A DNA stretch of 64,000 nt from Flexilinea flocculi. GTDB taxonomy: Bacteria; Chloroflexota; Anaerolineae; Anaerolineales; Anaerolineaceae. Position 1 is the first letter of the stretch. Each line of letters opens with the position of its first letter. The stretch covers positions 1 through 64,000 of the forward strand of contig NZ_DF968180.1 of the NCBI RefSeq assembly GCF_001192795.1, written 5' to 3'. The position numbers and the translations under genes are program-made. The notes beneath the pieces are model-generated. The model was not told the origin of the DNA. It did not search any database and saw only the letters and a list, made by a program, of their open reading frames with translations. Below are positions 1 through 64,000 of this stretch, in pieces.

Positions 1-1628
1 TAGGGGTTGTTCCATATTATGCAAGTTGTGGAATAGCCCCATTTTTTCTTCCAAAATTAATGAAAATATTGAACTTGCACAGGATTAAAATCCAATCTAA
101 AAATTGCGACAAAAAATCTCTTAGCCTTTTAGCTAAGTTCAGAACTACAAAATACAGAGCAATCATGACCTTGCATGTATGTTCAGTCTTTCCTTTGATA
201 CAATCCATTCCATAGAACCGTTTCCCTTCACCAAATTTGCCTTCAACAGCATTCCGTTTTCTGGAATCCATTTGGGCAATTTTTCTTTCCGCTTTCTCCT
301 GATTGACCTGTTTTCTGCCAAGTTTTGGCCCACTCAGTCGTATTCCTAATTCAGCACATTTTCGCCGGTTTTCTTTTGTTCGATAGATTTGATCTGCCAG
401 AACAGCTTCCGGATAATGCCCCGTGCGAAGTTTATACGCTTCTATCTGTGACCAAAGGTCTTCACTTTCATTGTAGGAATCGAATTGGACGCGATCCAAA
501 TATGAATACCCATCAATTACGCTGATCGATATCTTTGCTCCGAATTCTGTTTTATTTTTTGCTTTTCCCCGGACAATCGGACGAATGTATGGCTGTGAAA
601 TGCTGACAATCCGGTTTTCGACATTATGCTTTTTTGCGCGATACATTTCCTCCTGTTGTTGATATACCAGACGAGTTGTCTCCAATTCCCTTTTTTGTTT
701 CTCACTCAATAATTCAATTAAACCCGGCTCTTTTTCCAGCATCTGATCGATAGTTTTGAAATTCCTCCTGACATAGCCGATTTGTGCTTTTATTGCATTT
801 CGGATCGCTCTTTGACTTGGATTCCGGTTCTTTGCAAACATCAAATACTTTTTTCGGGCAGTTTTTCGATAAGTCCTTGGTTTCTTTTTCCGTTCGCTGC
901 TTCCAGCATACATGATGTCGATGATTTTTTCCTGCTTTTCCCTTCCTTCATTCAATAGATCGGTATCTTTCGGATATCGTATATCGGAGGGTACGCAAGT
1001 TGCATCAATTATCAGTTCGCCCTTGTTGTCACCTTTTCTCTCATCATCGCTCTTTTTTCCAGCCGTATTTGAATTTTCTCCGGGACGTCCGATTTCCTCA
1101 ATCAGTCCCATAATCATCCCCAGATCGATCCTGTCTCGCCATTTGCTCAACATACTGTAACTGAATGGCAGCTCAAATTCAAACCTTTCCAACCCGATAA
1201 AGTATTGTAAGTACGGACTTTCCACAATTGCTTCTATCGTTTTCCGATCTGACAAATCCATCATTCGCTGGATTATCAACGTCCCCAATCCCATTCTTAC
1301 CGGATGCGCTGTGTGCCGGGATTTCTCAGAAAATTGTTTGGCATATTCTTTTTCAAAACTATCCCATGGGATGATTTCTGCTAATCTTACCCATCGGTTT
1401 TCCGGATTTAAATTCCGATCGAATTGATACCACTGAGCGGTTTTACACAAATCTTGCTGTTGATTCTTTCGCAGATACATCGGCTTTTCTTTCTGATTGA
1501 TGCAAGGTTTTTTGGTTCTTTTTGCTTTTTTCCGTGCACTAATTGTATCAGAAAGATCCTTTTTTATCCAATTTTACTCGTAGTTTTATGCCATCCTTAA
1601 CAAATATTTCCTTTAGGAACAACCCCTA
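1..1628 (-). mobile_element. IS5/IS1182-like insertion sequence
   Basis: The element is bounded by a 13-bp inverted repeat: TAGGGGTTGTTCC at 1-13 and its complement GGAACAACCCCTA at 1616-1628. One transposase gene fills it on the minus strand. The left end coincides with the window edge, so a target-site duplication cannot be checked. The right end abuts a broken rightward reading frame and its terminator, so the insertion appears to have cut a gene. The family is called from the transposase; the exact outer boundary could shift by one or two bases. Confidence 0.85.
17..1480 (-). CDS. IS5/IS1182-family DDE transposase
   Basis: This transposase of 487 residues would cut and rejoin the ends of the surrounding insertion sequence. 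The N-terminal part (about residues 35-125) resembles the InsH/DUF772 domain of IS5-group enzymes. The likely catalytic triad is Asp159 (in LIIDAT), Asp363 (in LADQIYRT) and Glu413 (in RNAVEGKFGEGKRF, matching the family's R/E/K signature). A basic insert lies at residues 195-280. The reading frame is intact and no frameshift is seen, so the copy may be active. The start is the only ATG near the right inverted repeat. The family is clear; the IS1182 subgroup is less certain. Confidence 0.88.
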   Translation of the reverse strand: MYLRKNQQQDLCKTAQWYQFDRNLNPENRWVRLAEIIPWDSFEKEYAKQFSEKSRHTAHPVRMGLGTLIIQRMMDLSDRKTIEAIVESPYLQYFIGLERFEFELPFSYSMLSKWRDRIDLGMIMGLIEEIGRPGENSNTAGKKSDDERKGDNKGELIIDATCVPSDIRYPKDTDLLNEGREKQEKIIDIMYAGSSERKKKPRTYRKTARKKYLMFAKNRNPSQRAIRNAIKAQIGYVRRNFKTIDQMLEKEPGLIELLSEKQKRELETTRLVYQQQEEMYRAKKHNVENRIVSISQPYIRPIVRGKAKNKTEFGAKISISVIDGYSYLDRVQFDSYNESEDLWSQIEAYKLRTGHYPEAVLADQIYRTKENRRKCAELGIRLSGPKLGRKQVNQEKAERKIAQMDSRKRNAVEGKFGEGKRFYGMDCIKGKTEHTCKVMIALYFVVLNLAKRLRDFLSQFLDWILILCKFNIFINFGRKNGAIPQLA

Positions 1629-1674
1629 ATTAACCTTTACGTTATGCTATAGTAATACAGCAACTTGTCAGGTT

Positions 1675-1896
1675 TTGAGAGGAGGAATTCTTCACCTCGA
1701 TGATGTTGGGGGTGCCATTGCTTTCAAAAAATCGACTGACTCGCAAGGAAAAATTATTGATTCGTTAGAGTATTCTGCTGAAGATGAAATCGCTCTGGAT
1801 TATAGAAAAATACAAAACACTTTCAATGTCGATTTTTATTATTCATATCCACGGGTGGAGGCTTTTACTAAGTTTTTGAGCAGCATCTCAATTTAG
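1675..1896 (+). pseudogene. 3' remnant of a gene cut by the IS
   Basis: This short frame has no normal start (TTG at best, without a ribosome site). It is open from a stop at 1627-1629, exactly at the IS edge, to TAG at 1894-1896. It ends just before a strong rightward terminator (1931-1968), which suggests it is the last roughly 75 codons of a plus-strand gene interrupted by the insertion. The product is not recognised. The residue pattern near the end (DFYYSYPRVEAF) would suit a polysaccharide-locus protein, but that is only a guess. Confidence 0.4.
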
Positions 1897-1930
1897 CACA
1901 ACATTTTTCCGATTTCGATTTACGCCTAAT

Positions 1931-1968
1931 GAGCTTTGTTCTCCTCGGGATTCAAAGCTCTTTTTTAT
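1931..1968 (+). terminator. Rho-independent terminator
   Basis: GAGCTTTG (1931-1938) pairs with CAAAGCTC (1953-1960) and is followed directly by TTTTTTATT. The T-run is on the plus strand only, so it ends rightward transcription, presumably that of the gene cut by the IS. It does not serve glf, which ends at 2011 on the other strand. Confidence 0.75.
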
Positions 1969-2010
1969 TCCCAAGTGTAAAACTCGGGTTTCGTTGTTTT
2001 TGTTCTCCAT

Positions 2011-3177
2011 TTATGCTAAATCTCCCGAAAAATAACGACCAAGCTGATTGCAAAGCTCTAGTGCTCGTTCAAGCGTCTGATCCATATTATAATATCTAAA
2101 ATCGGCCAAGCGACCACAGTAGAACAGATTTCTGATAGAGTCCGCTTTTCGCTTAAGGGTAGCATAATGCTGCTGGCTTTCCACAGTAAGAATAGGATAA
2201 TAAGGCTCGACCTGATTTTCGGCTTGATAGGGCAGCGGATATTCAACCGCATAGCTTGTACCATGAACATCTTGAACAGGGAGTTTCTTATATTCTGTAA
2301 TGCGGGTATATCCCTCTGCCTGAGGATAGGCAACCACAGGAGCATCCTGCAAGCTGTTTATCTCTTCGTATTTCCATTCGAAGCGGAGGGAGCGGTAGGG
2401 GAGTGCACCCTTTTCTTCAAGCAGCTCATCAAGCGCCCCAGTATAGATAACCGGAATATCCATTGGTATGTCGTCTATCAGCAATGCATCACCGGAAGGT
2501 GTTACTCGTAGATGGTCGAGAGCTTCTATGCCCAGTTCTACCTGTATATTGGAATGATTAAGCAGTTTCTGAAAAAAATGTGTATAGCATATGTGAGGCA
2601 TAATCTGATAGGAATCGTCGAAATAACCTGTTTTATAAGAGAATAGAATCGGCACGCGCTTGAGCACGCTTACATCGATCTCAGTGGGAGAAATGCCCCA
2701 TTGCTTGGCTGTATAAAGGCTATAGTCCTTTTCAAACAAAAACGTGGCGTATTCCTTTATTACAGGATCTGGATGCTCCAGAAGATCGATGATTGTGGCT
2801 TTGTCCTGACCGGGGTATGCCAAGACCAATCGGTTTTTTAAATTCTCCGCCTGTTCAGAGGGGTAATAATCATCAATTGTTTGAAAATTAAAAGGACTGG
2901 GGGTGTATTTTCCGTCGATTTTTGTCAAACAGGTCAAATTATACTTATCCCATGTTCCAAACTGGCATAAATAATCGTAAAGATACTTTTTATTTGTATG
3001 AAATATATGAGGACCATATTGATGTACCAAGATACCGTGCTCATCTACGTAATCATACATATTGCCAGCAATATGATTGCGTCTTTCCCAGATAACAACA
3101 TGTTTCCCTAGTTCTTCAGCCAAATAACGTGCAATTACGCTGCCACTAAGACCACAACCTACAACAAGGCAGTCCAT
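2011..3177 (-). CDS. glf: UDP-galactopyranose mutase
   Basis: This is the flavoenzyme that converts UDP-galactopyranose to UDP-galactofuranose, a cytoplasmic step that supplies galactofuranose for surface glycans. The N-terminus carries the FAD dinucleotide fold (VVGCGLSGSV), followed by the family signatures NHIAGNMYD and YGPHIFHTN and a conserved C-terminal segment with CGRLADFRYYNMD. Length is 388 residues, normal for bacterial Glf. The frame is open further upstream, but the start chosen is the ATG at 3177. It lies 11 bases after the preceding gene and sits directly before the flavin fold. It is the last gene of the leftward sugar-nucleotide operon. Confidence 0.93.
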   Translation of the reverse strand: MDCLVVGCGLSGSVIARYLAEELGKHVVIWERRNHIAGNMYDYVDEHGILVHQYGPHIFHTNKKYLYDYLCQFGTWDKYNLTCLTKIDGKYTPSPFNFQTIDDYYPSEQAENLKNRLVLAYPGQDKATIIDLLEHPDPVIKEYATFLFEKDYSLYTAKQWGISPTEIDVSVLKRVPILFSYKTGYFDDSYQIMPHICYTHFFQKLLNHSNIQVELGIEALDHLRVTPSGDALLIDDIPMDIPVIYTGALDELLEEKGALPYRSLRFEWKYEEINSLQDAPVVAYPQAEGYTRITEYKKLPVQDVHGTSYAVEYPLPYQAENQVEPYYPILTVESQQHYATLKRKADSIRNLFYCGRLADFRYYNMDQTLERALELCNQLGRYFSGDLA

Positions 3178-3187
3178 CTTTCTTTTT

Positions 3188-3757
3188 TCAGAACCCACCA
3201 TATGTTTCCATAAACATCGAGAATGTTTGCAGGTTTTTATCTTTTTCTGCAAGAATTATCTGATAATCTACTAGTTCCAAGGGCCATTTTATCCCGATAT
3301 TCGGGTCGTTCCACATAATACCATCATCATATTCACCATAAAATTTTTCAGCACATTTGTAAGACATGATCGACTGTTCAAGGACAAGATAGCCATGAGC
3401 GCATCCTGCGGGAATGAGCAGCTCGCGCTTGTTTTCCTCATTGAGCTCAAAGTTGAGCCATTTTTTAAATGTAGGGCTATCCTTGCGCAAATCCACAACA
3501 ACGTCAAAAACCTTTCCCAACACACAACGAATCAGCTTAGGCTGTTGTTTTTCACGTTGAAAGTGCAAAGCACGGATTACGCCTTTATATGAGTTGGTGT
3601 AAAAAACCTCTTTCAAGTCGTATTCAATGCCGTTTTGCTCAAATATCTCTTTGGAATAATCTTTCAGAAAATATCCTCTGCCATCGTCTGCGTAAAAAGG
3701 CTGCACCTCGATTAATCCTGCAATCTCTGTTTCTTTAAATTCAAACTTCTGCATCAT
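3188..3757 (-). CDS. dTDP-4-dehydrorhamnose 3,5-epimerase-like protein (RmlC fold)
   Basis: This is a cupin-type sugar-nucleotide epimerase of about 189 residues. The expected motifs are present: DDGRGYFLKDY near the N-terminus, RALHFQ with the catalytic His, VFDVVVDLRKDSPTF, and IPAGCAHGYLVL. It follows a CDP-glucose cytidylyltransferase, a CDP-glucose 4,6-dehydratase and a reductase. It therefore probably epimerises CDP-4-dehydro-6-deoxyglucose rather than the dTDP sugar; a true RfbC is encoded separately at 12842-13387. The start is the ATG at 3757, or the adjacent one at 3754. It lies just behind the upstream stop, with GGAGAAAAACTGAG before it. The substrate assignment is inference from context. 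Confidence 0.85.
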   Translation of the reverse strand: MMQKFEFKETEIAGLIEVQPFYADDGRGYFLKDYSKEIFEQNGIEYDLKEVFYTNSYKGVIRALHFQREKQQPKLIRCVLGKVFDVVVDLRKDSPTFKKWLNFELNEENKRELLIPAGCAHGYLVLEQSIMSYKCAEKFYGEYDDGIMWNDPNIGIKWPLELVDYQIILAEKDKNLQTFSMFMETYGGF

Positions 3758-3758
3758 C

Positions 3759-4688
3759 TCAGTTTTTCTCCGACAAGGATTCAATCCATTCCTTTGTGCG
3801 TTTTACACCCTCTGCAAAAGTAACTTCGGCTCGGAAACCAGTGTCCCTTTCTGTTTGCGAGCAGTCAAACTGTCCGATGTCAAGATTGATTCCTGTGAAC
3901 GGAATGTCTCCAAAAATAAAATCAAGATTTGGCGCTATGGAAGCTTTCATCTCAAGCAAAAAATCGCGCAGAGGACGTGCCGTTGAACTTCCGATAAGAT
4001 ATTCGTAGAATGGCTTTCCATTTTTTCCTATTAGATAAAAGGCGCGCGCAACGTCATCAATGTAGACAAAATCGTAGTTTTGGTTCCCTGCAGTAAACTG
4101 CGGAGGTTCACCCGCAATGACCTTACGAATTGTGGTATTTACCATTCTGGGGCTAAACTCTCCCACACCATATGCATTTGTGATCTCGGCCCAAACCAAT
4201 TCAATGCCAATTTCCGCTGCAATAGACTTACACATGACGTGTGCAATCAACTTGCCGCCGCCGTAGATATAACCCAATCCCGGTTTGTTACCCTGAGTAT
4301 AGGCTGCTGCCATTGCTTCATGTTCCATTATACTGCCAGCACATATAAAGCGCTTGCAACCGAGTTCCTTGGCTAACCGCAGAGAATTTACCGTCCATTG
4401 AGCATTCTGAAGTTGTAATGCTGTGTCTGTACGCGCAAGTCCTGCGCTTCCCGCCCACGCAAAATGAAAGAAAAAATCATAATTTCCAATAGGTATAATG
4501 TCTTTGACAGCTGCGATATCTGCCAAATCGAAAGGCACAAATGTCACTTTATCGCTTTGTCGAATATTATTGTTGCAACCCTCGCGGTCAAGTGCCCAAA
4601 TCTGCACATCATGCTTGAGAAGTTCGCGCACAAACGCACTGCCAACAAAACCATTTGCACCAGTAATAATTGCAGTTTTCAATTCCAT
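3759..4688 (-). CDS. NAD(P)-dependent epimerase/reductase of the extended SDR family (CDP-sugar pathway)
   Basis: This 309-residue short-chain dehydrogenase has the Rossmann motif TGANGFVGSAF at residues 9-19 and a YGGGK (YxxxK) active-site pair near residue 145. It overlaps the end of rfbG by about 10 bases and has a GGAGGG ribosome site. Given rfbF, rfbG and an RmlC-like epimerase in the same operon, it most likely reduces the 4-keto group of a CDP-6-deoxyhexose. Relatives include CDP-abequose and CDP-paratose synthases, but no RfbH 3-dehydratase is present here, so a 3-deoxy product is unlikely from this locus alone. The exact sugar cannot be told from sequence. Confidence 0.75.
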   Translation of the reverse strand: MELKTAIITGANGFVGSAFVRELLKHDVQIWALDREGCNNNIRQSDKVTFVPFDLADIAAVKDIIPIGNYDFFFHFAWAGSAGLARTDTALQLQNAQWTVNSLRLAKELGCKRFICAGSIMEHEAMAAAYTQGNKPGLGYIYGGGKLIAHVMCKSIAAEIGIELVWAEITNAYGVGEFSPRMVNTTIRKVIAGEPPQFTAGNQNYDFVYIDDVARAFYLIGKNGKPFYEYLIGSSTARPLRDFLLEMKASIAPNLDFIFGDIPFTGINLDIGQFDCSQTERDTGFRAEVTFAEGVKRTKEWIESLSEKN

Positions 4689-5737
4689 CCCTCCAAATAT
4701 TTATCAATTTGTCTGTTCATTATAGCTGGAATGTCTCCTCCATTCAGCCAGATATGTGCCCATTCGCAGGTTTTTTCAACAGCATCAGTAATATGCCATC
4801 GTGGCGTCCAGCCAATTATCGACTTGATTTTTGAACAATCCAGTTTTAGAAAACTTGCTTCATGCGGGCCACCCATCAATCTGCTTTCCCATTTAGCATT
4901 GTTACCCCACAGGGAACAGAACAGCTCCACTAGTGCACCGGTGGTCACGCAATCACATTCATCGGGGCCTACGTTGTACCAGTTGGCATATTTGCGATTT
5001 TCGAATTGCTTCTGTGCAATCAACAGATAGGCAAAAAGTGGTTCCAGAACATGCTGATAAGGACGAGTAGAGTGAGGATTCCGCACAATAATTGTCTCTC
5101 CTTTTTTAATAGCTCGCAAACAGTCTGGAATAATCCGGTCGCTGGCAAAATCACCACCACCAATCACATTACCCGCACGCGCGGTTGAAACAGCAACATC
5201 TCCATTCAAAAAAAAACTGTTCTTGTAACTGTGAGTGATAAGTTCAGAACAAGATTTTGAATTGGAATAAGGGTCAAGGCCATCAAGCGGATCAGTTTCC
5301 CTATAGCCCCAGGCCCATTCGTTATTTTGATATACCTTATCTGTTGTAATATTAAGGAAGCTCTTAACACTTCTATTTCTTCGGACACATTCAAGAATAT
5401 TGACTATCCCCATTACATTGACTTCGTAAGTATAAGCGGGATCCCTATAGCTCTCACGAACAATAGGCTGAGCTGCTAGGTGAAATACGATTTCTGGTTG
5501 TGCGTTTTGAAAAGTCGCTGAAAGTGTAGATATATCACGAATATCACCGATAACAGATGTCATTTGTTTCTCTAAATCAGTCATTGAGAACAGATTGGGT
5601 TCAGTTGGTGCAGGTAGAGAATATCCGATTATCTCAGCTCCGGCTTTTGCCAAAATCATACAAAGCCATGTACCTTTAAAACCGGTATGGCCGGTTACAA
5701 ATACTTTTTTCCCGCGATAGAATGTTAGATCAATCAT
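4679..5737 (-). CDS. rfbG: CDP-glucose 4,6-dehydratase
   Basis: This enzyme converts CDP-D-glucose to CDP-4-dehydro-6-deoxy-D-glucose using bound NAD+. The SDR fold is plain: GHTGFKGTW for cofactor binding near the N-terminus, LAAQPIVRESY, ITTDKVYQN, and the catalytic YSNSK. The length of 352 residues suits the family. The frame extends upstream into rfbF, but the start used is the ATG at 5737. It overlaps the rfbF stop by one base (TAATG) and is preceded by GGGAGG. It acts directly after RfbF, which makes its substrate. Confidence 0.93.
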   Translation of the reverse strand: MIDLTFYRGKKVFVTGHTGFKGTWLCMILAKAGAEIIGYSLPAPTEPNLFSMTDLEKQMTSVIGDIRDISTLSATFQNAQPEIVFHLAAQPIVRESYRDPAYTYEVNVMGIVNILECVRRNRSVKSFLNITTDKVYQNNEWAWGYRETDPLDGLDPYSNSKSCSELITHSYKNSFFLNGDVAVSTARAGNVIGGGDFASDRIIPDCLRAIKKGETIIVRNPHSTRPYQHVLEPLFAYLLIAQKQFENRKYANWYNVGPDECDCVTTGALVELFCSLWGNNAKWESRLMGGPHEASFLKLDCSKIKSIIGWTPRWHITDAVEKTCEWAHIWLNGGDIPAIMNRQIDKYLEGWN

Positions 5738-6516
5738 TAATCCTCCCAAACTTTCCAGGGAGCGTTGCCTTTTGCAAGGAGATCCTCTAGAAGCTGCTTG
5801 TCCCGCATAGTGTCCATACACTGCCAGAAGCCATCATAATAATAAGCGATCAATTGACTTTCCCTTGATAGCTGTTCCAAAGGTTGTTTTTCAAATGTCG
5901 TTGCATCTCCATCAATATAATCGATTACCTGAGGTTCCAGAACCATAAAGCCACCGTTGATCCATCCACCATCTTCCTTACGTTTTTCCGCAAATCGGCT
6001 TATCGTCTGATCCGGTTGAATTTCGAGCGATCCAAAGCGACCTCTTGGTTGGATTGCGGTCAGGGTTGCCAGTTTACCGTGTGAACGATGAAATTCCAGC
6101 AGTTTGCCAAGATTTAAGTCACACAAACCATCGCCATAGGTCATCATGAATGTTTCATTCCCTATGAAATCTTTGACCCGTTTGATTCGGCCTCCAGTCA
6201 TGGTGTTCAAACCGGTGTCTATCACAGTAACCTTCCAAGGTTCTGTCTTATTGTTGTGGATGATAATTTTGTTTTTATTAGTAAAATCAAACGTAATATT
6301 AGAACGGTGCAAATAGTAATTGCAGAAATATTCTTTAATTATGTTCTGTTTATATCCTGCACAAATAATAAACTCATTGAATCCATAACAAGAGTATGAT
6401 TTCATTATATGCCACAGAATTGGCTGACTTCCAATCTCTATCATCGGTTTGGGTTTTGTGAGGCTTTCTTCAGATATTCTGGTACCGAAACCACCTGCTA
6501 ATAATACTACTTTCAT
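5737..6516 (-). CDS. rfbF: Glucose-1-phosphate cytidylyltransferase
   Basis: This enzyme makes CDP-glucose from CTP and glucose-1-phosphate, the first step of the CDP-deoxysugar branch. The nucleotidyltransferase signature LAGGFGTRI stands at the N-terminus, followed by KPKPMIEIG, a YGDGLCDLNL metal-binding segment and WINGGFMVLEP. Length is 259 residues, normal for RfbF. The start is the ATG at 6516 with AAAAGGA eight bases upstream; a more distal TTG is less likely. It is translationally coupled to rfbG. Confidence 0.93.
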   Translation of the reverse strand: MKVVLLAGGFGTRISEESLTKPKPMIEIGSQPILWHIMKSYSCYGFNEFIICAGYKQNIIKEYFCNYYLHRSNITFDFTNKNKIIIHNNKTEPWKVTVIDTGLNTMTGGRIKRVKDFIGNETFMMTYGDGLCDLNLGKLLEFHRSHGKLATLTAIQPRGRFGSLEIQPDQTISRFAEKRKEDGGWINGGFMVLEPQVIDYIDGDATTFEKQPLEQLSRESQLIAYYYDGFWQCMDTMRDKQLLEDLLAKGNAPWKVWED

Positions 6517-6554
6517 GATTATTTTCCTTTTCAATAAAATTCGATTTCAACTAG

Positions 6555-9500
6555 CTATTGGTTTTGTAGCCAATATTTAGGGTGGAAAATTATATAATAA
6601 ACCTGTTTACAGAGATTCCAACGATGAGAGTCTTTTGGTAGAATTTTTTTAAGAAATTCACGCCGTCTCGTACCTATTGGTAATATCTTATCCGCAATTT
6701 TGCGAGGTGTTACGACGTCAACACCCTTATGAACGTCGATACTGTTATGAGGCGATCCCAGTTTATTATCTATCATTGCGGATAAGATAACTTCATAATA
6801 AATGGTCTGTCGCGCGTAATGCCAGAAGTAATGTGCTAAATCAACATGCGGTTCAAAACATGGGATAAAGCGACCCGCATAATGAATGGCTTTAGGAGCT
6901 TTTCTTGCTTCTAAATAATCTTTATAAATTGTTATAGGAGCAAAAAACTCCGAAAGTTGATAGGGTAAATCATATAGATGAGCCATAAAATTCCAAGATT
7001 GATCAAGAAGCTTCACCTTTCCTTCACAAATCATGTTCAGAACGTCTTGGTCAAACCATTTCCAATTTTCAGATGAAGCTATTTCGAACAGTTCATCAGT
7101 AGTATATCTCGCTTTAAACTCATCAATATTTATTAGAAGTACTCCTGCATTAAAATATTCGAATTCCCGCTTCAGCCCTAATATCTCTTTGTTATACTTG
7201 TTCTGTTCATGTCCCGGCATATTACACCATCCTGCCATAACCGAATCACGGGCTGCTGCAATCATGTATCCTTCTATATCTATGTTGTATAGATCCGCAA
7301 TATCTGTATTGATTACAATGTCACAATCTAAATAGATTGCTTTTTTGTATCCAATTAAAATGTCAGGAACTGCTAGCCGCACATATGTTGTTGGTGTAAC
7401 ATGCATTCGAGTATAAAGGTTTTGTCCCCCTATATAATTATATGCATTTGCAAAACGGATTGATAAATTTCTATTGGAAAAAATAAACCTTTGTAAATAA
7501 TCTTTATTACGGTCGCAGATTCCATCACTGACTATGATGAAATCATAGTTGTTTTTAGGTGACATATTTTCAATTATCGACTGAAGCAACACTGTGAGAA
7601 AGGGAACATATGCATCACTGGATGCCATAACTACAGCAATATTGTTTTCTTGAAATGCTGGTTTAAAATGCATGCGTTTTTGTGGATGTTCTACTTTGAC
7701 TAACTGAAGCTCCTTTGTTCTATACTTGCCCAGCTTTTGCAAATGGTTGTAGTAGATGGCAAACATACACTCACCCATGTATCCTGCCAATCTTTTCTGT
7801 TCCTGATTGAATTTTGATATGTCTAGCTTTTTCTCTAGCTGGAATAGCACGTTAAACAAACGTTCACTGTAGTCAAAAAACAATTCTTTTTTGAGAATGT
7901 AACAGTTAAATGCGCGCCATATATGACCATTGAAATATTCATCAATATCTTCGGAATATTCGGGATATGTTTCTTTGAAAATCTTGATAAATAAATCTAC
8001 GCCCATCATGTTATACACATAGGCATTATTTTCTAAAGATTTATAAACTGTCAATCCTTTTTCCAAATCATTGAGATCCATAGGCACAAGGCTAATGACA
8101 TCATATTTCTCAATTACCTTTCGCATGGCAGTTTCATTTAAATTATGGCGGTAGATAAATTCTGGATCAATTTGTTGCTCAACTACATGCTTATAAATAT
8201 CTGTTTCTTCAAATTGTTTATCAGCAAAAGATTGAAACCTTCTGTAATGACACAACCCATAATAGTCTGCCTCAGCGTTTTTCCATGCCCAATATTGAAC
8301 TGTTAACTCACAAAAAGTATCTCTCTTTTCGGAAATATTCTCTAATGTGTTATCTCCCGGGATCTCCGATTCCTTATTATCAAAAACTGCGCCACATCGT
8401 ACCGGATAATATAACGGATTGTCGATGATTTCACTCTCAAGATCGATTCGGTGAGAAACAAAAATCTTAATATCGCTCTTTTTGTAATCCGGACGATTTG
8501 TTTCGGGCGGACTTACACTCTTAAAATAGCTGTTTTGGAGCTCATGAATTCGTATCTCGGTTTTTTTTTCTATCAGATCAGTTAAAAAAACACCAAAAAA
8601 ACGTTCGGCTACAAAGCCAATGGCGCGTTTACTGTACTCTGTGCGATTCGAGAGATCCAGTGTTTTATACAATTCTTCCAAAATAGGGAACAACCATTCA
8701 CAATATTCAAAAAAGATATTTTTTCGCATAATATACATATTCAAATAATACCCCTTGGAAGAGTTCATATATCTGTTTGCAGCGGAAGAATATTCGGGAT
8801 GCAGTCTTTTCAGAATATCGAGTGCGCATTTTAGGTCGTCGATATGATGTTCTGGACATAATTCATATTGTCGTTCAACGGTTCGATTAATTCCTAATTC
8901 TTTTGAGGAAATCCAGTCAAATGGTTTAGGAACAATAATATCATAGCTTTCGATCAGAGAGCGCATCTGTTCCTCAAATAATTTAAGACTCCTTATTGCA
9001 TAAGAATCAATGGAATTAAACTCAATGCCAACATTTTTCCTTTCATAAAGCAACTGATTATTGAAAGACAAATATCTTCTGTTGTGAAAAAAACCATAAT
9101 AATCTGCACTGACATTTTTCCATGCCCAGAATTGTGCTGTTAGTTCGCAAAACGACTCATTCTTCTTAGATATATTTTCACCTTCATCATCATGAAGCAT
9201 GCTTTTAAAGCGATGTTCCGCTAAAGTTGTGCCTGTCTGAATGGGGAAAAGCAAAGGGTTTTCTGGTACATAACTTTCTGTTTTGCAAGCAACAAATATC
9301 TTAATATCAGTTTTTTTGTCGCTTTCTTTTTTTTCATAAGGCTTAGAGTCCTTGTTAATACTAATATAACTTGTGTGTTTTAATAATCTGCTATATTGTA
9401 TAAGCTCCCTACCTTCTGATTTGCCATACAATTCATAATGCAACAATGCATTCATTCCAAGGCTTTTAACATCCGGATTTTTCAGGTAGTACTCTTTTGT

Positions 9501-9677
9501 GGAAAAATTTGGAGAAGGGTCTATGCCTTCTTCTGTGCCATGTTCTAAAAAATGGAGAACTGGATTTTGATCCGAATTGTATAAATATTTGTCTTGGTAC
9601 CATTTTTCATCAAATAGATTTGAGTTTTTAATTGCTTTAATATTTCTTTTACTATATATTTGAAGACCAAAATTCAT
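6555..9677 (-). CDS. Composite glycosyltransferase: two DUF4422 domains plus a GT8 domain
   Basis: This 1040-residue protein is built from four parts. Residues about 20-95 hold a motif seen as a tail on surface-glycan transferases (FDEKWYQDKY, LLHYELYGKSEGRE). Residues about 125-385 and 400-655 are two related DUF4422 domains, each starting DIKIFV and containing CELT.Q.WAWKN..ADYYG. The last part, from about 680, is a family-8 glycosyltransferase with the metal-binding DCD in AIYLDCDIVINTDI. No signal peptide is seen, so it should act in the cytoplasm. It probably adds two or three sugars to the growing surface glycan. ATG start with AAGGGA upstream. The DNA is noticeably AT-rich. The donor and acceptor are unknown. 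Confidence 0.85.
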   Translation of the reverse strand: MNFGLQIYSKRNIKAIKNSNLFDEKWYQDKYLYNSDQNPVLHFLEHGTEEGIDPSPNFSTKEYYLKNPDVKSLGMNALLHYELYGKSEGRELIQYSRLLKHTSYISINKDSKPYEKKESDKKTDIKIFVACKTESYVPENPLLFPIQTGTTLAEHRFKSMLHDDEGENISKKNESFCELTAQFWAWKNVSADYYGFFHNRRYLSFNNQLLYERKNVGIEFNSIDSYAIRSLKLFEEQMRSLIESYDIIVPKPFDWISSKELGINRTVERQYELCPEHHIDDLKCALDILKRLHPEYSSAANRYMNSSKGYYLNMYIMRKNIFFEYCEWLFPILEELYKTLDLSNRTEYSKRAIGFVAERFFGVFLTDLIEKKTEIRIHELQNSYFKSVSPPETNRPDYKKSDIKIFVSHRIDLESEIIDNPLYYPVRCGAVFDNKESEIPGDNTLENISEKRDTFCELTVQYWAWKNAEADYYGLCHYRRFQSFADKQFEETDIYKHVVEQQIDPEFIYRHNLNETAMRKVIEKYDVISLVPMDLNDLEKGLTVYKSLENNAYVYNMMGVDLFIKIFKETYPEYSEDIDEYFNGHIWRAFNCYILKKELFFDYSERLFNVLFQLEKKLDISKFNQEQKRLAGYMGECMFAIYYNHLQKLGKYRTKELQLVKVEHPQKRMHFKPAFQENNIAVVMASSDAYVPFLTVLLQSIIENMSPKNNYDFIIVSDGICDRNKDYLQRFIFSNRNLSIRFANAYNYIGGQNLYTRMHVTPTTYVRLAVPDILIGYKKAIYLDCDIVINTDIADLYNIDIEGYMIAAARDSVMAGWCNMPGHEQNKYNKEILGLKREFEYFNAGVLLINIDEFKARYTTDELFEIASSENWKWFDQDVLNMICEGKVKLLDQSWNFMAHLYDLPYQLSEFFAPITIYKDYLEARKAPKAIHYAGRFIPCFEPHVDLAHYFWHYARQTIYYEVILSAMIDNKLGSPHNSIDVHKGVDVVTPRKIADKILPIGTRRREFLKKILPKDSHRWNLCKQVYYIIFHPKYWLQNQ

Positions 9678-9987
9678 ACCAATTTCCCTTATAAATTTAT
9701 TTTTTATTCAAAACATATTATAAATAATAAACGACTGTAACTATTATACTTTTTGATGCCCTTTACAATTTATCCCCATCTTTACCAACAATTTTGTACA
9801 CATTTGTACACAGAAGTATATATATTATAAAAGCAATTAGTGCCTTGGTTATATAAAAAATGGCATATAAAAAATGGTATTTATTTATTTATTTATTTCA
9901 GTAAAGTTGTTCCAATAGATGTGTAAAATTCAGATTAAAAACAAATTTCCCACTGAGAAAAATAAAGATTGAAATGAACAACAAAAA
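9678..9987. promoter_or_regulatory. AT-rich spacer with direct repeats; likely promoter region of the 1040-residue glycosyltransferase gene
   Basis: No gene is seen here. The stretch contains two copies of TTGTACACA one base apart (9794-9802, 9804-9812), which puts them one helical turn apart. It also has two copies of ATATAAAAAATGG (9851-9863, 9865-9877) followed by a TTTA run. On the minus strand several TATAAT-like hexamers precede the glycosyltransferase gene. The TGTACA-centred pair looks like a repressor or activator site, but no specific regulator can be named. Confidence 0.4.
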
Positions 9988-10872
9988 TTATTGTAGGCAC
10001 AAACGAAGTTGATTTTCCCAATGTGTAACAGAAGTATTAAATGATTTCACAATTCTGTCACAATTAAGCACTGAAAAAGGTGGACGTAACGCGGGGGTAT
10101 AAAATTCTATTGTTTTAGCAGTTAATATTTCATTAATAATAAAATTCTCGTTTTGTGGAAAAAAATCAAGAATTCTTTTTGCCCAATCATACCGGCTGGC
10201 TTCTCCGCCGCTTGTCAGATGGTAAATCCCATTTCTTTCTGCAAACCAATTATACAATGGCTTTTCGGCGATTATGGCTTGGGAAAGGATTGCAGCGGTT
10301 GCTTCCGCGACAAAACGAGCCCAGGTTGGATTTCCAATCTGATCATCCACGATCCGGATCGTTTCATACTTCTTTGCCCATTCCAGAAATTTTGTAACAA
10401 AACTGTTCCCGCGCATCGAATAAAGCCAGGCGAGCCGGAAAATCAGAGCAGAACCAGTTTCTTGTTGGATTGACTGCTCCCCTCTCCATTTGCTGAGCCC
10501 ATAGACATTGATCGGGTTCGGCTGGTCAGTTTCCACATAAGGAGTCTTCTTTGTTCCATCGAAGACAAAATCTGTCGAATAATGGATCAGCGGGATTTTT
10601 TTGGATGCACAGGCTGCTGCCAGCCAGCCAGGCCCATCCGCGTTGATCGCCATGGCTTTTTCCTTCTCGGTTTCGGCCAAATCAACGTTGGTATAGGCAC
10701 TCGCGTTGATTACAATATCCGGAGCAACTGCTTTGACCGTATCTGCTATCTGTGTTTTGTCGGAGATATCAAATTGGGGATAGTCAACCGAAACCACTTC
10801 ACCAACTGGCATCAAGGTACGGATCAGTTCCCAGGCTAATTGTCCTTTTTCACCTATCAATAAGATTTTCAA
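9988..10872 (-). CDS. rfbD: dTDP-4-dehydrorhamnose reductase
   Basis: This is the last enzyme of dTDP-L-rhamnose synthesis; it reduces dTDP-4-dehydro-L-rhamnose with NAD(P)H. The N-terminus is the expected KILLIGEKGQLAWEL, followed by NASAYTNVDLAE, STDFVFDG and the catalytic YGLSK (YxxxK). Length is about 295 residues, normal for RmlD. No ATG fits. The start chosen is the TTG at 10872, behind AAAAGG supplied by the end of rfbA. An upstream TTG at 10890, overlapping rfbA, is possible. It is the fourth gene of the rhamnose operon. Confidence 0.92.
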   Translation of the reverse strand: MKILLIGEKGQLAWELIRTLMPVGEVVSVDYPQFDISDKTQIADTVKAVAPDIVINASAYTNVDLAETEKEKAMAINADGPGWLAAACASKKIPLIHYSTDFVFDGTKKTPYVETDQPNPINVYGLSKWRGEQSIQQETGSALIFRLAWLYSMRGNSFVTKFLEWAKKYETIRIVDDQIGNPTWARFVAEATAAILSQAIIAEKPLYNWFAERNGIYHLTSGGEASRYDWAKRILDFFPQNENFIINEILTAKTIEFYTPALRPPFSVLNCDRIVKSFNTSVTHWENQLRLCLQ

Positions 10873-10876
10873 TGAA

Positions 10877-11743
10877 CTAACCTTTTGCAATTATTTCTAA
10901 ATATTTCTGCATGGAGGGGTCGCCTGCTTCTTTTGACAGCAGCAGCAGTTGTTCCCGATCGATATAACCCATCCGAAATGCAATCTCTTCCGGGCAGCTT
11001 ATCCGCATCCCCTGTCGGGTTTGGATTGCCTGAATAAACATTGCAGCCTGAATCAGGCTTTCGTGGGTCCCGGCATCCAGCCAGGCTATACCTCTTCGAA
11101 GAACCTGGACTTTCAATTCGCCGTTGTTTAAGTAAATGCGGTTCAGATCTGTAATTTCCAGTTCACCGCGTTTCGAAGGCTTCAAATTACAGGCGTATTC
11201 TGTGACCCAATGGTCGTAAAAATAGATTCCGGGAACAGCATAATTAGATTTGGGGTTCTTCGGTTTTTCTTCGAGACTGATCGCATTCCCTTCTTCATCA
11301 AAAGAGACAACGCCATATCTTTCCGGATCCGAAACTTCATAGGCGAAGACGACTGCCCCTTTTTCCAAGGATGCCGCGGTACGGAGTTTTGAAGGAATGT
11401 CTTGCCCGTAAAAAATATTGTCTCCCAAAACTAAACAGGCAGATTCACCGGACAGGAAATCTTTCCCGATGATAAAAGCCTGAGCCAGCCCCTCCGGTTT
11501 GGGTTGTTCGGCGTAAGCGAAAGAAATTCCCCATTGACTGCCGTCCGATAAAAGCCGTTTGTAGAGGGGTAAGTCATCAGGTGTGCTGATCACTAAGATT
11601 TCCCGGATTCCAGCCAGCATCAGCATGGAAAGCGGATAATAGATCATTGGTTTGTCGTACACCGGAAGCAATTGTTTGCTGATGACACGCGTCAGGGGGT
11701 AGAGGCGGGTGCCTTTCCCGCCGGCCAGGATAATGCCTTTCAT
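10877..11743 (-). CDS. rfbA: Glucose-1-phosphate thymidylyltransferase
   Basis: This enzyme makes dTDP-glucose from dTTP and glucose-1-phosphate, the entry step to dTDP-L-rhamnose. The N-terminal [13 protein letters not shown] signature, [12 protein letters not shown], and [10 protein letters not shown] with a metal-binding Asp are all in place. Length is 288 residues, as usual for RmlA. The ATG start has a GGGAGG-type site upstream. It lies 40 bases after rfbB and just before rfbD. Confidence 0.95.
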
Positions 11744-11783
11744 AGGTTGTTTTTTCCTCCCAATATTTCAAATCGCTGCCGGA

Positions 11784-12845
11784 TCAGCGCTGCTGATAAT
11801 TCTGCTCCAGCCAGGCGTTAAATTCTTCTTTCTGCATCACGGATTGCAGCCAGGCGGTGTTGGACAAGTACCAGTCGATGGTTTCGCTTAGTCCCTGCTG
11901 CAGGTTGTGCTTCGGTTTCCAGCCCAGCTCCTGTTCAATTTTGGCGGTGTCGATGTCATAACGGAAATCATGCCCCGGCCGGTCGGTCACGAAGCGGATC
12001 AGGCTTTGATGCGGCTGCCCGTTCGCCAGCGGCAGTTTTTGATCCAGCAGATCGCAGATCGTGCGCACAATTTCCAGATTGGAGGGCTGGTTGTCCCCGC
12101 CGATGCAGTACGTTTCGCCGTCCCTGCCCTGTTTCAGGATGCGCAGGATGGCTTCGCAATGATCTTCGACGTGCAGCCAGTCGCGCACCTGGGCGCCCTG
12201 TCCGTATACCGGCAGCGGTTTTTGCATCATGCCGTTCAGGATCATCAGCGGGATCAGCTTTTCGGGGAACTGGTAGGGTCCGTAGTTGTTGCTGCAGTTG
12301 CTGATGGTAACCGGCAGGTGATACGTGGTGCCATAGGCTCTGACCAGATGGTCGCTGGAAGCTTTGGATGCGGAATAAGGGGAGTGCGGGTCATACGCTG
12401 TTTTTTCGGAAAATGGGGCATCCCCGGGTTGCAGCGCGCCGAAAACCTCATCGGTGGAAACGTGATGAAAGCGGAAGGGTCCGCTTTTCTCCGCCCAGGC
12501 GTTGCGGGCGGCCTCCAGCAGGGTGAAGGTCCCGACGATGTTGGTTTCGATGAAGGGCATCGGTCCGGAGATGGAGCGGTCGACGTGCGATTCGGCTGCA
12601 AAGTGGACGATCGTATCGATGGCTTCTTCGGCAAGGATCGCATTGACCAGCGGCCGGTCACAGATGTTTCCGTGGATGAAGCGGTGTTGCTGCGGGTTGG
12701 GGAGATTTTCGAGATTTTCCAGCCTGCCGGCGTAGGTCAGAAGATCCAGCGTCACGACGCGGACTTCCGGTTCACTGGCCAGCAGATGGCGCACAAAGTT
12801 GGATCCGATGAATCCGGCGCCGCCGGTTACCAATACATGTTTCAT
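11784..12845 (-). CDS. rfbB: dTDP-glucose 4,6-dehydratase
   Basis: This enzyme converts dTDP-glucose to dTDP-4-dehydro-6-deoxyglucose. It is an extended SDR with TGGAGFIGSNF at the N-terminus, HFAAESHVDRSI, a VSTDEVFGAL active-site loop and the YSASK catalytic pair. Length is 353 residues. The ATG overlaps the rfbC stop (ATGA), so the two are translationally coupled. The stretch is clearly more GC-rich than the CDP-sugar half of the locus. A long antisense open frame over this gene (11907-12983) is a by-product of that composition. Confidence 0.95.
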   Translation of the reverse strand: MKHVLVTGGAGFIGSNFVRHLLASEPEVRVVTLDLLTYAGRLENLENLPNPQQHRFIHGNICDRPLVNAILAEEAIDTIVHFAAESHVDRSISGPMPFIETNIVGTFTLLEAARNAWAEKSGPFRFHHVSTDEVFGALQPGDAPFSEKTAYDPHSPYSASKASSDHLVRAYGTTYHLPVTISNCSNNYGPYQFPEKLIPLMILNGMMQKPLPVYGQGAQVRDWLHVEDHCEAILRILKQGRDGETYCIGGDNQPSNLEIVRTICDLLDQKLPLANGQPHQSLIRFVTDRPGHDFRYDIDTAKIEQELGWKPKHNLQQGLSETIDWYLSNTAWLQSVMQKEEFNAWLEQNYQQR

Positions 12846-13387
12846 GCAAATACCTCCGCGTTTTGGAAAACTGCGCCATGGGCGTCTTTGGTGGAAAGAA
12901 TGGGAGTCTGCCCCTGCAGCGGCCAGTCAATATGGATCTGCGGATCATCCCAGCGGATGGATCGTTCATATTGCGGCGCATAAAAATCGGTCGCTTTGTA
13001 AACGAATTCAGCGACGTCGCTGAGCACCAGAAAACCGTGCGCAAATCCCGGCGGGATCCACAGCATATTGAAATTTTCGGCGCTCAACACAGCTCCAGCC
13101 CATTTACCGAAAGTGGGGGAACTGCTGCGCAGATCGACCGCGACATCAAACACTTCGCCAACAATGACGCGGATCAGTTTGCCCTGCGGCTGTCGGATCT
13201 GATAATGCAGTCCACGCAGTACATTTTTGATGGAGCGCGAATGGTTGTCTTGCACGAAATCGGCCTGGATGCCGGCATCGGCAAAAACCTGCTGCTGCCA
13301 GCTTTCGAAGAAGAATCCGCGTTCATCGCGAAAAACTTGCGGGGTGATGAGGATAATTTCAGGAATGGATAATGGAGAAAATATCAT
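12842..13387 (-). CDS. rfbC: dTDP-4-dehydrorhamnose 3,5-epimerase
   Basis: This is the first gene of the rhamnose operon as transcribed (rfbC-rfbB-rfbA-rfbD). The cupin epimerase of 181 residues carries RGFFFESW, the catalytic His in RGLHYQ, VFDVAVDLRSSSPTF and IPPGFAHGFLVL. It epimerises C3 and C5 of dTDP-4-dehydro-6-deoxyglucose. The start is the ATG at 13387; the ribosome site is weak. The upstream spacer is AT-rich, carries the operon's likely promoter, and contains one copy of the palindromic element family. Confidence 0.94.
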   Translation of the reverse strand: MIFSPLSIPEIILITPQVFRDERGFFFESWQQQVFADAGIQADFVQDNHSRSIKNVLRGLHYQIRQPQGKLIRVIVGEVFDVAVDLRSSSPTFGKWAGAVLSAENFNMLWIPPGFAHGFLVLSDVAEFVYKATDFYAPQYERSIRWDDPQIHIDWPLQGQTPILSTKDAHGAVFQNAEVFA

Positions 13388-13756
13388 AAAAATTCCACTT
13401 ACCTGTTTCTTTCAATGTAATATTTTTTATTTTACCATACAACCAAGTAGAAAATATGCAATATTATACGAATCATTGAGCTTACTCTTGATTGCAAGGA
13501 TCGCTTTATAGTATTAAAAAAAATTCGTTTTTTGAAAAATGATACTACACAGCAATTTGAAATATCGGCATGCTTTTCAAATAAAGAGAGAAAGCTTGTT
13601 GTTGTGTCGTTTTTGTGTTTCACGCAAAAACGACACAACAACAATTATTTCTTTACATATTTGGTATTTCTGGAATCTGAAGCAATAAATATGACATTAA
13701 TAACTTAGAATTATTAAAAGATTTTATCACATGCGAAATTGGAGAAGACGTTGCCA
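13388..13756. other. Intergenic region between divergent glycan genes
   Basis: No gene is seen. It separates the leftward rhamnose operon from the rightward glycosyltransferase pair, so promoters for both should lie here. The middle is occupied by one copy of the palindromic element family (outer arm CAGCAATTTGAAATAT near 13552, hairpin 13597-13645). A TATAAT (minus strand, about 13468) is the best candidate -10 for the rhamnose operon, but its -35 is poor. Confidence 0.5.
13597..13645. repeat. Palindromic element, copy 1 (hairpin core)
   Basis: The arms TTGTTGTTGTGTCG... and ...CGACACAACAACAA pair over about 20 bases around a TGTTTCACG loop. The outer arms are CAGCAATTTGAAATAT on the left and a decayed CATATTTGG...TTTCTG on the right. 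It is one of at least a dozen copies in the window. Confidence 0.85.
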
Positions 13757-14233
13757 ATGGAGATCTCTCTTTATGATCTGGTCAAAGAGAATGCAGAAAA
13801 AAAGGGCATTTCGATTCGGTTTTCATTGCAGTTGCTGCAGTATATTTCGCAAGAGAACCCCTTCAAGACGGATGTTCTACGACTGTTGGAAGCGGATCAA
13901 GCGGAGACTTTTTTTGAGATGACCTCGTTTGCTTTAAAGAATGAACTTACTGCGCAGAAGATTCCATTCATGTTGAGCATGATCATTATCTTCAAAGGAT
14001 ATCCTGCTTTTCAGAAAGCCGTCATTAAATCCTTTTGTCACTCAAAAGTGTATCGTTATCATTGTAATCCGCTTGAAAATAATCTTTACGCTGACCACAG
14101 AGGAAAAATCATTACTTCCTTTCGGAGCAGACAAAATATCAAAGAACAGATTCGAAAAAAAATGTATCGCTCTTTTCAGAGTGCTCCGGGCTGGATGAAG
14201 CGTTTTTTGCGGATGATTTGGAAACGGATTTAA
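13757..14233 (+). CDS. Hypothetical protein of the glycan locus
   Basis: This is an unrecognised cytoplasmic protein of 158 residues with no signal peptide or membrane segment. The C-terminal quarter is strongly basic (GKIITSFRSRQNIKEQIRKK and after). The start chosen is the ATG at 13757 with GGAG twelve bases upstream; a TTG at 13739 is possible. It ends 14 bases before the GT4 glycosyltransferase gene and is probably co-transcribed with it. It may therefore work with that enzyme, but no function can be read from the sequence. Confidence 0.6.
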   Translation: MEISLYDLVKENAEKKGISIRFSLQLLQYISQENPFKTDVLRLLEADQAETFFEMTSFALKNELTAQKIPFMLSMIIIFKGYPAFQKAVIKSFCHSKVYRYHCNPLENNLYADHRGKIITSFRSRQNIKEQIRKKMYRSFQSAPGWMKRFLRMIWKRI

Positions 14234-14246
14234 AGGATTGATTCTT

Positions 14247-16637
14247 ATGAAAATCTATCTTGATCTGACTAATTTGATGCAGCAAGAATTTATTTCGGGT
14301 ATACAGCGGGTAGTCCGTGAACTAACTGTTCGTCTGATACAACAAGCAAGAAACTTAAATTATGAGATAGTTCTTTTAAGTTATCATGAGGCATCAGGAA
14401 AGTATCTGATCCTCGATACAGAGAAAGTAGCTGACTTTTTTAAAGGAATCCCGGGTGAAAAAAGAGACTGTTATTCACAAGACTGCCTTTCTGTTTTTGA
14501 TTTTGAAGGTGGATCAGTTTTTTTTGAATTGGATGCGGTTTGGATGAATCCTGTGCGGCGTTCTTTCCTATACCCGTTATTGAAAAACCATAATGTTCGT
14601 ATCATCACCTTTTTCCATGATCTGATTCCAATTACCCATCCGCATTTCTTTCATTCAATCGGGATCATAAATTTCATGAATTTTCTGGAAGCAAATCTTC
14701 GCTGGGCAGACACATTTCTTGTCAGCACATCCAGTACGGCTGCTGAATTACAGATGATTCAGCAACGTCTCGGTTTTGAGCAACAGACGATTTCAGTTCT
14801 GCCACTTGGATTCAATTTTCATCAGGTTGATATACCTACCTCTGAAATTTCTGATTCTGTAAAAAAAATCAAAGAGTCCGGTCCGTATATTCTGTGTGTC
14901 GGGACGATAGAAATTCGAAAAAATCATCAGGTTATTCTGGATGCTTTTGATAAAAGGTTGCATCAGGATGGATTTCAGCTCGTTTTTGCCGGTCGCAATG
15001 GGTGGATGGCAGATGAATTGATGTCCCGGATCATGCGACATCCGCTGCGAGGGAAAGGTTTTTATTTTCTTGAAAATCTCGATGATACTTCCATGGATGA
15101 ATTATACAGAAATGCATTCCTGACTGTCTCAGCATCATTTGTCGAAGGTTTTGGTCTGACGCTGATCGAATCTCTGATGCGTGGTACGCCGGTCATTGCC
15201 TCAAATATTCCCGTTTTCAGAGAAATTGGCGGGGAATTTTGCGATTATTTTGATCCATTACAGACCAATGACCTGATTCAAAAAATCGAGCGCTACCTTC
15301 ATGATCCTCTGCAATATGCCGAGAAAAAAGCTTCATTGTCGGAATACAAACCATTGACCTGGGATGACTCGGCTGATGCTTTCGCAGAAGTTTTGTTTGC
15401 AGAAAAGAATAAGAAAAGCCTTTGCCAACCTTTAAAACAGATTATGATCCGTTCAGAACGAACAGACCTTCTGATTGAGACGCTCCGTTATTTGGAACAT
15501 TTTCTTCCATTTATAACCGAAGCAGTCATTATTACATCTTCCATCAATCCGGAAAATTTTTCTCTGCATTGTAAAACTCGTCTGAAACTGATCTGGATTC
15601 TATTGGATGAAGCTGGTTTACAGTCACCTGTAAGCGAAAAACCATTTTGGTGGATTGCGGATGATCGCATTGATCCGGTATTCCTCCTGAGTGAAGATAA
15701 TTACCGGCCGTTATTTCCTCTCTCCGAAGATTACTTTATTGAGAACGGAACGTTTAAAGTGTATTTCTGCGGCGATTTCTTCGCGTTGGACTTTCTGTCA
15801 GAAAGCCATTTTTTTACTGCTGAAGAGAGAAAAACAACTGATTTTTTGAAGGAACATCATTTTCCACTCCTGAATTATGATTCCTGCATGCCACAGGTTA
15901 TCAGCAAGAATTGTTTCATGAAAATGATTCAGGAATATCCAGAGATCTGCAAGGGAGATCTTGATATTCGAAGCATCTACTTTAATATTACGGTACATAC
16001 CAATCCAGATATATATATACCGCTGCCTTATCAGACGATGAATCGAGAGTTTGGGCCGTTAAGTGGAGAGTCATTTGTTCAACCAAAACGCTTCCAGTTT
16101 GAAAATTACGATGCTGCTTTATATGAAGCGGGACAGCCATTGTTTAACTTTTCTCAGGGCTGGCATGATGACACTCTACTCGAAAATATTAATAAAATTC
16201 AACATTATGAACGGGATTATCAAAAAAGATGGTCGGCAGCCATCGCTGAAAATGTTTTTTCTCAGATCTATGCGTGCCAATATCGGGAATTGCCTTCTTT
16301 TGTGATCGAATGTTGTCCCAATAAATTGTCATTCAGCATCCCCAGCCATTATCAATTCGTTCATGGAGCAGATAAACAAATTGATGTCCGCCTGGTTTGG
16401 CGAAAATTTCCAAAAGAAACCTTAAAAGGTTTTTCATTAAAATGGGAGCTTCGCTCAACCGAAAATGATCTTGTTTTTGAGGATCATGAAGATGTTTTCT
16501 TTGGACAAGCGGTAGTGACGCTCGGTGTCAACGTGCAAGCGGGTGAATCGGAACTGTTTTTCACTATTTCCGGGAATTTCTCCAAAACAGGAAAAATTTT
16601 TTCAAAAACAATTCCTGTTCAAATCCTTTTTTTATAA
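14247..16637 (+). CDS. Multidomain glycosyltransferase (GT4 plus unknown domains)
   Basis: Residues 1 to about 385 form a family-4 retaining glycosyltransferase. It has the donor-binding segment ILCVGTIEIRKNHQ and the EGFGLTLIE motif (E-x7-E, near residue 298). Residues about 395-660 form a second domain that is not confidently recognised. It contains WWIADDRIDP, an FCGDFF turn and SCMPQVISKNCF, loosely reminiscent of Stealth-type sugar-phosphate transferases. The last 110 residues look like a beta-sandwich. Total 796 residues from the ATG at 14247, which has AAAGGA nine bases upstream. It should act at the inner face of the membrane on the glycan made by this locus. Confidence 0.8.
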   Translation: MKIYLDLTNLMQQEFISGIQRVVRELTVRLIQQARNLNYEIVLLSYHEASGKYLILDTEKVADFFKGIPGEKRDCYSQDCLSVFDFEGGSVFFELDAVWMNPVRRSFLYPLLKNHNVRIITFFHDLIPITHPHFFHSIGIINFMNFLEANLRWADTFLVSTSSTAAELQMIQQRLGFEQQTISVLPLGFNFHQVDIPTSEISDSVKKIKESGPYILCVGTIEIRKNHQVILDAFDKRLHQDGFQLVFAGRNGWMADELMSRIMRHPLRGKGFYFLENLDDTSMDELYRNAFLTVSASFVEGFGLTLIESLMRGTPVIASNIPVFREIGGEFCDYFDPLQTNDLIQKIERYLHDPLQYAEKKASLSEYKPLTWDDSADAFAEVLFAEKNKKSLCQPLKQIMIRSERTDLLIETLRYLEHFLPFITEAVIITSSINPENFSLHCKTRLKLIWILLDEAGLQSPVSEKPFWWIADDRIDPVFLLSEDNYRPLFPLSEDYFIENGTFKVYFCGDFFALDFLSESHFFTAEERKTTDFLKEHHFPLLNYDSCMPQVISKNCFMKMIQEYPEICKGDLDIRSIYFNITVHTNPDIYIPLPYQTMNREFGPLSGESFVQPKRFQFENYDAALYEAGQPLFNFSQGWHDDTLLENINKIQHYERDYQKRWSAAIAENVFSQIYACQYRELPSFVIECCPNKLSFSIPSHYQFVHGADKQIDVRLVWRKFPKETLKGFSLKWELRSTENDLVFEDHEDVFFGQAVVTLGVNVQAGESELFFTISGNFSKTGKIFSKTIPVQILFL

Positions 16638-16655
16638 TTCGATCGAAAAATGAAA

Positions 16656-18431
16656 TTATTTTTGACCAAAAAAATCCAGACTATATTGTTCAAAACGTAA
16701 ATATGGGGAGAGAAAAGGATCTGCAGGCACAACGAAATCTTTCCATTTTATTTTCAATTTGGAGAAATCCTGTTTTGCTCTTTGTATTTGAATTGAATTT
16801 GTGTCGTATCCACGGGAGAGAGATTCATGATGAACTAATTCAGCATAAGGTGTAAATAAATTGAACCATTTTTTTTGCAGCAACTGCAGGCATAAATCCA
16901 CATCATTTAAATCTATACTGAAAATTTCATCAAATTTTCCTGCCTGGAAGAATTTTTGTTTGTTAACCATCAAACATGCCGCAGTAACACAGGAATAAGT
17001 GTTAACTTTTGTAAAAATTCCATAATACCCATTTTTTTTGCCATCAACACCCTGTGCGAAATGATAAACTGAATCAGGAATATAGCGGTCAAATCCTGCT
17101 CCTGCATGCTGCAGTCTGCCATCCGGAAAGCATAGTTTTACGCCCACAGCACCGACATCCGGCTGTTGCGCCAGTCCGAGCATTTCCTCGATCCATTGTG
17201 GGGTGATCACTTCGATATCGTTGTTGAGAAACAGTAGATATTCTCCGGATGATTGCTCTGCCGCCCAGTTGTTGATGGCGGAGTAATTGAAGGGGCTATC
17301 CCAACAAAGGATTTGTCCTGGGAAATTCGATCGGCCTTTCAGTTCCTCATAGTACGTGAAAATTTCCGGCGTCTGGCTGTTGTTTTCCGCGATGATGATC
17401 TCATAATTCGGATAGGTGGTTTTTTCCAGAATCGAATCGATACAGCGCTGCAAAATCGGCCGTTGGTCCTTGTTGGGGATAATGATCGACACCAGCGGCG
17501 ATCCTTGCACGGCATAATGGACACGAAATGAATCCGGATAATCATTCGGCAATACATCTGCCTGGATGTGCATCCGTTCCAGATGATTCCGCAGCGCCAG
17601 CTCATCCAGCGGATTTGTTGTACTGGCAATCGGATGTCCCTTTGAATCGAGCCTTGCCTTTCGCGAATGATAAAGTACTGCCGGAATGTGGATCACATCG
17701 GATGTCTGTTCGACGCAGCGCAGGATCAGATCGTATGGATGAATCTCAAGGATTTGTCTTTTCACTTCCTGAGCTACAATTTTTTGCACAAGGTTTGTTT
17801 TGATAACCAGAAAATGTTCTAAATAATTGCCGCTTCGCAGGTTATATATGTTGAAATGGGGTTTAAACCATGGATCATAGCGCGTGCGCTTGCCTCGGAT
17901 ATGATCCTCATCGGAGTATACGACACAGGCTTGCGGATTTACGTTGATTGTTTTAACCACTTCCGACAAGGCAAACGGAGCCAATTCATCCCCTGCAGAA
18001 AGAAAGGCGCTGAATTCTCCACTCCATGTTGCTGCGTTGCTTTCCGTGTGGCTTAGCAGATGGATTTTGTGCCGAAGTTGAGCGGGAATGTAGCCGGCAA
18101 GCTGCTGCAGCTCCTCCGAATCAACAAAGAGGTACCACTCCCAATCGGGGTAATACTGTCTGGACACGGAGCGGATGGTTCTGAACAGCGAGTCTGTTGC
18201 TGCGCCCTTTTCGATGTTTGTGATGAGTGTGATGATGGGATGCTGTTGCAGGGAAGCGGTTGCTTTTTGAAAGGTCCATTTCCGAAAGAACTGCCATTCG
18301 TGTCGCAGAATCCAATACCAGTACGTTTTGAGAACGTGTTCCAGCAGCCAGGCATGCAGGATCCGCTTGATGGTTTTAAGTGGAAGGAGTATGCGCCATT
18401 GTTTTATGGATTGGATGACAGACGATTTCAA
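16656..18431 (-). CDS. Family 2 glycosyltransferase
   Basis: This protein of 591 residues has two GT2-like parts. The first (about residues 65-290) begins HPIITLITNIEKGA and resembles a GT-A fold with YSDEDHI as its DxD-like site. The second is clearer and starts at about 305, with PLVSIIIPNKDQ, NNDIEVI as DxD, and an LNDVDLCLQL acceptor motif. Such double-headed enzymes extend rhamnan or O-antigen chains in the cytoplasm. The start is a TTG at 18431 with a weak ribosome site, 28 bases after the ABC ATPase gene, so it belongs to the exporter operon. It runs convergently into the GT4 gene with an 18-base gap. Confidence 0.85.
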   Translation of the reverse strand: MKSSVIQSIKQWRILLPLKTIKRILHAWLLEHVLKTYWYWILRHEWQFFRKWTFQKATASLQQHPIITLITNIEKGAATDSLFRTIRSVSRQYYPDWEWYLFVDSEELQQLAGYIPAQLRHKIHLLSHTESNAATWSGEFSAFLSAGDELAPFALSEVVKTINVNPQACVVYSDEDHIRGKRTRYDPWFKPHFNIYNLRSGNYLEHFLVIKTNLVQKIVAQEVKRQILEIHPYDLILRCVEQTSDVIHIPAVLYHSRKARLDSKGHPIASTTNPLDELALRNHLERMHIQADVLPNDYPDSFRVHYAVQGSPLVSIIIPNKDQRPILQRCIDSILEKTTYPNYEIIIAENNSQTPEIFTYYEELKGRSNFPGQILCWDSPFNYSAINNWAAEQSSGEYLLFLNNDIEVITPQWIEEMLGLAQQPDVGAVGVKLCFPDGRLQHAGAGFDRYIPDSVYHFAQGVDGKKNGYYGIFTKVNTYSCVTAACLMVNKQKFFQAGKFDEIFSIDLNDVDLCLQLLQKKWFNLFTPYAELVHHESLSRGYDTNSIQIQRAKQDFSKLKIKWKDFVVPADPFLSPYLRFEQYSLDFFGQK

Positions 18432-18458
18432 GCGAGTTCGACGCTACTTTCTTTCTGT

Positions 18459-19193
18459 TTATTGTGCCTTGTAGGCATCGGCGACTTCTTCCGCAGAGCC
18501 GGACATCTTGACCGTTCCATGTTCCAGCCACATTCCGCGGCTGCAGATTTTCTTGACGGTATCAGTGCTGTGCGAGACAAAAACGATGGTCGTACCGTGG
18601 CTCAGATAGTGCATCATGCGGTGGATGCATTTTTCCTGGAAGGGCGCATCACCGACGGACAAAATTTCATCCGCCAGCAGCAGATCGGGCTGGACGGCGG
18701 TCGCTGTTGCGAAAGCAAGGCGCGCGACCATGCCGGAAGAATAGGAGCGCAGCGGCGCATAGATGAAATCTCCCAGCTCGGAAAAGTCCACGATCTCGTC
18801 ATACAGCTTGCCGACTTCGGCGTTGGTCAACCCCAATATGTTGCCATAGAGATAGATGTTTTCATGTCCTGTCAGATCCGGCACGAATCCGGCGCCCAGC
18901 TCAAGCATCGGGAAAACATTACCGCGGACGATGATTCTGCCCTCTTTGGGAGTCAGCACCCGTGCGATCACTTTTAACAGGGTGCTCTTTCCGGCACCGT
19001 TGCGACCCATGATACCGATGGATTCGCCGCGTTTCAGCTCGAAGCTGACATGACGCAGCGCCCAGAATTGATTAATTTTAATTTTCCGTTTGACAGCCTG
19101 TACAAAAAGATCTTTAGTCCCGGATATCGGTTCCGAGGGCATGCGGAAATAAATCCCCAAATTTTCAGCCTGAATTGCAAGATTTTGGTTCAT
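18459..19193 (-). CDS. Polysaccharide ABC exporter, ATP-binding subunit (Wzt/TagH-like)
   Basis: This is the nucleotide-binding subunit that powers export of the finished glycan across the membrane with the permease encoded just upstream. It shows Walker A GRNGAGKST, signature YSSGM, Walker B LLLADEIL and the switch SHS. Length is 244 residues, so it lacks the C-terminal carbohydrate-binding domain found in many Wzt proteins. Export should then not depend on a chain-end cap recognised by that domain. The frame extends upstream, but the ATG at 19193 has AGGAG at the right distance. Confidence 0.92.
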   Translation of the reverse strand: MNQNLAIQAENLGIYFRMPSEPISGTKDLFVQAVKRKIKINQFWALRHVSFELKRGESIGIMGRNGAGKSTLLKVIARVLTPKEGRIIVRGNVFPMLELGAGFVPDLTGHENIYLYGNILGLTNAEVGKLYDEIVDFSELGDFIYAPLRSYSSGMVARLAFATATAVQPDLLLADEILSVGDAPFQEKCIHRMMHYLSHGTTIVFVSHSTDTVKKICSRGMWLEHGTVKMSGSAEEVADAYKAQ

Positions 19194-19201
19194 GGTATCT
19201 C

Positions 19202-20038
19202 CTAAGCCCGGTAGGCAAATTCGTTGGAATTTTTGGTGAAAAGCCACCAGCCGAATAACAGGAAAACTACGCCATAGATAATTCCATTGATCCACAGGGA
19301 TAGTTCCGGGATGGTTTGATAGAGTAGCGGATCCCTGAAGAGCGTCACATAAATGTACATGGGATTACTTTTATAAAGCGCAAGCGATTGCTCCGGAATA
19401 ATATCCACGGGGTAAAACAGCGGTGTCAGATAGGTCCAGAGTGTGATGAGCACGCCCCAGATTTGGGAGAAGTCATTCAGGTAAGGCGTGATGGTTGCGA
19501 CGATCAGGCTCATGCCAACGACAAAACAGGACAGCAGCAACAATGCCGGGATGATCATGAACATCTGGACCGAAAACTCCAGTTTGTCGATCAGTGCAAT
19601 CAACAGAAACGGGATGAAAGTCAGGATCAGGTTGATTCCGTTGATCGCAATACCGGCCAGGATGTAAATTGTTTTGGGAAGGTAAACTCTGCGGATCATC
19701 GTTGCGTTGTACAGGATCTGCATCATCGCTTCGGCTGTGGATGACGCAAAAAAAGTAAAAATCATTTGACCACTGAGGATATAGAGCGGGTAATGAGGGA
19801 TTTGAAATCGAAATAGTTGAGAAAAAACAACGACAAATACGATCATATTGAGCAGCGGGTTCAGCAGAGACCAGATGACGCCCAGGTAGGATCGTTTGTA
19901 TCGGGTTTTAAAATTGGTATAAATCATCCGCCGCAGGATAAACCAGCGGGAATACAAACCTTTGGTTTCATCGATAAACGGTGAAACCAGCGCTGCAGAG
20001 TCATATACCGGGGTTGGATCAGTCGAAGTGTTTTTCAA
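19202..20038 (-). CDS. Polysaccharide ABC exporter, permease subunit (Wzm-like, ABC-2 type)
   Basis: This is an integral membrane protein with six predicted hydrophobic segments. It opens with the amphipathic TNFKTRYKRSYLGVIWSLLNPL motif region typical of ABC-2 polysaccharide and teichoic-acid exporters. It pairs with the ATPase gene 8 bases downstream. No ATG is available near the N-terminus. The TTG at 20038 is preferred because AAGAGG lies nine bases before it, giving 278 residues. A TTG at 20095 is the alternative. It is the first gene of the exporter operon. Confidence 0.9.
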   Translation of the reverse strand: MKNTSTDPTPVYDSAALVSPFIDETKGLYSRWFILRRMIYTNFKTRYKRSYLGVIWSLLNPLLNMIVFVVVFSQLFRFQIPHYPLYILSGQMIFTFFASSTAEAMMQILYNATMIRRVYLPKTIYILAGIAINGINLILTFIPFLLIALIDKLEFSVQMFMIIPALLLLSCFVVGMSLIVATITPYLNDFSQIWGVLITLWTYLTPLFYPVDIIPEQSLALYKSNPMYIYVTLFRDPLLYQTIPELSLWINGIIYGVVFLLFGWWLFTKNSNEFAYRA

Positions 20039-20171
20039 AGATGGTTGCCTCTTGTTGTTCTTTCGAACACAGCGCTGCAGGTTATCCGTATGCAAGCTCG
20101 GTCCGAAAAGGAATTTTCTTGTTCAAGTTAATAATCCGCAATAGGTATTATAAAATCAAATTGGATTAAAT

Positions 20172-20278
20172 CAGCAATTCGAAGTTTGGAGAGGATAAAC
20201 TGTTGTTGTGATGTTTTTGTGCTTCGCGCAAAAACAACTCAACAACTACAATTATTTTTTTCTATTTCGAATCGCCGG
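20172..20278. repeat. Palindromic element, copy 2, overlapping the end of miaA
   Basis: The outer arms are CAGCAATTCGAAG (from 20172) and TATTTCGAATCGCCG (to about 20277). The hairpin core at 20202-20246 has GTTGTTGTGATGTTTTTGTGC against GCGCAAAAACAACTCAACAAC with a few mismatches. The right arm supplies the last codons and the stop of miaA (20262-20264). Confidence 0.85.
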
Positions 20279-21203
20279 GTTTCAATGAGAATCGGCAGGA
20301 TTTCGCCTCCCGTCCCTGGTCACTGAGATCATACCAGTGAATCTGCGGATCAGAGCCTTTGAACCAGTTGGCCTGCCGGCGCACATAATTGCGCGTACCG
20401 CGCCGGATCTGCAGGACTGCCTCCTCCAGCGAAATCTCCTGCCGCAGATAAGCGCTGACCTCCCGGTATCCGATGGCGGACATGGAGGGCAATTCTGGAG
20501 AGAATCCTCTGTCCAGCAGTCCCCTCACTTCATTTACAAATCCGTTCTCAAACATCTGATCGATGCGCCGGTCAATGCGTTCATAGAGTTCCGCACGTGG
20601 ACGAGTCAGCCCGATCACTAGCGGCTGATAGGGTGAATCGACCTGTTTTCGCTGTGCAGAAAAGAGTTCACCGCTTTTGAAGATCACCTCGAACGCGCGG
20701 ATGGTGCGGCGCACGTTCTGATAATCGATTTTTGCGGCTGCAGCAGGATCGATGCAGCTCAATTTGCGGTGCAGATCCTCTGGACCGATGGCTTCCGCCC
20801 ATGCTTCGAGCGCTTTTCGCATCGGCAGGTCGGGCGTCAACTCCGGCGGACTCCAGCCTTCCAGGACTGCGCGGATGTATTGGCCGGTGCCGCCGACAAC
20901 GAGCACATTTTTCCCGCGCTGGTGGATATCCAGAATCGCTGCATGGGCTTTTTGTTGAAACAGCGCCAGACTCCAGGTTTGATCCGGTTCTGCGACGTCG
21001 ATCAGATGATGGGGAATGCCCTGCATTTCTTCAACAGATGGTTTGGCAGTTCCGATATTCATGCCGCGATAAAAATAGCGGGAATCCGCAGAGACGATTT
21101 CTGCCTGGATCAGCTTGGCAAAAGCGATCGAAAATGCAGTTTTGCCGACAGCGGTCGGACCAACGATCACCGTAATCGGAATCTTAGAGATCGGCTGTGA
21201 CAT
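20262..21203 (-). CDS. miaA: tRNA dimethylallyltransferase
   Basis: This enzyme adds the dimethylallyl group to N6 of A37 in tRNAs reading UNN codons. MiaB, encoded in this same window, then methylthiolates the product. The P-loop GPTAVGKT, the SADSRYFYRGMNIGTAKP motif, GGTGQYIRAV and the RRTIRAFEV region are all present in 313 residues. Its start overlaps the end of the YraN-family gene by 20 bases. The C-terminal tail is encoded by the arm of a palindromic element, so the last residues are probably not conserved. Confidence 0.95.
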   Translation of the reverse strand: MSQPISKIPITVIVGPTAVGKTAFSIAFAKLIQAEIVSADSRYFYRGMNIGTAKPSVEEMQGIPHHLIDVAEPDQTWSLALFQQKAHAAILDIHQRGKNVLVVGGTGQYIRAVLEGWSPPELTPDLPMRKALEAWAEAIGPEDLHRKLSCIDPAAAAKIDYQNVRRTIRAFEVIFKSGELFSAQRKQVDSPYQPLVIGLTRPRAELYERIDRRIDQMFENGFVNEVRGLLDRGFSPELPSMSAIGYREVSAYLRQEISLEEAVLQIRRGTRNYVRRQANWFKGSDPQIHWYDLSDQGREAKSCRFSLKPGDSK

Positions 21204-21555
21204 TCTCCATCCACTTCAGATCCACAGCGATTTTCTGCCGGGGGTCGTAGCTCACAGCAACAATATCAATGCGCCAGGCACTTGTTAAATCGTTCTCTTC
21301 CATATAATATTGCGCGGAAAGCATCATATGTTCGAGTTTTGTTTTCGTGACAGCTTCTTCCGGGTAACCGAATTTGTCGCTGGTTCTGGTTTTTACCTCT
21401 GTAAAAACGATTGTATCCTGCTGCACCAGAATCAGGTCGATTTCTCCGAAGGGTGTCCGGATATTGCGCCCGATCTGTCGCATCCCTTTTTGGCTGGCAG
21501 ACTGCAGGGCGATGTTTTCTCCAAGATGACCGATGGTTACATTATGTTTTGTCAT
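21184..21555 (-). CDS. YraN/UPF0102 family protein (endonuclease-like fold)
   Basis: This protein of 123 residues has the family motif pattern: GENIALQ near the N-terminus, RTPFGEIDLILVQQDTIVFTEVKTR with the D/E/K residues of a Holliday-resolvase-like nuclease core, and WRIDIVAV. The biological role of the family is not settled. It lies upstream of miaA with a 20-base overlap. ATG start at 21555. Confidence 0.9.
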   Translation of the reverse strand: MTKHNVTIGHLGENIALQSASQKGMRQIGRNIRTPFGEIDLILVQQDTIVFTEVKTRTSDKFGYPEEAVTKTKLEHMMLSAQYYMEENDLTSAWRIDIVAVSYDPRQKIAVDLKWMENVTADL

Positions 21556-21601
21556 GCATGTATTTTAATGGATAAACCCTATTATTGTTATTACCCTTTA
21601 G

Positions 21602-21689
21602 GGGCGAGTCCCGTATGGTCCTATTTGTCATTGCGAGCCCTGCAAGGGCGAGTCTCGTATGGCCCTATTTGTCATTGCGAGCCCCGCAG
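21602..21689. repeat. 44-bp tandem duplication
   Basis: Two near-identical 44-bp units (21602-21645 and 21646-21689) read GGGCGAGTC..CGTATGG..., differing at four or five positions. Each carries GTCATTGCGAGCCC, so this is a local duplication of the left part of the GTCATTGCGAG repeat that follows. Confidence 0.85.
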
Positions 21690-21766
21690 GGGCGCGGCAA
21701 TCTCCTAAACAAAGTGCAAAGTGTATCACACGAAAAAAGATTGCTTCTCTATGATCGCAATGTCAG
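21671..21766. repeat. GTCATTGCGAG interspersed repeat, copy 1
   Basis: It begins GTCATTGCGAGCCCCGC and ends ATGATCGCAATGTCAG, so the two ends are inverted complements. An internal GGCAATCTCC / AGATTGCTTCTC pair nests inside. Two related copies occur at 42482-42562 and 62253-62350. The rest of 21767-21916 holds a decayed right half of the palindromic element (CATATTTCGAATTGATG near 21842). Confidence 0.85.
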
Positions 21767-21916
21767 ATTCATTCAAGAATCATTCATTATGCAAATATTA
21801 AGCGTGAAACAAAAAAACAACACTTTAACTGATGATCTTTCTCATATTTCGAATTGATGGAAAAAGAATCGCAATTCACAATCGTACAAAGTATAATTGG
21901 AAAAGGAGTTAAGTAT

Positions 21917-23068
21917 ATGCGAGAAGTTGCGATTCTTGAAATTGGTCAAACCCCGGTTTCGGAACACTGGGATAAGAGTCTGCTGGAATTGGCTGGTGAG
22001 CCAGTGCTGCAGATTTTTCAGAAAACAGGCATCCAATCGGTGGACAGCGTGTTTGTCGGGAATATGATGGCTGGATCAGCCAACCATCAGCTCCACCTGG
22101 GATCCTATATTGCTGACTGGATCGGCGTACAGGGCGCCGAAGGAATCCATGTGGAAGCAGCCTGCAGTTCCGGCGCCGCCGCTGTGCGGGCATCATTGAT
22201 TGCAGTTGCATCCGGGGATGTCGATTCTGCAATCGCTGTCGGTGTAGAAAAAATGACCGATTCTCCCTCTCCTGAAATTACTGGTGAACTGGCAACTGCA
22301 GCAGATGCCGATTTTGAACGGGATATGGGCGTTTCCTTTGTGTCGATTAACGCGCTGATCATGCGGCGTTATATGGAAGAATACGGCTGGGCAAAAGAAG
22401 CCTTTTCTGGTTTTTCCGTCAATGCGCATGCCAACGGCGTTCATAACCCCAATGCGCGCTTTCGATACTCCATTACTGCAGAGGATTATCGCAAAGCCTC
22501 CATGGTGTGTGATCCGATCAATGTCATGGATGCGGCAGGAATGGGAGATGGTGCGGCAGCGGTGTTAATTGTCCCGCTGGATCGCGTCAAAGGGATGGCA
22601 CGAGCGGTCCGGATTTTGGCTTCTTCGGCTGCAACAGATACGATTGCGCTGCATATGCGCAAAGATCCGTTGTGGCTTTCAGCGGCAGAAAAATCTGCAC
22701 GCAAAGCCTATGAACACGCAAAAATTTCACCTTCGGATGTCGATTTATTTGAGGTGCATGATGCCTTCACGATTATCGAGACACTATCTCTGGAAGCCTG
22801 CGGATTCGCGGAAAGAGGACAGGGACCAAGGTTGGCAGCTGAAAATGCCATCGTCCCGACAGGACGGATTCCCCTGGCAACGATGGGCGGGCTGAAAGCA
22901 CGCGGACATCCGGTCGGAGCAACCGGTGTGTATCAGATTGTTGAAGCTGTACAGCAATTACGCGGAGAATGCGGTGCTGTTCAGGTACCCGATGCGCGGA
23001 TTGCGATGACACAGAATATCGGTGGCAGTGGATCGAACGTTTATACGCACATTTTTCAGAAGCAATAG
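21917..23068 (+). CDS. Thiolase-family acyltransferase (acetyl-CoA C-acetyltransferase-like)
   Basis: This 383-residue protein belongs to the SCP-x/archaeal-like branch of the thiolases. The nucleophile is Cys83 in VEAACSSGAAA. The second active-site motifs are EVHDAF and GGLKARGHPVGATG. Enzymes of this type condense or cleave acyl-CoAs; in archaea they form acetoacetyl-CoA for the mevalonate pathway together with a DUF35 partner and HMG-CoA synthase. Neither partner is adjacent here, so the substrate is open. The start is the ATG at 21917, behind a clear AAAAGGAG; the frame is open further upstream but without a ribosome site. Confidence 0.88.
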   Translation: MREVAILEIGQTPVSEHWDKSLLELAGEPVLQIFQKTGIQSVDSVFVGNMMAGSANHQLHLGSYIADWIGVQGAEGIHVEAACSSGAAAVRASLIAVASGDVDSAIAVGVEKMTDSPSPEITGELATAADADFERDMGVSFVSINALIMRRYMEEYGWAKEAFSGFSVNAHANGVHNPNARFRYSITAEDYRKASMVCDPINVMDAAGMGDGAAAVLIVPLDRVKGMARAVRILASSAATDTIALHMRKDPLWLSAAEKSARKAYEHAKISPSDVDLFEVHDAFTIIETLSLEACGFAERGQGPRLAAENAIVPTGRIPLATMGGLKARGHPVGATGVYQIVEAVQQLRGECGAVQVPDARIAMTQNIGGSGSNVYTHIFQKQ

Positions 23069-23310
23069 GAATTATTTCGATGAAAACGGTATTTTTATAT
23101 AACCGATCATCGATCAAGATTTAATTTTAAATAGGAATAACAATACAACAATATCAGTGATTCGAAACTGAATATTTGGAATTACATCCGTTCTGATCCT
23201 GTAGCATCTCTTAATTGAAAAAGTCGGCGGATCAGATTTTTCCCTATATATGTTTCGGATTGCTGATCAAACATACGTTTCGATTTTTATCTTTTTCTTG
23301 AGGTGGTTTT

Positions 23311-26300
23311 ATGATGGAATTTCATGTATCTCATCAATCCAGAAAACGTTATCAGTTTGATTTGAAAATGTTCAGTTATGACGGCAATGTGATCTTTGCC
23401 GATTTCATGGCTGCGCGAGAATTTGCTCAAAAAATTAACGGAATTCGGATCCAGGAAGGCGTTTTACCACAGGTTTATCCGGGTGTCCTGAATGCGTTGG
23501 GATTGGTTGATGAAATACTCCACTTCATGATTGATAGCTATCGGCGGGAATTTTGTCCGAATTTGCAAATTGCTGCCTATGAATGGCTGGAACGAAATTT
23601 GGGACAGCAGACTTTGCATGAGACGCTGGAAGCGTTCTGTATCGAGTTTCCGCCATCCGATGTGTATCAGGCGAAAAAGACGGTACAGGAATATCTTTCG
23701 GATACGAACCCGAAAGGGAAGATGAACCGCTATGAGGTCATCGAAGAAATTTTGGTCTTATGGATCACCAATCGCAATCCGGCAGCCATGAATCCGTTTG
23801 GTGAACTGCTGGATGAGAAGAACCTGATCATGCATTCATCCTATAGCAAGGTCATTTTTGAATTGAATCGCTTTTTCCAGACGTTGCCAAAAATTGATGA
23901 TTTAACGTTGATTGAATACTTGCGCCTGCCCGCAATCACCCATCCGGATTCGCTTTTTGATCAGCTCGATTACATGCGTCTCCATTGGTCGGTGATGCTG
24001 GGTGAGTTTCTGCGCCGGCTGTTGACATCGTTGGACTGGATGAAAGAGGAAGGCAAAGAACATGGTTTTGGCGGACCTGGGCCGATTGAGATTCCGGTTT
24101 ACACTGGTCCTGATAGTAGTAATGCGGATGAGGGTTACGAATATGAAGCGTTCAGCCAGGACAAAGAATGGATGCCACGGCTTGTGTTAATTGCCAAGAA
24201 TACCTATGTTTGGCTGGATCAACTATCTAAAAAATACGGGCATACGATTTCAAAACTGAATGAAATTCCGGATGAGGAACTGCGAATTTTACGGGATGAG
24301 GGTTTTACAGGCCTTTGGTTGATCGGCTTGTGGGAACGTTCCAAAGCATCTGCAGCGATCAAACGGTATTGCGGCAATCCGGAAGCAATTGCCTCTGCCT
24401 ATTCTCTGGCAGATTACCGGATAGCAGATGACCTGGGCGGTGAGGCTGCGTTTGAGGAGTTCAAACGAAAAGCTTGGCGATTTGGAATCCGTCTTGCCAG
24501 CGACATGGTTCCTAACCATATGGGAATCGATTCCAATTGGGTGATTTATCATCCTGATCGGTTCCTTTCTCTGCCGCAAAGCCCATTCCCTTCCTACACG
24601 TTCAACGGTCCGAATTTATCTCCGGATCCCAATATTGGAATTTATATTGAAGACCATTATTACACGCGAGAGGATGCAGCGGTTGTTTTCCAGCGAGTCG
24701 ATTACAACACCGGAAATGTACAGTATATCTATCACGGAAACGACGGCACCACTATGCCATGGAATGATACTGCCCAGTTGAATTATCTGAGCCCGGAAGT
24801 TCGGGAAGCCGTGATTCAGACCATTATTCAAGTGGCAAAGCGTTTTCCCATCATCCGTTTTGACGCGGCAATGACACTGGCGAAAAAGCATTATCAGCGC
24901 CTTTGGTTCCCAGAGCCGGGAACAGGAGGGGATATTGCTACGCGTTCTGAGTTTGGTTTAACGAAAGCTGATTTTGACAAACTATTTCCTGTAGAGTTCT
25001 GGCGAGAGGTTGTGGACCGTATGGCAACAGAAGCCCCTGACACATTGCTGCTGGCGGAAGCTTTCTGGCTGATGGAAGGATATTTTGTCCGAACTTTGGG
25101 AATGCATCGCGTTTATAATAGCGCGTTTATGAACTTGCTGCGCAATGAGGACAATGCGCAATATCGCATCCTCTTAAAAACAACACTGGAGTATGATCCG
25201 GATATTTTGAAACGATACGTGAATTTTATGAATAATCCGGATGAAAAAACCGCGGTTGAACAATTTGGCAAGGGCGATAAATACTTTGGAATTTGCGTGC
25301 TGATGGCGACCATGCCGGGTCTGCCAATGTTCGGACATGGTCAGATTGAAGGATTCTCCGAAAAGTATGGTATGGAATACCGTAAAGCTTATTGGGATGA
25401 ACCGGTTGATCAGGACCTGTTGCGCCGACACGAACGAGAAATTTTCCCGCTGCTCCATCAAAGACGTCGTTATGCTGAAGTTACGCACTTTGTACTTTAC
25501 AATTTTGCGTCCGGTTATGGAAATGTAGATGAAAATGTCTTTGCTTATTCCAATTACGGGGAAGAACGCCATAATCTGGTGATTTATAACAATCGTTTTG
25601 GCGATTCCAGCGGGTATATCAAGCAGTCCGTGCCTTTTATGGTAAAAAACAACGGCGATAAACACATGGAGACGCGGACAATCGCAGACAGTCTCGGACT
25701 GCATGACGATCCGGAATATTATGTCGTTATGCAGGATGCGATTCGGAATCTGAGTTATGTGCAGCCATCCCAAAAAATATGTCATGAAGGATTCTATTTT
25801 GATCTGCACGCCTATCAATATGCTGTGTTCAATGAGATCTATGAAGTTCAGGATGATGCGTTGGGCACCTGGAAAAAATTGTATCAGTGGCTGAATGGAA
25901 ATGGAACTCCCGATGTCAACGATTCGATTCAAGAGTTGACACTCCATTTTGTGCTGGAACCCTATCGTAATTGCTTCCATGGCAATAAGCTGCGCTGGCT
26001 GCAATCACAAATCGGATTTGATCGCGAGACGAATAACTGGACTGAAATTAAAAATGGGACCTGGCCGGATTTTGAAAAACTGGTTCAAGCTTTTCATACC
26101 TATTACGATCTTGAACGATCGACTGATGGATTATTTACAATTTACACGCATGGTATCGGAGAATTGTTGACAAAACCGAATCTGAAAAAAATTCCGTCCA
26201 TGTTGAACTATAACGTATTGCTTGATACGCTGACAGAGATGGTCGAGAATAATCCCTGTTTATGGAATATCATTTTCGTCAGCTTGCAGGAACATTTGCT

Positions 26301-26823
26301 GACAACTTTTTCTCAATCGGATAATCCTGAACAAAGTCCGAAAAATATTCTGGATGATTGGAATTTGCAGAAAACACAAACCCGGATTTTACATGAAGCC
26401 GGATGGTATGATGTTTCAATCAGCGATCAGATTATTCTGATTCATTGGATCTGCCAATCACTGGATCAGATTAAAAAATGGACACTGGAAACACTGGAAA
26501 CAGATTTAGATCATTTGCTTTTGCGAGAAGATATTCAGCGGTTTTTGAAATTAAACCTCTATGACGGAGTCCTTTGGTTCAACAAGGAATCTGCTGCGAC
26601 ATTGCAGAAACTGATTTGGATGTTGGGTTATTACCAGGATGTTTTCGACGTGCATGGATCAGCTTCGAAACAGATGGAATCCGTTCAACTGATGAAGAAA
26701 GCAGCGGAAATTCTGGCTGCGCGAGTATCCACTTCTGATTTCCATTATAAAGCGCTCCTATCGGGGAAAGCATCCAGTCCGCATTTTGAGAATCTTCAAC
26801 CAGATAATTCCAAAAACGCATGA
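23311..26823 (+). CDS. Large GH13 alpha-amylase-family enzyme
   Basis: This protein of 1170 residues has a GH13 barrel in its middle. The four conserved regions are DMVPNHMGID (about residue 400), IIRFDAAMT with the nucleophile Asp (about 518), LLLAEAFW with the acid/base Glu (about 580) and FMNNPDE (about 640). An alpha-helical N-terminal section of roughly 300 residues and a 400-residue C-terminal section are unassigned. No signal peptide is seen, so it likely acts on storage or imported alpha-glucan in the cytoplasm. Its stop overlaps the next start (ATGA), and a GH57 gene follows, so this is an alpha-glucan cluster. The start may be the first or second of two adjacent ATGs; AGGTGG lies upstream. 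Confidence 0.88.
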   Translation: MMEFHVSHQSRKRYQFDLKMFSYDGNVIFADFMAAREFAQKINGIRIQEGVLPQVYPGVLNALGLVDEILHFMIDSYRREFCPNLQIAAYEWLERNLGQQTLHETLEAFCIEFPPSDVYQAKKTVQEYLSDTNPKGKMNRYEVIEEILVLWITNRNPAAMNPFGELLDEKNLIMHSSYSKVIFELNRFFQTLPKIDDLTLIEYLRLPAITHPDSLFDQLDYMRLHWSVMLGEFLRRLLTSLDWMKEEGKEHGFGGPGPIEIPVYTGPDSSNADEGYEYEAFSQDKEWMPRLVLIAKNTYVWLDQLSKKYGHTISKLNEIPDEELRILRDEGFTGLWLIGLWERSKASAAIKRYCGNPEAIASAYSLADYRIADDLGGEAAFEEFKRKAWRFGIRLASDMVPNHMGIDSNWVIYHPDRFLSLPQSPFPSYTFNGPNLSPDPNIGIYIEDHYYTREDAAVVFQRVDYNTGNVQYIYHGNDGTTMPWNDTAQLNYLSPEVREAVIQTIIQVAKRFPIIRFDAAMTLAKKHYQRLWFPEPGTGGDIATRSEFGLTKADFDKLFPVEFWREVVDRMATEAPDTLLLAEAFWLMEGYFVRTLGMHRVYNSAFMNLLRNEDNAQYRILLKTTLEYDPDILKRYVNFMNNPDEKTAVEQFGKGDKYFGICVLMATMPGLPMFGHGQIEGFSEKYGMEYRKAYWDEPVDQDLLRRHEREIFPLLHQRRRYAEVTHFVLYNFASGYGNVDENVFAYSNYGEERHNLVIYNNRFGDSSGYIKQSVPFMVKNNGDKHMETRTIADSLGLHDDPEYYVVMQDAIRNLSYVQPSQKICHEGFYFDLHAYQYAVFNEIYEVQDDALGTWKKLYQWLNGNGTPDVNDSIQELTLHFVLEPYRNCFHGNKLRWLQSQIGFDRETNNWTEIKNGTWPDFEKLVQAFHTYYDLERSTDGLFTIYTHGIGELLTKPNLKKIPSMLNYNVLLDTLTEMVENNPCLWNIIFVSLQEHLLTTFSQSDNPEQSPKNILDDWNLQKTQTRILHEAGWYDVSISDQIILIHWICQSLDQIKKWTLETLETDLDHLLLREDIQRFLKLNLYDGVLWFNKESAATLQKLIWMLGYYQDVFDVHGSASKQMESVQLMKKAAEILAARVSTSDFHYKALLSGKASSPHFENLQPDNSKNA

Positions 26824-27728
26824 TATTGGTGACGGGTGGAACAGGATTTATTGGACAGGTTTTAGTCCGGCAACTGGTTTCTCTGGGCTATCCGGTGCGA
26901 TTGTTATTGAATCCATCCATGGTTTCTCCGCATATCCCACGAGGTGTGCCGGTCGATGTTGCCATTGCAGGAATTCAGGATGAACGGAATCTTCGTGCTG
27001 CAATGAAAGGAGTCCGCACGATTTTTCATTTAATCGGGACTGAGTGGAACGGCATTAATGCTGATTATCTGAATACGGATATCCAATCGGCTGATATGTT
27101 TTCAAAAGTCGCTTCCCAGATGAAAGTTGAGCGATTTTTTTATCTTAGTCATATTGGCGCTGATAAGTCATCGGCTTATAGTGTGCTGAAAGCCAAGGCA
27201 ATGGCAGAAGCGGCTATTCGTAACAGCGGTGTTCCTTTTACAATTCTTCGTTCAGCGGTTGTTTACGGTCCGGGAGACCATTTTACAGAATCTTTTGCAC
27301 GATATATTCATGCGATTCCCGGGATGATTCTACTGCCTGGAAAAGGAGAGAGCAGAATCCAGCCGATATGGGTTGAGGATCTGGTTACCTGTCTTCTTTT
27401 ATGTCTGGATACTGAAAAAACTGTTTTTCAGACACTGACCATTGGCGGGATGGAAGTCCTAACTATCCATCAGTGTATCGAATTAATCTTATCCAAAATG
27501 GGAAAAAAGAAGCGTATCGTCCATATTCCTCCGCCCGGTTTGAGAACCATAATTGTTGCTCTCGAACAATGGTTTTCAAATTTTCCCCGAATGTATTTTT
27601 GGATGGAATATCTGGCTGAGGATCGGATAACCGCTTTAGACGTCTTGCCGAGAGAATTTGGCCTGATGCCTACCCGGATGAGTCAAAATTTGTCCTATCT
27701 GGAAAATTACAATAATAAATATAGATAA
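26820..27728 (+). CDS. NAD(P)-binding epimerase/NDUFA9-like SDR protein
   Basis: This is an atypical SDR of 302 residues with the N-terminal TGGTGFIGQVL cofactor loop. It carries a downstream FYLSHIGADKSSAYSVLKAKAMAE segment in place of the classical YxxxK. This is typical of the NDUFA9/NmrA-like subgroup, whose members bind NAD(P)H and often have no proven reaction. It is translationally coupled to the GH13 gene (ATGA overlap). The function beyond nucleotide binding is not evident. Confidence 0.8.
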   Translation: MILVTGGTGFIGQVLVRQLVSLGYPVRLLLNPSMVSPHIPRGVPVDVAIAGIQDERNLRAAMKGVRTIFHLIGTEWNGINADYLNTDIQSADMFSKVASQMKVERFFYLSHIGADKSSAYSVLKAKAMAEAAIRNSGVPFTILRSAVVYGPGDHFTESFARYIHAIPGMILLPGKGESRIQPIWVEDLVTCLLLCLDTEKTVFQTLTIGGMEVLTIHQCIELILSKMGKKKRIVHIPPPGLRTIIVALEQWFSNFPRMYFWMEYLAEDRITALDVLPREFGLMPTRMSQNLSYLENYNNKYR

Positions 27729-27855
27729 TAATTATTGAAAAAATATCTAATAGCAAAAAAAAAGGATAAATCGGGAATTTTTTTCGAAAATCTTTTCGTT
27801 TTCTGCTTTATCGACTATAATCGGGTCATAGTCTAAAAGATAAGGGCGTTGTTTA

Positions 27856-29247
27856 ATGAAGAAACAAGCTTTTTGTGTCCATGGACATTTCTATCAGCCT
27901 CCGAGAGAAAATCCATTTACCGGTATGATCCCTGTTGAACCTGGTGCTGCTCCGTTCAGCAATTGGAATGAAAAAATCCTTCAGCAATGTTATCGTCCCA
28001 ATGCTGTTGAGGGTAATTTTGGACGGATCAGTTTTGATATTGGCCCGACGTTGGCGACCTGGATGGAAAAGAGCAATCCAGAAGTGATGCAGATGATTGT
28101 CGATCAGGAGCGTTCGGTTTATGAGAAATTCGGCGTCAGCAATGGAATGGCACAATCCTACAATCACACCATTCTGCCGTTAGCCACCCGAGAAGATAAA
28201 ATTACTCAGGTTAAATGGGGAATTGCTGATTTTGAGAACCGCTTCGGTCATGAACCGCTTGGTATGTGGGCGCCGGAAACCGCGGTGGATACAGAAACGC
28301 TCTCCGTTTTTGCTGATTGCGGAATCCAGTATACGATATTGGCTCCATGGCAGGCGAAAACGATTACCGATCTGGACATTTCCAAACCATATTGGGTGGA
28401 TTTGCCAGGAAATCAGCGGATTGCGGTTTTTTTCTATGGCGCAGGGATCAGTTCGAAAGTCAGCTTTCTTCCGGAAAGCACGGTCAATGCTGATGGTTTT
28501 GTTTTTCATGAATTACTGCCATTTTTCCCCGAGAATTCCAGAAAGGAACGGTATTATCTGATCGCATCAGATGGTGAATTATACGGTCATCATCAACCAT
28601 TCCGTGACAAATTTCTGGAGTGGCTGACAACCGGTGCGCTTGAGAATCATGATCTGGAGATTATTTTTCCGGCAGTCTGGCTTCAAAAATTTCCACCGGA
28701 AAAGAGTATCAAGATTCGAGAGAATACATCCTGGAGCTGCCATCATGGCGTGAAACGCTGGGCGACCGTATGCCCCTGTTCGGAACATGGTGAATGGAAA
28801 GCCCCACTTCGAAGGGCTTTCAATAAGATTGCTGAGATCATCGATTCTGAAATGCAGGAAGCGCTCAAGCCTTATGGATGGGATCTGCTCGATTTCCGCA
28901 ACGAATATGCCTCGGTTCTGACTCATTGGGAAACACCGGAAGAATTATTGGAACGACTGATGGAAAAAAGACTGGATGCAATTGAAGAAACAAAATTTGT
29001 AAAACTGATGCAGTCACAATATGAGCGGCAACGCATGTTTACTTCCTGCGGCTGGTTTTTTGGTGATTTTGACCGTTTAGAAGCACAAAACGATATCTCT
29101 TATGCTGCACGTGCAATTGATCTTCTTGAACAAGCTATCGGAAAAGAATACCGTAAACAGGTGGGAAAATATTTATCAAAAGCAGAAAGCTGGAATTCCG
29201 GACTAAAAGCCAGCACAGTTTTTAATAATATGTTTAAAGTAAAATAA
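27856..29247 (+). CDS. Glycoside hydrolase family 57 protein with partial DUF3536 region
   Basis: This 463-residue protein starts with the GH57 signature CVHGHFYQPPRENPF. It continues through MWAPETAVD, with a Glu typical of the GH57 nucleophile region, and ASDGELYGHHQ. The part after about residue 290 (SWSCHHGVKRWATVCPCSEHGEW) is the start of a DUF3536-like module, which is normally much longer, so the protein is shorter than many relatives. GH57 enzymes hydrolyse or branch alpha-glucans, which fits the GH13 gene nearby. A TATAAT lies at 27816-27821 in the preceding 127-base gap. Confidence 0.87.
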   Translation: MKKQAFCVHGHFYQPPRENPFTGMIPVEPGAAPFSNWNEKILQQCYRPNAVEGNFGRISFDIGPTLATWMEKSNPEVMQMIVDQERSVYEKFGVSNGMAQSYNHTILPLATREDKITQVKWGIADFENRFGHEPLGMWAPETAVDTETLSVFADCGIQYTILAPWQAKTITDLDISKPYWVDLPGNQRIAVFFYGAGISSKVSFLPESTVNADGFVFHELLPFFPENSRKERYYLIASDGELYGHHQPFRDKFLEWLTTGALENHDLEIIFPAVWLQKFPPEKSIKIRENTSWSCHHGVKRWATVCPCSEHGEWKAPLRRAFNKIAEIIDSEMQEALKPYGWDLLDFRNEYASVLTHWETPEELLERLMEKRLDAIEETKFVKLMQSQYERQRMFTSCGWFFGDFDRLEAQNDISYAARAIDLLEQAIGKEYRKQVGKYLSKAESWNSGLKASTVFNNMFKVK

Positions 29248-29280
29248 CAGTCTGTACTCAGTAATTCGAAGTTCAGACTT

Positions 29281-29381
29281 ACAATTCGAACCAATCGGGA
29301 AATCCTTGTAGTTGAGATGCTTATACACGAAGCATATAAGCCCTCTCAACAACAAGGAATCCTCTTTATATTTCGAATTGT
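29281..29381. repeat. Palindromic element, copy 3 (variant stem)
   Basis: The outer arms ACAATTCGAA (29281-29290) and TTCGAATTGT (29372-29381) are exact complements. The inner hairpin 29304-29357 uses a different stem, CCTTGTAGTTGAGA...TCTCAACAACAAGG plus GCTTATA/TATAAGC, around a CACGAAGC loop. The frame is conserved while the stem sequence is not. Confidence 0.8.
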
Positions 29382-29423
29382 TGATTTCAGCGGAAAAAAG
29401 ATATCCATTTATAATTTCCTGAT

Positions 29424-30986
29424 ATGAAGCTAACAATAAAAATATGCGGTTTATATTTCCTTTTAATATTGGCTTTATCCTGGTCAGAAGTCAGTGCACA
29501 ATCATTGCAGACCTGGATCGATCCGGCATTGCCTTCAAATGGAAAGGAAATGCTTTCTTCTGAGATAAGAATAGCCTCCGACCGAGATACAGCGGATTGC
29601 AGGATCGAATTGGCATCCGATCCGAATCTGGACCCAAACAGCGTTACGATTCGTTGGGTGTATGTACTTGCTGCCCCCTATGCAACCCCGATCGATGATA
29701 TATCTCTGCAAGCAGTACAAAAAGTATGGCATGGTGAGACAGACACTGTCATTTCACAATTTGTACTTGATGAAGAAACTTATCACGTTTTCTCAAAAAA
29801 TTGGGGTGAAGCCGATCCGGATACGGTGAAAGTGCTATCGAAAGATGCGCTTCTGGCTGAGACCTGGCAAAAGGATGCCGTCTGGGCAATTATTCCGTTT
29901 GAAGCGATGGATCCGCGTTGGAAAATGATTCAGGTTGATGGAACCAGTCCTTTTGACATTGATTTTGATCCGGAACGCTATGCGCTATCAGTTGTCTGGC
30001 AGTTCCGGCCGCGAAACAAAATCAGACCATGTGCGTTTTCACTGCCAAAATCGAATTTCGACCGGGGAAAAATGACTTCATTGACGCTGACCGGTACAAC
30101 TGCAATGGTTCGCCAACTGGCATATCATATTGAGGAGGATGGTCTGTTGTATCCCGTAAAGAATATCGCAGCAGTCTTATCCGCCTCAGATATAACGCAT
30201 GTCAGTAACGAAGTTTCCTTTTCGTTAGATTGTCCTCCAGCAGTGCCTTTACGGCGCGAAGCGCGTTTTTGTTCTGATCCGCGTTATATTCGTATTCTTG
30301 AAGCGATCGGCGCTGATGTGATCGAATTAACTGGAAATCACGTGCTTGATTGGGGCACGGAACCGTTTCTCTATTCGCTTGATTTGTATCATAAAAAAGG
30401 ATATCAGGTTTATGGAGGTGGTTTAAATGCCGATGAAGGACAGAAACCAGTGTTTTTTGAACATCATGGGAATCGGATCGCGATCCTCGGCTGCAATGCG
30501 ATTGGACCGGAAAACATACTTGCCGGATCTGATACACCCGGTGCCGCTCCATGTGACCTTGAAAAGATGAAACAGCAGATCACTGATCTGAAGGATGCTG
30601 GCTGGCTGGTTGTTGTTACTTTTCAACATCTGGAGTGGCCTTATTATGATGTGACTCCTCTCCAGAGTCATGATTTCTATGAAATTGCAGAAACAGGTCC
30701 GGCGATTATCAGCGGCAGCCAGGCACACATTCCTCAGGGCATGACATTTGTGGGAAAAACTTTCATCCATTTCGGCCTGGGCAATTTATTATTTGATCAA
30801 ATGTCCGATGTGGAACGTGATTCGTTTTTTGACCGGCATTATTTTTATGACGGACGTTACATCGGTAATGTATTAGAAACGATTCGACTCGAAAATTATT
30901 CTCAGCCGCGCTTTCTGCAGGCTGATGAGAGAGAATCATTTCTTGCGATGATCTTTGATACTTGTTCCTGGAATCGAGTTTTTTAA
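29424..30986 (+). CDS. CapA-family (PGA_cap, metallophosphatase-like) exported protein
   Basis: This protein of 520 residues has a Sec signal peptide (hydrophobic core KICGLYFLLILALSW, cleavage near VSAQS). It has an unrecognised N-terminal region of about 200 residues and then a CapA domain with NEVSF, ELTGNHVLDWG, GGLNADEG and GSQAHIPQG. CapA proteins take part in poly-gamma-glutamate capsule export or related surface functions. No capBC genes are nearby, so the role is open. Its stop overlaps the next start (TAATG), and trxB follows in the same run. Confidence 0.82.
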   Translation: MKLTIKICGLYFLLILALSWSEVSAQSLQTWIDPALPSNGKEMLSSEIRIASDRDTADCRIELASDPNLDPNSVTIRWVYVLAAPYATPIDDISLQAVQKVWHGETDTVISQFVLDEETYHVFSKNWGEADPDTVKVLSKDALLAETWQKDAVWAIIPFEAMDPRWKMIQVDGTSPFDIDFDPERYALSVVWQFRPRNKIRPCAFSLPKSNFDRGKMTSLTLTGTTAMVRQLAYHIEEDGLLYPVKNIAAVLSASDITHVSNEVSFSLDCPPAVPLRREARFCSDPRYIRILEAIGADVIELTGNHVLDWGTEPFLYSLDLYHKKGYQVYGGGLNADEGQKPVFFEHHGNRIAILGCNAIGPENILAGSDTPGAAPCDLEKMKQQITDLKDAGWLVVVTFQHLEWPYYDVTPLQSHDFYEIAETGPAIISGSQAHIPQGMTFVGKTFIHFGLGNLLFDQMSDVERDSFFDRHYFYDGRYIGNVLETIRLENYSQPRFLQADERESFLAMIFDTCSWNRVF

Positions 30987-31600
30987 TGGATCTGAAAAAA
31001 AGATTCTTTCGTTTATTATGGGTTCTGATCTTAATCATCGGCGTTGTATTGATGATTTATTTGGCTCAAAAAAAGGCGGACAATCCGGAAGCGGTCATCC
31101 GAAAATTTTTTGATGCCATTCGCACCAATCAACTGCAGGAAGTCTCCAATTATCTCGTAACCGATGATTTCCAAGTAGAGGAGCCTGCAAACGCTCTTGG
31201 AAACGCGATTCGTTCTAATATTCAGATCATAAAAATCGATTCTATTGTCAGTTCAGACAACGCTGGTTATACTGCAGATGTAACCTTGGAAGTTTTGGAT
31301 GTCCGGCAGATTATGAGCCGGGCAACATTGCAGATGATGCTTTTAAGTCAGGGAAAAACCGATCAGGAGAAATTCGATGCTGACCGCGAACTGTCAGCAA
31401 TCTATGATGCAATCCTGGGAAGTGGTTCACTCCCTAAAAAACAGACATTCTGCAATCTCACACTCGAAAAAAAGAATGGCAGGTTGAAGATTCTTCCGAA
31501 TGAATCACTCCAAAAAATACTGGACGGAGAAATGTCTGAAAATCTGCAGTTTATTGAAACAATTATGAAAAATGGGGCGACGGATCAAAATGACAACTGA
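30986..31600 (+). CDS. Membrane-anchored protein, possible NTF2-like domain
   Basis: This protein of 204 residues has one N-terminal membrane segment (LLWVLILIIGVVLMIYLA). It is followed by an extracytoplasmic domain beginning NPEAVIRKFFDAIRTNQLQEVSNYL, the pattern of DUF4878/NTF2-like lipoprotein domains. The start is the ATG at 30986, sharing a base with the CapA stop; an ATG-like start at 30962 would overlap more. The end overlaps the trxB start by 11 bases, so it sits in a tightly coupled three-gene operon. The function is unknown. Confidence 0.7.
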   Translation: MDLKKRFFRLLWVLILIIGVVLMIYLAQKKADNPEAVIRKFFDAIRTNQLQEVSNYLVTDDFQVEEPANALGNAIRSNIQIIKIDSIVSSDNAGYTADVTLEVLDVRQIMSRATLQMMLLSQGKTDQEKFDADRELSAIYDAILGSGSLPKKQTFCNLTLEKKNGRLKILPNESLQKILDGEMSENLQFIETIMKNGATDQNDN

Positions 31601-32516
31601 AAAAAATAAAATACCTTGCAAAGTGCTGATCATTGGCTCCGGGCCTGCCGGACTATCTGCTGCAATTTATACGGCACGAGCCGGTTTGGAGACGATTGTT
31701 CTGACAGGTCCAACGCTGGGCGGACAGATTTCTCTGACATCGGAAATTGAGAACTATCCAGGTTTCCCTGACACCTTATCGGGCGTGGAACTGATTGAAA
31801 AATTTCAAACTCAGGCAGAGCGGTTTGGCGCCAAATTCGCTTATGATTCTTCCATCCGAGTTGATTTTTCAAAACGACCTTTTATGGTTGAAGCGGAAGG
31901 AGCCGTTTATTTTCCGGAAAATGTGATTTTAGCTACCGGATCAAAAGCGATATCGTTGGATATTCCGGGAGAAAAAGAATTTATTGGACGTGGTGTCTCC
32001 TATTGTGCAACCTGCGACGGTTTTTTCTATCGGGGGAAGAATGTTGCTGTCGTTGGCGGAGGAAACTCTGCAGTTGAAGAAGCGATTTTCCTGACACACT
32101 TTGCCAGCAGCGTAACGATTGTTCATCGTCGGGATTCTTTGCGGGCTGACCAAATAATTCAAAAAAGAGCGATGGAAAACCCGAAAATTCATTTTCTCTG
32201 GGACACTGTCATCACGGAGATAAGCGGAAAAGACCGACTGGAAGAAGTTCATATTAAAAATATTAAAACTGGAGAGACCGGGACAATGGCTTTTGACGGT
32301 CTGTTTGTTTTTATCGGCAATAAACCTGTCTCCGACCTATATGAAGGTCAGCTTGAGATGGAAAATGGTTTCGTGAAAGTCGATCCGTATATGCGGACTA
32401 ATATTCCTGGCGTATATGCGGCAGGAGAAACGACGGATGCATATTATCGTCAGGTTATTATTTCAGCCGGACTGGGAGCAATGGCTGCAATCTCTCTTAT
32501 TAAGGAAAATAATTGA
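31590..32516 (+). CDS. trxB: Thioredoxin-disulfide reductase
   Basis: This flavoprotein of 308 residues passes electrons from NADPH to thioredoxin. It has the FAD motif IGSGPAGLSAAIY, the redox pair Cys139-Cys142 in SYCATCDGFF, the NADPH motif VVGGGNSAVEEA and the C-terminal GVYAAGE. The start is the ATG at 31590 inside the end of the preceding gene. No thioredoxin gene is next to it. Confidence is high on family; a ferredoxin- or F420-dependent variant cannot be excluded by eye. Confidence 0.93.
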   Translation: MTTEKNKIPCKVLIIGSGPAGLSAAIYTARAGLETIVLTGPTLGGQISLTSEIENYPGFPDTLSGVELIEKFQTQAERFGAKFAYDSSIRVDFSKRPFMVEAEGAVYFPENVILATGSKAISLDIPGEKEFIGRGVSYCATCDGFFYRGKNVAVVGGGNSAVEEAIFLTHFASSVTIVHRRDSLRADQIIQKRAMENPKIHFLWDTVITEISGKDRLEEVHIKNIKTGETGTMAFDGLFVFIGNKPVSDLYEGQLEMENGFVKVDPYMRTNIPGVYAAGETTDAYYRQVIISAGLGAMAAISLIKENN

Positions 32517-32605
32517 TTTAGGGAACCAAATCAAACTGAATAAAAAAAAGAGAACAGATGGATGTTCATCCAATAATTTGAAAAAAAGAATCAATATGGA
32601 AAAAC

Positions 32606-32648
32606 TTGTTGTGATGTTTTTGCACAAAGCACAAAAACATCACAACAA
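32606..32648. repeat. Palindromic element, copy 4 (hairpin core)
   Basis: TTGTTGTGATGTTTTTG (32606-32622) pairs perfectly with CAAAAACATCACAACAA (32632-32648), 17 base pairs around a 9-base CACAAAGCA loop. The right outer arm is ATTATTTCGAATAATTA. It lies between the convergent ends of trxB and the glucokinase gene. Confidence 0.85.
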
Positions 32649-32700
32649 TATAGAATTTTCCTATTATTTCGAATAATTATCTATCAGCACTCTCTAAATT

Positions 32701-33672
32701 TTATTTTTGAATTCGATTTTCAGCCCACATAGAAGCGCCGATAACACCTGCATTATTGCCTAATTCCGCCTGAACGATTTCAATTCTGTCCATAGGAACA
32801 AGGAAAACGCGTTCTTGAATGGCTTTTCGCATGGGAGCAAACAACAGTTCGCCCGCCTGTGCTATTCCACCGCCAATCACGATTTTCTGCGGTTCCAATG
32901 TCACGATTGAGTTCGCTATGGCGATTCCGAGATAATATCCGGCATTTTCGTAAATCGTACGGGCTATCGTATCCCCTTTCATGGCGGCGTTATATACTAC
33001 TTCCGGAGTCATTTTATTCAGATCATAGCCAACCATTTCTCCGAGGATCGTGGTTCCGCCATGAGAAATTGCTTTCAGAGCAGCAGCTTTTATTGCAGGA
33101 CCGGATGAGTATTGTTCCAGACAGCCATGATTACCGCAATTGCAGAGTGGCCCGTTTGGATCCACTGTCATATGTCCTAATTCTCCTGCCTGGCCGGAAT
33201 TGCCGAGAACAAGCTGATTATTGACGACGATTCCGCCACCGATTCCTGTCCCAAGCGCATAACAAACCAGAGACTGACAGCCTTTTCCAGCTCCAAACTT
33301 GAGTTCACCCCAGGTGATGGCACGTACGTCATTTATCAGAAAGGCAGGAATGCCGGTTTTTTCTTTGATAATTGGGGCAACTGGAACGTTAATCCAATGC
33401 CCCGGCAAATTGGTGATGAACGTCGTCAATCCGCTTTCAAAATCCATCATCCCTGGAACACCGATTCCGATTCCTTGAATGTCGTCCGATTTCAGTTTCG
33501 ATTTTTCGATAATATCTTTGAAAAGATTTGCCATTCGCAGTAAAACTGCTTCATAACCTTCATGTGCCATCGTCGGGATTATGGTCAGGCTGTTGACTTC
33601 TCCGGTCACCGAGTTGACAACTGCTGCCCGTAAATTTGTACCACCCAGATCACAACCAATAAAATAACCCAT
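32701..33672 (-). CDS. ROK-family glucokinase
   Basis: This 323-residue sugar kinase probably phosphorylates glucose at C6 with ATP, which would feed the products of the alpha-glucan enzymes into glycolysis. The N-terminal phosphate loop GCDLGGTNLRAA, the catalytic Asp in FLINDVRA, GTGIGGG and the zinc motif CNCGNHGCLEQ are present. The start is the ATG at 33672 with GAGG six bases before it; a GTG at 33687 is less likely. ROK members also include other hexose kinases, so specificity is inferred. Confidence 0.9.
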   Translation of the reverse strand: MGYFIGCDLGGTNLRAAVVNSVTGEVNSLTIIPTMAHEGYEAVLLRMANLFKDIIEKSKLKSDDIQGIGIGVPGMMDFESGLTTFITNLPGHWINVPVAPIIKEKTGIPAFLINDVRAITWGELKFGAGKGCQSLVCYALGTGIGGGIVVNNQLVLGNSGQAGELGHMTVDPNGPLCNCGNHGCLEQYSSGPAIKAAALKAISHGGTTILGEMVGYDLNKMTPEVVYNAAMKGDTIARTIYENAGYYLGIAIANSIVTLEPQKIVIGGGIAQAGELLFAPMRKAIQERVFLVPMDRIEIVQAELGNNAGVIGASMWAENRIQK

Positions 33673-34045
33673 TTCAGCCTCGATCACAAAAAAGATAAAA
33701 AAGATTTCTTAATTCTTCTTGCAAGTATTTATAGAAATAACTGCGATATTGCTATTTATTCTACCCGATTCCAGCCTGATCTTAAAACTTTCTTCTATCC
33801 TGGTCCAGCAGTTCGAAATATAAACCAACCTTTCGAATCAATCGAGAAAACTTGATATTGTATTTTTCCCTCTGTATATAACCAATAAAACAAATACCTT
33901 TTCCTCAATCCAAAAAAATCCGCAGTTCAAACAACTGCAAATGAATCGAAAAAACTCCTTTTTACATTTTTTTTACAGTTTCAATCTCAATCCCTTTACT
34001 TTTATTTTGTATGATTGATTTAAATTTGAATAGGAGAAAAAGAAA
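33673..34045. other. Intergenic region before the PstS-like gene
   Basis: No gene is seen. It holds a decayed palindromic-element copy near 33812 (CAGTTCGAAATATAA...TTTCGAATCAATCG) and, at its right end, a candidate phosphate-regulation site and a TATGAT -10 (34010-34015) for the binding-protein gene. Confidence 0.5.
33961..33977 (+). promoter_or_regulatory. Candidate PhoP-type direct repeat
   Basis: TTTACA occurs twice with a 5-base spacer (33961-33966, 33972-33977). This is the spacing of PhoP boxes in low-GC Gram-positive bacteria (TTAACA-like, 11-bp period). A third, slightly out-of-phase TTTACT lies at 33995-34000. The run is T-rich, so chance is possible. Confidence 0.35.
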
Positions 34046-34909
34046 ATGAAAAAAATCGTAATATTCCTGGTAACAACAATTTTCGCCGTATCCATTGGTG
34101 GATTTGCTTATCCTAAGGCTCAATTCGATCCCGATAATGATATTAGTGTGGTTTCACGCGAAGATGGTTCAGGCACACGCGGCGCTTTCATTGAATTGTT
34201 TGGAATTGAACAAAAGGACGCGGATGGAAATAAACACGATCTGACGACCGTTGAAGCCATCATCACGAACAGCACATCCGTTATGATGACTGCCGTCGCA
34301 GGCAACCCTTACGCAATTGGCTACGTTTCCCTCGGATCTTTAAACAATACCGTTAAACCGATAAAAATCGATGGGGTGGATGCATCGGTTGAAAACATTC
34401 TGAATGATTCCTATAAGATTTCACGTCCGTTTCATATAGCTGTAAAGGATGGCATTTCTGAAACTGCACAGGATTTCATTAATTTCATACTGAGTACTGA
34501 AGGACAGGCTGTTGTTGAGGAAACCGGATATATTGCTGTTGCCGGTGAACATGCATATGCAGGAAATCAGCCGGAAGGCAAAGTCATTGTTGCCGGATCC
34601 TCTTCAGTTACACCGGTGATGGAAAAGTTAAAAGAGGCTTACCTGCTTGTCAATCCGAATGCATCCATCGAGATTCAGCAAAGTGATTCAACAACGGGAA
34701 TGACCTCAACGATTGAAGGTGTTTGCGAAATTGGAATGGCATCCAGAGCTTTAAAAGATAGTGAGCTGGAGGCAGGTTTGATCCCGACAGTTATCGCAAA
34801 AGATGGAATTGCAGTGATTGTCAACCATGAGAATCCAGTTGAGACACTGACCGTCGATCAGGTGCGATCCATTTTTACCGGTGAACTGACCGAATGGTCT
34901 GAATTGTAA
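34046..34909 (+). CDS. Circularly permuted PstS-like phosphate-binding protein
   Basis: This is an exported solute-binding protein of 287 residues with a Sec signal peptide (VIFLVTTIFAVSIGGFA) and no lipobox. The two halves of a PstS protein are in reversed order. Residues about 30-165 match the normal C-terminal half (SREDGSGTR, GNPYAIGYVSLGS, FINFILSTEGQAVV). A short linker follows, and residues about 180-287 match the normal N-terminal half (VAGSSSVTPVMEKL, EIGMASR, DGIAVIVNHENPVETLT). The phosphate-contacting motifs of both halves are kept, so binding should be possible. No pstCAB genes follow. ATG start with AGGAG upstream. Confidence 0.85.
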   Translation: MKKIVIFLVTTIFAVSIGGFAYPKAQFDPDNDISVVSREDGSGTRGAFIELFGIEQKDADGNKHDLTTVEAIITNSTSVMMTAVAGNPYAIGYVSLGSLNNTVKPIKIDGVDASVENILNDSYKISRPFHIAVKDGISETAQDFINFILSTEGQAVVEETGYIAVAGEHAYAGNQPEGKVIVAGSSSVTPVMEKLKEAYLLVNPNASIEIQQSDSTTGMTSTIEGVCEIGMASRALKDSELEAGLIPTVIAKDGIAVIVNHENPVETLTVDQVRSIFTGELTEWSEL

Positions 34910-35114
34910 TAACCATATTTGACTTCTAAAAAAGATTCCATGTTTGCCTCAATAAAAAGGTGAACATGAATTTTTTTTGATTTAAAGAAAGTATTCCCAT
35001 TATATTTTCCTTGAGAAGCACAAACAAAAATGGATCGATTCAACATAAAAAAACTATTTTCTGCATCATACATGAAGAGAAAATTCTCTTTGTCATACCG
35101 ATGTTTTTCGCAGT

Positions 35115-35143
35115 TTGACAAGGAGGTGCGATTATGTTTTAAT
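35115..35143 (+). promoter_or_regulatory. Sigma-70-type promoter of metK
   Basis: TTGACA (35115-35120) is a perfect -35. A 17-base spacer is followed by TTTAAT (35138-35143), one mismatch from the consensus -10. Transcription would begin near 35150, just before the SAM riboswitch. The spacer happens to contain AGGAGG and ATG. Confidence 0.75.
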
Positions 35144-35177
35144 AGGGAAAGTAAAAATTAAATAGCCCCTGAAGGCG

Positions 35178-35282
<105 letters not shown>

Positions 35283-35303
35283 GGCAAGATACAAGATTAT
35301 CCC

Positions 35304-35331
35304 AACCCCCTTGATTTCAAAGGGGGTTTTT
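35304..35331 (+). terminator. Riboswitch-controlled terminator before metK
   Basis: AACCCCCTTG pairs with CAAAGGGGGTT (one bulged A) around an ATTT loop, followed by TTTTTAT. It lies 22 bases after the aptamer and 7 bases before the metK ribosome site AAGGAG, the arrangement expected of a transcription-terminating S-box. Confidence 0.9.
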
Positions 35332-35348
35332 ATTATGAAGGAGAAAAT

Positions 35349-36563
35349 ATGTCAACGTTTATGAATTCACCGAAATTTCTGTTCACATCGGAATCTGTCA
35401 CAGAAGGTCATCCGGATAAGATGTGTGATCAGATCAGCGATGCAGTGCTGGATGCTTGCCTGGCACAAGATCCATTTTCGCGTGTGGCTTGTGAAACTGC
35501 CACTAAAACCGGTTATGTCATGGTTTTTGGCGAAATAACCACAAAAGCTTTTGTCAATTTTGATGAGTTGGTCCGCAAGATCGTATTAAGTATTGGTTAT
35601 GACAGCAGTGAAAAATGTTTTGATGGACATACTTGCGGGATCATCTCAGCGATTTCAACGCAGTCCCCTGATATTGCACTGGGTGTGGACAAATCGCTCG
35701 AAGCAAAAAAAGGCGAATTAAATGGATCCGGAACAGAGGATGTCGGTGCGGGTGATCAGGGAATGATGTTCGGATATGCTTGCAACGAAACAGATGTATT
35801 GTTGCCGTTGCCAATCTTTCTGGCACATCGGCTTGCTGAGAAATTGACTGAGGTTCGAAAGTCGGGAGTTCTTCCCTGGGTTTATCCGGATGGAAAAAGT
35901 CAAGTGACAGTTGAATATGCTTATGGTAAACCGCGCAGAATTGACACAGTTGTGATCAGCACGCAGCATTCTGATTCCATGCGGAATAAACATGACGAAA
36001 TCGAAGCAGCTATTAAAAAATATGTCATCGATCCGATTCTTCCCAAAGAACTGGTTGATTCTGATATGAAAGTATATGTCAATCCGACCGGTGAATTCAT
36101 TGTCGGTGGACCTCAGGGTGATTCCGGATTGACCGGACGCAAAATCATTGTTGATACGTATGGCGGCATGGGACGTCATGGCGGCGGTTGCTTCAGTGGA
36201 AAAGACTGCACAAAAGTGGATCGTTCTGCCGCTTATGCAGCCCGCTGGGTTGCCAAGAATATCGTGGCGGCAGGTATTGCCGACCGTTGTGAAATCCAGC
36301 TTTCCTATGCAATCGGTGTATCCAAACCGATTAGTATTAATGTTGAAACTTTTGGTACTGGCAAAATTTCTGACGAAAAAATCTCAGAAATTATCCATGC
36401 TAATTTCGATCTGCGCCCGGGTGCGATTATTCGTGATTTGAATCTGCGCAGACCTATTTATCAGAAAACCGCTTCCTATGGTCATTTTGGACGGGAAGAT
36501 GATAGTTTCACCTGGGAAAAGACAAATAAAGCTGAAACACTGCGAAAAGCAGCAGGATTGTAA
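35349..36563 (+). CDS. metK: S-adenosylmethionine synthetase
   Basis: This enzyme makes SAM from methionine and ATP. Its 404 residues carry the expected [25 protein letters not shown]-terminus, [12 protein letters not shown], and the glycine-rich GGAFSGKD-type loop, here [16 protein letters not shown]. The usual GGAFS is replaced by GGCFS. The gene is controlled by the SAM-I riboswitch and terminator just upstream. ATG at 35349 with AAGGAG. A terminator follows at 36582. Confidence 0.97.
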
Positions 36564-36581
36564 ACGATTTATCAACAAAAA

Positions 36582-36615
36582 AACGCCGGAATTTAAGATC
36601 CGGCGTTTTTTTTTG
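36582..36615 (+). terminator. Rho-independent terminator of metK
   Basis: AACGCCGGA (36582-36590) pairs with TCCGGCGTT (36599-36607) and runs into a tract of eight or nine T. A-rich sequence on the left side may let it work in both directions. Confidence 0.9.
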
Positions 36616-36945
36616 TTGACAGCATGTGGATTAAAGGTCCATTCGTCAACAAATTTCATCGTTTTTCGGTGGATTTCTTGTTACTTCTTTGTGGATGATG
36701 CAAGAATTCAACTTATTGGCCAGCTTTTTGAATCAATCGTGAAAGCCGGTTTGTTTTTTTGCATAATTCGAAGAATCATAAGAAATCCTCCCCTTTATTT
36801 ATAAATTGTTGACATCCGTTTTTTTTTGTGGATAGATTGTGGAGGAATGAAGAATTTATCCATATAAATCAAGTAGATATGGTGGATTACTGGTTTATTG
36901 TTTGTGGATGATGGGATTGACTTTTCAAATCGAGTAAGAAAATTT

Positions 36946-36990
36946 ATTGTTCCAATGGTTTTACACGAAGCGCAAAACCATTGGAACAAT
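36946..36990. repeat. Palindromic element, copy 5 (variant stem)
   Basis: ATTGTTCCAATGGTTTT (36946-36962) pairs without mismatch with AAAACCATTGGAACAAT (36974-36990). The 11-base loop ACACGAAGCGC matches the loop of other copies. The right outer arm CATATTTCGAATTACTG ends at 37020. The stem differs from the common GTTGTTGTG type. Confidence 0.88.
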
Positions 36991-37476
36991 TATGAATCCT
37001 TTTCATATTTCGAATTACTGCTGAAATAACCGTTTTCTTCAATTTTCCGGAAAAAATCTGTGGGTATTTTGTTGAAGATTTTATTTCTCTTGTTGATTTA
37101 TTGTGTTTTCCCAAAAGGATTTGGTGGATAATTTTCCTGAATATGTGGAAAGAATTGCTGAAAAAATGTGGATGATTTCTTAACTTTATCAGATCGGCAG
37201 TACATTGATCATAAAAGCACGTTGCTTCTGTAATTGGTTCATAAAAATTCAAGCCTTATTGATGTATTGGATCAGAAATGTTCATAAGACGTTGAAAGAA
37301 CGTTGATATACAACCAGATCATTAAGGAATACCTGTGGACAATTTACAAAAACCGTTGAAAACAGGCCTTGTTTTGTTGATTTTTTTGTTTATAATGCGG
37401 ATCTTAGGAAAATCTTACTCTTGATGATCGAGTTTTCCAGTTGTGGATAAGCGATTCGCAAGATGGGAAGAATGAT

Positions 37477-37525
37477 TTGTTGTTGTGTTATTTATGCGCT
37501 CTGCGCATAAGTAACACGATATCAA
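37477..37525. repeat. Palindromic element, copy 6 (hairpin core)
   Basis: TTGTTGTTGTGTTATTTATGCGC pairs with GCGCATAAGTAACACGATATCAA around a TCT loop, with a few mismatches in the lower stem. It lies between the perfect DnaA box at 37442 and the end of the membrane glycosyltransferase gene. Confidence 0.82.
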
Positions 37526-37594
37526 TTTCTCTTTCTTTTGTAAAAGAAATTCCATTTTTCAAATTATTAACTGTGGATCATTTCAAAATAAAAA

Positions 37595-39364
37595 TCAACG
37601 AAATCTGGGAAGGATCTTGAAAAAATTAATGGTCAATTGAGCAAGATAAATACTGGAAGCCAGAAGCCAGGCACTTATCTGTATCCATTTTTTTTGAAAG
37701 AAAGCATGAGTTTTCCCAGATTGAATTGCCAGCGGAATGCTGAAAATGGTTCCCATCAACGGAAGTAATACGGGCAGTACATATTGGGTCGATTTCACTG
37801 CAACGAAAAAGATCAGATATCCGCCAATCATAAGAAACCAGAAGAATTCCATCCGATGAGCAAGCTGAAATTTGCCATAAAAACAGCCAAATAATAGAGA
37901 TGCGATCAAAAAGAAAAAGCAGAACATCTCTGTATAATGATCCTCAAACGCAGGGTACCAGGCATCCCATCCGGGACGATAGTCGTTTCGCGGATCATAA
38001 TCTCCAGCGTAACCTTCGGCCATTTCACCGGATTTTTCCTGCATAATTTCAACCATTCTGTCTCTTGCATCAGCCCGGAATAAAAATGGATCGACAAACA
38101 GGACTGTCGCACACATCAATACAAAAAAAATGAATCCCCTGAAAATTGCAGTTCGAAATCGAAGGTTCTTTTTCGACAATCCCATTATCAGATATACGGC
38201 AACAGCCGTCACAAAGAAGAACCCGTAAAGGCGTGTTCCGATTGAAAGTCCGGTACATACTGCTGCAAGATAAAAATTTCTTCCAAATCGAAGCCGATCT
38301 CGCTGCAGAAAATAGAGGACCAGACAAACAAATAACAAGTTCAATCCATCCGGATGCCAAAATCCCTGATTGTTTTGAAGCGTTCCGGGAGTCAGCAACA
38401 GAAAAACAAAAACCGCAAGACTCAATAAAATATGATTGAAACGCGTAAATAACCAAGTAATGATCATACATGCCAGAATGACCGGGATGACTGAAACAAA
38501 AATTCGCAGCAGCGGTAAATTGATCGAAATCATATCGGGAAAATTCGCTCTATTGAGCAATTTCACCGGAAGAAGGACCAGTGCAGACCAGGCGTAAAAC
38601 GGATATCCATAATGATAGTCTTCGTAAATAAACAGATGGTAAAGTGTTGCACTGAATGTCTCCCCTTCTTTCATCACATCCATCAATATCGGATAGATGA
38701 CCACTTCATCTCCGCCGTAATGCTGAAATGCCTCAGGACTTTGCGTTCCATTTATATTGGATGGAATCAAAATCAGTATGTAAAGAATGGAAAATGCAAC
38801 CAATACGAAAAGTACGGTCTTTTGATTTTTGGATAAGTCAGCAAAGCGCGGCAGCAATCGATATTTTTTTAAGAATTCGCCACCTCGAATCGATTGTGAC
38901 TCATATCGTAAAAGAAGGACTGTGGCTTGAAGGAAAAATATCCCAAGCCATAGAATCTGCGGCCTGAGATTGGCGGGAATGAACAGCCAGGAAAACACAA
39001 ATGACCAAATTGAAAGAAGCACTCCTGCGATGCAACCGATTAAAACAAAAAAAACATGGTCTCCTGTATGCAGAAAACGCTGATAGTCTTTTATAAAAGG
39101 ATCGGTATCAGGCTTTTTTCTCAGGGACTGATGTGCTGACAAAAACAGCAAAACGACGACCAGTGTAATTGCACCCAGGATCAGTCTTTCATAAGAGAAT
39201 CCCAGCAATTTTGCTGCGTCGGGTTCGGAAGGCTTCATAAAAGTAATCATGAGGACAACAAGACCTTCCACGGCAGTCAGTAGCGTCAACCGCTGCAGGT
39301 ACGCTGAAGAAATCATATCGGATTGATGGTTCTTGAATTTGTGGTTCTCAGAGGCTGGATTCAT
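37595..39364 (-). CDS. GT39-like integral membrane glycosyltransferase
   Basis: This polytopic membrane protein of 589 residues has about twelve hydrophobic segments. A GGDEVVIYP acidic motif sits in the first large external loop (about residue 225), the position of the catalytic acidic residue in GT-C enzymes of the ArnT/PMT (GT39/GT83) type. Such enzymes transfer a sugar from a polyprenyl-phosphate carrier on the outer face of the membrane. The chosen start is the ATG at 39364, with AGG five bases upstream, overlapping the protease gene by about 17 bases; a GTG at 39370 is also possible. The substrate is unknown. Confidence 0.78.
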   Translation of the reverse strand: MNPASENHKFKNHQSDMISSAYLQRLTLLTAVEGLVVLMITFMKPSEPDAAKLLGFSYERLILGAITLVVVLLFLSAHQSLRKKPDTDPFIKDYQRFLHTGDHVFFVLIGCIAGVLLSIWSFVFSWLFIPANLRPQILWLGIFFLQATVLLLRYESQSIRGGEFLKKYRLLPRFADLSKNQKTVLFVLVAFSILYILILIPSNINGTQSPEAFQHYGGDEVVIYPILMDVMKEGETFSATLYHLFIYEDYHYGYPFYAWSALVLLPVKLLNRANFPDMISINLPLLRIFVSVIPVILACMIITWLFTRFNHILLSLAVFVFLLLTPGTLQNNQGFWHPDGLNLLFVCLVLYFLQRDRLRFGRNFYLAAVCTGLSIGTRLYGFFFVTAVAVYLIMGLSKKNLRFRTAIFRGFIFFVLMCATVLFVDPFLFRADARDRMVEIMQEKSGEMAEGYAGDYDPRNDYRPGWDAWYPAFEDHYTEMFCFFFLIASLLFGCFYGKFQLAHRMEFFWFLMIGGYLIFFVAVKSTQYVLPVLLPLMGTIFSIPLAIQSGKTHAFFQKKWIQISAWLLASSIYLAQLTINFFKILPRFR

Positions 39365-40598
39365 CTCCACCTAATGTGACTGATAAGATTTGTTGTTTGC
39401 CATTGCGGTTCACTTCGATTGCAACCGTTTCATTCGGGCCGTATTTGAACAGACAGTTGTAAAAGGAACTTTGTTCGCCAATTGCGTAATCACCGATCTT
39501 CGTAATAATATCGTTTTCTTTCAAGCCACCACGATCTGCAGGACCTCCCCGAATGACTTCCATGATATAAATGCCGTGATCAACCGGCAATCGATAATTG
39601 GCTGCCATTCTTGGTGTGACATCTGCCCAACGAATACCCAAATAGGGCCTGCTGAAAGATCCTTTGGCGATGATTTGCTCAGAAATCAGTTTTACCGTTG
39701 TGGAGGGAATGGCGAAACCGAGCCCCTCAGCATAGGTCGATGTTGAACTGGATCCTCTGACAATCATCACATTAATTCCGATCACTTCTCCTGATAGATT
39801 GACCAGCGGACCTCCGGAATTACCCTGGTTGATCGCTGCATCCGTTTGAATCAAGTTTTCCATTTGATACCCGTTTTCTGTTTCCAAAAATCGTCCGGTT
39901 GCACTGATTACACCTACCGTGACTGTATTTTTGAAATTGCCTAAAGGGGATCCGATGGCAATGACCGTTTCTCCGGATTTTAGCCGATCAGAATTGCCGA
40001 GTTTCGCTACACCAGGCATTGTTCCTTCGACCTTAATGACAGCCAGGTCAGCGAATTCATCTGAGCTGATCAATTTACCTGGCAGCGTTGTCCCATCCGC
40101 CAGTTCTACTGAGAGCTCTGTCGCCTCAGAAACGACATGATTATTTGTCAAGATATATCCGTCCTTACTGATAATGACACCGCTGCCCATACTTGTGCTG
40201 GTTTGATTATAGCGATATCCAAACCATGACATAGCTGTACTCTGAATGTTCGCTGTGATGGTTACTACGGCAGGTCCAACTTTGTCAACCACATCGATGA
40301 TTTCCGATTCAACATTTGAATAAGAAGTAACAACTTCAGCAGGATTTTCTGAAACCTTCTTCAAATCAGCCTTCAAATCGCTGATATCGTTTTGGATCGC
40401 TTGTATTGTTTCATCAGAAACAGGAGCGGATTGATTCTGCCGGGAAAAAGAAGAGAAAAGAAACACTCCCAGTGCGGCTGCACCGATCAAACCACCGATT
40501 ATTGCAGCGAGGAGAATGGTCCAAAAGTTTGATTTCTTTTGCGGTTTTTTGCCTGGTTGATTTTCGGGTAAATAGATTGGATTATTATAGAATTCCAT
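39348..40598 (-). CDS. HtrA/DegP-like serine protease with PDZ domain
   Basis: This is a membrane-anchored S1C protease of 416 residues. One N-terminal membrane segment (about 27-50) is followed by a coiled linker, a trypsin-like domain with the triad His154, Asp184 and Ser261 (GNSGGP), and a C-terminal PDZ domain (about 315-410, with GGPADRGGLKENDIITKI). It probably degrades or refolds damaged proteins outside the cytoplasm. ATG start with AAGGA. It is the first gene of a leftward pair with the GT39-like gene. Confidence 0.94.
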   Translation of the reverse strand: MEFYNNPIYLPENQPGKKPQKKSNFWTILLAAIIGGLIGAAALGVFLFSSFSRQNQSAPVSDETIQAIQNDISDLKADLKKVSENPAEVVTSYSNVESEIIDVVDKVGPAVVTITANIQSTAMSWFGYRYNQTSTSMGSGVIISKDGYILTNNHVVSEATELSVELADGTTLPGKLISSDEFADLAVIKVEGTMPGVAKLGNSDRLKSGETVIAIGSPLGNFKNTVTVGVISATGRFLETENGYQMENLIQTDAAINQGNSGGPLVNLSGEVIGINVMIVRGSSSTSTYAEGLGFAIPSTTVKLISEQIIAKGSFSRPYLGIRWADVTPRMAANYRLPVDHGIYIMEVIRGGPADRGGLKENDIITKIGDYAIGEQSSFYNCLFKYGPNETVAIEVNRNGKQQILSVTLGGDESSL

Positions 40599-40782
40599 AT
40601 TTTTTCCTTTTCTTCAATTCTAATCGCACTGAAAAAAGAAGAATTTAAATTTACATTAATATGATGAATAAAAAAATGGAATAAGTAACAGAACCACTTT
40701 TCGAAATTTGAAAGGGATTTTGAAACACGAATTCTCGGTGGATTTCAGCGATTTGATCCATTGGAAGAATGAATTGTTGAAA

Positions 40783-41337
40783 TTATTTCAATTTTCTGCG
40801 CAGCCAGGCAAAGAAAAAGAAAACGGTTGATGCTGCCCAAAGCCAGCTGTATTGTCCAGGTCCTTTTTCACCAGTGCAAGCAGAATTTCTTTGAATGGAA
40901 AGCACCTGCCATTTATGCGGATTTTGTTGTACATGGCGGCTGCCGAATTTACCAAACATTTTTTCAGTTGTGATCGAGGAAAGCAGCAAATCCCGTTTCT
41001 CACCGGTTACAATCAGGGCATTGCCGCTGTACCAGCCATTCTTCATCCAGACTTGAATGGCAGAATTTGATAAAAGAACTTCAGTGCTCCGAATGTCTTC
41101 TTCTTTCTCCACGATTACAATCATCTCACCGGAAATCTCCTGATATTTCAATGGAATCATTTGATGATTTTCCATGAAGGTTAGAACCAGAGAATTCCCA
41201 ATGTATTTCGGAATACTGTTCATGATTTTTCCCAATCCGGTTTTCCACATCCAGAGTTCTGTCTGGCGCTCTATCAGGAAAACTGCTTTTTGGAGGTTAT
41301 TCTTATGAATCAGTTGGGAAATTTGATTGAATTTCAA
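40783..41337 (-). CDS. Hypothetical protein with C-terminal membrane anchor
   Basis: This unrecognised protein of 184 residues ends in one hydrophobic segment followed by basic residues (WAASTVFFFFAWLRRKLK), suggesting a tail anchor. The body contains ISGEMIVIVEKEEDIRSTEVLLSN with a beta/alpha rhythm but no family signature. The start is a TTG at 41337 with AAAGGA nine bases upstream, 14 bases after the NYN-domain gene, so the two are probably co-transcribed. No function can be given. Confidence 0.6.
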   Translation of the reverse strand: MKFNQISQLIHKNNLQKAVFLIERQTELWMWKTGLGKIMNSIPKYIGNSLVLTFMENHQMIPLKYQEISGEMIVIVEKEEDIRSTEVLLSNSAIQVWMKNGWYSGNALIVTGEKRDLLLSSITTEKMFGKFGSRHVQQNPHKWQVLSIQRNSACTGEKGPGQYSWLWAASTVFFFFAWLRRKLK

Positions 41338-41350
41338 AAGGAAGTCCTTT

Positions 41351-42181
41351 CTAACTCTTCATCCGAGCGTAGATTACAGAGGTTCCATCTGCTCCTTTTA
41401 CCTCTTTTGTCTCAATATCATCCGGATACGCCTGGATCATGAGAGAGAGCCGTTTAAAGCCGAATGTTCGGGAATCAAACCCCGGATCCAACTGTTGCAG
41501 GTGATGCCCCAACGTCCCCAAAAATGCCCAGCCATTATCACGAACAGCAAGATCAAATGCGCTCCTTAATAAAGGCAGCGGATCTGGTGAACTATTATCT
41601 GTATCCGGCAGGATGGATGATGCGGGTTCAACTGTTTTTGTTTTTCTTTTGTGAGTAACAACATTGTTAATGCTTTTCAGCGGTTCTTTCGGAATAAGGT
41701 TTTCGGTATAAACGAACTGATCGCATGCATTGACGAATGCACGCGGTGTCGTCTTTTTCCCTACCCCCAGGACAAAAATTCCTTGCTCGCGGATTCTGGT
41801 TGCCAATCGGGTGTAATCGCTGTCGCTGGAGACAATACAAAAGGCGTCCACGGTTCCAGAATAAAAGATATCCATTGCATCAATGATCATCGCGCTGTCT
41901 GTTGCATTTTTGCCGACTGTATAACGAAATTGTTGGATCGGTTGGATGGCATGTGTCTGAAGGACATCTTTCCAGCCGCCCATGTTGGAAGCAGTCCAGT
42001 CCCCATAGATCCGTCGGATGGTTATCATTCCATATTTTGTTGTCTCAGCAAGAATTTTATCAATCAGGGCTGGCTGTGCATTATCTCCATCGATTAACAT
42101 GGCGATTCTTTGGGTTGGCGTGACATCGGTGATATCACGAATTGTGAAACTGTTGTTTTGCAAATCAAAGTCTTTTGCCAT
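41351..42181 (-). CDS. NYN-domain RNase-like protein with OST-HTH/LOTUS domain
   Basis: This protein of 276 residues has an N-terminal PIN-like NYN domain (LabA/DUF88 type). Its acidic residues lie in MLIDGDNAQ (Asp31, Asp33), DSAMIIDAMD and SSDSDYTRLA, the usual metal-binding set of this nuclease fold. A linker leads to a C-terminal winged-helix OST-HTH/LOTUS domain (about 195-275), thought to bind RNA. The pairing is common in bacteria, but the target RNA is not known. ATG start with AAGGAAACACC upstream. Confidence 0.9.
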   Translation of the reverse strand: MAKDFDLQNNSFTIRDITDVTPTQRIAMLIDGDNAQPALIDKILAETTKYGMITIRRIYGDWTASNMGGWKDVLQTHAIQPIQQFRYTVGKNATDSAMIIDAMDIFYSGTVDAFCIVSSDSDYTRLATRIREQGIFVLGVGKKTTPRAFVNACDQFVYTENLIPKEPLKSINNVVTHKRKTKTVEPASSILPDTDNSSPDPLPLLRSAFDLAVRDNGWAFLGTLGHHLQQLDPGFDSRTFGFKRLSLMIQAYPDDIETKEVKGADGTSVIYARMKS

Positions 42182-42290
42182 GGTGTTTCCTTATGCTTTT
42201 TGATTATTATTTTTCATAATCCTATTATAGTGGAAAAAAACGGTCACCGCATAATACCCCCGGTAATTCGAAATATATGAGAAATCATTA

Positions 42291-42333
42291 GTGCTGTGTT
42301 GTTTGTGCGCTCCGTGCAAAAAACAACATAACA
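42291..42333. repeat. Palindromic element, copy 7 (hairpin core)
   Basis: GTGCTGTGTTGTTTGTGC pairs imperfectly with GTGCAAAAAACAACATAACAT around GCTCC. The outer arms are GGTAATTCGAAATAT (left, from 42262), a TGAGAAA/TTTCTCA inner pair, and a decayed right arm. Confidence 0.75.
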
Positions 42334-42481
42334 TTAGGTTTTCTCAATTGATTCGGAAGGTTGGTTCCTATATCGAATTGCTGATAATACCCCTGTTAAT
42401 TCGAAATATGAAAAGAATTCATTGTTGGTCTTATGGCTTTGCGCCAAAGATTTATATGATGAATCATTCATGGATTAATCT

Positions 42482-42562
42482 GTCATTGCGAGGAGGGTGT
42501 TAGCCCGACGAAGCAATCTATTCTCACGTGTGGCAGGAGATTGCTTTGCCCCTACGACAGGT
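42482..42562. repeat. GTCATTGCGAG interspersed repeat, copy 2 (shortened)
   Basis: It starts GTCATTGCGAGGAGG, passes through GACGAAGCAATCTATTCTC and ends with GAGATTGCTTTGCCCC. It is a shorter and more divergent relative of the copies at 21671 and 62253. Confidence 0.75.
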
Positions 42563-42733
42563 TTCATCCATTTCGCTGGACTTGTAATCAAATAATTTCA
42601 TATATAACATCATTCGGTAAGGTAAAAATCTTTCATATTTGTCGACAATTTTTATTCGTTTCTCCTAATTCCTCTATTTCGAATTAGTGGCGCAGATGAT
42701 TGGAACGTTCTTCTTTGGTAAAATTGTTAGGAT

Positions 42734-44431
42734 ATGAAACAGGCTGAATTTATCGAAGCGTATACGCGTATCAACAAATTCTTTCAGGAATGCCTTGAAT
42801 TACTCCAGGAAAACTCTGTTGAATCATTGCTGCATAAAATTGCGCTGAAAGCATCCTCATTCAGCAGCGCTTGTTATTGCGTATGCGGAATCTTAAATTC
42901 CAAACAGGAATATACCCGATATTATATTTCTGGATTTACACCGGTAGAACTCGATTTTATTAATGCATCTGAGTCTGGCATTGAGCATTTTCTGGGAAGC
43001 ATAACATCAGATCAACCCATAAACACCACAAAAATTCGCGATTTCCCAAAAATTGAAGAATTTCTGACTGAGAAACATCTGTATTTCAATTCATTACTAT
43101 ATGTGCCGATCTTTTTTAGTGGTGAAAAAAAAGGATGTATTATTCTTGCCAATAAGATTGGAGCAGCTCATTTTAGCGCGCAAGACCTGTCACTGGTTGA
43201 AACCATCGCTGTATATGCAGGAATTGCTATTAATAATGCCGTTATCAATGAATGGATGATCAGCCGAGAACAGATCCTTTCCAAACGCAATGAAGATCTG
43301 GCTTTATTAAATGAACTGGCGAAGCTATTTGCAACTTCAATTACCCAGCAAGAAACGATCGTTGAAGAAACGATGCAGCAGGTAATGGGTTATCTGGATA
43401 TCGACGTAGGGGAGTTTTTTCTGCGAGATGATGAAAATCCAGATTTGTTCCAAATGGTTTATAAAGAAGGACACACACTGGCAACGAGCCTGTTTGGCTT
43501 CTCGACCGTCCCATTCGGTGAAGGAATTATTGGCATCACAGCCGAAACCAGGCGTAATTACATTCTCTCTCAAGAGGAACTCGAAATTATCAACCAAAAA
43601 AAAGCGACATCGGTCAGCCTGAATTACGCGGTTTGCGTTCCTTTGATTTCTAATGATGGCGTGTTGGGTGTCATGTGTCTTGCGACAAAACTGGTCAAGG
43701 GTTCTGAAGGATCCATCAATCTTCAGTTCATTTCATCGATAGCGAGCTGGATTGCGACACTGATCCAGGATCTCCGTCTGACAAAACAGCAAAAACGCAT
43801 CGCCATCTTAGAGGAACGCGAGAGAATCGGAATGGATTTACACGATGGCGTAATCCAATCCATTTATGGCGTGGGCTTGACGCTGGAACATGCGCGTCTG
43901 CTGGTTAATCAAAATCCGGAACAGACGACAGAGAAGATTAAAATCGCAATTGATGCTCTAAATGCAACGATTCGGGATATTCGTTCCTATATTATGAACT
44001 TGAAACCGGCGCGACTGACGAATGAAAACCTTATCCAAAGTTTACGCAGACTGGCAAATGATTTTCATTCCAATACCCTGGTTAACACAGAATTTCATCC
44101 GGTTATTGAAGACATTAACAACCTTTCAGAAGAACACGTCAATACGTTTTATCTGATATGCAAAGAGGCGTTATCCAATATTACAAAACATGCGCATGCA
44201 ACCAAAGTGGACATCAGTTTTTACGAAATGGCGGATCGTTATATTTTAGAGGTTGATGATGATGGAGCAGGATTTGATCCTTCAACCGAACGAAAAGCAA
44301 CCAGTCATGGAATTTCCAACATGTATTCGCGAACGAAAAACATGGACGGAAATATTGAATTAAAATCCAATCCGGGCGGCGGGACGAGAGTATTAGCCTG
44401 GTTACCCAAAAAAAATAATAAGAAGGTATAA
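42734..44431 (+). CDS. GAF-domain sensor histidine kinase (HisKA_3 type)
   Basis: This protein of 565 residues has two GAF-like sensor domains (about 20-170 and 185-350). A HisKA_3 dimerisation domain follows, with the phosphorylated His in RERIGMDLHDGVIQS (about 370), and then an HATPase domain ending DDDGAGFDP and GGGTRVLAWL. No membrane segment is seen, so it senses something in the cytoplasm. It should phosphorylate a NarL/LiaR-type response regulator, but no regulator gene is adjacent. ATG start very close to an AGGA site. Confidence 0.9.
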   Translation: MKQAEFIEAYTRINKFFQECLELLQENSVESLLHKIALKASSFSSACYCVCGILNSKQEYTRYYISGFTPVELDFINASESGIEHFLGSITSDQPINTTKIRDFPKIEEFLTEKHLYFNSLLYVPIFFSGEKKGCIILANKIGAAHFSAQDLSLVETIAVYAGIAINNAVINEWMISREQILSKRNEDLALLNELAKLFATSITQQETIVEETMQQVMGYLDIDVGEFFLRDDENPDLFQMVYKEGHTLATSLFGFSTVPFGEGIIGITAETRRNYILSQEELEIINQKKATSVSLNYAVCVPLISNDGVLGVMCLATKLVKGSEGSINLQFISSIASWIATLIQDLRLTKQQKRIAILEERERIGMDLHDGVIQSIYGVGLTLEHARLLVNQNPEQTTEKIKIAIDALNATIRDIRSYIMNLKPARLTNENLIQSLRRLANDFHSNTLVNTEFHPVIEDINNLSEEHVNTFYLICKEALSNITKHAHATKVDISFYEMADRYILEVDDDGAGFDPSTERKATSHGISNMYSRTKNMDGNIELKSNPGGGTRVLAWLPKKNNKKV

Positions 44432-44432
44432 G

Positions 44433-45197
44433 TTGGCAAAAGGCAAAAAGGAACAATGGCATTCGGATCAGGCAGCGGATCGCGGTGAACCATCTTATGT
44501 ATGGCGGGATGGGCAGAAACGCCGTTTTGCCATGGTGAAAGAAGCTGCTGAAGATCGGATTAAAGGTATCGTTTTAGAAGATGGCTGTGGCGTTGGATCC
44601 TATTTGTTCAGAATTGCTGATGAAGCATCCTTTGCAGCAGGTATTGAAATTGAATACGATCGTGTCAAAATTGCCATGCGCAACAGAAACAGTGATCGAA
44701 TTTCTACAGCCAATAGCTGTGGAGAAAACTTACCGTTTGCTTCCGACACGTTTGATTTAATTCTGAGTCATGAAGTAATTGAGCATGTCGATGATGACAG
44801 GCAGTGCGTGGAAGAGATGATTCGCTGTCTGAAGCCGGGAGGGCGGCTGACTTTGTTCTGCCCCAATCGCGGTTATCCATTTGAAACGCACGGCATCTAT
44901 TGGAAGGGAACCTATCATTTCGGCAATAAATTATTTGTCAATTACCTGCCGAGAAAACTGCGCGATAAGCTGGCGCCGCACGTAGATATTTATACTGGAA
45001 AAGATCTCGAAAAACTGTTCCAGGGTTTACCGGTAAAATTAATCAAAAAGACCATTGTGTTTGGCGCTTATGACAATATCATTCAAAAGACTGGCGGATT
45101 TGGACGTATGCTCAGATCTTTCCTCCAGACGCTTGAGAAAACACCATTAAAGATTTTCGGTTTGTCTCATTTTTGGGTCATTGAGAAAAAACGATAA
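44433..45197 (+). CDS. Class I SAM-dependent methyltransferase
   Basis: This 254-residue methyltransferase has the SAM-binding motif I VLEDGCGVGSYLF, an acidic residue after GIEIE (motif II), and LPFASDTFDLILSHEVIEHVDDD. It belongs to the Methyltransf_11/UbiE-like group, whose substrates range from lipids to sugars; none can be chosen here. The start is a TTG at 44433 with AGAAGG before it, one base after the kinase stop. It is thus co-transcribed with the kinase and possibly with miaB 18 bases further on. Confidence 0.85.
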   Translation: MAKGKKEQWHSDQAADRGEPSYVWRDGQKRRFAMVKEAAEDRIKGIVLEDGCGVGSYLFRIADEASFAAGIEIEYDRVKIAMRNRNSDRISTANSCGENLPFASDTFDLILSHEVIEHVDDDRQCVEEMIRCLKPGGRLTLFCPNRGYPFETHGIYWKGTYHFGNKLFVNYLPRKLRDKLAPHVDIYTGKDLEKLFQGLPVKLIKKTIVFGAYDNIIQKTGGFGRMLRSFLQTLEKTPLKIFGLSHFWVIEKKR

Positions 45198-45215
45198 TTT
45201 CAGAAAAAGGTATCG

Positions 45216-46538
45216 ATGAAATATTACATTTGGACAGAAGGATGTCAGATGAATGTTGCTGATTCGCAGCGCCTGGCATCGGCATTTGAACAACTTGGCT
45301 ATACAGCATCGGAAGCAATTGAAAACGCGGATGTGATTATTTTAAACACTTGCATGGTTCGTCAAAGTGCGGAAGATAAAGCATTGGGACGGCTTAGTTC
45401 ATTGAAACCGTTAAAAATCGAACGGCCAGATTTAATCATCGGTTTGATGGGCTGTATGGTTGGTACAAAAGATCAATCGGTCATTCGAAAAAAATTACCT
45501 TATGTAGATGTTTTTGCACCACCTTCCGATCCGAAACCAATTATTGATTATTTGTTAGAAAAAGAATTACAGGAACACGATCAGAATGAGAATCCATTTG
45601 TGCGGCAGTTCACATGGGAGAGTGGAGAACTGCTTCTGCCGGAATCGGAACGCCGGAATCCGGTCAGCGCTTATATACCGATTGTTTATGGTTGTTCTCA
45701 TGCTTGTGCTTACTGCATCATTCCATATAAACGGGGTGTCGAGCGCAGCCGGGATCCGCAGGAAATTCTCGATCATGCAAGGTCATTAGCCCGACAGGGT
45801 GTGAAAGAAGTGACCTTATTAGGACAGATTATCGATCGATATGCAAAGGATCGCCCGGATTATCCGACACTGGCACAACTTTTAGAACAAATTCACGAAA
45901 TTGACGGGATCGAGCGGATTCGCTTTTTAACCAGTCACCCTAACTGGATGACCGACGATCTTTTGGATGTTGTCAACAGATTGCCGAAAGTGATGCGCCA
46001 TATTGAAGTGCCGGCACAGGCAGGAAATGATGTTGTTCTTCAGAACATGCATCGTGGATATACGGATGCAGCTTATCGCGCATTGATCGCGAAAATTCGG
46101 GAAAAAATCCCGGGAGTTTCCATCGGAACTGATATTATTGTTGGATTCCCCGGAGAAACCGAAGAACAATTTGAAGACACGGTGTCTCAGCTTCGCGATC
46201 TGAAATTGAACGTTGTCCATCTTGCCCGCTATTCTCCGCGAACAGGAACATTATCGGAACGAACCATGGTGGATGATGTCCCCGATTCAGAAAAATGGCG
46301 TCGTTTTCGTGTCATCGAAAAACTGCAGGAGGGCATCGCTGCAGAAATTCATCAAAAACTATTGGATCAAACACTTCCGGTCCTTTTTGAAGAGAAAAAG
46401 AAAAATCGCTGGGTCGGTCGGACTGAAAACATGGATCTTGTCTTTGTCGAAAGCCAGGATGATCTGACAGGAAAAATCATCCCGGTCAAAATTTCATGGA
46501 CAGGTCCCTGGACTTTAATCGGAACAATTGCAGGATAA
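45216..46538 (+). CDS. miaB: tRNA (N6-isopentenyl adenosine(37)-C2)-methylthiotransferase
   Basis: This radical-SAM enzyme of 440 residues adds a methylthio group to the A37 previously modified by MiaA. The N-terminal UPF0004 domain carries Cys10 in TEGCQMNVADS and further cysteines near 47 and 81. The radical-SAM cluster motif is GCSHACAYC (about residue 160). A C-terminal TRAM domain follows (about 375-440). ATG start with AAAAGG. The partner gene miaA lies at 20262-21203. Confidence 0.94.
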   Translation: MKYYIWTEGCQMNVADSQRLASAFEQLGYTASEAIENADVIILNTCMVRQSAEDKALGRLSSLKPLKIERPDLIIGLMGCMVGTKDQSVIRKKLPYVDVFAPPSDPKPIIDYLLEKELQEHDQNENPFVRQFTWESGELLLPESERRNPVSAYIPIVYGCSHACAYCIIPYKRGVERSRDPQEILDHARSLARQGVKEVTLLGQIIDRYAKDRPDYPTLAQLLEQIHEIDGIERIRFLTSHPNWMTDDLLDVVNRLPKVMRHIEVPAQAGNDVVLQNMHRGYTDAAYRALIAKIREKIPGVSIGTDIIVGFPGETEEQFEDTVSQLRDLKLNVVHLARYSPRTGTLSERTMVDDVPDSEKWRRFRVIEKLQEGIAAEIHQKLLDQTLPVLFEEKKKNRWVGRTENMDLVFVESQDDLTGKIIPVKISWTGPWTLIGTIAG

Positions 46539-46560
46539 ATCCTGGTTTGGGATGTGAATC

Positions 46561-48984
46561 TTGGATAATAAAACTTTATTAATGCTGGAATATCCGCAGG
46601 TTATCAACCGGCTGGCAAAATATGCATCGTTCAGCGCATCGGAAGAGATTGCCCGTCAGCTTCACCCGTTTGAAGATCAAGATCTCGTTCAGTATAAATT
46701 GAGCCTGACAACAGAAGCGCGCCATCTGCTCAGTGTCAATGACGGTCTGCAACTGGGTGGATGTACGGATTTGCGGCCCTATCTGGAAATTGCAGCAAAA
46801 AGCGGGACACTGGACGCAAAGGCTTTCTCGGAAATCGCTTACACGCTCTCGATTGCACGGGATATCTATCGGTCGTTAAGTCACCATCAATCCGAATATC
46901 CCAAATTGGCGAAAATTGCTGAGGTTTTAATTCCGCCATCCGGGTTGATTGAACGGATCAATCAATCCATAACGGATCGGGGCGAAGTATTGGATAGCGC
47001 GTCAGAGCGGTTGACGCTGATCCGCAGAGAAATTCGCAACTCCTACAGCAAATTATTAGCAAAACTGGAAAAAATATTAAAAGAAACACGCTATCAACCG
47101 ATGTTGCAGGAAGCGATTATCACCCAGCGCAACGGCAGATATGTCATTCCGCTGAAAGCGGAGTACAAAGGACAACTCAAATCGATCATTCACGATCAAT
47201 CTGCCAGCGGCGCGACTTTATTTGTGGAGCCATTAGTTACGATTGAGCTCAATAATGCTTATCAAGAATTGCAATTATCGGAACGAAATGAAATCTTACG
47301 AATTTTGCACGAATTGACTGTCCTTGTGGGAGACTTCGCAGAACCATTGAAGTGGATCGTTGAAGCGCTGGCTGAAATTGATTTTACGCTGATGTGTGCC
47401 AAATATGCGGACGATCTTCATGCGGCTGAGCCGATTCTGTCTCCCCCGGATAAAAAGACGCATAATCCGGTCATGAAGCTGTATCATGCACGGCATCCGC
47501 TGCTCCCTGCTGATAAAGTCGTCCCGATTGATGTCGTATTGGATGATTCCACGTTTGCAGTTGTCATCACAGGTCCCAATACAGGCGGGAAGACTGTTTC
47601 ATTAAAAACAATTGGTCTGATGTTCTTAATGGCTCAATCCGGGTTGCATATTCCTGTCCAATCCGGCTCGGAACTCAGCCTTTTCCAGAATATTTTTGCC
47701 GATATCGGCGATGAGCAGTCGATTGAGCAATCTCTTTCGACCTTCTCCGGACATATGACCAATATTATCCGGATACTAAAATTCTCTTCGACAAAAACAC
47801 TGGTTCTGTTGGACGAATTGGGTTCTGGTACGGATCCGCAGGAAGGATCAGCGTTGGCCAGAGCGATTTTGCAATACCTCGTCCAAAAAAGGATTCCATG
47901 TTTTGTGGCAACACATTTTTCTGAGCTGAAAGCATTTGCTCATGCGACAGAAGGAATCGTGAATGCTTCCATGGAATTCAATCTGAAAACACTGCATCCG
48001 ACTTATCGTCTCAGCATTGGTCTGCCCGGACGGTCCAATGCATTGCTGATCGCGGAAAAGTTAGGCTTACCGGCTGAAATTTTAGAAGCTGCCCGCAGCA
48101 CAATCGATCCGGAAGAACTGAAAACTGAAAATTTGCTGGATGAAATTCACCGGCAGCATGACGCAGCGCGAAAAGCCCGCTCTCAGGCGGATCGTATGCG
48201 CAGTATTGCGGAAAACAGTCAGCGTGAACTGCAGAAAAGACTGAACGAAATTGAACAGGAGCGGGAAAAGATTCTTAGCGAAGCGCATGCAGAAGCAGAA
48301 AAAGAGCTGCAAACGGTAAGAGCGGATATTTCCAGGCTGCGAAAAGAATATTCTCGGGCAAAACTGCCTTTGGAGACAATCAAACCCCTGGAAACCGATG
48401 TGAAACAAAACGAGCAGTCTGTTAAAAACATCGGGCTGAAGTTTTCATCGAAATTAAGAAAACAATTGGAAAATATTGAACTGGAACCGTTGAAAATCGG
48501 GGAAAAAGTACGCGTCCGTTCATTAGGTACCGATTCGCTTGCAGTCATTACGGCAATCGATAAAGAAGAAGCCGAAATTCTGCTGGGTGCACTGCGCATG
48601 AGAGTACCGATCCGTGATCTGTTTCGAAAATTTGAAACGGAACCAGAGGAACCCCCAGCTGTTCCAGTACGACAGCCGGAGGACTCCCTTCGGAAAAATT
48701 CAGAGGGTTCAGCATCAAAGCCGCTGTATCATCCCTCTCCGGGCGTGGAGATCGATCTGAGAGGAAAGACCGCTGAGGAGATCACTGATATTCTGGATAA
48801 GTATCTGGATGATGCTGCATTGTCCGGGCTTCCTTTTGTGCGTATTATTCACGGCAAAGGAACCGGAAAACTTCGACAAGTGACTCGCGGTATACTGCAT
48901 GAATCACCGCATGTCAAATATATTGAAACCGGACAGGACAAAGAAGGCGGAGAAGGCGTTACCGTTGCTCATATGAAGGGATAA
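46561..48984 (+). CDS. mutS2: MutS2 family protein (ATPase with Smr nuclease domain)
   Basis: This protein of 807 residues has MutS-type core and clamp regions and Walker A GPNTGGKT near residue 340. Walker B/signature segments follow (LVLLDELGSGTDPQEG). After them come a long charged coiled coil (about 525-600, including KARSQADRMRSIAENSQREL) and a C-terminal Smr domain (about 733-807, EIDLRGKTAEE and IIHGKGTGKLR). MutS2 proteins limit homologous recombination, and newer work links them to rescue of collided ribosomes. The start is a TTG at 46561, 22 bases after miaB. Confidence 0.94.
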   Translation: MDNKTLLMLEYPQVINRLAKYASFSASEEIARQLHPFEDQDLVQYKLSLTTEARHLLSVNDGLQLGGCTDLRPYLEIAAKSGTLDAKAFSEIAYTLSIARDIYRSLSHHQSEYPKLAKIAEVLIPPSGLIERINQSITDRGEVLDSASERLTLIRREIRNSYSKLLAKLEKILKETRYQPMLQEAIITQRNGRYVIPLKAEYKGQLKSIIHDQSASGATLFVEPLVTIELNNAYQELQLSERNEILRILHELTVLVGDFAEPLKWIVEALAEIDFTLMCAKYADDLHAAEPILSPPDKKTHNPVMKLYHARHPLLPADKVVPIDVVLDDSTFAVVITGPNTGGKTVSLKTIGLMFLMAQSGLHIPVQSGSELSLFQNIFADIGDEQSIEQSLSTFSGHMTNIIRILKFSSTKTLVLLDELGSGTDPQEGSALARAILQYLVQKRIPCFVATHFSELKAFAHATEGIVNASMEFNLKTLHPTYRLSIGLPGRSNALLIAEKLGLPAEILEAARSTIDPEELKTENLLDEIHRQHDAARKARSQADRMRSIAENSQRELQKRLNEIEQEREKILSEAHAEAEKELQTVRADISRLRKEYSRAKLPLETIKPLETDVKQNEQSVKNIGLKFSSKLRKQLENIELEPLKIGEKVRVRSLGTDSLAVITAIDKEEAEILLGALRMRVPIRDLFRKFETEPEEPPAVPVRQPEDSLRKNSEGSASKPLYHPSPGVEIDLRGKTAEEITDILDKYLDDAALSGLPFVRIIHGKGTGKLRQVTRGILHESPHVKYIETGQDKEGGEGVTVAHMKG

Positions 48985-49029
48985 AAGCGTGCATCCAAGG
49001 TCAGTGGTTCGAATTATGGAGCGGATGAC

Positions 49030-49078
49030 TTGTTGTTGTGCAATTTTTGCGCGAAACACAAAAACTGCACAACAACAA
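49030..49078. repeat. Palindromic element, copy 8 (hairpin core)
   Basis: TTGTTGTTGTGCA (49030-49042) pairs with TGCACAACAACAA (49066-49078), with an inner TTTTTG/CAAAAA continuation around GCGCGAAACA. The outer arms are GTGGTTCGAATTAT (left) and TTGATTGATTCGAAAAG (right). It sits between mutS2 and the lipoprotein gene. Confidence 0.85.
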
Positions 49079-49117
49079 ATATTCTTGATTGATTCGAAAA
49101 GTCGGTTGATATTTCGG

Positions 49118-49924
49118 ATGGCTGCTTCAAGGTCATTTCTTCTGCGTATTTCATCTATCTTGTTGTGTGTTTTTATTTGTTCCGGATGCGGCGGAATTCA
49201 GATTCAATCCATGATAACGCCCAGTGAGACCGCTGAACCTACTGGCACTGCGATTTTACCTCCGGCAGCACCGACGGAAGAAATTGTCTGGTTCCCTCCA
49301 ACGGAAACCCCGCGTCCGTTAAATACCCCGACGCGATATGTGACGATAAGCACTTTTCCAAAAATCGGCGATCTTTTATTGCAGGATTCCTTTTCTGACG
49401 AGGGGACCTGGCAGACATTTCGTTCGGATCAGGGAAATGCCGTCATGGCAAACCATGAATTGACACTGGCAATTCAAAACGGCGAAAGTTCCATCACCTC
49501 TTATGCACAGCTTCCATATCAGGCTGATTTTTATCTGAGTCTTGATGTGAAGCTGTCGCTTTGTTCCTATCATGAGGATTCATACGGATTTCTATTTCGG
49601 GTTGGCAATTCGGATAATTATTATCGCTGGCAGATCAATTGTCTCGGACAAACGAAACTCGAAAGGCGATATAAGGGAGAATTGCTTCCCTTAAACGATT
49701 GGGCTGTCAATGGACAGGTTCGCCCTGGAGCTCCTCAGAAAATGAATATCGGGATTTTGGCAAGAGGCAGCACACTGAAATTCTATATTAACAAAGTGTT
49801 TCTGTTTGAGACCAACGATACCGTACTGGCTGAAGGTGGTTTTGGCCTCTTTGCTCATTCAGAAGGATACTCACCGTTGACAGTCAGTTTTTCCAATTTG
49901 GAACTTTACGCGCCGGAAAAATAA
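49118..49924 (+). CDS. Lipoprotein with LamG/DUF1080-like beta-sandwich domain
   Basis: This exported lipoprotein of 268 residues has a signal peptide ending in a lipobox (FICSGC). A proline- and threonine-rich linker follows (about 30-80, with repeats of the TPTETP type). The C-terminal domain of about 180 residues (DSFSDEGTWQTF, GFLFRVGNSDNYYRWQI, FYINKVFLFE, GGFGLFAHS) matches the concanavalin-like fold common in surface proteins that bind or act on sugars. The frame is open back to 48989 through a palindromic element, but that part is not protein-like. The ATG at 49118 starts the signal peptide. Confidence 0.8.
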   Translation: MAASRSFLLRISSILLCVFICSGCGGIQIQSMITPSETAEPTGTAILPPAAPTEEIVWFPPTETPRPLNTPTRYVTISTFPKIGDLLLQDSFSDEGTWQTFRSDQGNAVMANHELTLAIQNGESSITSYAQLPYQADFYLSLDVKLSLCSYHEDSYGFLFRVGNSDNYYRWQINCLGQTKLERRYKGELLPLNDWAVNGQVRPGAPQKMNIGILARGSTLKFYINKVFLFETNDTVLAEGGFGLFAHSEGYSPLTVSFSNLELYAPEK

Positions 49925-50011
49925 ATTCGTTCGGCGGTTTGTTTGGGTAAACGATCTGTGAAAATTTCGCTTTATGAATAATACGCTTGCTCGAGAAGCT
50001 GAGAAAACCGA

Positions 50012-50512
50012 TTATCCTTTTTTCGGCTTTTTATTTTTTCCTTCTGCCAGGTGAACCGAGGATGAGATCATCATAATCAACCCGATGGCAATGACCCCTT
50101 CGCCAGAAACCACGCCGGATGCTTGCAGCGGCCCAAAAAACGGTACGCTGGGGAGTTGGTGTGATCCAAATCCAAAGACATCTGCCATGCCCGTAAACAC
50201 GGCGATAACAAAACCGGTTCCAACCAATCGAAGCCCGAAATCCGCAGTCAATGACACATGGTTTTTTGGCCAGAAGCTCATCAGCGTAATATATCCGCCA
50301 ATGCAGATAATGCCAATGCCGATAATGAAGAATGCGGTTTGGACAAAGCCGATCACGGGACTGCGATCCATGCCAAAAACAGAAGGCCTGGCTCCCATGA
50401 TCAGCGCTGCATAACCGGCTAACGTGGTGATCAAACCGGCACGCAGCCGCTTGGTTGAGTGCCGGGAAGCATTCCCGTTTTCCAACGGCAGAGGATTCTG
50501 TAAATCTTTCAT
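50012..50512 (-). CDS. Small integral membrane protein
   Basis: This protein of 166 residues has four hydrophobic segments (about 27-45, 58-80, 90-112 and 132-152) and a basic C-terminal tail. The family is not recognised. Its start overlaps the stop of the M19 dipeptidase gene (ATGA), so the two are coupled and may act together. ATG at 50512. Confidence 0.7.
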   Translation of the reverse strand: MKDLQNPLPLENGNASRHSTKRLRAGLITTLAGYAALIMGARPSVFGMDRSPVIGFVQTAFFIIGIGIICIGGYITLMSFWPKNHVSLTADFGLRLVGTGFVIAVFTGMADVFGFGSHQLPSVPFFGPLQASGVVSGEGVIAIGLIMMISSSVHLAEGKNKKPKKG

Positions 50513-51600
50513 TTTAAAATCCTTTCCAATAGACGAAGCCAGTTGCGATGAAATATATTCAGGACATCTTCAGGAGCGTACCCCCGATTTAAAAGAATCG
50601 CTTCGAGTTTTTGCAGATCCTGGATATCGTTCATCTCTTCCGGAATGTTTGGAAATCCGAATCCCCCATCGGAATCCGATCCGATGGCGGCATGTTTTGA
50701 GTCCCCGGCAATCTGGCAGATATGGTCGATATGGTTGGCTACGGTTGCCAGCGTTACTTTACTGCGCGGATCTCCGCTTTTCCAATACGTATCCAGAAAT
50801 CCGTTGAAAGGCAGAACGCCCATCACGCTGTCGCGTTCGATCAGATGCGCGATCGTTTCATCGGTCAGATGTCTTTCCGTAGGAAAATCTTTGAGAAGTG
50901 CGCTGCAATTGCAGTGGCTGGCAAGAATCACCCCTTCATAACGATCCAGTGCTTCATTTGCACTGCGCGTATTCATATGCGCAATATCCAACGCAAATCC
51001 TTTTTCTGCCATCACCTGCATCAATTCTCTTCCCTCTGCGGTGAATGATATTTCTTTTGAATCACTCCCGCAGCCGCACCAGCGTCCACCGCCCCATACG
51101 GGACCGATGATCCGCATGCCCCGTTCATAGTATTCATCGAGATCCTGAAAAGAGCGCAGTCCCTCTGCTCCTTCCCAAAGGATGATCAGGCCGACCGGAT
51201 GGGTCTGTTTTGGGAATTGAACCGGTTGTTTTTCCCATCGCTGCATGTGTTTCTTAAGATCGGATTGATTCAGAATCATCTGGAATTTGTCCGGATACTG
51301 ATCTTGCCAGCGATGATAAAAATCAAGCTGCGTCGATACGGATGCATGGCATTCATCCGCTGAACGATAGGATGTTCCGGCAGTCATTTCACCGGTTTGC
51401 TGATCAGGCGGATTCAGAAATATCGTGCTGAAAATGATCCCGATTTCCCCTTTTTGCAGTTCCGGCCATCCGACAGTTGCCTGATTATCCAGGTTATCCG
51501 GTTCGCCATGGCGGATTTCTGCAACCGGTCGTGTATAATCCCTTTTTTCTGATAAAGACTCAAAAGCCAGATCAATATGTCCATCAATGATTATCGTCAT
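50509..51600 (-). CDS. Membrane dipeptidase family protein (peptidase M19)
   Basis: This zinc-dependent amidohydrolase of 363 residues belongs to the renal-dipeptidase family. Metal ligands are visible in IDGHIDLAFE (HxD, His8 and Asp10), the bridging Glu in LILWEGAEGL, and histidines in ALDIAHMNTR and VILASHCNCSAL. The Asp in AIGSDSDGGFG is the usual C-terminal ligand. No signal peptide is seen, so it should act in the cytoplasm on dipeptides or a related substrate. ATG start at 51600. It is the first gene of a leftward two-gene operon. Confidence 0.9.
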   Translation of the reverse strand: MTIIIDGHIDLAFESLSEKRDYTRPVAEIRHGEPDNLDNQATVGWPELQKGEIGIIFSTIFLNPPDQQTGEMTAGTSYRSADECHASVSTQLDFYHRWQDQYPDKFQMILNQSDLKKHMQRWEKQPVQFPKQTHPVGLIILWEGAEGLRSFQDLDEYYERGMRIIGPVWGGGRWCGCGSDSKEISFTAEGRELMQVMAEKGFALDIAHMNTRSANEALDRYEGVILASHCNCSALLKDFPTERHLTDETIAHLIERDSVMGVLPFNGFLDTYWKSGDPRSKVTLATVANHIDHICQIAGDSKHAAIGSDSDGGFGFPNIPEEMNDIQDLQKLEAILLNRGYAPEDVLNIFHRNWLRLLERILK

Positions 51601-51680
51601 AATCTGTCAACCTTTCCGATCTTTTCCCATTATACAACCAGTATTTCAAAATATCAGCGATTCAAAAAATGAGAGGAATT

Positions 51681-51733
51681 ATTTATTGTTGTGTTGTTTT
51701 TGCGCTCAGCGCAAAAACAACACAACAATAAAT
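51681..51733. repeat. Palindromic element, copy 9: perfect 26-bp arms
   Basis: Positions 51681-51706 and 51708-51733 are exact inverted complements around a single central C at 51707 (TTTTTGCGCT C AGCGCAAAAA at the centre). The outer arms are CAGCGATTCAAAAAATGAGAGG (left, from 51655) and a decayed right arm with TTTCTCAAAAGG. Confidence 0.92.
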
Positions 51734-51980
51734 TTTCTCTTTTTTTTCTCAAAAGGCTTTTCCAATTTTTGAATGGTTGTTTGGCGAGGGCGGAGAAAAA
51801 CGGGAATATCGTAAGAAGTTTGCACTCGTTTTTCCTTTCAAATGATGACGAAATTCATATAAATATGAGGTTAAATATCGTTGACAGTTTTCTTTTCCTC
51901 ACCTATGATTATGGAAGGAAGCATCACGAGAGATCATAAAATCCCGTCATAATGGATCATTGCTCCTGGCTCATCGGACA

Positions 51981-52101
51981 ACAATTCGAAATATAAGGAG
52001 GATGATTGATTGTAATGTTATTTTTGTGCTCCGCACAAAAACAACGCAACAACCAACTTCCCCTCTTTTTTCAAAAGACTTTTCCAAATTTCGAATTGCT
52101 G
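51981..52101. repeat. Palindromic element, copy 10 (most complete outer arms)
   Basis: The outer arms ACAATTCGAAATAT (from 51981) and AAATTTCGAATTGCTG (to 52101) bracket the hairpin at 52006-52056 (TTGATTGTAATGTTATTTTTGTGC / GCACAAAAACAACGCAACAACCAA around TCC). Inner spacers AAGGAGGATGATT and CTTCCCCTC...AAAAG are also shared with other copies. Confidence 0.88.
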
Positions 52102-52365
52102 TCGGCTCATAAAAGATTGTCAATCGAAAAGAAGATTTTCCGGATATACTACGCTTTCGCTTAAAATTAACGCGAAAGCGAAAAATCAGAGACTTCGGCA
52201 TTTGGGAATCATACCATTCCACTTATGCCGATATCACTGATGGATGGAAAAGAAAATAGAACAGCAGATTGCGGTTTTTATCAGCAATTTGAAAAATTCG
52301 ATTGACTTTTCGAATACAGAGAGAAAATTTGCTATTCTCTCCATATTTTGAATTACCGGGATTTT

Positions 52366-53082
52366 ATGGTCAAACAAGTAAAAACAAAACAGCGTGTGAC
52401 AGATCATGGAGAGGTATTCACTGCCGAACGGGAAGTCAACGCCATGCTGGATCTGGTCAAGCAGGAAACCGAACGCATCGACAGCCGCTTTCTTGAACCG
52501 GCTTGCGGCGATGGAAATTTTCTTGCTGAAATCTTGCGTCGAAAACTGGCAGTCGTCAAAAAAAAGTATCGAAAAAGCCCCATGGATTATGAGAAGAACG
52601 CCGTGCTTGCCGCAACCAGCATTTATGGAATCGACATCCTGCAGGATAACGTGGATGCCTGCCGAGAACGCATGTTTGAAATCTGGGACAAGGAATACCG
52701 ATCGGTATTAAAGAAAGAAGTCAATGAGGACTGCCGCGAAGCGGTGCGCTTTATTTTCAGCCGCAATATCATATGCGGCAACGCGCTCAGCCTCAAAAAA
52801 GTGGATGCCAATGGCAATGACATCAACGAACCCATTGTCTTTTCAGAATGGGCTTTTGTGACCGGTGCAAACCTCCAGCGCAAAGACTACACTCTGGACA
52901 AGCTGCTGCAAGGTCCGGAGCAAGGGAAAGACATCTTCAACAGAGGCAAGCCGCCAAAAGCCCGGAATGCGGTACAGCAATCGCTGTTTGCTGAAGAAGC
53001 GGCAGACCAGCCGGATGGCGAAGGGGAATTTCTAAGGCAATATATTACCCATTACAGGAGGGTGCAGGATCATGGCGGATGA
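52366..53082 (+). CDS. DNA adenine methyltransferase-like protein, first of a pair
   Basis: This protein of 238 residues has an N-terminal methyltransferase segment: VFTAEREVNAMLDL, then the SAM-binding motif I FLEPACGDGNFLAEIL, then YGIDILQDNV. It has no NPPY catalytic motif; instead it ends in a charged tail, so it cannot be a complete enzyme alone. The next gene overlaps it by 11 bases and does carry NPPY, which suggests a two-subunit or split Eco57I-type methylase. ATG at 52366 with GGGA; a TTG at 52348 is possible. A decayed copy of this gene exists at 58460-58790. Confidence 0.75.
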   Translation: MVKQVKTKQRVTDHGEVFTAEREVNAMLDLVKQETERIDSRFLEPACGDGNFLAEILRRKLAVVKKKYRKSPMDYEKNAVLAATSIYGIDILQDNVDACRERMFEIWDKEYRSVLKKEVNEDCREAVRFIFSRNIICGNALSLKKVDANGNDINEPIVFSEWAFVTGANLQRKDYTLDKLLQGPEQGKDIFNRGKPPKARNAVQQSLFAEEAADQPDGEGEFLRQYITHYRRVQDHGG

Positions 53083-54421
53083 TTTTTACAGCGGAATTTA
53101 CAACCCGGATGTACTGTCCTGTCTGGCTAACCTGTCCAACGACGAGGTCTTTACACCGCCGGAAATTGCCAACCAGATGTTGGATCTGCTGCCGCAGGAA
53201 CTGTTCCAAAGCCCCCAAACCAGATTTCTCGACCCGGCCTGCAAATCCGGCATTTTCTTGCGTGAGATCGCCAAACGACTGCTGAAAGGGCTGGAGCCGC
53301 AGATCCCCGACTTGCAGCTGCGCGTCGATCATATCTTTCAGCATCAGTTGTACGGCATCGCCATTACCGAGCTGACCAGTCTGCTTTCGCGGCGCAGCGT
53401 ATACTGCAGCAAATACCCCAACAGCATCTATTCGGTGACAGCGTTCGATGACGCCCAGGGCAACATTCGGTATAAACGCATACAGCACCAGTGGAAAGAT
53501 GGTCGGTGTGTTTTCTGTGGCGCGAGCCAAAGCCAATATGACCGGGATGTGACTCTTGAAACCCATGCCTACGAACTGATTCACACTACCCGACCGGAGG
53601 AGATATTCAAAATGAAATTTGATGTCATTATTGGAAATCCGCCATATCAACTTGATACTGGTGGTGCGGGGAGACAAGCAAAACCCATATACAATTTGTT
53701 CGTAGAACAAGCAAAAAAACTGAATCCTCGATTTTTATCAATGATTATTCCCTCAAGATGGTTCGCAGGTGGAATGGGTTTGGATAATTTTCGTGATTCA
53801 ATGATGCAAGACAGGCATATTTCAAAGATCGTTGATTTCGCAAATGCAAAAGATTGTTTTCCACAAAATAGTATTAGTGGAGGAGTATGCTATTTCTTAC
53901 GCGAAAGAGACGTTATAGGTGATTGTGAATTTACTAATATTAATAGTGGTCAAACAAATGTCTTGGTCCGGCCTCTGAATGAGTTTTCGGTGCTTGTCAG
54001 ATACAATGAAGCAGTATCCATAATTCACAAAATCCGTAACATTGATAAAACTTCTCTTGATATTCTTATTAGCCCATTAATGCCATTTGGATTATCAACA
54101 GATTATCGTGGTAATTCGGCAAAATCATCGTCTACTGATTTAACTTTATATGCAAGTAATGGAACTTCATATATTCAACGAAGCATCATTAGCAAAGGAG
54201 TTGAATATATTGATAAATATAAAATTCTCATCAGCAAAACAAGTGCAGAACACGCTGGTGAGCCAGGAAAAGACGGAACATTTAAGGTATTGACATCTTC
54301 GTTAAAAGTAATAAATCCGGGTGAGATTTGTACCCATTCATATTTCATTATTGGACAGTATGACAACTACACTAATGCAAACAACTTGTTGTCATACTTA
54401 AAAACCAGATTTGTTCGATTC
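53072..54421 (+). pseudogene. Eco57I-type N6-adenine DNA methyltransferase, 3' end lost
   Basis: The frame runs to 54556, but the native part ends near 54421 (SYLKTRFVRF), where IS3-family sequence begins; the last roughly 45 codons are read from that remnant. The native part has VFTPPEIANQMLDL, motif I FLDPACKSGIFL, the catalytic NPPYQLD (about residue 190), a zinc-finger-like RCVFCGASQ and a C-terminal target-recognition region. Relatives continue for about 50 residues more, so the protein is truncated. AGGAGGG precedes the ATG. The first 180 codons are GC-richer than the rest. Activity is doubtful but not excluded. Confidence 0.7.
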
Positions 54422-54694
54422 TTGATCCATTGCTTTCATGAGTCGATAAATCCGTCCCAGACTTATTTTTATGCCATATTCAACGCTCAAGCGTTGTTGC
54501 ATTTTTCGAGCTCCCAGACGCTTTTTTGCTGCAGAATAGAGAACCAATATCTTTGAACGTATCTCTTGATTCTCAATAGATCTCGCTGATGGCTTCGATT
54601 GATAATGCTTGTAATAACTGCTGCGGTTTACACCGAGAACCCGACATAACGTCGTGATTGCATGTTGATATCGAAGTTTCCTGACAGCCATCAT
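54398..54694 (-). pseudogene. IS3-family OrfB transposase, N-terminal fragment
   Basis: This fragment of 98 codons has an HTH_21 region (VLGVNRSSYYKHY, RLGARKMQQRLSVEYGIKISLGRIYRLMK). It breaks off before the rve catalytic domain, where the methyltransferase sequence begins at about 54420. It overlaps the OrfA stop (ATGA), as in IS3 elements that make a fused product by frameshifting. It cannot be an active transposase. Confidence 0.85.
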
Positions 54695-54969
54695 TCTCTA
54701 CTGAATTGTGGCGTGAATATGGCAATCGCTTTTTTTAAGATCAGATTCTCCTCTTCTAATTCTGCATTCCGCTTTTGTGAGGCTTTGATCTGTTTAGCGG
54801 TCATTATGGTTTGATCATCTATCTTTACCTCAGAATATGCTTTTACCCATTTACAGATTGCACTTATCGATATTCCATATTCTTTGTGAAGTTGGGCTGC
54901 TGATTTCCCGTTATGATGCAGGCTAACAATACTTTTCTTATAATCTTCATCGTATTTCGGTTGGACCAT
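54691..54969 (-). CDS. IS3-family OrfA (helix-turn-helix transposase subunit)
   Basis: This 92-residue DNA-binding part of an IS3-family transposase has an HTH (KSAAQLHKEYGISISAICKW) followed by a leucine-rich coil (KRNAELEEENLILKKAIAIF). Start at the ATG at 54969 behind AGGAGG. The frame is complete but its OrfB partner is truncated, so the element is dead unless helped in trans. The IS end is probably near 55018 (TGTCTACTTTTTGAGG). Confidence 0.87.
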   Translation of the reverse strand: MVQPKYDEDYKKSIVSLHHNGKSAAQLHKEYGISISAICKWVKAYSEVKIDDQTIMTAKQIKASQKRNAELEEENLILKKAIAIFTPQFSRE

Positions 54970-55018
54970 TTTTTCCTCCTTTGTCCATTTTATCAATTTC
55001 CATTTTATTGTCTACTTT

Positions 55019-55804
55019 TTGAGGAATGGTCCATACCGCTATCGATTGCAGAATAAGCTGATGATGATGGCAATGAATATCACCACAGAAAAGTGGCAGG
55101 AGATGATACGAGAAAAGATCTATTCGAAATATGACCTGGGAAGCGTCAGTCTGCTGGCAGTCGGTGGTGATGGCGGTAACTGGGTCGGTTCAAGTTTTGA
55201 TTTGGTTGGAGTCAAGCGTATGGAACGTGTATTGGATCCATTTCACATCAACGATGTATTGCGAGCAGCTTATGGACAAGAAATCGATGTATCCGATACT
55301 TTGAAAACCTTGTATCAAGACGGATTCAATGCCATCTCGCAGGAACTTCAAACATTAAAGGATAAGGGTTCAGCTTCCAAAAGAAAAGCCAAAAATCGTT
55401 GCTTCGATTACCTGAAGAACCATCAAGACGAAATATTGCCATTGTCGGCACGAGGATTACCTTATCAAAACTTGTCCAGCCTGGGTTGTATGGAGTCAAA
55501 TGTAGGAAAAACCATTGCCATCCGAATGAAAACCCGTGGCTGCAGCTGGACACTGTCGGGAGCGGAAGCTATGGTAGCTATTCTGTCTCATATTAAGGAA
55601 TTATCAGCTCATACACTTAGATATGAAGAGATTCGAGCAAAGGATCGGAAAAATCATCATAATTCACGCAGAAACAAGTCTGTTGCCAGTGAATATTCTG
55701 GACAACATGCTTCTTTTCCAATTCTAAATTCTGGCAAAGCTTCTGCTCCATTTTATGATCTTTTCAGGAATATAATTCATTCGGAACTTCTTCCATTAAA
55801 CTGA
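55019..55804 (+). pseudogene. ISLre2-family (UPF0236) transposase, C-terminal fragment
   Basis: About 255 codons match the C-terminal half of ISLre2-type transposases: LLAVGGDGGNWV, ERVLDPFHINDVL, SLGCMESNVGKTIAIRMKTRGCSWTLSGAEAM. The N-terminal half is absent; the frame starts at the IS3 junction without a ribosome site. It is a dead remnant trapped between the IS3 fragment and the nuclease genes. Confidence 0.8.
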
Positions 55805-55999
55805 CCATGGAAATTTGAAACAGATACGATTTTGGGAGAGGAGCAATTCCTATGAAAATAGAATTCAATTTTCATTATCGGATGTGTAATTTCTTTTCAT
55901 ATTTCGAATTTCTGTTTTTCTTTATAGAATTTAGATTTCCTGTGCTATACTGATTTTCGTTGGAAACTATAGATTTACACAGATAGGTTGTATGTTAAT

Positions 56000-56374
56000 A
56001 TGAAAGACATTATGAGTTTTTGTGCTCCAAAATATAAAAAAGGTGGGTATACAAAAGTTGATGTCCAAATTTATCAAAAATCAAACTTATTCGTAACTTC
56101 ATTATGTTTTCAACAAGAGCCAGAATATGGCGAGGGCGACAAAGCGAATTTGATATCTCAGTACCCCTTGGAAGACTTACTGGATCGGTTTTTTGTGTTT
56201 GTTTCTGATTTTTACACGGAGCTGAACACGTCGAAATCAAAAACATGTTATTTAGAATTTGCAAGCTCAGATTTATCTGATATTCAGAAATTGTGTGGAA
56301 TCATAGGAAAACATGTATATGCTAAGAAGCATCTACAAAATGGTAACGTGTGCTTCGAATTAGTCATCGAATAA
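56000..56374 (+). CDS. Hypothetical protein, candidate partner of the nuclease
   Basis: This unrecognised soluble protein of 124 residues has no signal peptide. It begins MKDIMSFCAPKYKKGGYTKV and is rich in aromatic and acidic residues (PLEDLLDRFFVFVSDFYTEL). The start is the ATG at 56000, or a TTG at 55988. It ends 34 bases before the nuclease lipoprotein gene and runs the same way. As a small cytoplasmic protein beside a toxin-like nuclease it could be an immunity protein, but this is only inferred from position. Confidence 0.55.
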   Translation: MKDIMSFCAPKYKKGGYTKVDVQIYQKSNLFVTSLCFQQEPEYGEGDKANLISQYPLEDLLDRFFVFVSDFYTELNTSKSKTCYLEFASSDLSDIQKLCGIIGKHVYAKKHLQNGNVCFELVIE

Positions 56375-56408
56375 TAAGAGTTGCCTGTTCAGAAGAAGGA
56401 AAACACTG

Positions 56409-57773
56409 ATGCGAGGGAAGCAATTTCATAAGATTCTTTCACTCCTTTTGATACTGTCTTTGTTGTGCCCATTGCTCGTTGGATGTTCTGGAAAAAATGA
56501 AGAAAGAAAATCTTCAGGTTCACAGATCGCAGAGAATAAACTTCATGAACAATTTACCAACGAAGCAATTATCGATGAAAAGAATTTCGAAGAGTCTTAT
56601 ATCATAGAGCATCTTCTTTTCGAAGAAGGAATTTATGAATATAAAATAAACGAAAACACAATAAGCCAAGCCTATCTAATTGAAGTGATTGTCGGAGAGA
56701 CAACCAATGAAGAGATTATGGCTCAATTGCCAGAAGAAATTGACGATTATGAGATAGACTGGCCAAAAGTCATCGGGAAATTTGCGGTAGGTTCATCAAT
56801 CATTCTAGCAGTAGGCATTCTAAACCATTTATCGGTTTCCACATATTTTGTCTTTGGTTCGCCAGTTGCTGTCGCAAAGGACGCGCTTGTCGGCGGTGCT
56901 ATAGCTGTGGTAATGAACGAGGTAATCCGAGGAGTCAAGGATGGCAAATTTACTCAGAAATCCACAAAAAAATATGCAATTGAACAATTTGCTGAAGGCT
57001 ATATGTGGGGAGCCATTACTTCTGTTCTTAAGATTGCTTCAAAAAATTTCAAACCATTACAGAGCTTCAAACTTGCAACAGGCGGAAAAGCCAAGATCAA
57101 GGCTGATGGTTCAGTGTTCGATAATGACGGTAGACTTATCGGTAAGGCTTATTACGATAAAGAAAGTATTTGGCATTTGGTAAATGAGGAGGCACAAACA
57201 ACAACAATTTTTGATTCCGCTGGAAAAGAATCTCTGACTCAAACTGGAATAGTATTACCAGTAAATTCCAGATTACGGCTTGGTACTAAAGCGACGGCAA
57301 CAATTTGTTATACAGACGATGCTGGACAAGTTTTCCGTAAAAATAAAAATCTTATACCAAATATCAGTTATTCAATCAAAGGTTATAAATATCGCACTGA
57401 TAAATTGGGTCGAATTATTGAGGTCAAATTCGATGAACTCTATTTAAATACAAAGCATAGATTAAACATCGCTGATAATTTAATAGATATTGGGAAAGGT
57501 TTTGCTAAAGAATTTGATCAGTTAGGTCATTTGATCGCTGATTTATTCGGAGGTGACAACACGATGGCAAATATTGTGCCGATGGGAAAAACTGTAAATC
57601 TGAGTACGGTAAAAAAAATCGAAAATGGTTGGGCTAAATGTCTAAAAGAAGGCGGTCGTGTTAGTGGTTCAATTAAAGTCATATATAGTGGGTCGTCCTT
57701 CCGCCCGAAAAGTTTCAAATATTCATATAATATGGGCGATGGAATCGTTTCGAAAACAATCCTAAATAAATAA
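56409..57773 (+). CDS. Lipoprotein with C-terminal Endonuclea_NS_2-like nuclease domain (toxin-like)
   Basis: This protein of 454 residues has a lipoprotein signal (lipobox LLVGC, Cys26) and an acidic region. A hydrophobic stretch (about 122-170) is followed by a pretoxin-like EGYMWGAITSVLKIASK segment. From about 315 to the end it matches DNA/RNA non-specific endonucleases of the Endonuclea_NS_2 type: YKYRTDKLGRI, then DQLGHLIADLFGG with the catalytic His, NIVPM, a WAKCLKEGG helix and IKVIYSGSSFRPKSF. This arrangement resembles polymorphic toxins that deliver a nuclease to neighbouring cells. ATG with AGAAGGA. The nuclease call is good; the delivery role is inference. Confidence 0.72.
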   Translation: MRGKQFHKILSLLLILSLLCPLLVGCSGKNEERKSSGSQIAENKLHEQFTNEAIIDEKNFEESYIIEHLLFEEGIYEYKINENTISQAYLIEVIVGETTNEEIMAQLPEEIDDYEIDWPKVIGKFAVGSSIILAVGILNHLSVSTYFVFGSPVAVAKDALVGGAIAVVMNEVIRGVKDGKFTQKSTKKYAIEQFAEGYMWGAITSVLKIASKNFKPLQSFKLATGGKAKIKADGSVFDNDGRLIGKAYYDKESIWHLVNEEAQTTTIFDSAGKESLTQTGIVLPVNSRLRLGTKATATICYTDDAGQVFRKNKNLIPNISYSIKGYKYRTDKLGRIIEVKFDELYLNTKHRLNIADNLIDIGKGFAKEFDQLGHLIADLFGGDNTMANIVPMGKTVNLSTVKKIENGWAKCLKEGGRVSGSIKVIYSGSSFRPKSFKYSYNMGDGIVSKTILNK

Positions 57774-57818
57774 ACAAATACATTTGATACAGTTAAAGGA
57801 TTTTTTAAGGAGAAAGAA

Positions 57819-58457
57819 ATGGCTAAGAGAAAATCAATTCATTTTGACTTCATTTTGGTATTTGTGGCAATTCTTGCAATTATGTTGGCCGGTTGTGGCA
57901 AAAAGGACACAGATGGTCAGGCAACCGGTGACGCTTCAACAAAAGTAGACACAGAGGAAAGTGTTTCTGTTTCGCAAGAAGCGGTTGTCGAAGAAAAGAA
58001 TTTTTTATCCGTTTATACTAACATTTCCTATTCAGCAGGAAATGATAGTGATTGGTCTTATGGTAACCAAAGAAAAGAATTTCCTAATAATGATGCCTGT
58101 TATGTAAGAATCGGGAGCACGGCTATTACAAATGGATTATTAGAAAAAGGCGTCGATGATGAAATCACTGTTACTTATAGATTTACCGGGACTGAGAAAT
58201 GCAAAGTTGAGATTTCAGATGGGAAGGCGACTAAGACTGAAACGAATGATCCAAATGTAGTCGAGTTTACAAGAGTAATAAATGCGGCAAAGGAAAAGGC
58301 TGCAAAAGAAAACCTTATGATTTTCCGATATACACCAAATGGAGCAGAAAGCATGGCTCTTGAGGTTATTTATGATGATCAAATTGCCGAGAAATACGAT
58401 GAGTTGAATACAGTATATTTCGTAAAGGAATCCGATTCCGAAAATGGGACGGATTAA
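57819..58457 (+). CDS. Small lipoprotein downstream of the nuclease gene
   Basis: This lipoprotein of 212 residues has a signal peptide with lipobox LAGC (near residue 26) and an acidic, Ser/Thr-rich linker. The C-terminal domain of about 150 residues is unrecognised (beta-strand-rich, with TVTYRFTGTEKCKVEI). It follows the nuclease gene by 45 bases in the same direction, with a good AAGGAG site. It may be the secreted partner or immunity protein of the nuclease, or an independent surface protein. A decayed methyltransferase copy starts right after its stop. Confidence 0.65.
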   Translation: MAKRKSIHFDFILVFVAILAIMLAGCGKKDTDGQATGDASTKVDTEESVSVSQEAVVEEKNFLSVYTNISYSAGNDSDWSYGNQRKEFPNNDACYVRIGSTAITNGLLEKGVDDEITVTYRFTGTEKCKVEISDGKATKTETNDPNVVEFTRVINAAKEKAAKENLMIFRYTPNGAESMALEVIYDDQIAEKYDELNTVYFVKESDSENGTD

Positions 58458-58459
58458 TT

Positions 58460-58790
58460 TTTCGGGAGTAGAAACAATTACTGAAATCCTGCACCGAAAA
58501 CTGGTCGTCGTTAAAAAGAAGTGTCGAAAAAGCCCCATGGATTATGAGAAGATACCGTACTCACTCCAACGAGCATTTATGGTATTGAATTCTTCAGGAA
58601 ATCGTCGATGCCTATCGAGTGCGCATGTTTGGAATCTGGGATTAGGAATACCAATTGGTATTTAAAAAGAAGTCGATGAGGACTGTTTTGAAATGGTACG
58701 CTTCATTCTAATGCCGGAAATTTCCATTGTCTTGAGCAGGAAATCACATGGCGGAGGATTGTTTTCCGATTATGACAGTGAAATGCTTCT
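58460..58790 (+). pseudogene. Decayed second copy of the methyltransferase gene pair
   Basis: DNA and residues match the gene at 52366, for example CGAAAAAGCCCCATGGATTA at both 58525 and 52569 and KSPMDYEK in both. Stops and frameshifts break the frame from about 58555. After about 58740 the sequence jumps to the start of the second methyltransferase gene (ATGGCGGAGGATTGTTTT against ATGGCGGATGATTTTTAC), so about 270 bases are deleted. Confidence 0.8.
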
Positions 58791-58828
58791 GAAACCAGCT
58801 GTTAAGACTGCATAACTCCATACAGTTG

Positions 58829-58875
58829 TTTTATATAAGATAATAGACATTTTTTGTCTATTATCTTATATAAAA
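58829..58875. repeat. Perfect 21-bp inverted repeat
   Basis: Positions 58829-58849 and 58855-58875 are exact complements around a TTTTT loop. The stem is AT-rich (TTATATAAGATAATAGAC core). It lies 108 bases beyond the stop of the leftward TolB-fusion gene, at the edge of the accessory island. It could be a terminator or the scar of a mobile element. Confidence 0.9.
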
Positions 58876-58982
58876 GTGCCATCCCATGGGAATCCGCGGC
58901 AGACTCCCGGATCGACGCAAACGTCAAATCGGTTTGTCGGTTGAAGCTGCAGCCGCTGCCATCTCCAATCCCCATGAAAGCC

Positions 58983-60950
58983 TTATTCAAACCAGCGGTC
59001 CCGGATCTCGTCCGGGGACATCAACCGGTCTGTATGAAAATCATCGTCTTCATATTCGATGACTGCCAGCGCATCGAGCAGATTGTCGTTGGTAATGACC
59101 GGAAAATCCACGAGGAACGCGTTGCCGTAGCTGCCTCCCAGCGCGGTTGCATCGATTGTTTCGCCGTTAAGCAAGAAATGAGCGGCATGCACCGCATCAT
59201 AGGCGATGCCGGGCGGATTACTAACTGCCACACACGAAAATCCAGGATGTTCGGTTATACGGTCTTTCCAGATGTAAAAGCCCTCTTTGGTGGAATCACA
59301 GGTCAGCATCGGATACCGGTCCGGGTCGCTGATGTTGTTCACAATCCCGAAAACCGCGCTGGTATACGCGGCATTTGTCCAAACGGCTTTCAGAGACGGG
59401 TATGCGCTGACCAGATCATTGAAAATGAATTCATCCTGATTGAAATTGTATCGCTGCGTGTCCGTGGTTACGACCTGGATATCTGGATACTCTTTTTCAA
59501 GCAGGTTCTGGATGCGCTGTGCATCTTTCTGTGACGGATTAAAATCAAAGTAGGCAAATTCTCCCGATCTGCCGCTCGCTTGAAACAAAATATTCAGCGT
59601 GGTACGCAGCATCTCATCGTGATCTGCCGTGATGGTGTAGACGCCGTCTATGTCGATTTCGGCGTCCAGCACAAAAACAGGAATGCCACGATCCACTGCT
59701 TCCTGGAGTGCAGCGCTGGAATTCGTGATCGTTTCGGGACTGGAATTCAAGACGAGGGCGCTGATATTTGCGCTGAGCAATGCAGGGATCTCCCCATATA
59801 TACAGGGTATGGCCAATTCATCACAGGCTTTTTGAAAATTAAGCTTGCGCTGCCATTGTGCACGAGTATCGCCAGCGTACCCCAAAAGCAGTACCGGTTT
59901 TGTTTCGGTAGGTGCGGCAACCGGAATGGGCGCTTTTTCAGGGCGAACTCCTTCAAAACCGGACAGACAGGTCGCCGGCCAGTCCGGATTGTGATCGATC
60001 CCGGGATGTTTCGTGAGGTTCAGGAAATTGTCTGGATAAATATCGCCGACCAGATAGATCTCTTCATCGCCGGTCAGAATGTCGACGCTGACACATTCGA
60101 CTCGCTCTCCATCCACTGTTTTAAAAGGCAAATATTGCTGTATTCCGCCTTTTCCACCGGCATTACGGACATTGGATCCATCCGCTTGCATGACGCAGTT
60201 GCTGCAAACGCCATCCGGATGGTCCCAATGTGTGAAAATTTCTCCATCAATCGTCCAGAACACATCATATACATTGCCGTTTTGCGTCAGTTGCTGCACA
60301 TGACTGCCGTCTGCATTCATGACGAAAAGCCAGGTCTGATCACCTTCCTTGCGCAACCAGGCGATTTGGCTGTCATCCGGTGACCAGGCGGGCTGCATCT
60401 CCTGTTCCGAGGATTTTGTCAGATTTATCGAGGGGCCGCTGCCGTCTGCGGGGATGATGTAGATATCCCCGTGATGCGAATAGGTGATCTGGCTGCCGTC
60501 ATGCGACCAGTCCGGTGCGGCACTGTCATCTTCAAAGGTCAGTGGATGAACATTACTGCCGTCTGCGTCCATGATCAGGATATAATTTCCGCTTTCCCGT
60601 TCATCCATCGAACGGTTTGACACAAAAGCGATCCGGCTGCCATCGGGTGACCAGTCAGGTTCTGCATCATACGCCGGATTTTCCGTCAGATTCCTCATTT
60701 GGCTGCCGTCTGGCGCCATGCTGTATACCTCGTGATTGCCGTCCCGGTCCGTTTCGAAGACGATGTTGCAGGGGATGGATGGCGTTTCGATTGGCGCGAC
60801 GGGACTTGTTGATAGCGGCGAAACCATGGCGGCTGCAGCAAGCGGCAGTGCTGCGTGTGCGTTGCTGTCGGTGGCAGCGCTTGCGTGACCGCTCAGAAGA
60901 ACTATCCAAACAATTGTTGCGATGGCAGTACAACGGATGTAACGTTTCAT
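58983..60950 (-). CDS. TolB-type propeller fused to a periplasmic sugar-binding domain
   Basis: This exported protein of 655 residues has a signal peptide (IVWIVLLSGHASA) and a six-bladed PD40/TolB propeller (about 60-345; repeats such as AEPDWSPDGSRIAF, PAWSPDDSQIAWL, VMNADGSHVQQL). A linker leads to a type-1 periplasmic binding domain of the ribose/galactose kind (about 355-640; LLLGYAGDTRAQWQ, ALVLNSSPETI, GIPVFVLDAEID, AVWTNAAYTSAVFGI). It may sense or capture a sugar for the ABC transporter whose ATPase gene starts at 63237. The fusion is unusual. ATG at 60950. Confidence 0.82.
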   Translation of the reverse strand: MKRYIRCTAIATIVWIVLLSGHASAATDSNAHAALPLAAAAMVSPLSTSPVAPIETPSIPCNIVFETDRDGNHEVYSMAPDGSQMRNLTENPAYDAEPDWSPDGSRIAFVSNRSMDERESGNYILIMDADGSNVHPLTFEDDSAAPDWSHDGSQITYSHHGDIYIIPADGSGPSINLTKSSEQEMQPAWSPDDSQIAWLRKEGDQTWLFVMNADGSHVQQLTQNGNVYDVFWTIDGEIFTHWDHPDGVCSNCVMQADGSNVRNAGGKGGIQQYLPFKTVDGERVECVSVDILTGDEEIYLVGDIYPDNFLNLTKHPGIDHNPDWPATCLSGFEGVRPEKAPIPVAAPTETKPVLLLGYAGDTRAQWQRKLNFQKACDELAIPCIYGEIPALLSANISALVLNSSPETITNSSAALQEAVDRGIPVFVLDAEIDIDGVYTITADHDEMLRTTLNILFQASGRSGEFAYFDFNPSQKDAQRIQNLLEKEYPDIQVVTTDTQRYNFNQDEFIFNDLVSAYPSLKAVWTNAAYTSAVFGIVNNISDPDRYPMLTCDSTKEGFYIWKDRITEHPGFSCVAVSNPPGIAYDAVHAAHFLLNGETIDATALGGSYGNAFLVDFPVITNDNLLDALAVIEYEDDDFHTDRLMSPDEIRDRWFE

Positions 60951-61153
60951 CTTTTTACGTTCCTTTTCTCAGTATTTTGGAATATCGGCTGGCTTTGCGA
61001 ATTAATCAAGAAAAAATTCACTCCTTATTTTGATTCACTGGTACATCAATGGTTAACCGCTAAAGTTATAGAAATTTTGACTTTTCTTTGTATGGTTTTC
61101 GAGAAGAATTGAAAATGATTTTATCATGATGACGATCTAAATCCTGGAGCAGC

Positions 61154-61270
61154 AGTGATTCGAAATATAAGGAGAATGATTCGTTGTTGTGTTGTATGTG
61201 CGCTTTGCCCACATACAACACAACAACGAGTTTTCTTACTTTTTGCAAAAATAAAACCTATATTTCGAAC
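61154..61270. repeat. Palindromic element, copy 11 (perfect 19-bp stem)
   Basis: CGTTGTTGTGTTGTATGTG (61182-61200) pairs exactly with the complement at 61210-61228 around CGCTTTGCC. The outer arms are CAGTGATTCGAAATATAAGGAG (left, from 61152) and CTATATTTCGAACAACG (right, to about 61274). The TATGTG/CACATA part differs from other copies but is still paired. Confidence 0.9.
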
Positions 61271-61361
61271 AACGGATGAAAAATATTACACATCCAATCA
61301 TAAAAACTGAAATCAATTTTCTTAGGAATTGCTGTTATTAACTCTTTTTAAAAATCAATCA

Positions 61362-61390
61362 TTGAATATTAGAGTCGATTTTTATATAAT
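61362..61390 (+). promoter_or_regulatory. Promoter of the rubrerythrin-like gene
   Basis: TTGAAT (61362-61367), a 17-base spacer and a perfect TATAAT (61385-61390) lie 50 bases before the start codon. Confidence 0.6.
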
Positions 61391-61439
61391 ATATATGCAG
61401 GTCGGATTTCTGCAAATCTAAAATGATGGGAGAAACACG

Positions 61440-61934
61440 ATGAGTAAACAATTTAATGGCACAGATTTCTTCAGGATGATGGCCGCTAATGAGAAAGCGG
61501 TCGGTGCATTGTACCGACAGTTGGCGGAGGATGCTAAATTCGGTGGTAAATTTTTCGAGAAACTTGCCAGTGATGAGGATCGTCATTTCACCATTTATAC
61601 CGAACTATTAAAAAAATTCGCCGGCGGCAGTGATTTGACGGTCGAGGTCTCAGAGGAGCAGGAGCAGTACTTGATAATCTTGATAGAGAATAACGCGCTA
61701 AAAGACCCCGATAAATTGCGGGAAAAGGCAGCAAAAGCCACCAATAAAGATGAGATTTACGATATGGCCGAGCGTGCAGAAATAGATTCTGTCCTTTTCG
61801 TCGAGGAGTTGATCACTCTGTACCCTCAGCTGCAACCGGAAGATTTCCGCATTGTACTTAAGGAAGAAAAGAAACACCTGGCGCAAGTGATGAGCCATCG
61901 CATGGAAAGCCAGTTGAAAACGCTGCGCTTGTAA
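61440..61934 (+). CDS. Rubrerythrin-like ferritin-family diiron protein
   Basis: This four-helix-bundle protein of 164 residues has the ligand pattern of rubrerythrin/ferritin-like proteins: Glu in AANEKAVGALY, SDEDRHF (E-x-x-H), AERAEIDSVLFVEEL and LKEEKKHLAQV. There is no C-terminal rubredoxin domain. Such proteins reduce peroxide or store iron in anaerobes exposed to oxygen. ATG start with GGGAG upstream, its own promoter, and a hairpin 44 bases after the stop. Confidence 0.85.
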   Translation: MSKQFNGTDFFRMMAANEKAVGALYRQLAEDAKFGGKFFEKLASDEDRHFTIYTELLKKFAGGSDLTVEVSEEQEQYLIILIENNALKDPDKLREKAAKATNKDEIYDMAERAEIDSVLFVEELITLYPQLQPEDFRIVLKEEKKHLAQVMSHRMESQLKTLRL

Positions 61935-61977
61935 GAAGCCGGTCCAATCCTGCGAGCGTTCGTGATAAAGGGAGATT

Positions 61978-62015
61978 AGGGTTTTTCGGGTCACAGCAAG
62001 TAGCCGAAAAACCCT
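61978..62015 (+). terminator. Hairpin after the rubrerythrin-like gene
   Basis: AGGGTTTTTCGG (61978-61989) pairs exactly with CCGAAAAACCCT (62004-62015) around a 14-base loop. The following sequence (GAATTTGTTTTG) is only loosely T-rich, so termination is likely but not certain. Confidence 0.6.
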
Positions 62016-62514
62016 GAATTTGTTTTGTAAGAAAGTTTCTTTCCCAAAAGTAGTAGGTTAAAAAAAAAGAGTAAGCTCCAAGTAAACTGAAAGTTATTTA
62101 GGCCTATGGTTACAGGAACTTAAGATATCAATCGTCAGGCTACAACTGCCAGACATCAATATTTGTAAAACAAGTTGTCTGCGGTAATGCCCACACGGTG
62201 GTGAGAATCCTGTCATTGCTATTACCCTGTAGCGGCCAACTTTGTAAAACTTGTCATTGCGAGCCCTGTAGGGGCGTGGCAATCTCCCTGCTCCATTACG
62301 TAAAAATTGCCACACAAAAAGAGATTGCTTCTCTATGATCGCAATGACAGATGAATCCATGAATTATTCATCCTATCAATCTTTGGAATAAAGCACGAAA
62401 ACACCACAACAACATTTTTTCTTCCCTTATTCAAAAAGTCGATCCATATTTCAAATGGCTGTTTTCGAACCGTTATCCCGCGACGATTTCGGCGTGAACG
62501 ATTATACTTAACGC
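62016..62514. other. Repeat-filled spacer before arfB
   Basis: No gene is seen. Contents in order: unassigned sequence to about 62250, a GTCATTGCGAG repeat (62253-62350), and the right half of a palindromic element (62390-62465: ACACCACAACAACA then CATATTTCAAATGGCTG) whose left half is missing. Confidence 0.6.
62253..62350. repeat. GTCATTGCGAG interspersed repeat, copy 3
   Basis: It starts GTCATTGCGAGCCCTGTAG and ends CTATGATCGCAATGACAG. The inner pair is GGCAATCTCC and AGAGATTGCTTCTC. It is very close to copy 1 at 21671-21766. Confidence 0.88.
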
Positions 62515-62940
62515 ATGATTGAGATCACACCCGCCGTACAAATCGATGAAAACGAACTCCAGTTCGAATATATTCGCGCGTCCGGACCAGGTGGGCAGAA
62601 CGTCAACAAGGTCGCGACTGCAGTGCAATTGCGCTTTGACGTCCGCAATTCCCCCTCGCTGGAACCGGACATCAAGGAGCAGCTGACGCTCCGCGCCGGA
62701 AATCACATGACGGTAGATGGCGTGCTGATCATCACAGCGAAACGCTACCGAACGCAGGAACAGAACCGTCTGGATGCCGTGCTGCGCTTCACTCATCTGG
62801 TGGAAGCGGCGCTGCACAAGCCGAAAATCCGCAAAGCGACGCATCCGGGTGTCTCCGCCAAAGCAGCGCGGCTGTTTCAGAAGAAACGGCGTGCCGAAGT
62901 CAAGAAACTGCGCAGTTATCACCCTGATGATTGGGAATAA
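62515..62940 (+). CDS. arfB: Alternative ribosome-rescue factor ArfB (YaeJ)
   Basis: This small release-factor homologue of 141 residues hydrolyses peptidyl-tRNA on ribosomes stalled at the end of truncated mRNAs. The catalytic GGQ is at residues 26-28 (ASGPGGQNVNK). The basic C-terminal tail that enters the empty mRNA channel is present (AARLFQKKRRAEVKKLR). It lacks the stop-codon-reading domain of RF1/RF2. ATG at 62515. Confidence 0.93.
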   Translation: MIEITPAVQIDENELQFEYIRASGPGGQNVNKVATAVQLRFDVRNSPSLEPDIKEQLTLRAGNHMTVDGVLIITAKRYRTQEQNRLDAVLRFTHLVEAALHKPKIRKATHPGVSAKAARLFQKKRRAEVKKLRSYHPDDWE

Positions 62941-63130
62941 CAGCAATTTTCTCTTTTTTTGTAATGGTATTTTCAAATTTCGGAATGCTGATTTTGCTTG
63001 CAGTCATTCGAAATGTGAACAGAATTTATGATGATTCTCATAATTTATGCTTCATGTTAAAGTCATAAAAACACCAAATTCTCTTTCATGATTCGAAAAC
63101 TTCATCCATATTTTGAAAAGCTGATATTAC

Positions 63131-63160
63131 TTGTAAAAACAAGCGGAAAATCGTTATAAT
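63131..63160 (+). promoter_or_regulatory. Candidate promoter of the sugar ABC operon
   Basis: TTGTAA (63131-63136), an 18-base spacer and TATAAT (63155-63160) lie about 75 bases before the ABC ATPase start. A degenerate palindromic-element copy (63003-63122) ends just upstream. Confidence 0.5.
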
Positions 63161-63236
63161 AAATTCTGTGACGAAGCGTCAGTGAATCTTTTTTTCCTAC
63201 ACCGCATGACCTTATATAGAACCATGGAGGAATCCT

Positions 63237-64000
63237 GTGTCAGTGTTTTTCCTCGCAATGAATCACATATACAAGAGTTTTTCACGCGTACCGGTTCTGA
63301 AGGATGTCTCCATCCAGATCCGGCCGGGGGAAGTTCATGCTCTGGTGGGTGAGAACGGCGCCGGAAAATCGACTTTGATGAAAATTCTGATGGGCATTTA
63401 TACTGCTGACAGCGGTGAAATCCAGATTCAGGATAAAACGGTTCAGATTCATTCGCCGCAGGAAGCGCTGCACCTGGGCATTTCCATGATTCATCAGGAG
63501 TTGAGCCCTGTTCCGGATATGTCGGTATCCGAGAATCTGTTCATGGGAAGGGAAATTCGCCGCAATCATTTAGGCGGACTCAGCGTTGTGGATCAGAAGG
63601 AACAGATCCGGCAGACACGGTCGATTTTCGAATCGATGGGTGTTCAGATGGATCCGAAAGCGCTGATGCGCAACCTGAGCGTGGCACAGGTTCAACTGGT
63701 AGAGATCACCAAAGCCATTTCCCTGTCTTCCCGCATCATTATCATGGATGAACCGACTTCGGCGTTGACCGAAAAAGAAGTTCACACCTTGTTTGAGCAG
63801 ATTGAAAAGCTGCGCCGGACTGGTGTGGGTATCATTTATATTTCCCATAAATTGGATGAGATTTTCAGAATTGCCGACCGCATTTCGGTTCTGCGTGACG
63901 GGGAATTGATCGGGACTTATGCGGCAGCGGAACTATCCAAAAATGCGCTGATCCAGTTGATGGTAGGGCGCGAGATTACGGCGGTTTACCCGAAAATTGA
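63237..64000 (+). CDS. Sugar ABC transporter ATP-binding protein (RbsA/MglA type), incomplete
   Basis: The gene runs off the window; about 254 codons are visible. The first ATPase domain of a double-domain carbohydrate importer is complete enough to show Walker A GENGAGKST, the atypical signature LSVAQVQLVEI, Walker B IIIMDEPTSAL and the switch SHK. Import of ribose-, galactose- or xylose-type sugars is expected, with binding protein and permease beyond the window. The start is a GTG at 63237 with GGAGG six bases upstream. The TolB/sugar-binding fusion at 58983-60950 may serve the same system. Confidence 0.92.
   Translation, partial: MSVFFLAMNHIYKSFSRVPVLKDVSIQIRPGEVHALVGENGAGKSTLMKILMGIYTADSGEIQIQDKTVQIHSPQEALHLGISMIHQELSPVPDMSVSENLFMGREIRRNHLGGLSVVDQKEQIRQTRSIFESMGVQMDPKALMRNLSVAQVQLVEITKAISLSSRIIIMDEPTSALTEKEVHTLFEQIEKLRRTGVGIIYISHKLDEIFRIADRISVLRDGELIGTYAAAELSKNALIQLMVGREITAVYPKI

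Follow-up and report, generated by a model that had tools for sequence, protein, structure and literature searches.

Within the window, that is, the whole 64,000-nt stretch analysed, which is C2:1-64000 of the studied genome (G000; 3.51-Mb, three contigs), two genes converge on an intergenic region that is crowded with DnaA-box-like nonamers (Table 1). An earlier note on this DNA had named these genes metK and a GT39-like gene. The former name was confirmed by the S-AdoMet synthetase domains in Pfam, and in the metK comparison the nearest named relatives of G000 were two MAGs, one of the Anaerolineales at 74% identity and one of Brevefilum at 71%. The phylum is Chloroflexota. The latter label found no support, as the 591-aa protein matched no family in Pfam or NCBIfam; its product is probably a membrane protein, and the gene is called here the membrane-protein gene. 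It was present in 13 of the 14 genus genomes at E≤1e-120, G003 being the one without a copy. Upstream of it in G000, within 37595-42181, are genes for an HtrA-like protease and a NYN-domain protein (Pfam), and the same HtrA-like/NYN-like gene order, judged by sequence likeness, occurs in G004, G009 and G010. A SAM riboswitch (RF00162, 88 bits) is located at 35178-35282, upstream of metK, and was the only match above the gathering score in an Rfam scan of 34900-39400. The hairpin that follows metK has an RNA fold z of -7.9 and would be its terminator.

Two short ORFs called mechanically (102 and 108 aa) run into the cluster region, which also contains two dispersed palindromic repeats. Copies of the repeat at 36914-37020 occupy about 50 200-bp bins in 954 kb of G000, and those of the repeat at 37450-37564 about 31, their own copies included (blastn E≤1e-4); copies of the former were also found in G010 and G003. 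The repeats were considered as the source of the boxes and rejected, the 107-bp repeat containing none of the listed sites.

Table 1. Features in and around the DnaA-box cluster region (positions in the window)
Feature	Position	Strand	Remarks
metK	35349..36563	+	Pfam S-AdoMet_synt N, M, C; convergent neighbour of cluster
DnaA-box cluster region	36564..37594	.	1,031 bp, 33% GC, between convergent genes
DnaA-box-like nonamer TTATCAACA	36569..36577	+	single mismatch, outside 36616-37594
Terminator-like hairpin with T-run after metK	36572..36619	+	perfect arms 36577-36590/36599-36612 and 36572-36583/36608-36619
DnaA-box-like nonamer TAATCCACA	36625..36633	-	≤1 mismatch
DnaA-box-like nonamer TCATCCACA	36690..36698	-	≤1 mismatch
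DnaA-box-like nonamer CTATCCACA	36827..36835	-	member of tandem TGTGGA pair
DnaA-box-like nonamer TTATCCATA	36856..36864	+	≤1 mismatch
DnaA-box-like nonamer TCATCCACA	36903..36911	-	≤1 mismatch
Dispersed palindromic repeat, 107 bp, within cluster	36914..37020	.	strong palindrome
DnaA-box-like nonamer TTATCCACC	37123..37131	-	≤1 mismatch
DnaA-box-like nonamer TCATCCACA	37167..37175	-	member of tandem TGTGGA pair
DnaA-box-like nonamer TTGTCCACA	37334..37342	-	≤1 mismatch
Perfect DnaA box TTATCCACA	37442..37450	-	0 mismatches
Second dispersed hairpin repeat within cluster	37450..37564	.	strong palindrome
DnaA-box-like nonamer TGATCCACA	37572..37580	-	14 bp 3' of membrane-protein gene stop
Probable membrane-protein gene ('GT39-like'), 591 aa	37595..39370	-	membrane character judged by eye from sequence

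Eleven nonamers with at most one mismatch to TTATCCACA lie in 36564-37594, one of them perfect and nine on the minus strand. The one perfect and nine single-mismatch sites that the earlier note had counted in 36616-37594, almost all on the same strand, were recovered exactly (nine of the ten are on the minus strand), and a further site was found at 36569. Its description of the DNA as AT-rich is likewise borne out (33% GC), as is its estimate that fewer than one site would occur by chance: in 500 first-order Markov sequences with the region's own composition, the mean was 0.42 and the maximum 4. The motif TGTGGA was observed 10 times on the plus strand of the region against 0.3 expected. Over the whole window, 39 nonamers with at most one mismatch were counted against 17.65 expected, and none of 100 shuffles reached 39. 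Seven of the ten mismatches to TTATCCACA in the cluster fall on its first three bases, and the strict E. coli consensus TTWTNCACA is satisfied by only one of the 11 sites.

When 954 kb of G000 (27% of the genome) were scanned base by base, 36564-37594 was the densest kilobase for such nonamers, the runner-up having 4, and other 720-bp windows of G000 (n=3,854) held at most 3 boxes. By TGTGGA/TCCACA counts, the densest kilobases in the same 954 kb were the cluster (10) and C1:50,561 (8), followed by a third with 5. The whole G000 genome contained 16 same-strand TGTGGA pairs against 5 for the reversed pattern, and the cluster and the parS locus on C1 described below were the only places where two or more of these pairs fell within about 2 kb.

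The earlier note had proposed the region as a chromosomal origin. Among the features sought in an oriC, the cluster of DnaA boxes is present (11 against 0.42 expected). A GC-skew minimum is not, as there is no skew flip at 37 kb of the C2 stretch, and the local cumulative minimum of C2:1-64000 lies at 11,495, 25 kb from the cluster. The AT-rich tracts between the boxes, which the note had considered able to unwind, include no unusually weak duplex: the 60-bp stability of the cluster is 65.3, a value matched by 30% of the sampled kilobases. A search for parS found none at the cluster. The skew of G000 was sampled and noisy and is spread over three unordered contigs; a genome-scale minimum was obtained for G004, a complete one-contig genome of the same genus, from 36 stretches (715 kb) with interpolation. 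Its sampled cumulative skew has a minimum at 295 kb and a maximum at 1,655 kb, and the minimum falls at 292,309 in the contiguous 240-435 kb. The equivalent cluster of G004 is situated at 563.8-563.9 kb, so that 269 kb, or 9% of the chromosome, separate it from parS and the skew minimum; its weakest 60-bp duplex is matched by 66% of kilobases. This separation was measured in G004, since in G000 the cluster (C2) and the inferred origin (C1) are on different contigs.

Most likely the origin of G000 is not the cluster but the parS/cyclophilin/ferredoxin locus at C1:49.6-50.8 kb, as indicated by four lines of evidence: where the skew of G004 has its minimum, the position of parS, a weak AT-rich duplex, and boxes found throughout the genus. 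G004 has two perfect parS sites at 296,306 and 296,353. G000 has a perfect parS at C1:49,600 and another site, with one mismatch, at C1 63,339; the skew minimum of C1:1-170000 falls at 60,423, 10 kb from the parS locus. The genes beside parS encode a cyclophilin, a 4Fe-4S ferredoxin and an ABC-F protein, the cyclophilin being identified by matches to peptidylprolyl isomerase models that are below their cut-off. Three boxes, two of them in tandem, directly follow an AT-rich tract in G000, and the weakest 60-bp duplex of the locus is matched by just 0.88% of the sampled kilobases of G000 (5.6% for the G004 locus). The cyclophilin locus was found in 12 of the 14 genus genomes, and all 12 have boxes 3' of the cyclophilin gene (1 in G004, 2 to 9 in the others); within the sequence covered, 10 of the 12 also have parS. 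None of 16 loci outside the genus, some of them cut short, had parS or more than a single downstream box. In 9 of the 12 genus loci, no more than 42 bp separate the weakest duplex from a box; the distance is 236-317 bp in G007, G001 and G009. The G004 genome has a single TGTGGA pair, which lies at 295,144 in its inferred origin (the reversed-pattern control gave 1), and 3 of the 17 pairs in G010 are at the two loci corresponding to the cluster and the origin (control, 10). As the earlier note had indicated, dnaA is elsewhere: it lies at C1:212148-213512, which would put it about 162 kb from the inferred origin in G000; the corresponding distance in G004 is about 90 kb. The note had also held that its proposal would fail if a skew minimum and a stronger box cluster were found elsewhere; the former was found, whereas the cluster is still the strongest one sampled.

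The parAB genes are usually near the origin, and the position of the sole parB-family match in each genome (C3:1593020-1593556 in G000, 1636741-1637268 in G004), near the sampled skew maximum and far from parS, is therefore unusual.

Recurrence of the cluster was examined in the genus. Taking metK as the anchor was rejected, because at least 4 boxes per kb within 10 kb downstream occurred only in G000, G010 and G004 (count over 37 genomes, some with very short stretches). The membrane-protein gene is the better anchor, because the cluster is found at this gene in six genomes against three by metK. Boxes were counted over 720 bp, starting 120 bp ahead of its stop and ending 600 bp beyond it, giving 5 in G000, 4 in G010, 7 in G008, 3 in G001, 3 in G002 and 6 in G004, compared with 1 in G005 and none in G009, G007, G012 and G013. 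The cluster is thus present in 6 of the 11 testable genus genomes, G000 included; outside the 11 are G006 (223 bp, 1 box) and G011, which end too early, and G003 with its missing gene. Simulated means per 720 bp in the six positive genomes were 0.06-0.30 against the observed 3-7, and 9 of their 28 boxes are perfect. In the loci compared, the count at the cluster was not attained by any other 720-bp window of G010 (0/204), G001 (0/162), G002 (0/75), G008 (0/55), G004 (0/2,873) or G000 (0/3,854), the clusters and, where present, the origin locus being left out of this comparison except for part of the G000 origin locus.

The boxes have a uniform orientation in G008 (7), G001 (3) and G002 (3), and share one in 9/11 cases in G000 and 3/4 in G010, while in G004 they are mixed. 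The cluster extends over about 1 kb in G000 and over 0.06-0.2 kb in G008, G001, G002 and G004. The box spacings in G008 (23, 69, 32, 22, 31, 23) give a hint of possible helical phasing. Between G000 and G010, the intergenic DNA outside the boxes aligns only in patches, whereas the adjoining gene end is 81% identical.

The metK tree (midpoint rooting; G008 and G003 not included) shows two groups: G000, G010, G002, G011, G001, G004 and G009, with support of 100/100, and G005, G006, G007, G012 and G013. The cluster-positive G000, G010, G001, G002 and G004 accordingly group with the negative G009, and the cluster-negative G005, G007, G012 and G013 sit in the other group. In the DnaA tree, the cluster-bearing genomes are not united (3 changes are needed) and the metK grouping is absent; this tree was set aside as grouping evidence on account of the long branches of G004 and G009. 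An inverse relation between box numbers at the two loci was also dropped, being contradicted by G008 (7 at the cluster, 6 at the origin locus) and G009 (0 and 2).

With the origin inferred to be elsewhere, the region has what is expected of an extra-origin DnaA-box cluster (DBC), namely an above-chance cluster of boxes outside oriC. The recurrent boxes, the convergent intergenic site, a duplex stability that is not unusually low and the position off the skew minimum fit a DnaA sink or regulatory locus, and we consider it reasonably probable that the cluster titrates or regulates DnaA. The earlier note had left the choice between an origin and a titration site; the origin half did not hold, and titration is the better half, supported by the recurrence at one gene in six genomes. 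The cluster would most likely bind several DnaA molecules, and its duplication by the replication fork would either lower free DnaA (titration) or change the DnaA nucleotide state, by which the timing of initiation might be affected. Several observations count against this reading: the poor fit of the sites to TTWTNCACA (1/11), the lack of boxes at the gene in G009 despite its place in the same metK group, the single box in G005 and none in G007, G012 and G013, and the fact that the window has a skew minimum of its own, at a distance of 25 kb. So do the box numbers, since the cluster is richer than the inferred origin in both G000 (11 vs 3) and G004 (6 vs 1), and the TGTGGA/TCCACA core count of G004, which ranks the origin locus first (6 per kb) and does not place the cluster among the seven kilobases listed.

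The same surplus of boxes over the inferred origin, the AT-richness, the highest box density sampled and the presence of boxes beside this one gene in six genomes would suit the cluster being oriC itself. This is very unlikely, considering that skew flip and unusually weak duplex are both lacking at the cluster, that the G004 equivalent is so distant from the skew minimum and parS, and that the cluster is absent in 5 of the 11 testable genomes, all five of which retain boxes at the cyclophilin locus. Hardly any probability attaches to the cluster being an additional or backup origin, likewise dependent on DnaA, of a chromosome whose main origin has become box-poor: the many boxes speak for it, as do the same-strand TGTGGA pairs, of which G000 has more than one within about 2 kb only at the cluster and the parS locus, and the missing weak duplex, skew signature and parS speak against it.

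Alternatively, DnaA bound at the cluster could control transcription of a neighbouring gene, either as a transcription factor or by forming a roadblock, as the cluster abuts coding sequence and G008 has two perfect boxes inside the 3' end of the membrane-protein gene. The gene beyond the cluster is, however, convergent in all four genomes readable from open frames (G000, G010, G004, G001), placing the boxes at 3' ends; a promoter role is therefore unlikely, and we regard the transcriptional explanation as improbable. A somewhat better, still low, probability is given to the cluster as a relic of an older and wider origin region, without present function. On single contigs, the distance to the cyclophilin gene is about 28 kb for metK and about 33 kb for the membrane-protein gene in G009, and for metK about 36 kb in G001 and about 30 kb in G020; the gene order around the origin locus is common to G000, G009 and G001. 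However, the boxes persist, 9/28 of them perfect, where the flanking sequence of G000 and G010 has strongly diverged, which would hardly be expected from plain decay, and G009, in which the gene is still origin-proximal, has no boxes there.

Regulatory DnaA-box clusters outside the origin are best studied in E. coli and Bacillus, and the repeated occurrence of a cluster behind one gene, amid changing sequence in an Anaerolineales genus, provides a test of the generality of DnaA titration. The analysis also places the likely origin of the genus beside parS, a cyclophilin and a ferredoxin gene, which is of use where the strongest box cluster would otherwise be taken for the origin. According to a review (PMC5295017), E. 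coli datA, a region of about 1 kb that lies away from oriC and contains five DnaA boxes, is a negative regulator of initiation that requires IHF and promotes DnaA-ATP hydrolysis. The G000 cluster resembles datA in being a box cluster of about 1 kb that is probably away from oriC, but it is not assigned to datA proper, of which the IHF-dependent hydrolysis is a further mark. The B. subtilis DBCs are likewise clusters outside the origin, and the same review describes early initiation in a strain without six of them, although it judges that no cluster of significant role has been identified in that species (PMC5295017). They differ from our case, in which one cluster was found by sampling of sequence data, in another gene context. 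In E. coli, DnaA boxes are enriched near oriC, and the titration model (PMC12371093) shares with our proposal extra boxes able to bind DnaA after initiation; there the enrichment is broad and regional, in contrast to the compact cluster at one gene here.

Apart from dnaA, two consecutive weak Bac_DnaA domain matches, in frames of 488 aa each, were found at C3:738490-739530 of G000. In G035, which belongs to another family, C1:505258-505650 contains 6 boxes, two of them perfect, beside a strongly AT-rich tract and 29 kb from parS, and is a candidate origin of that genome.
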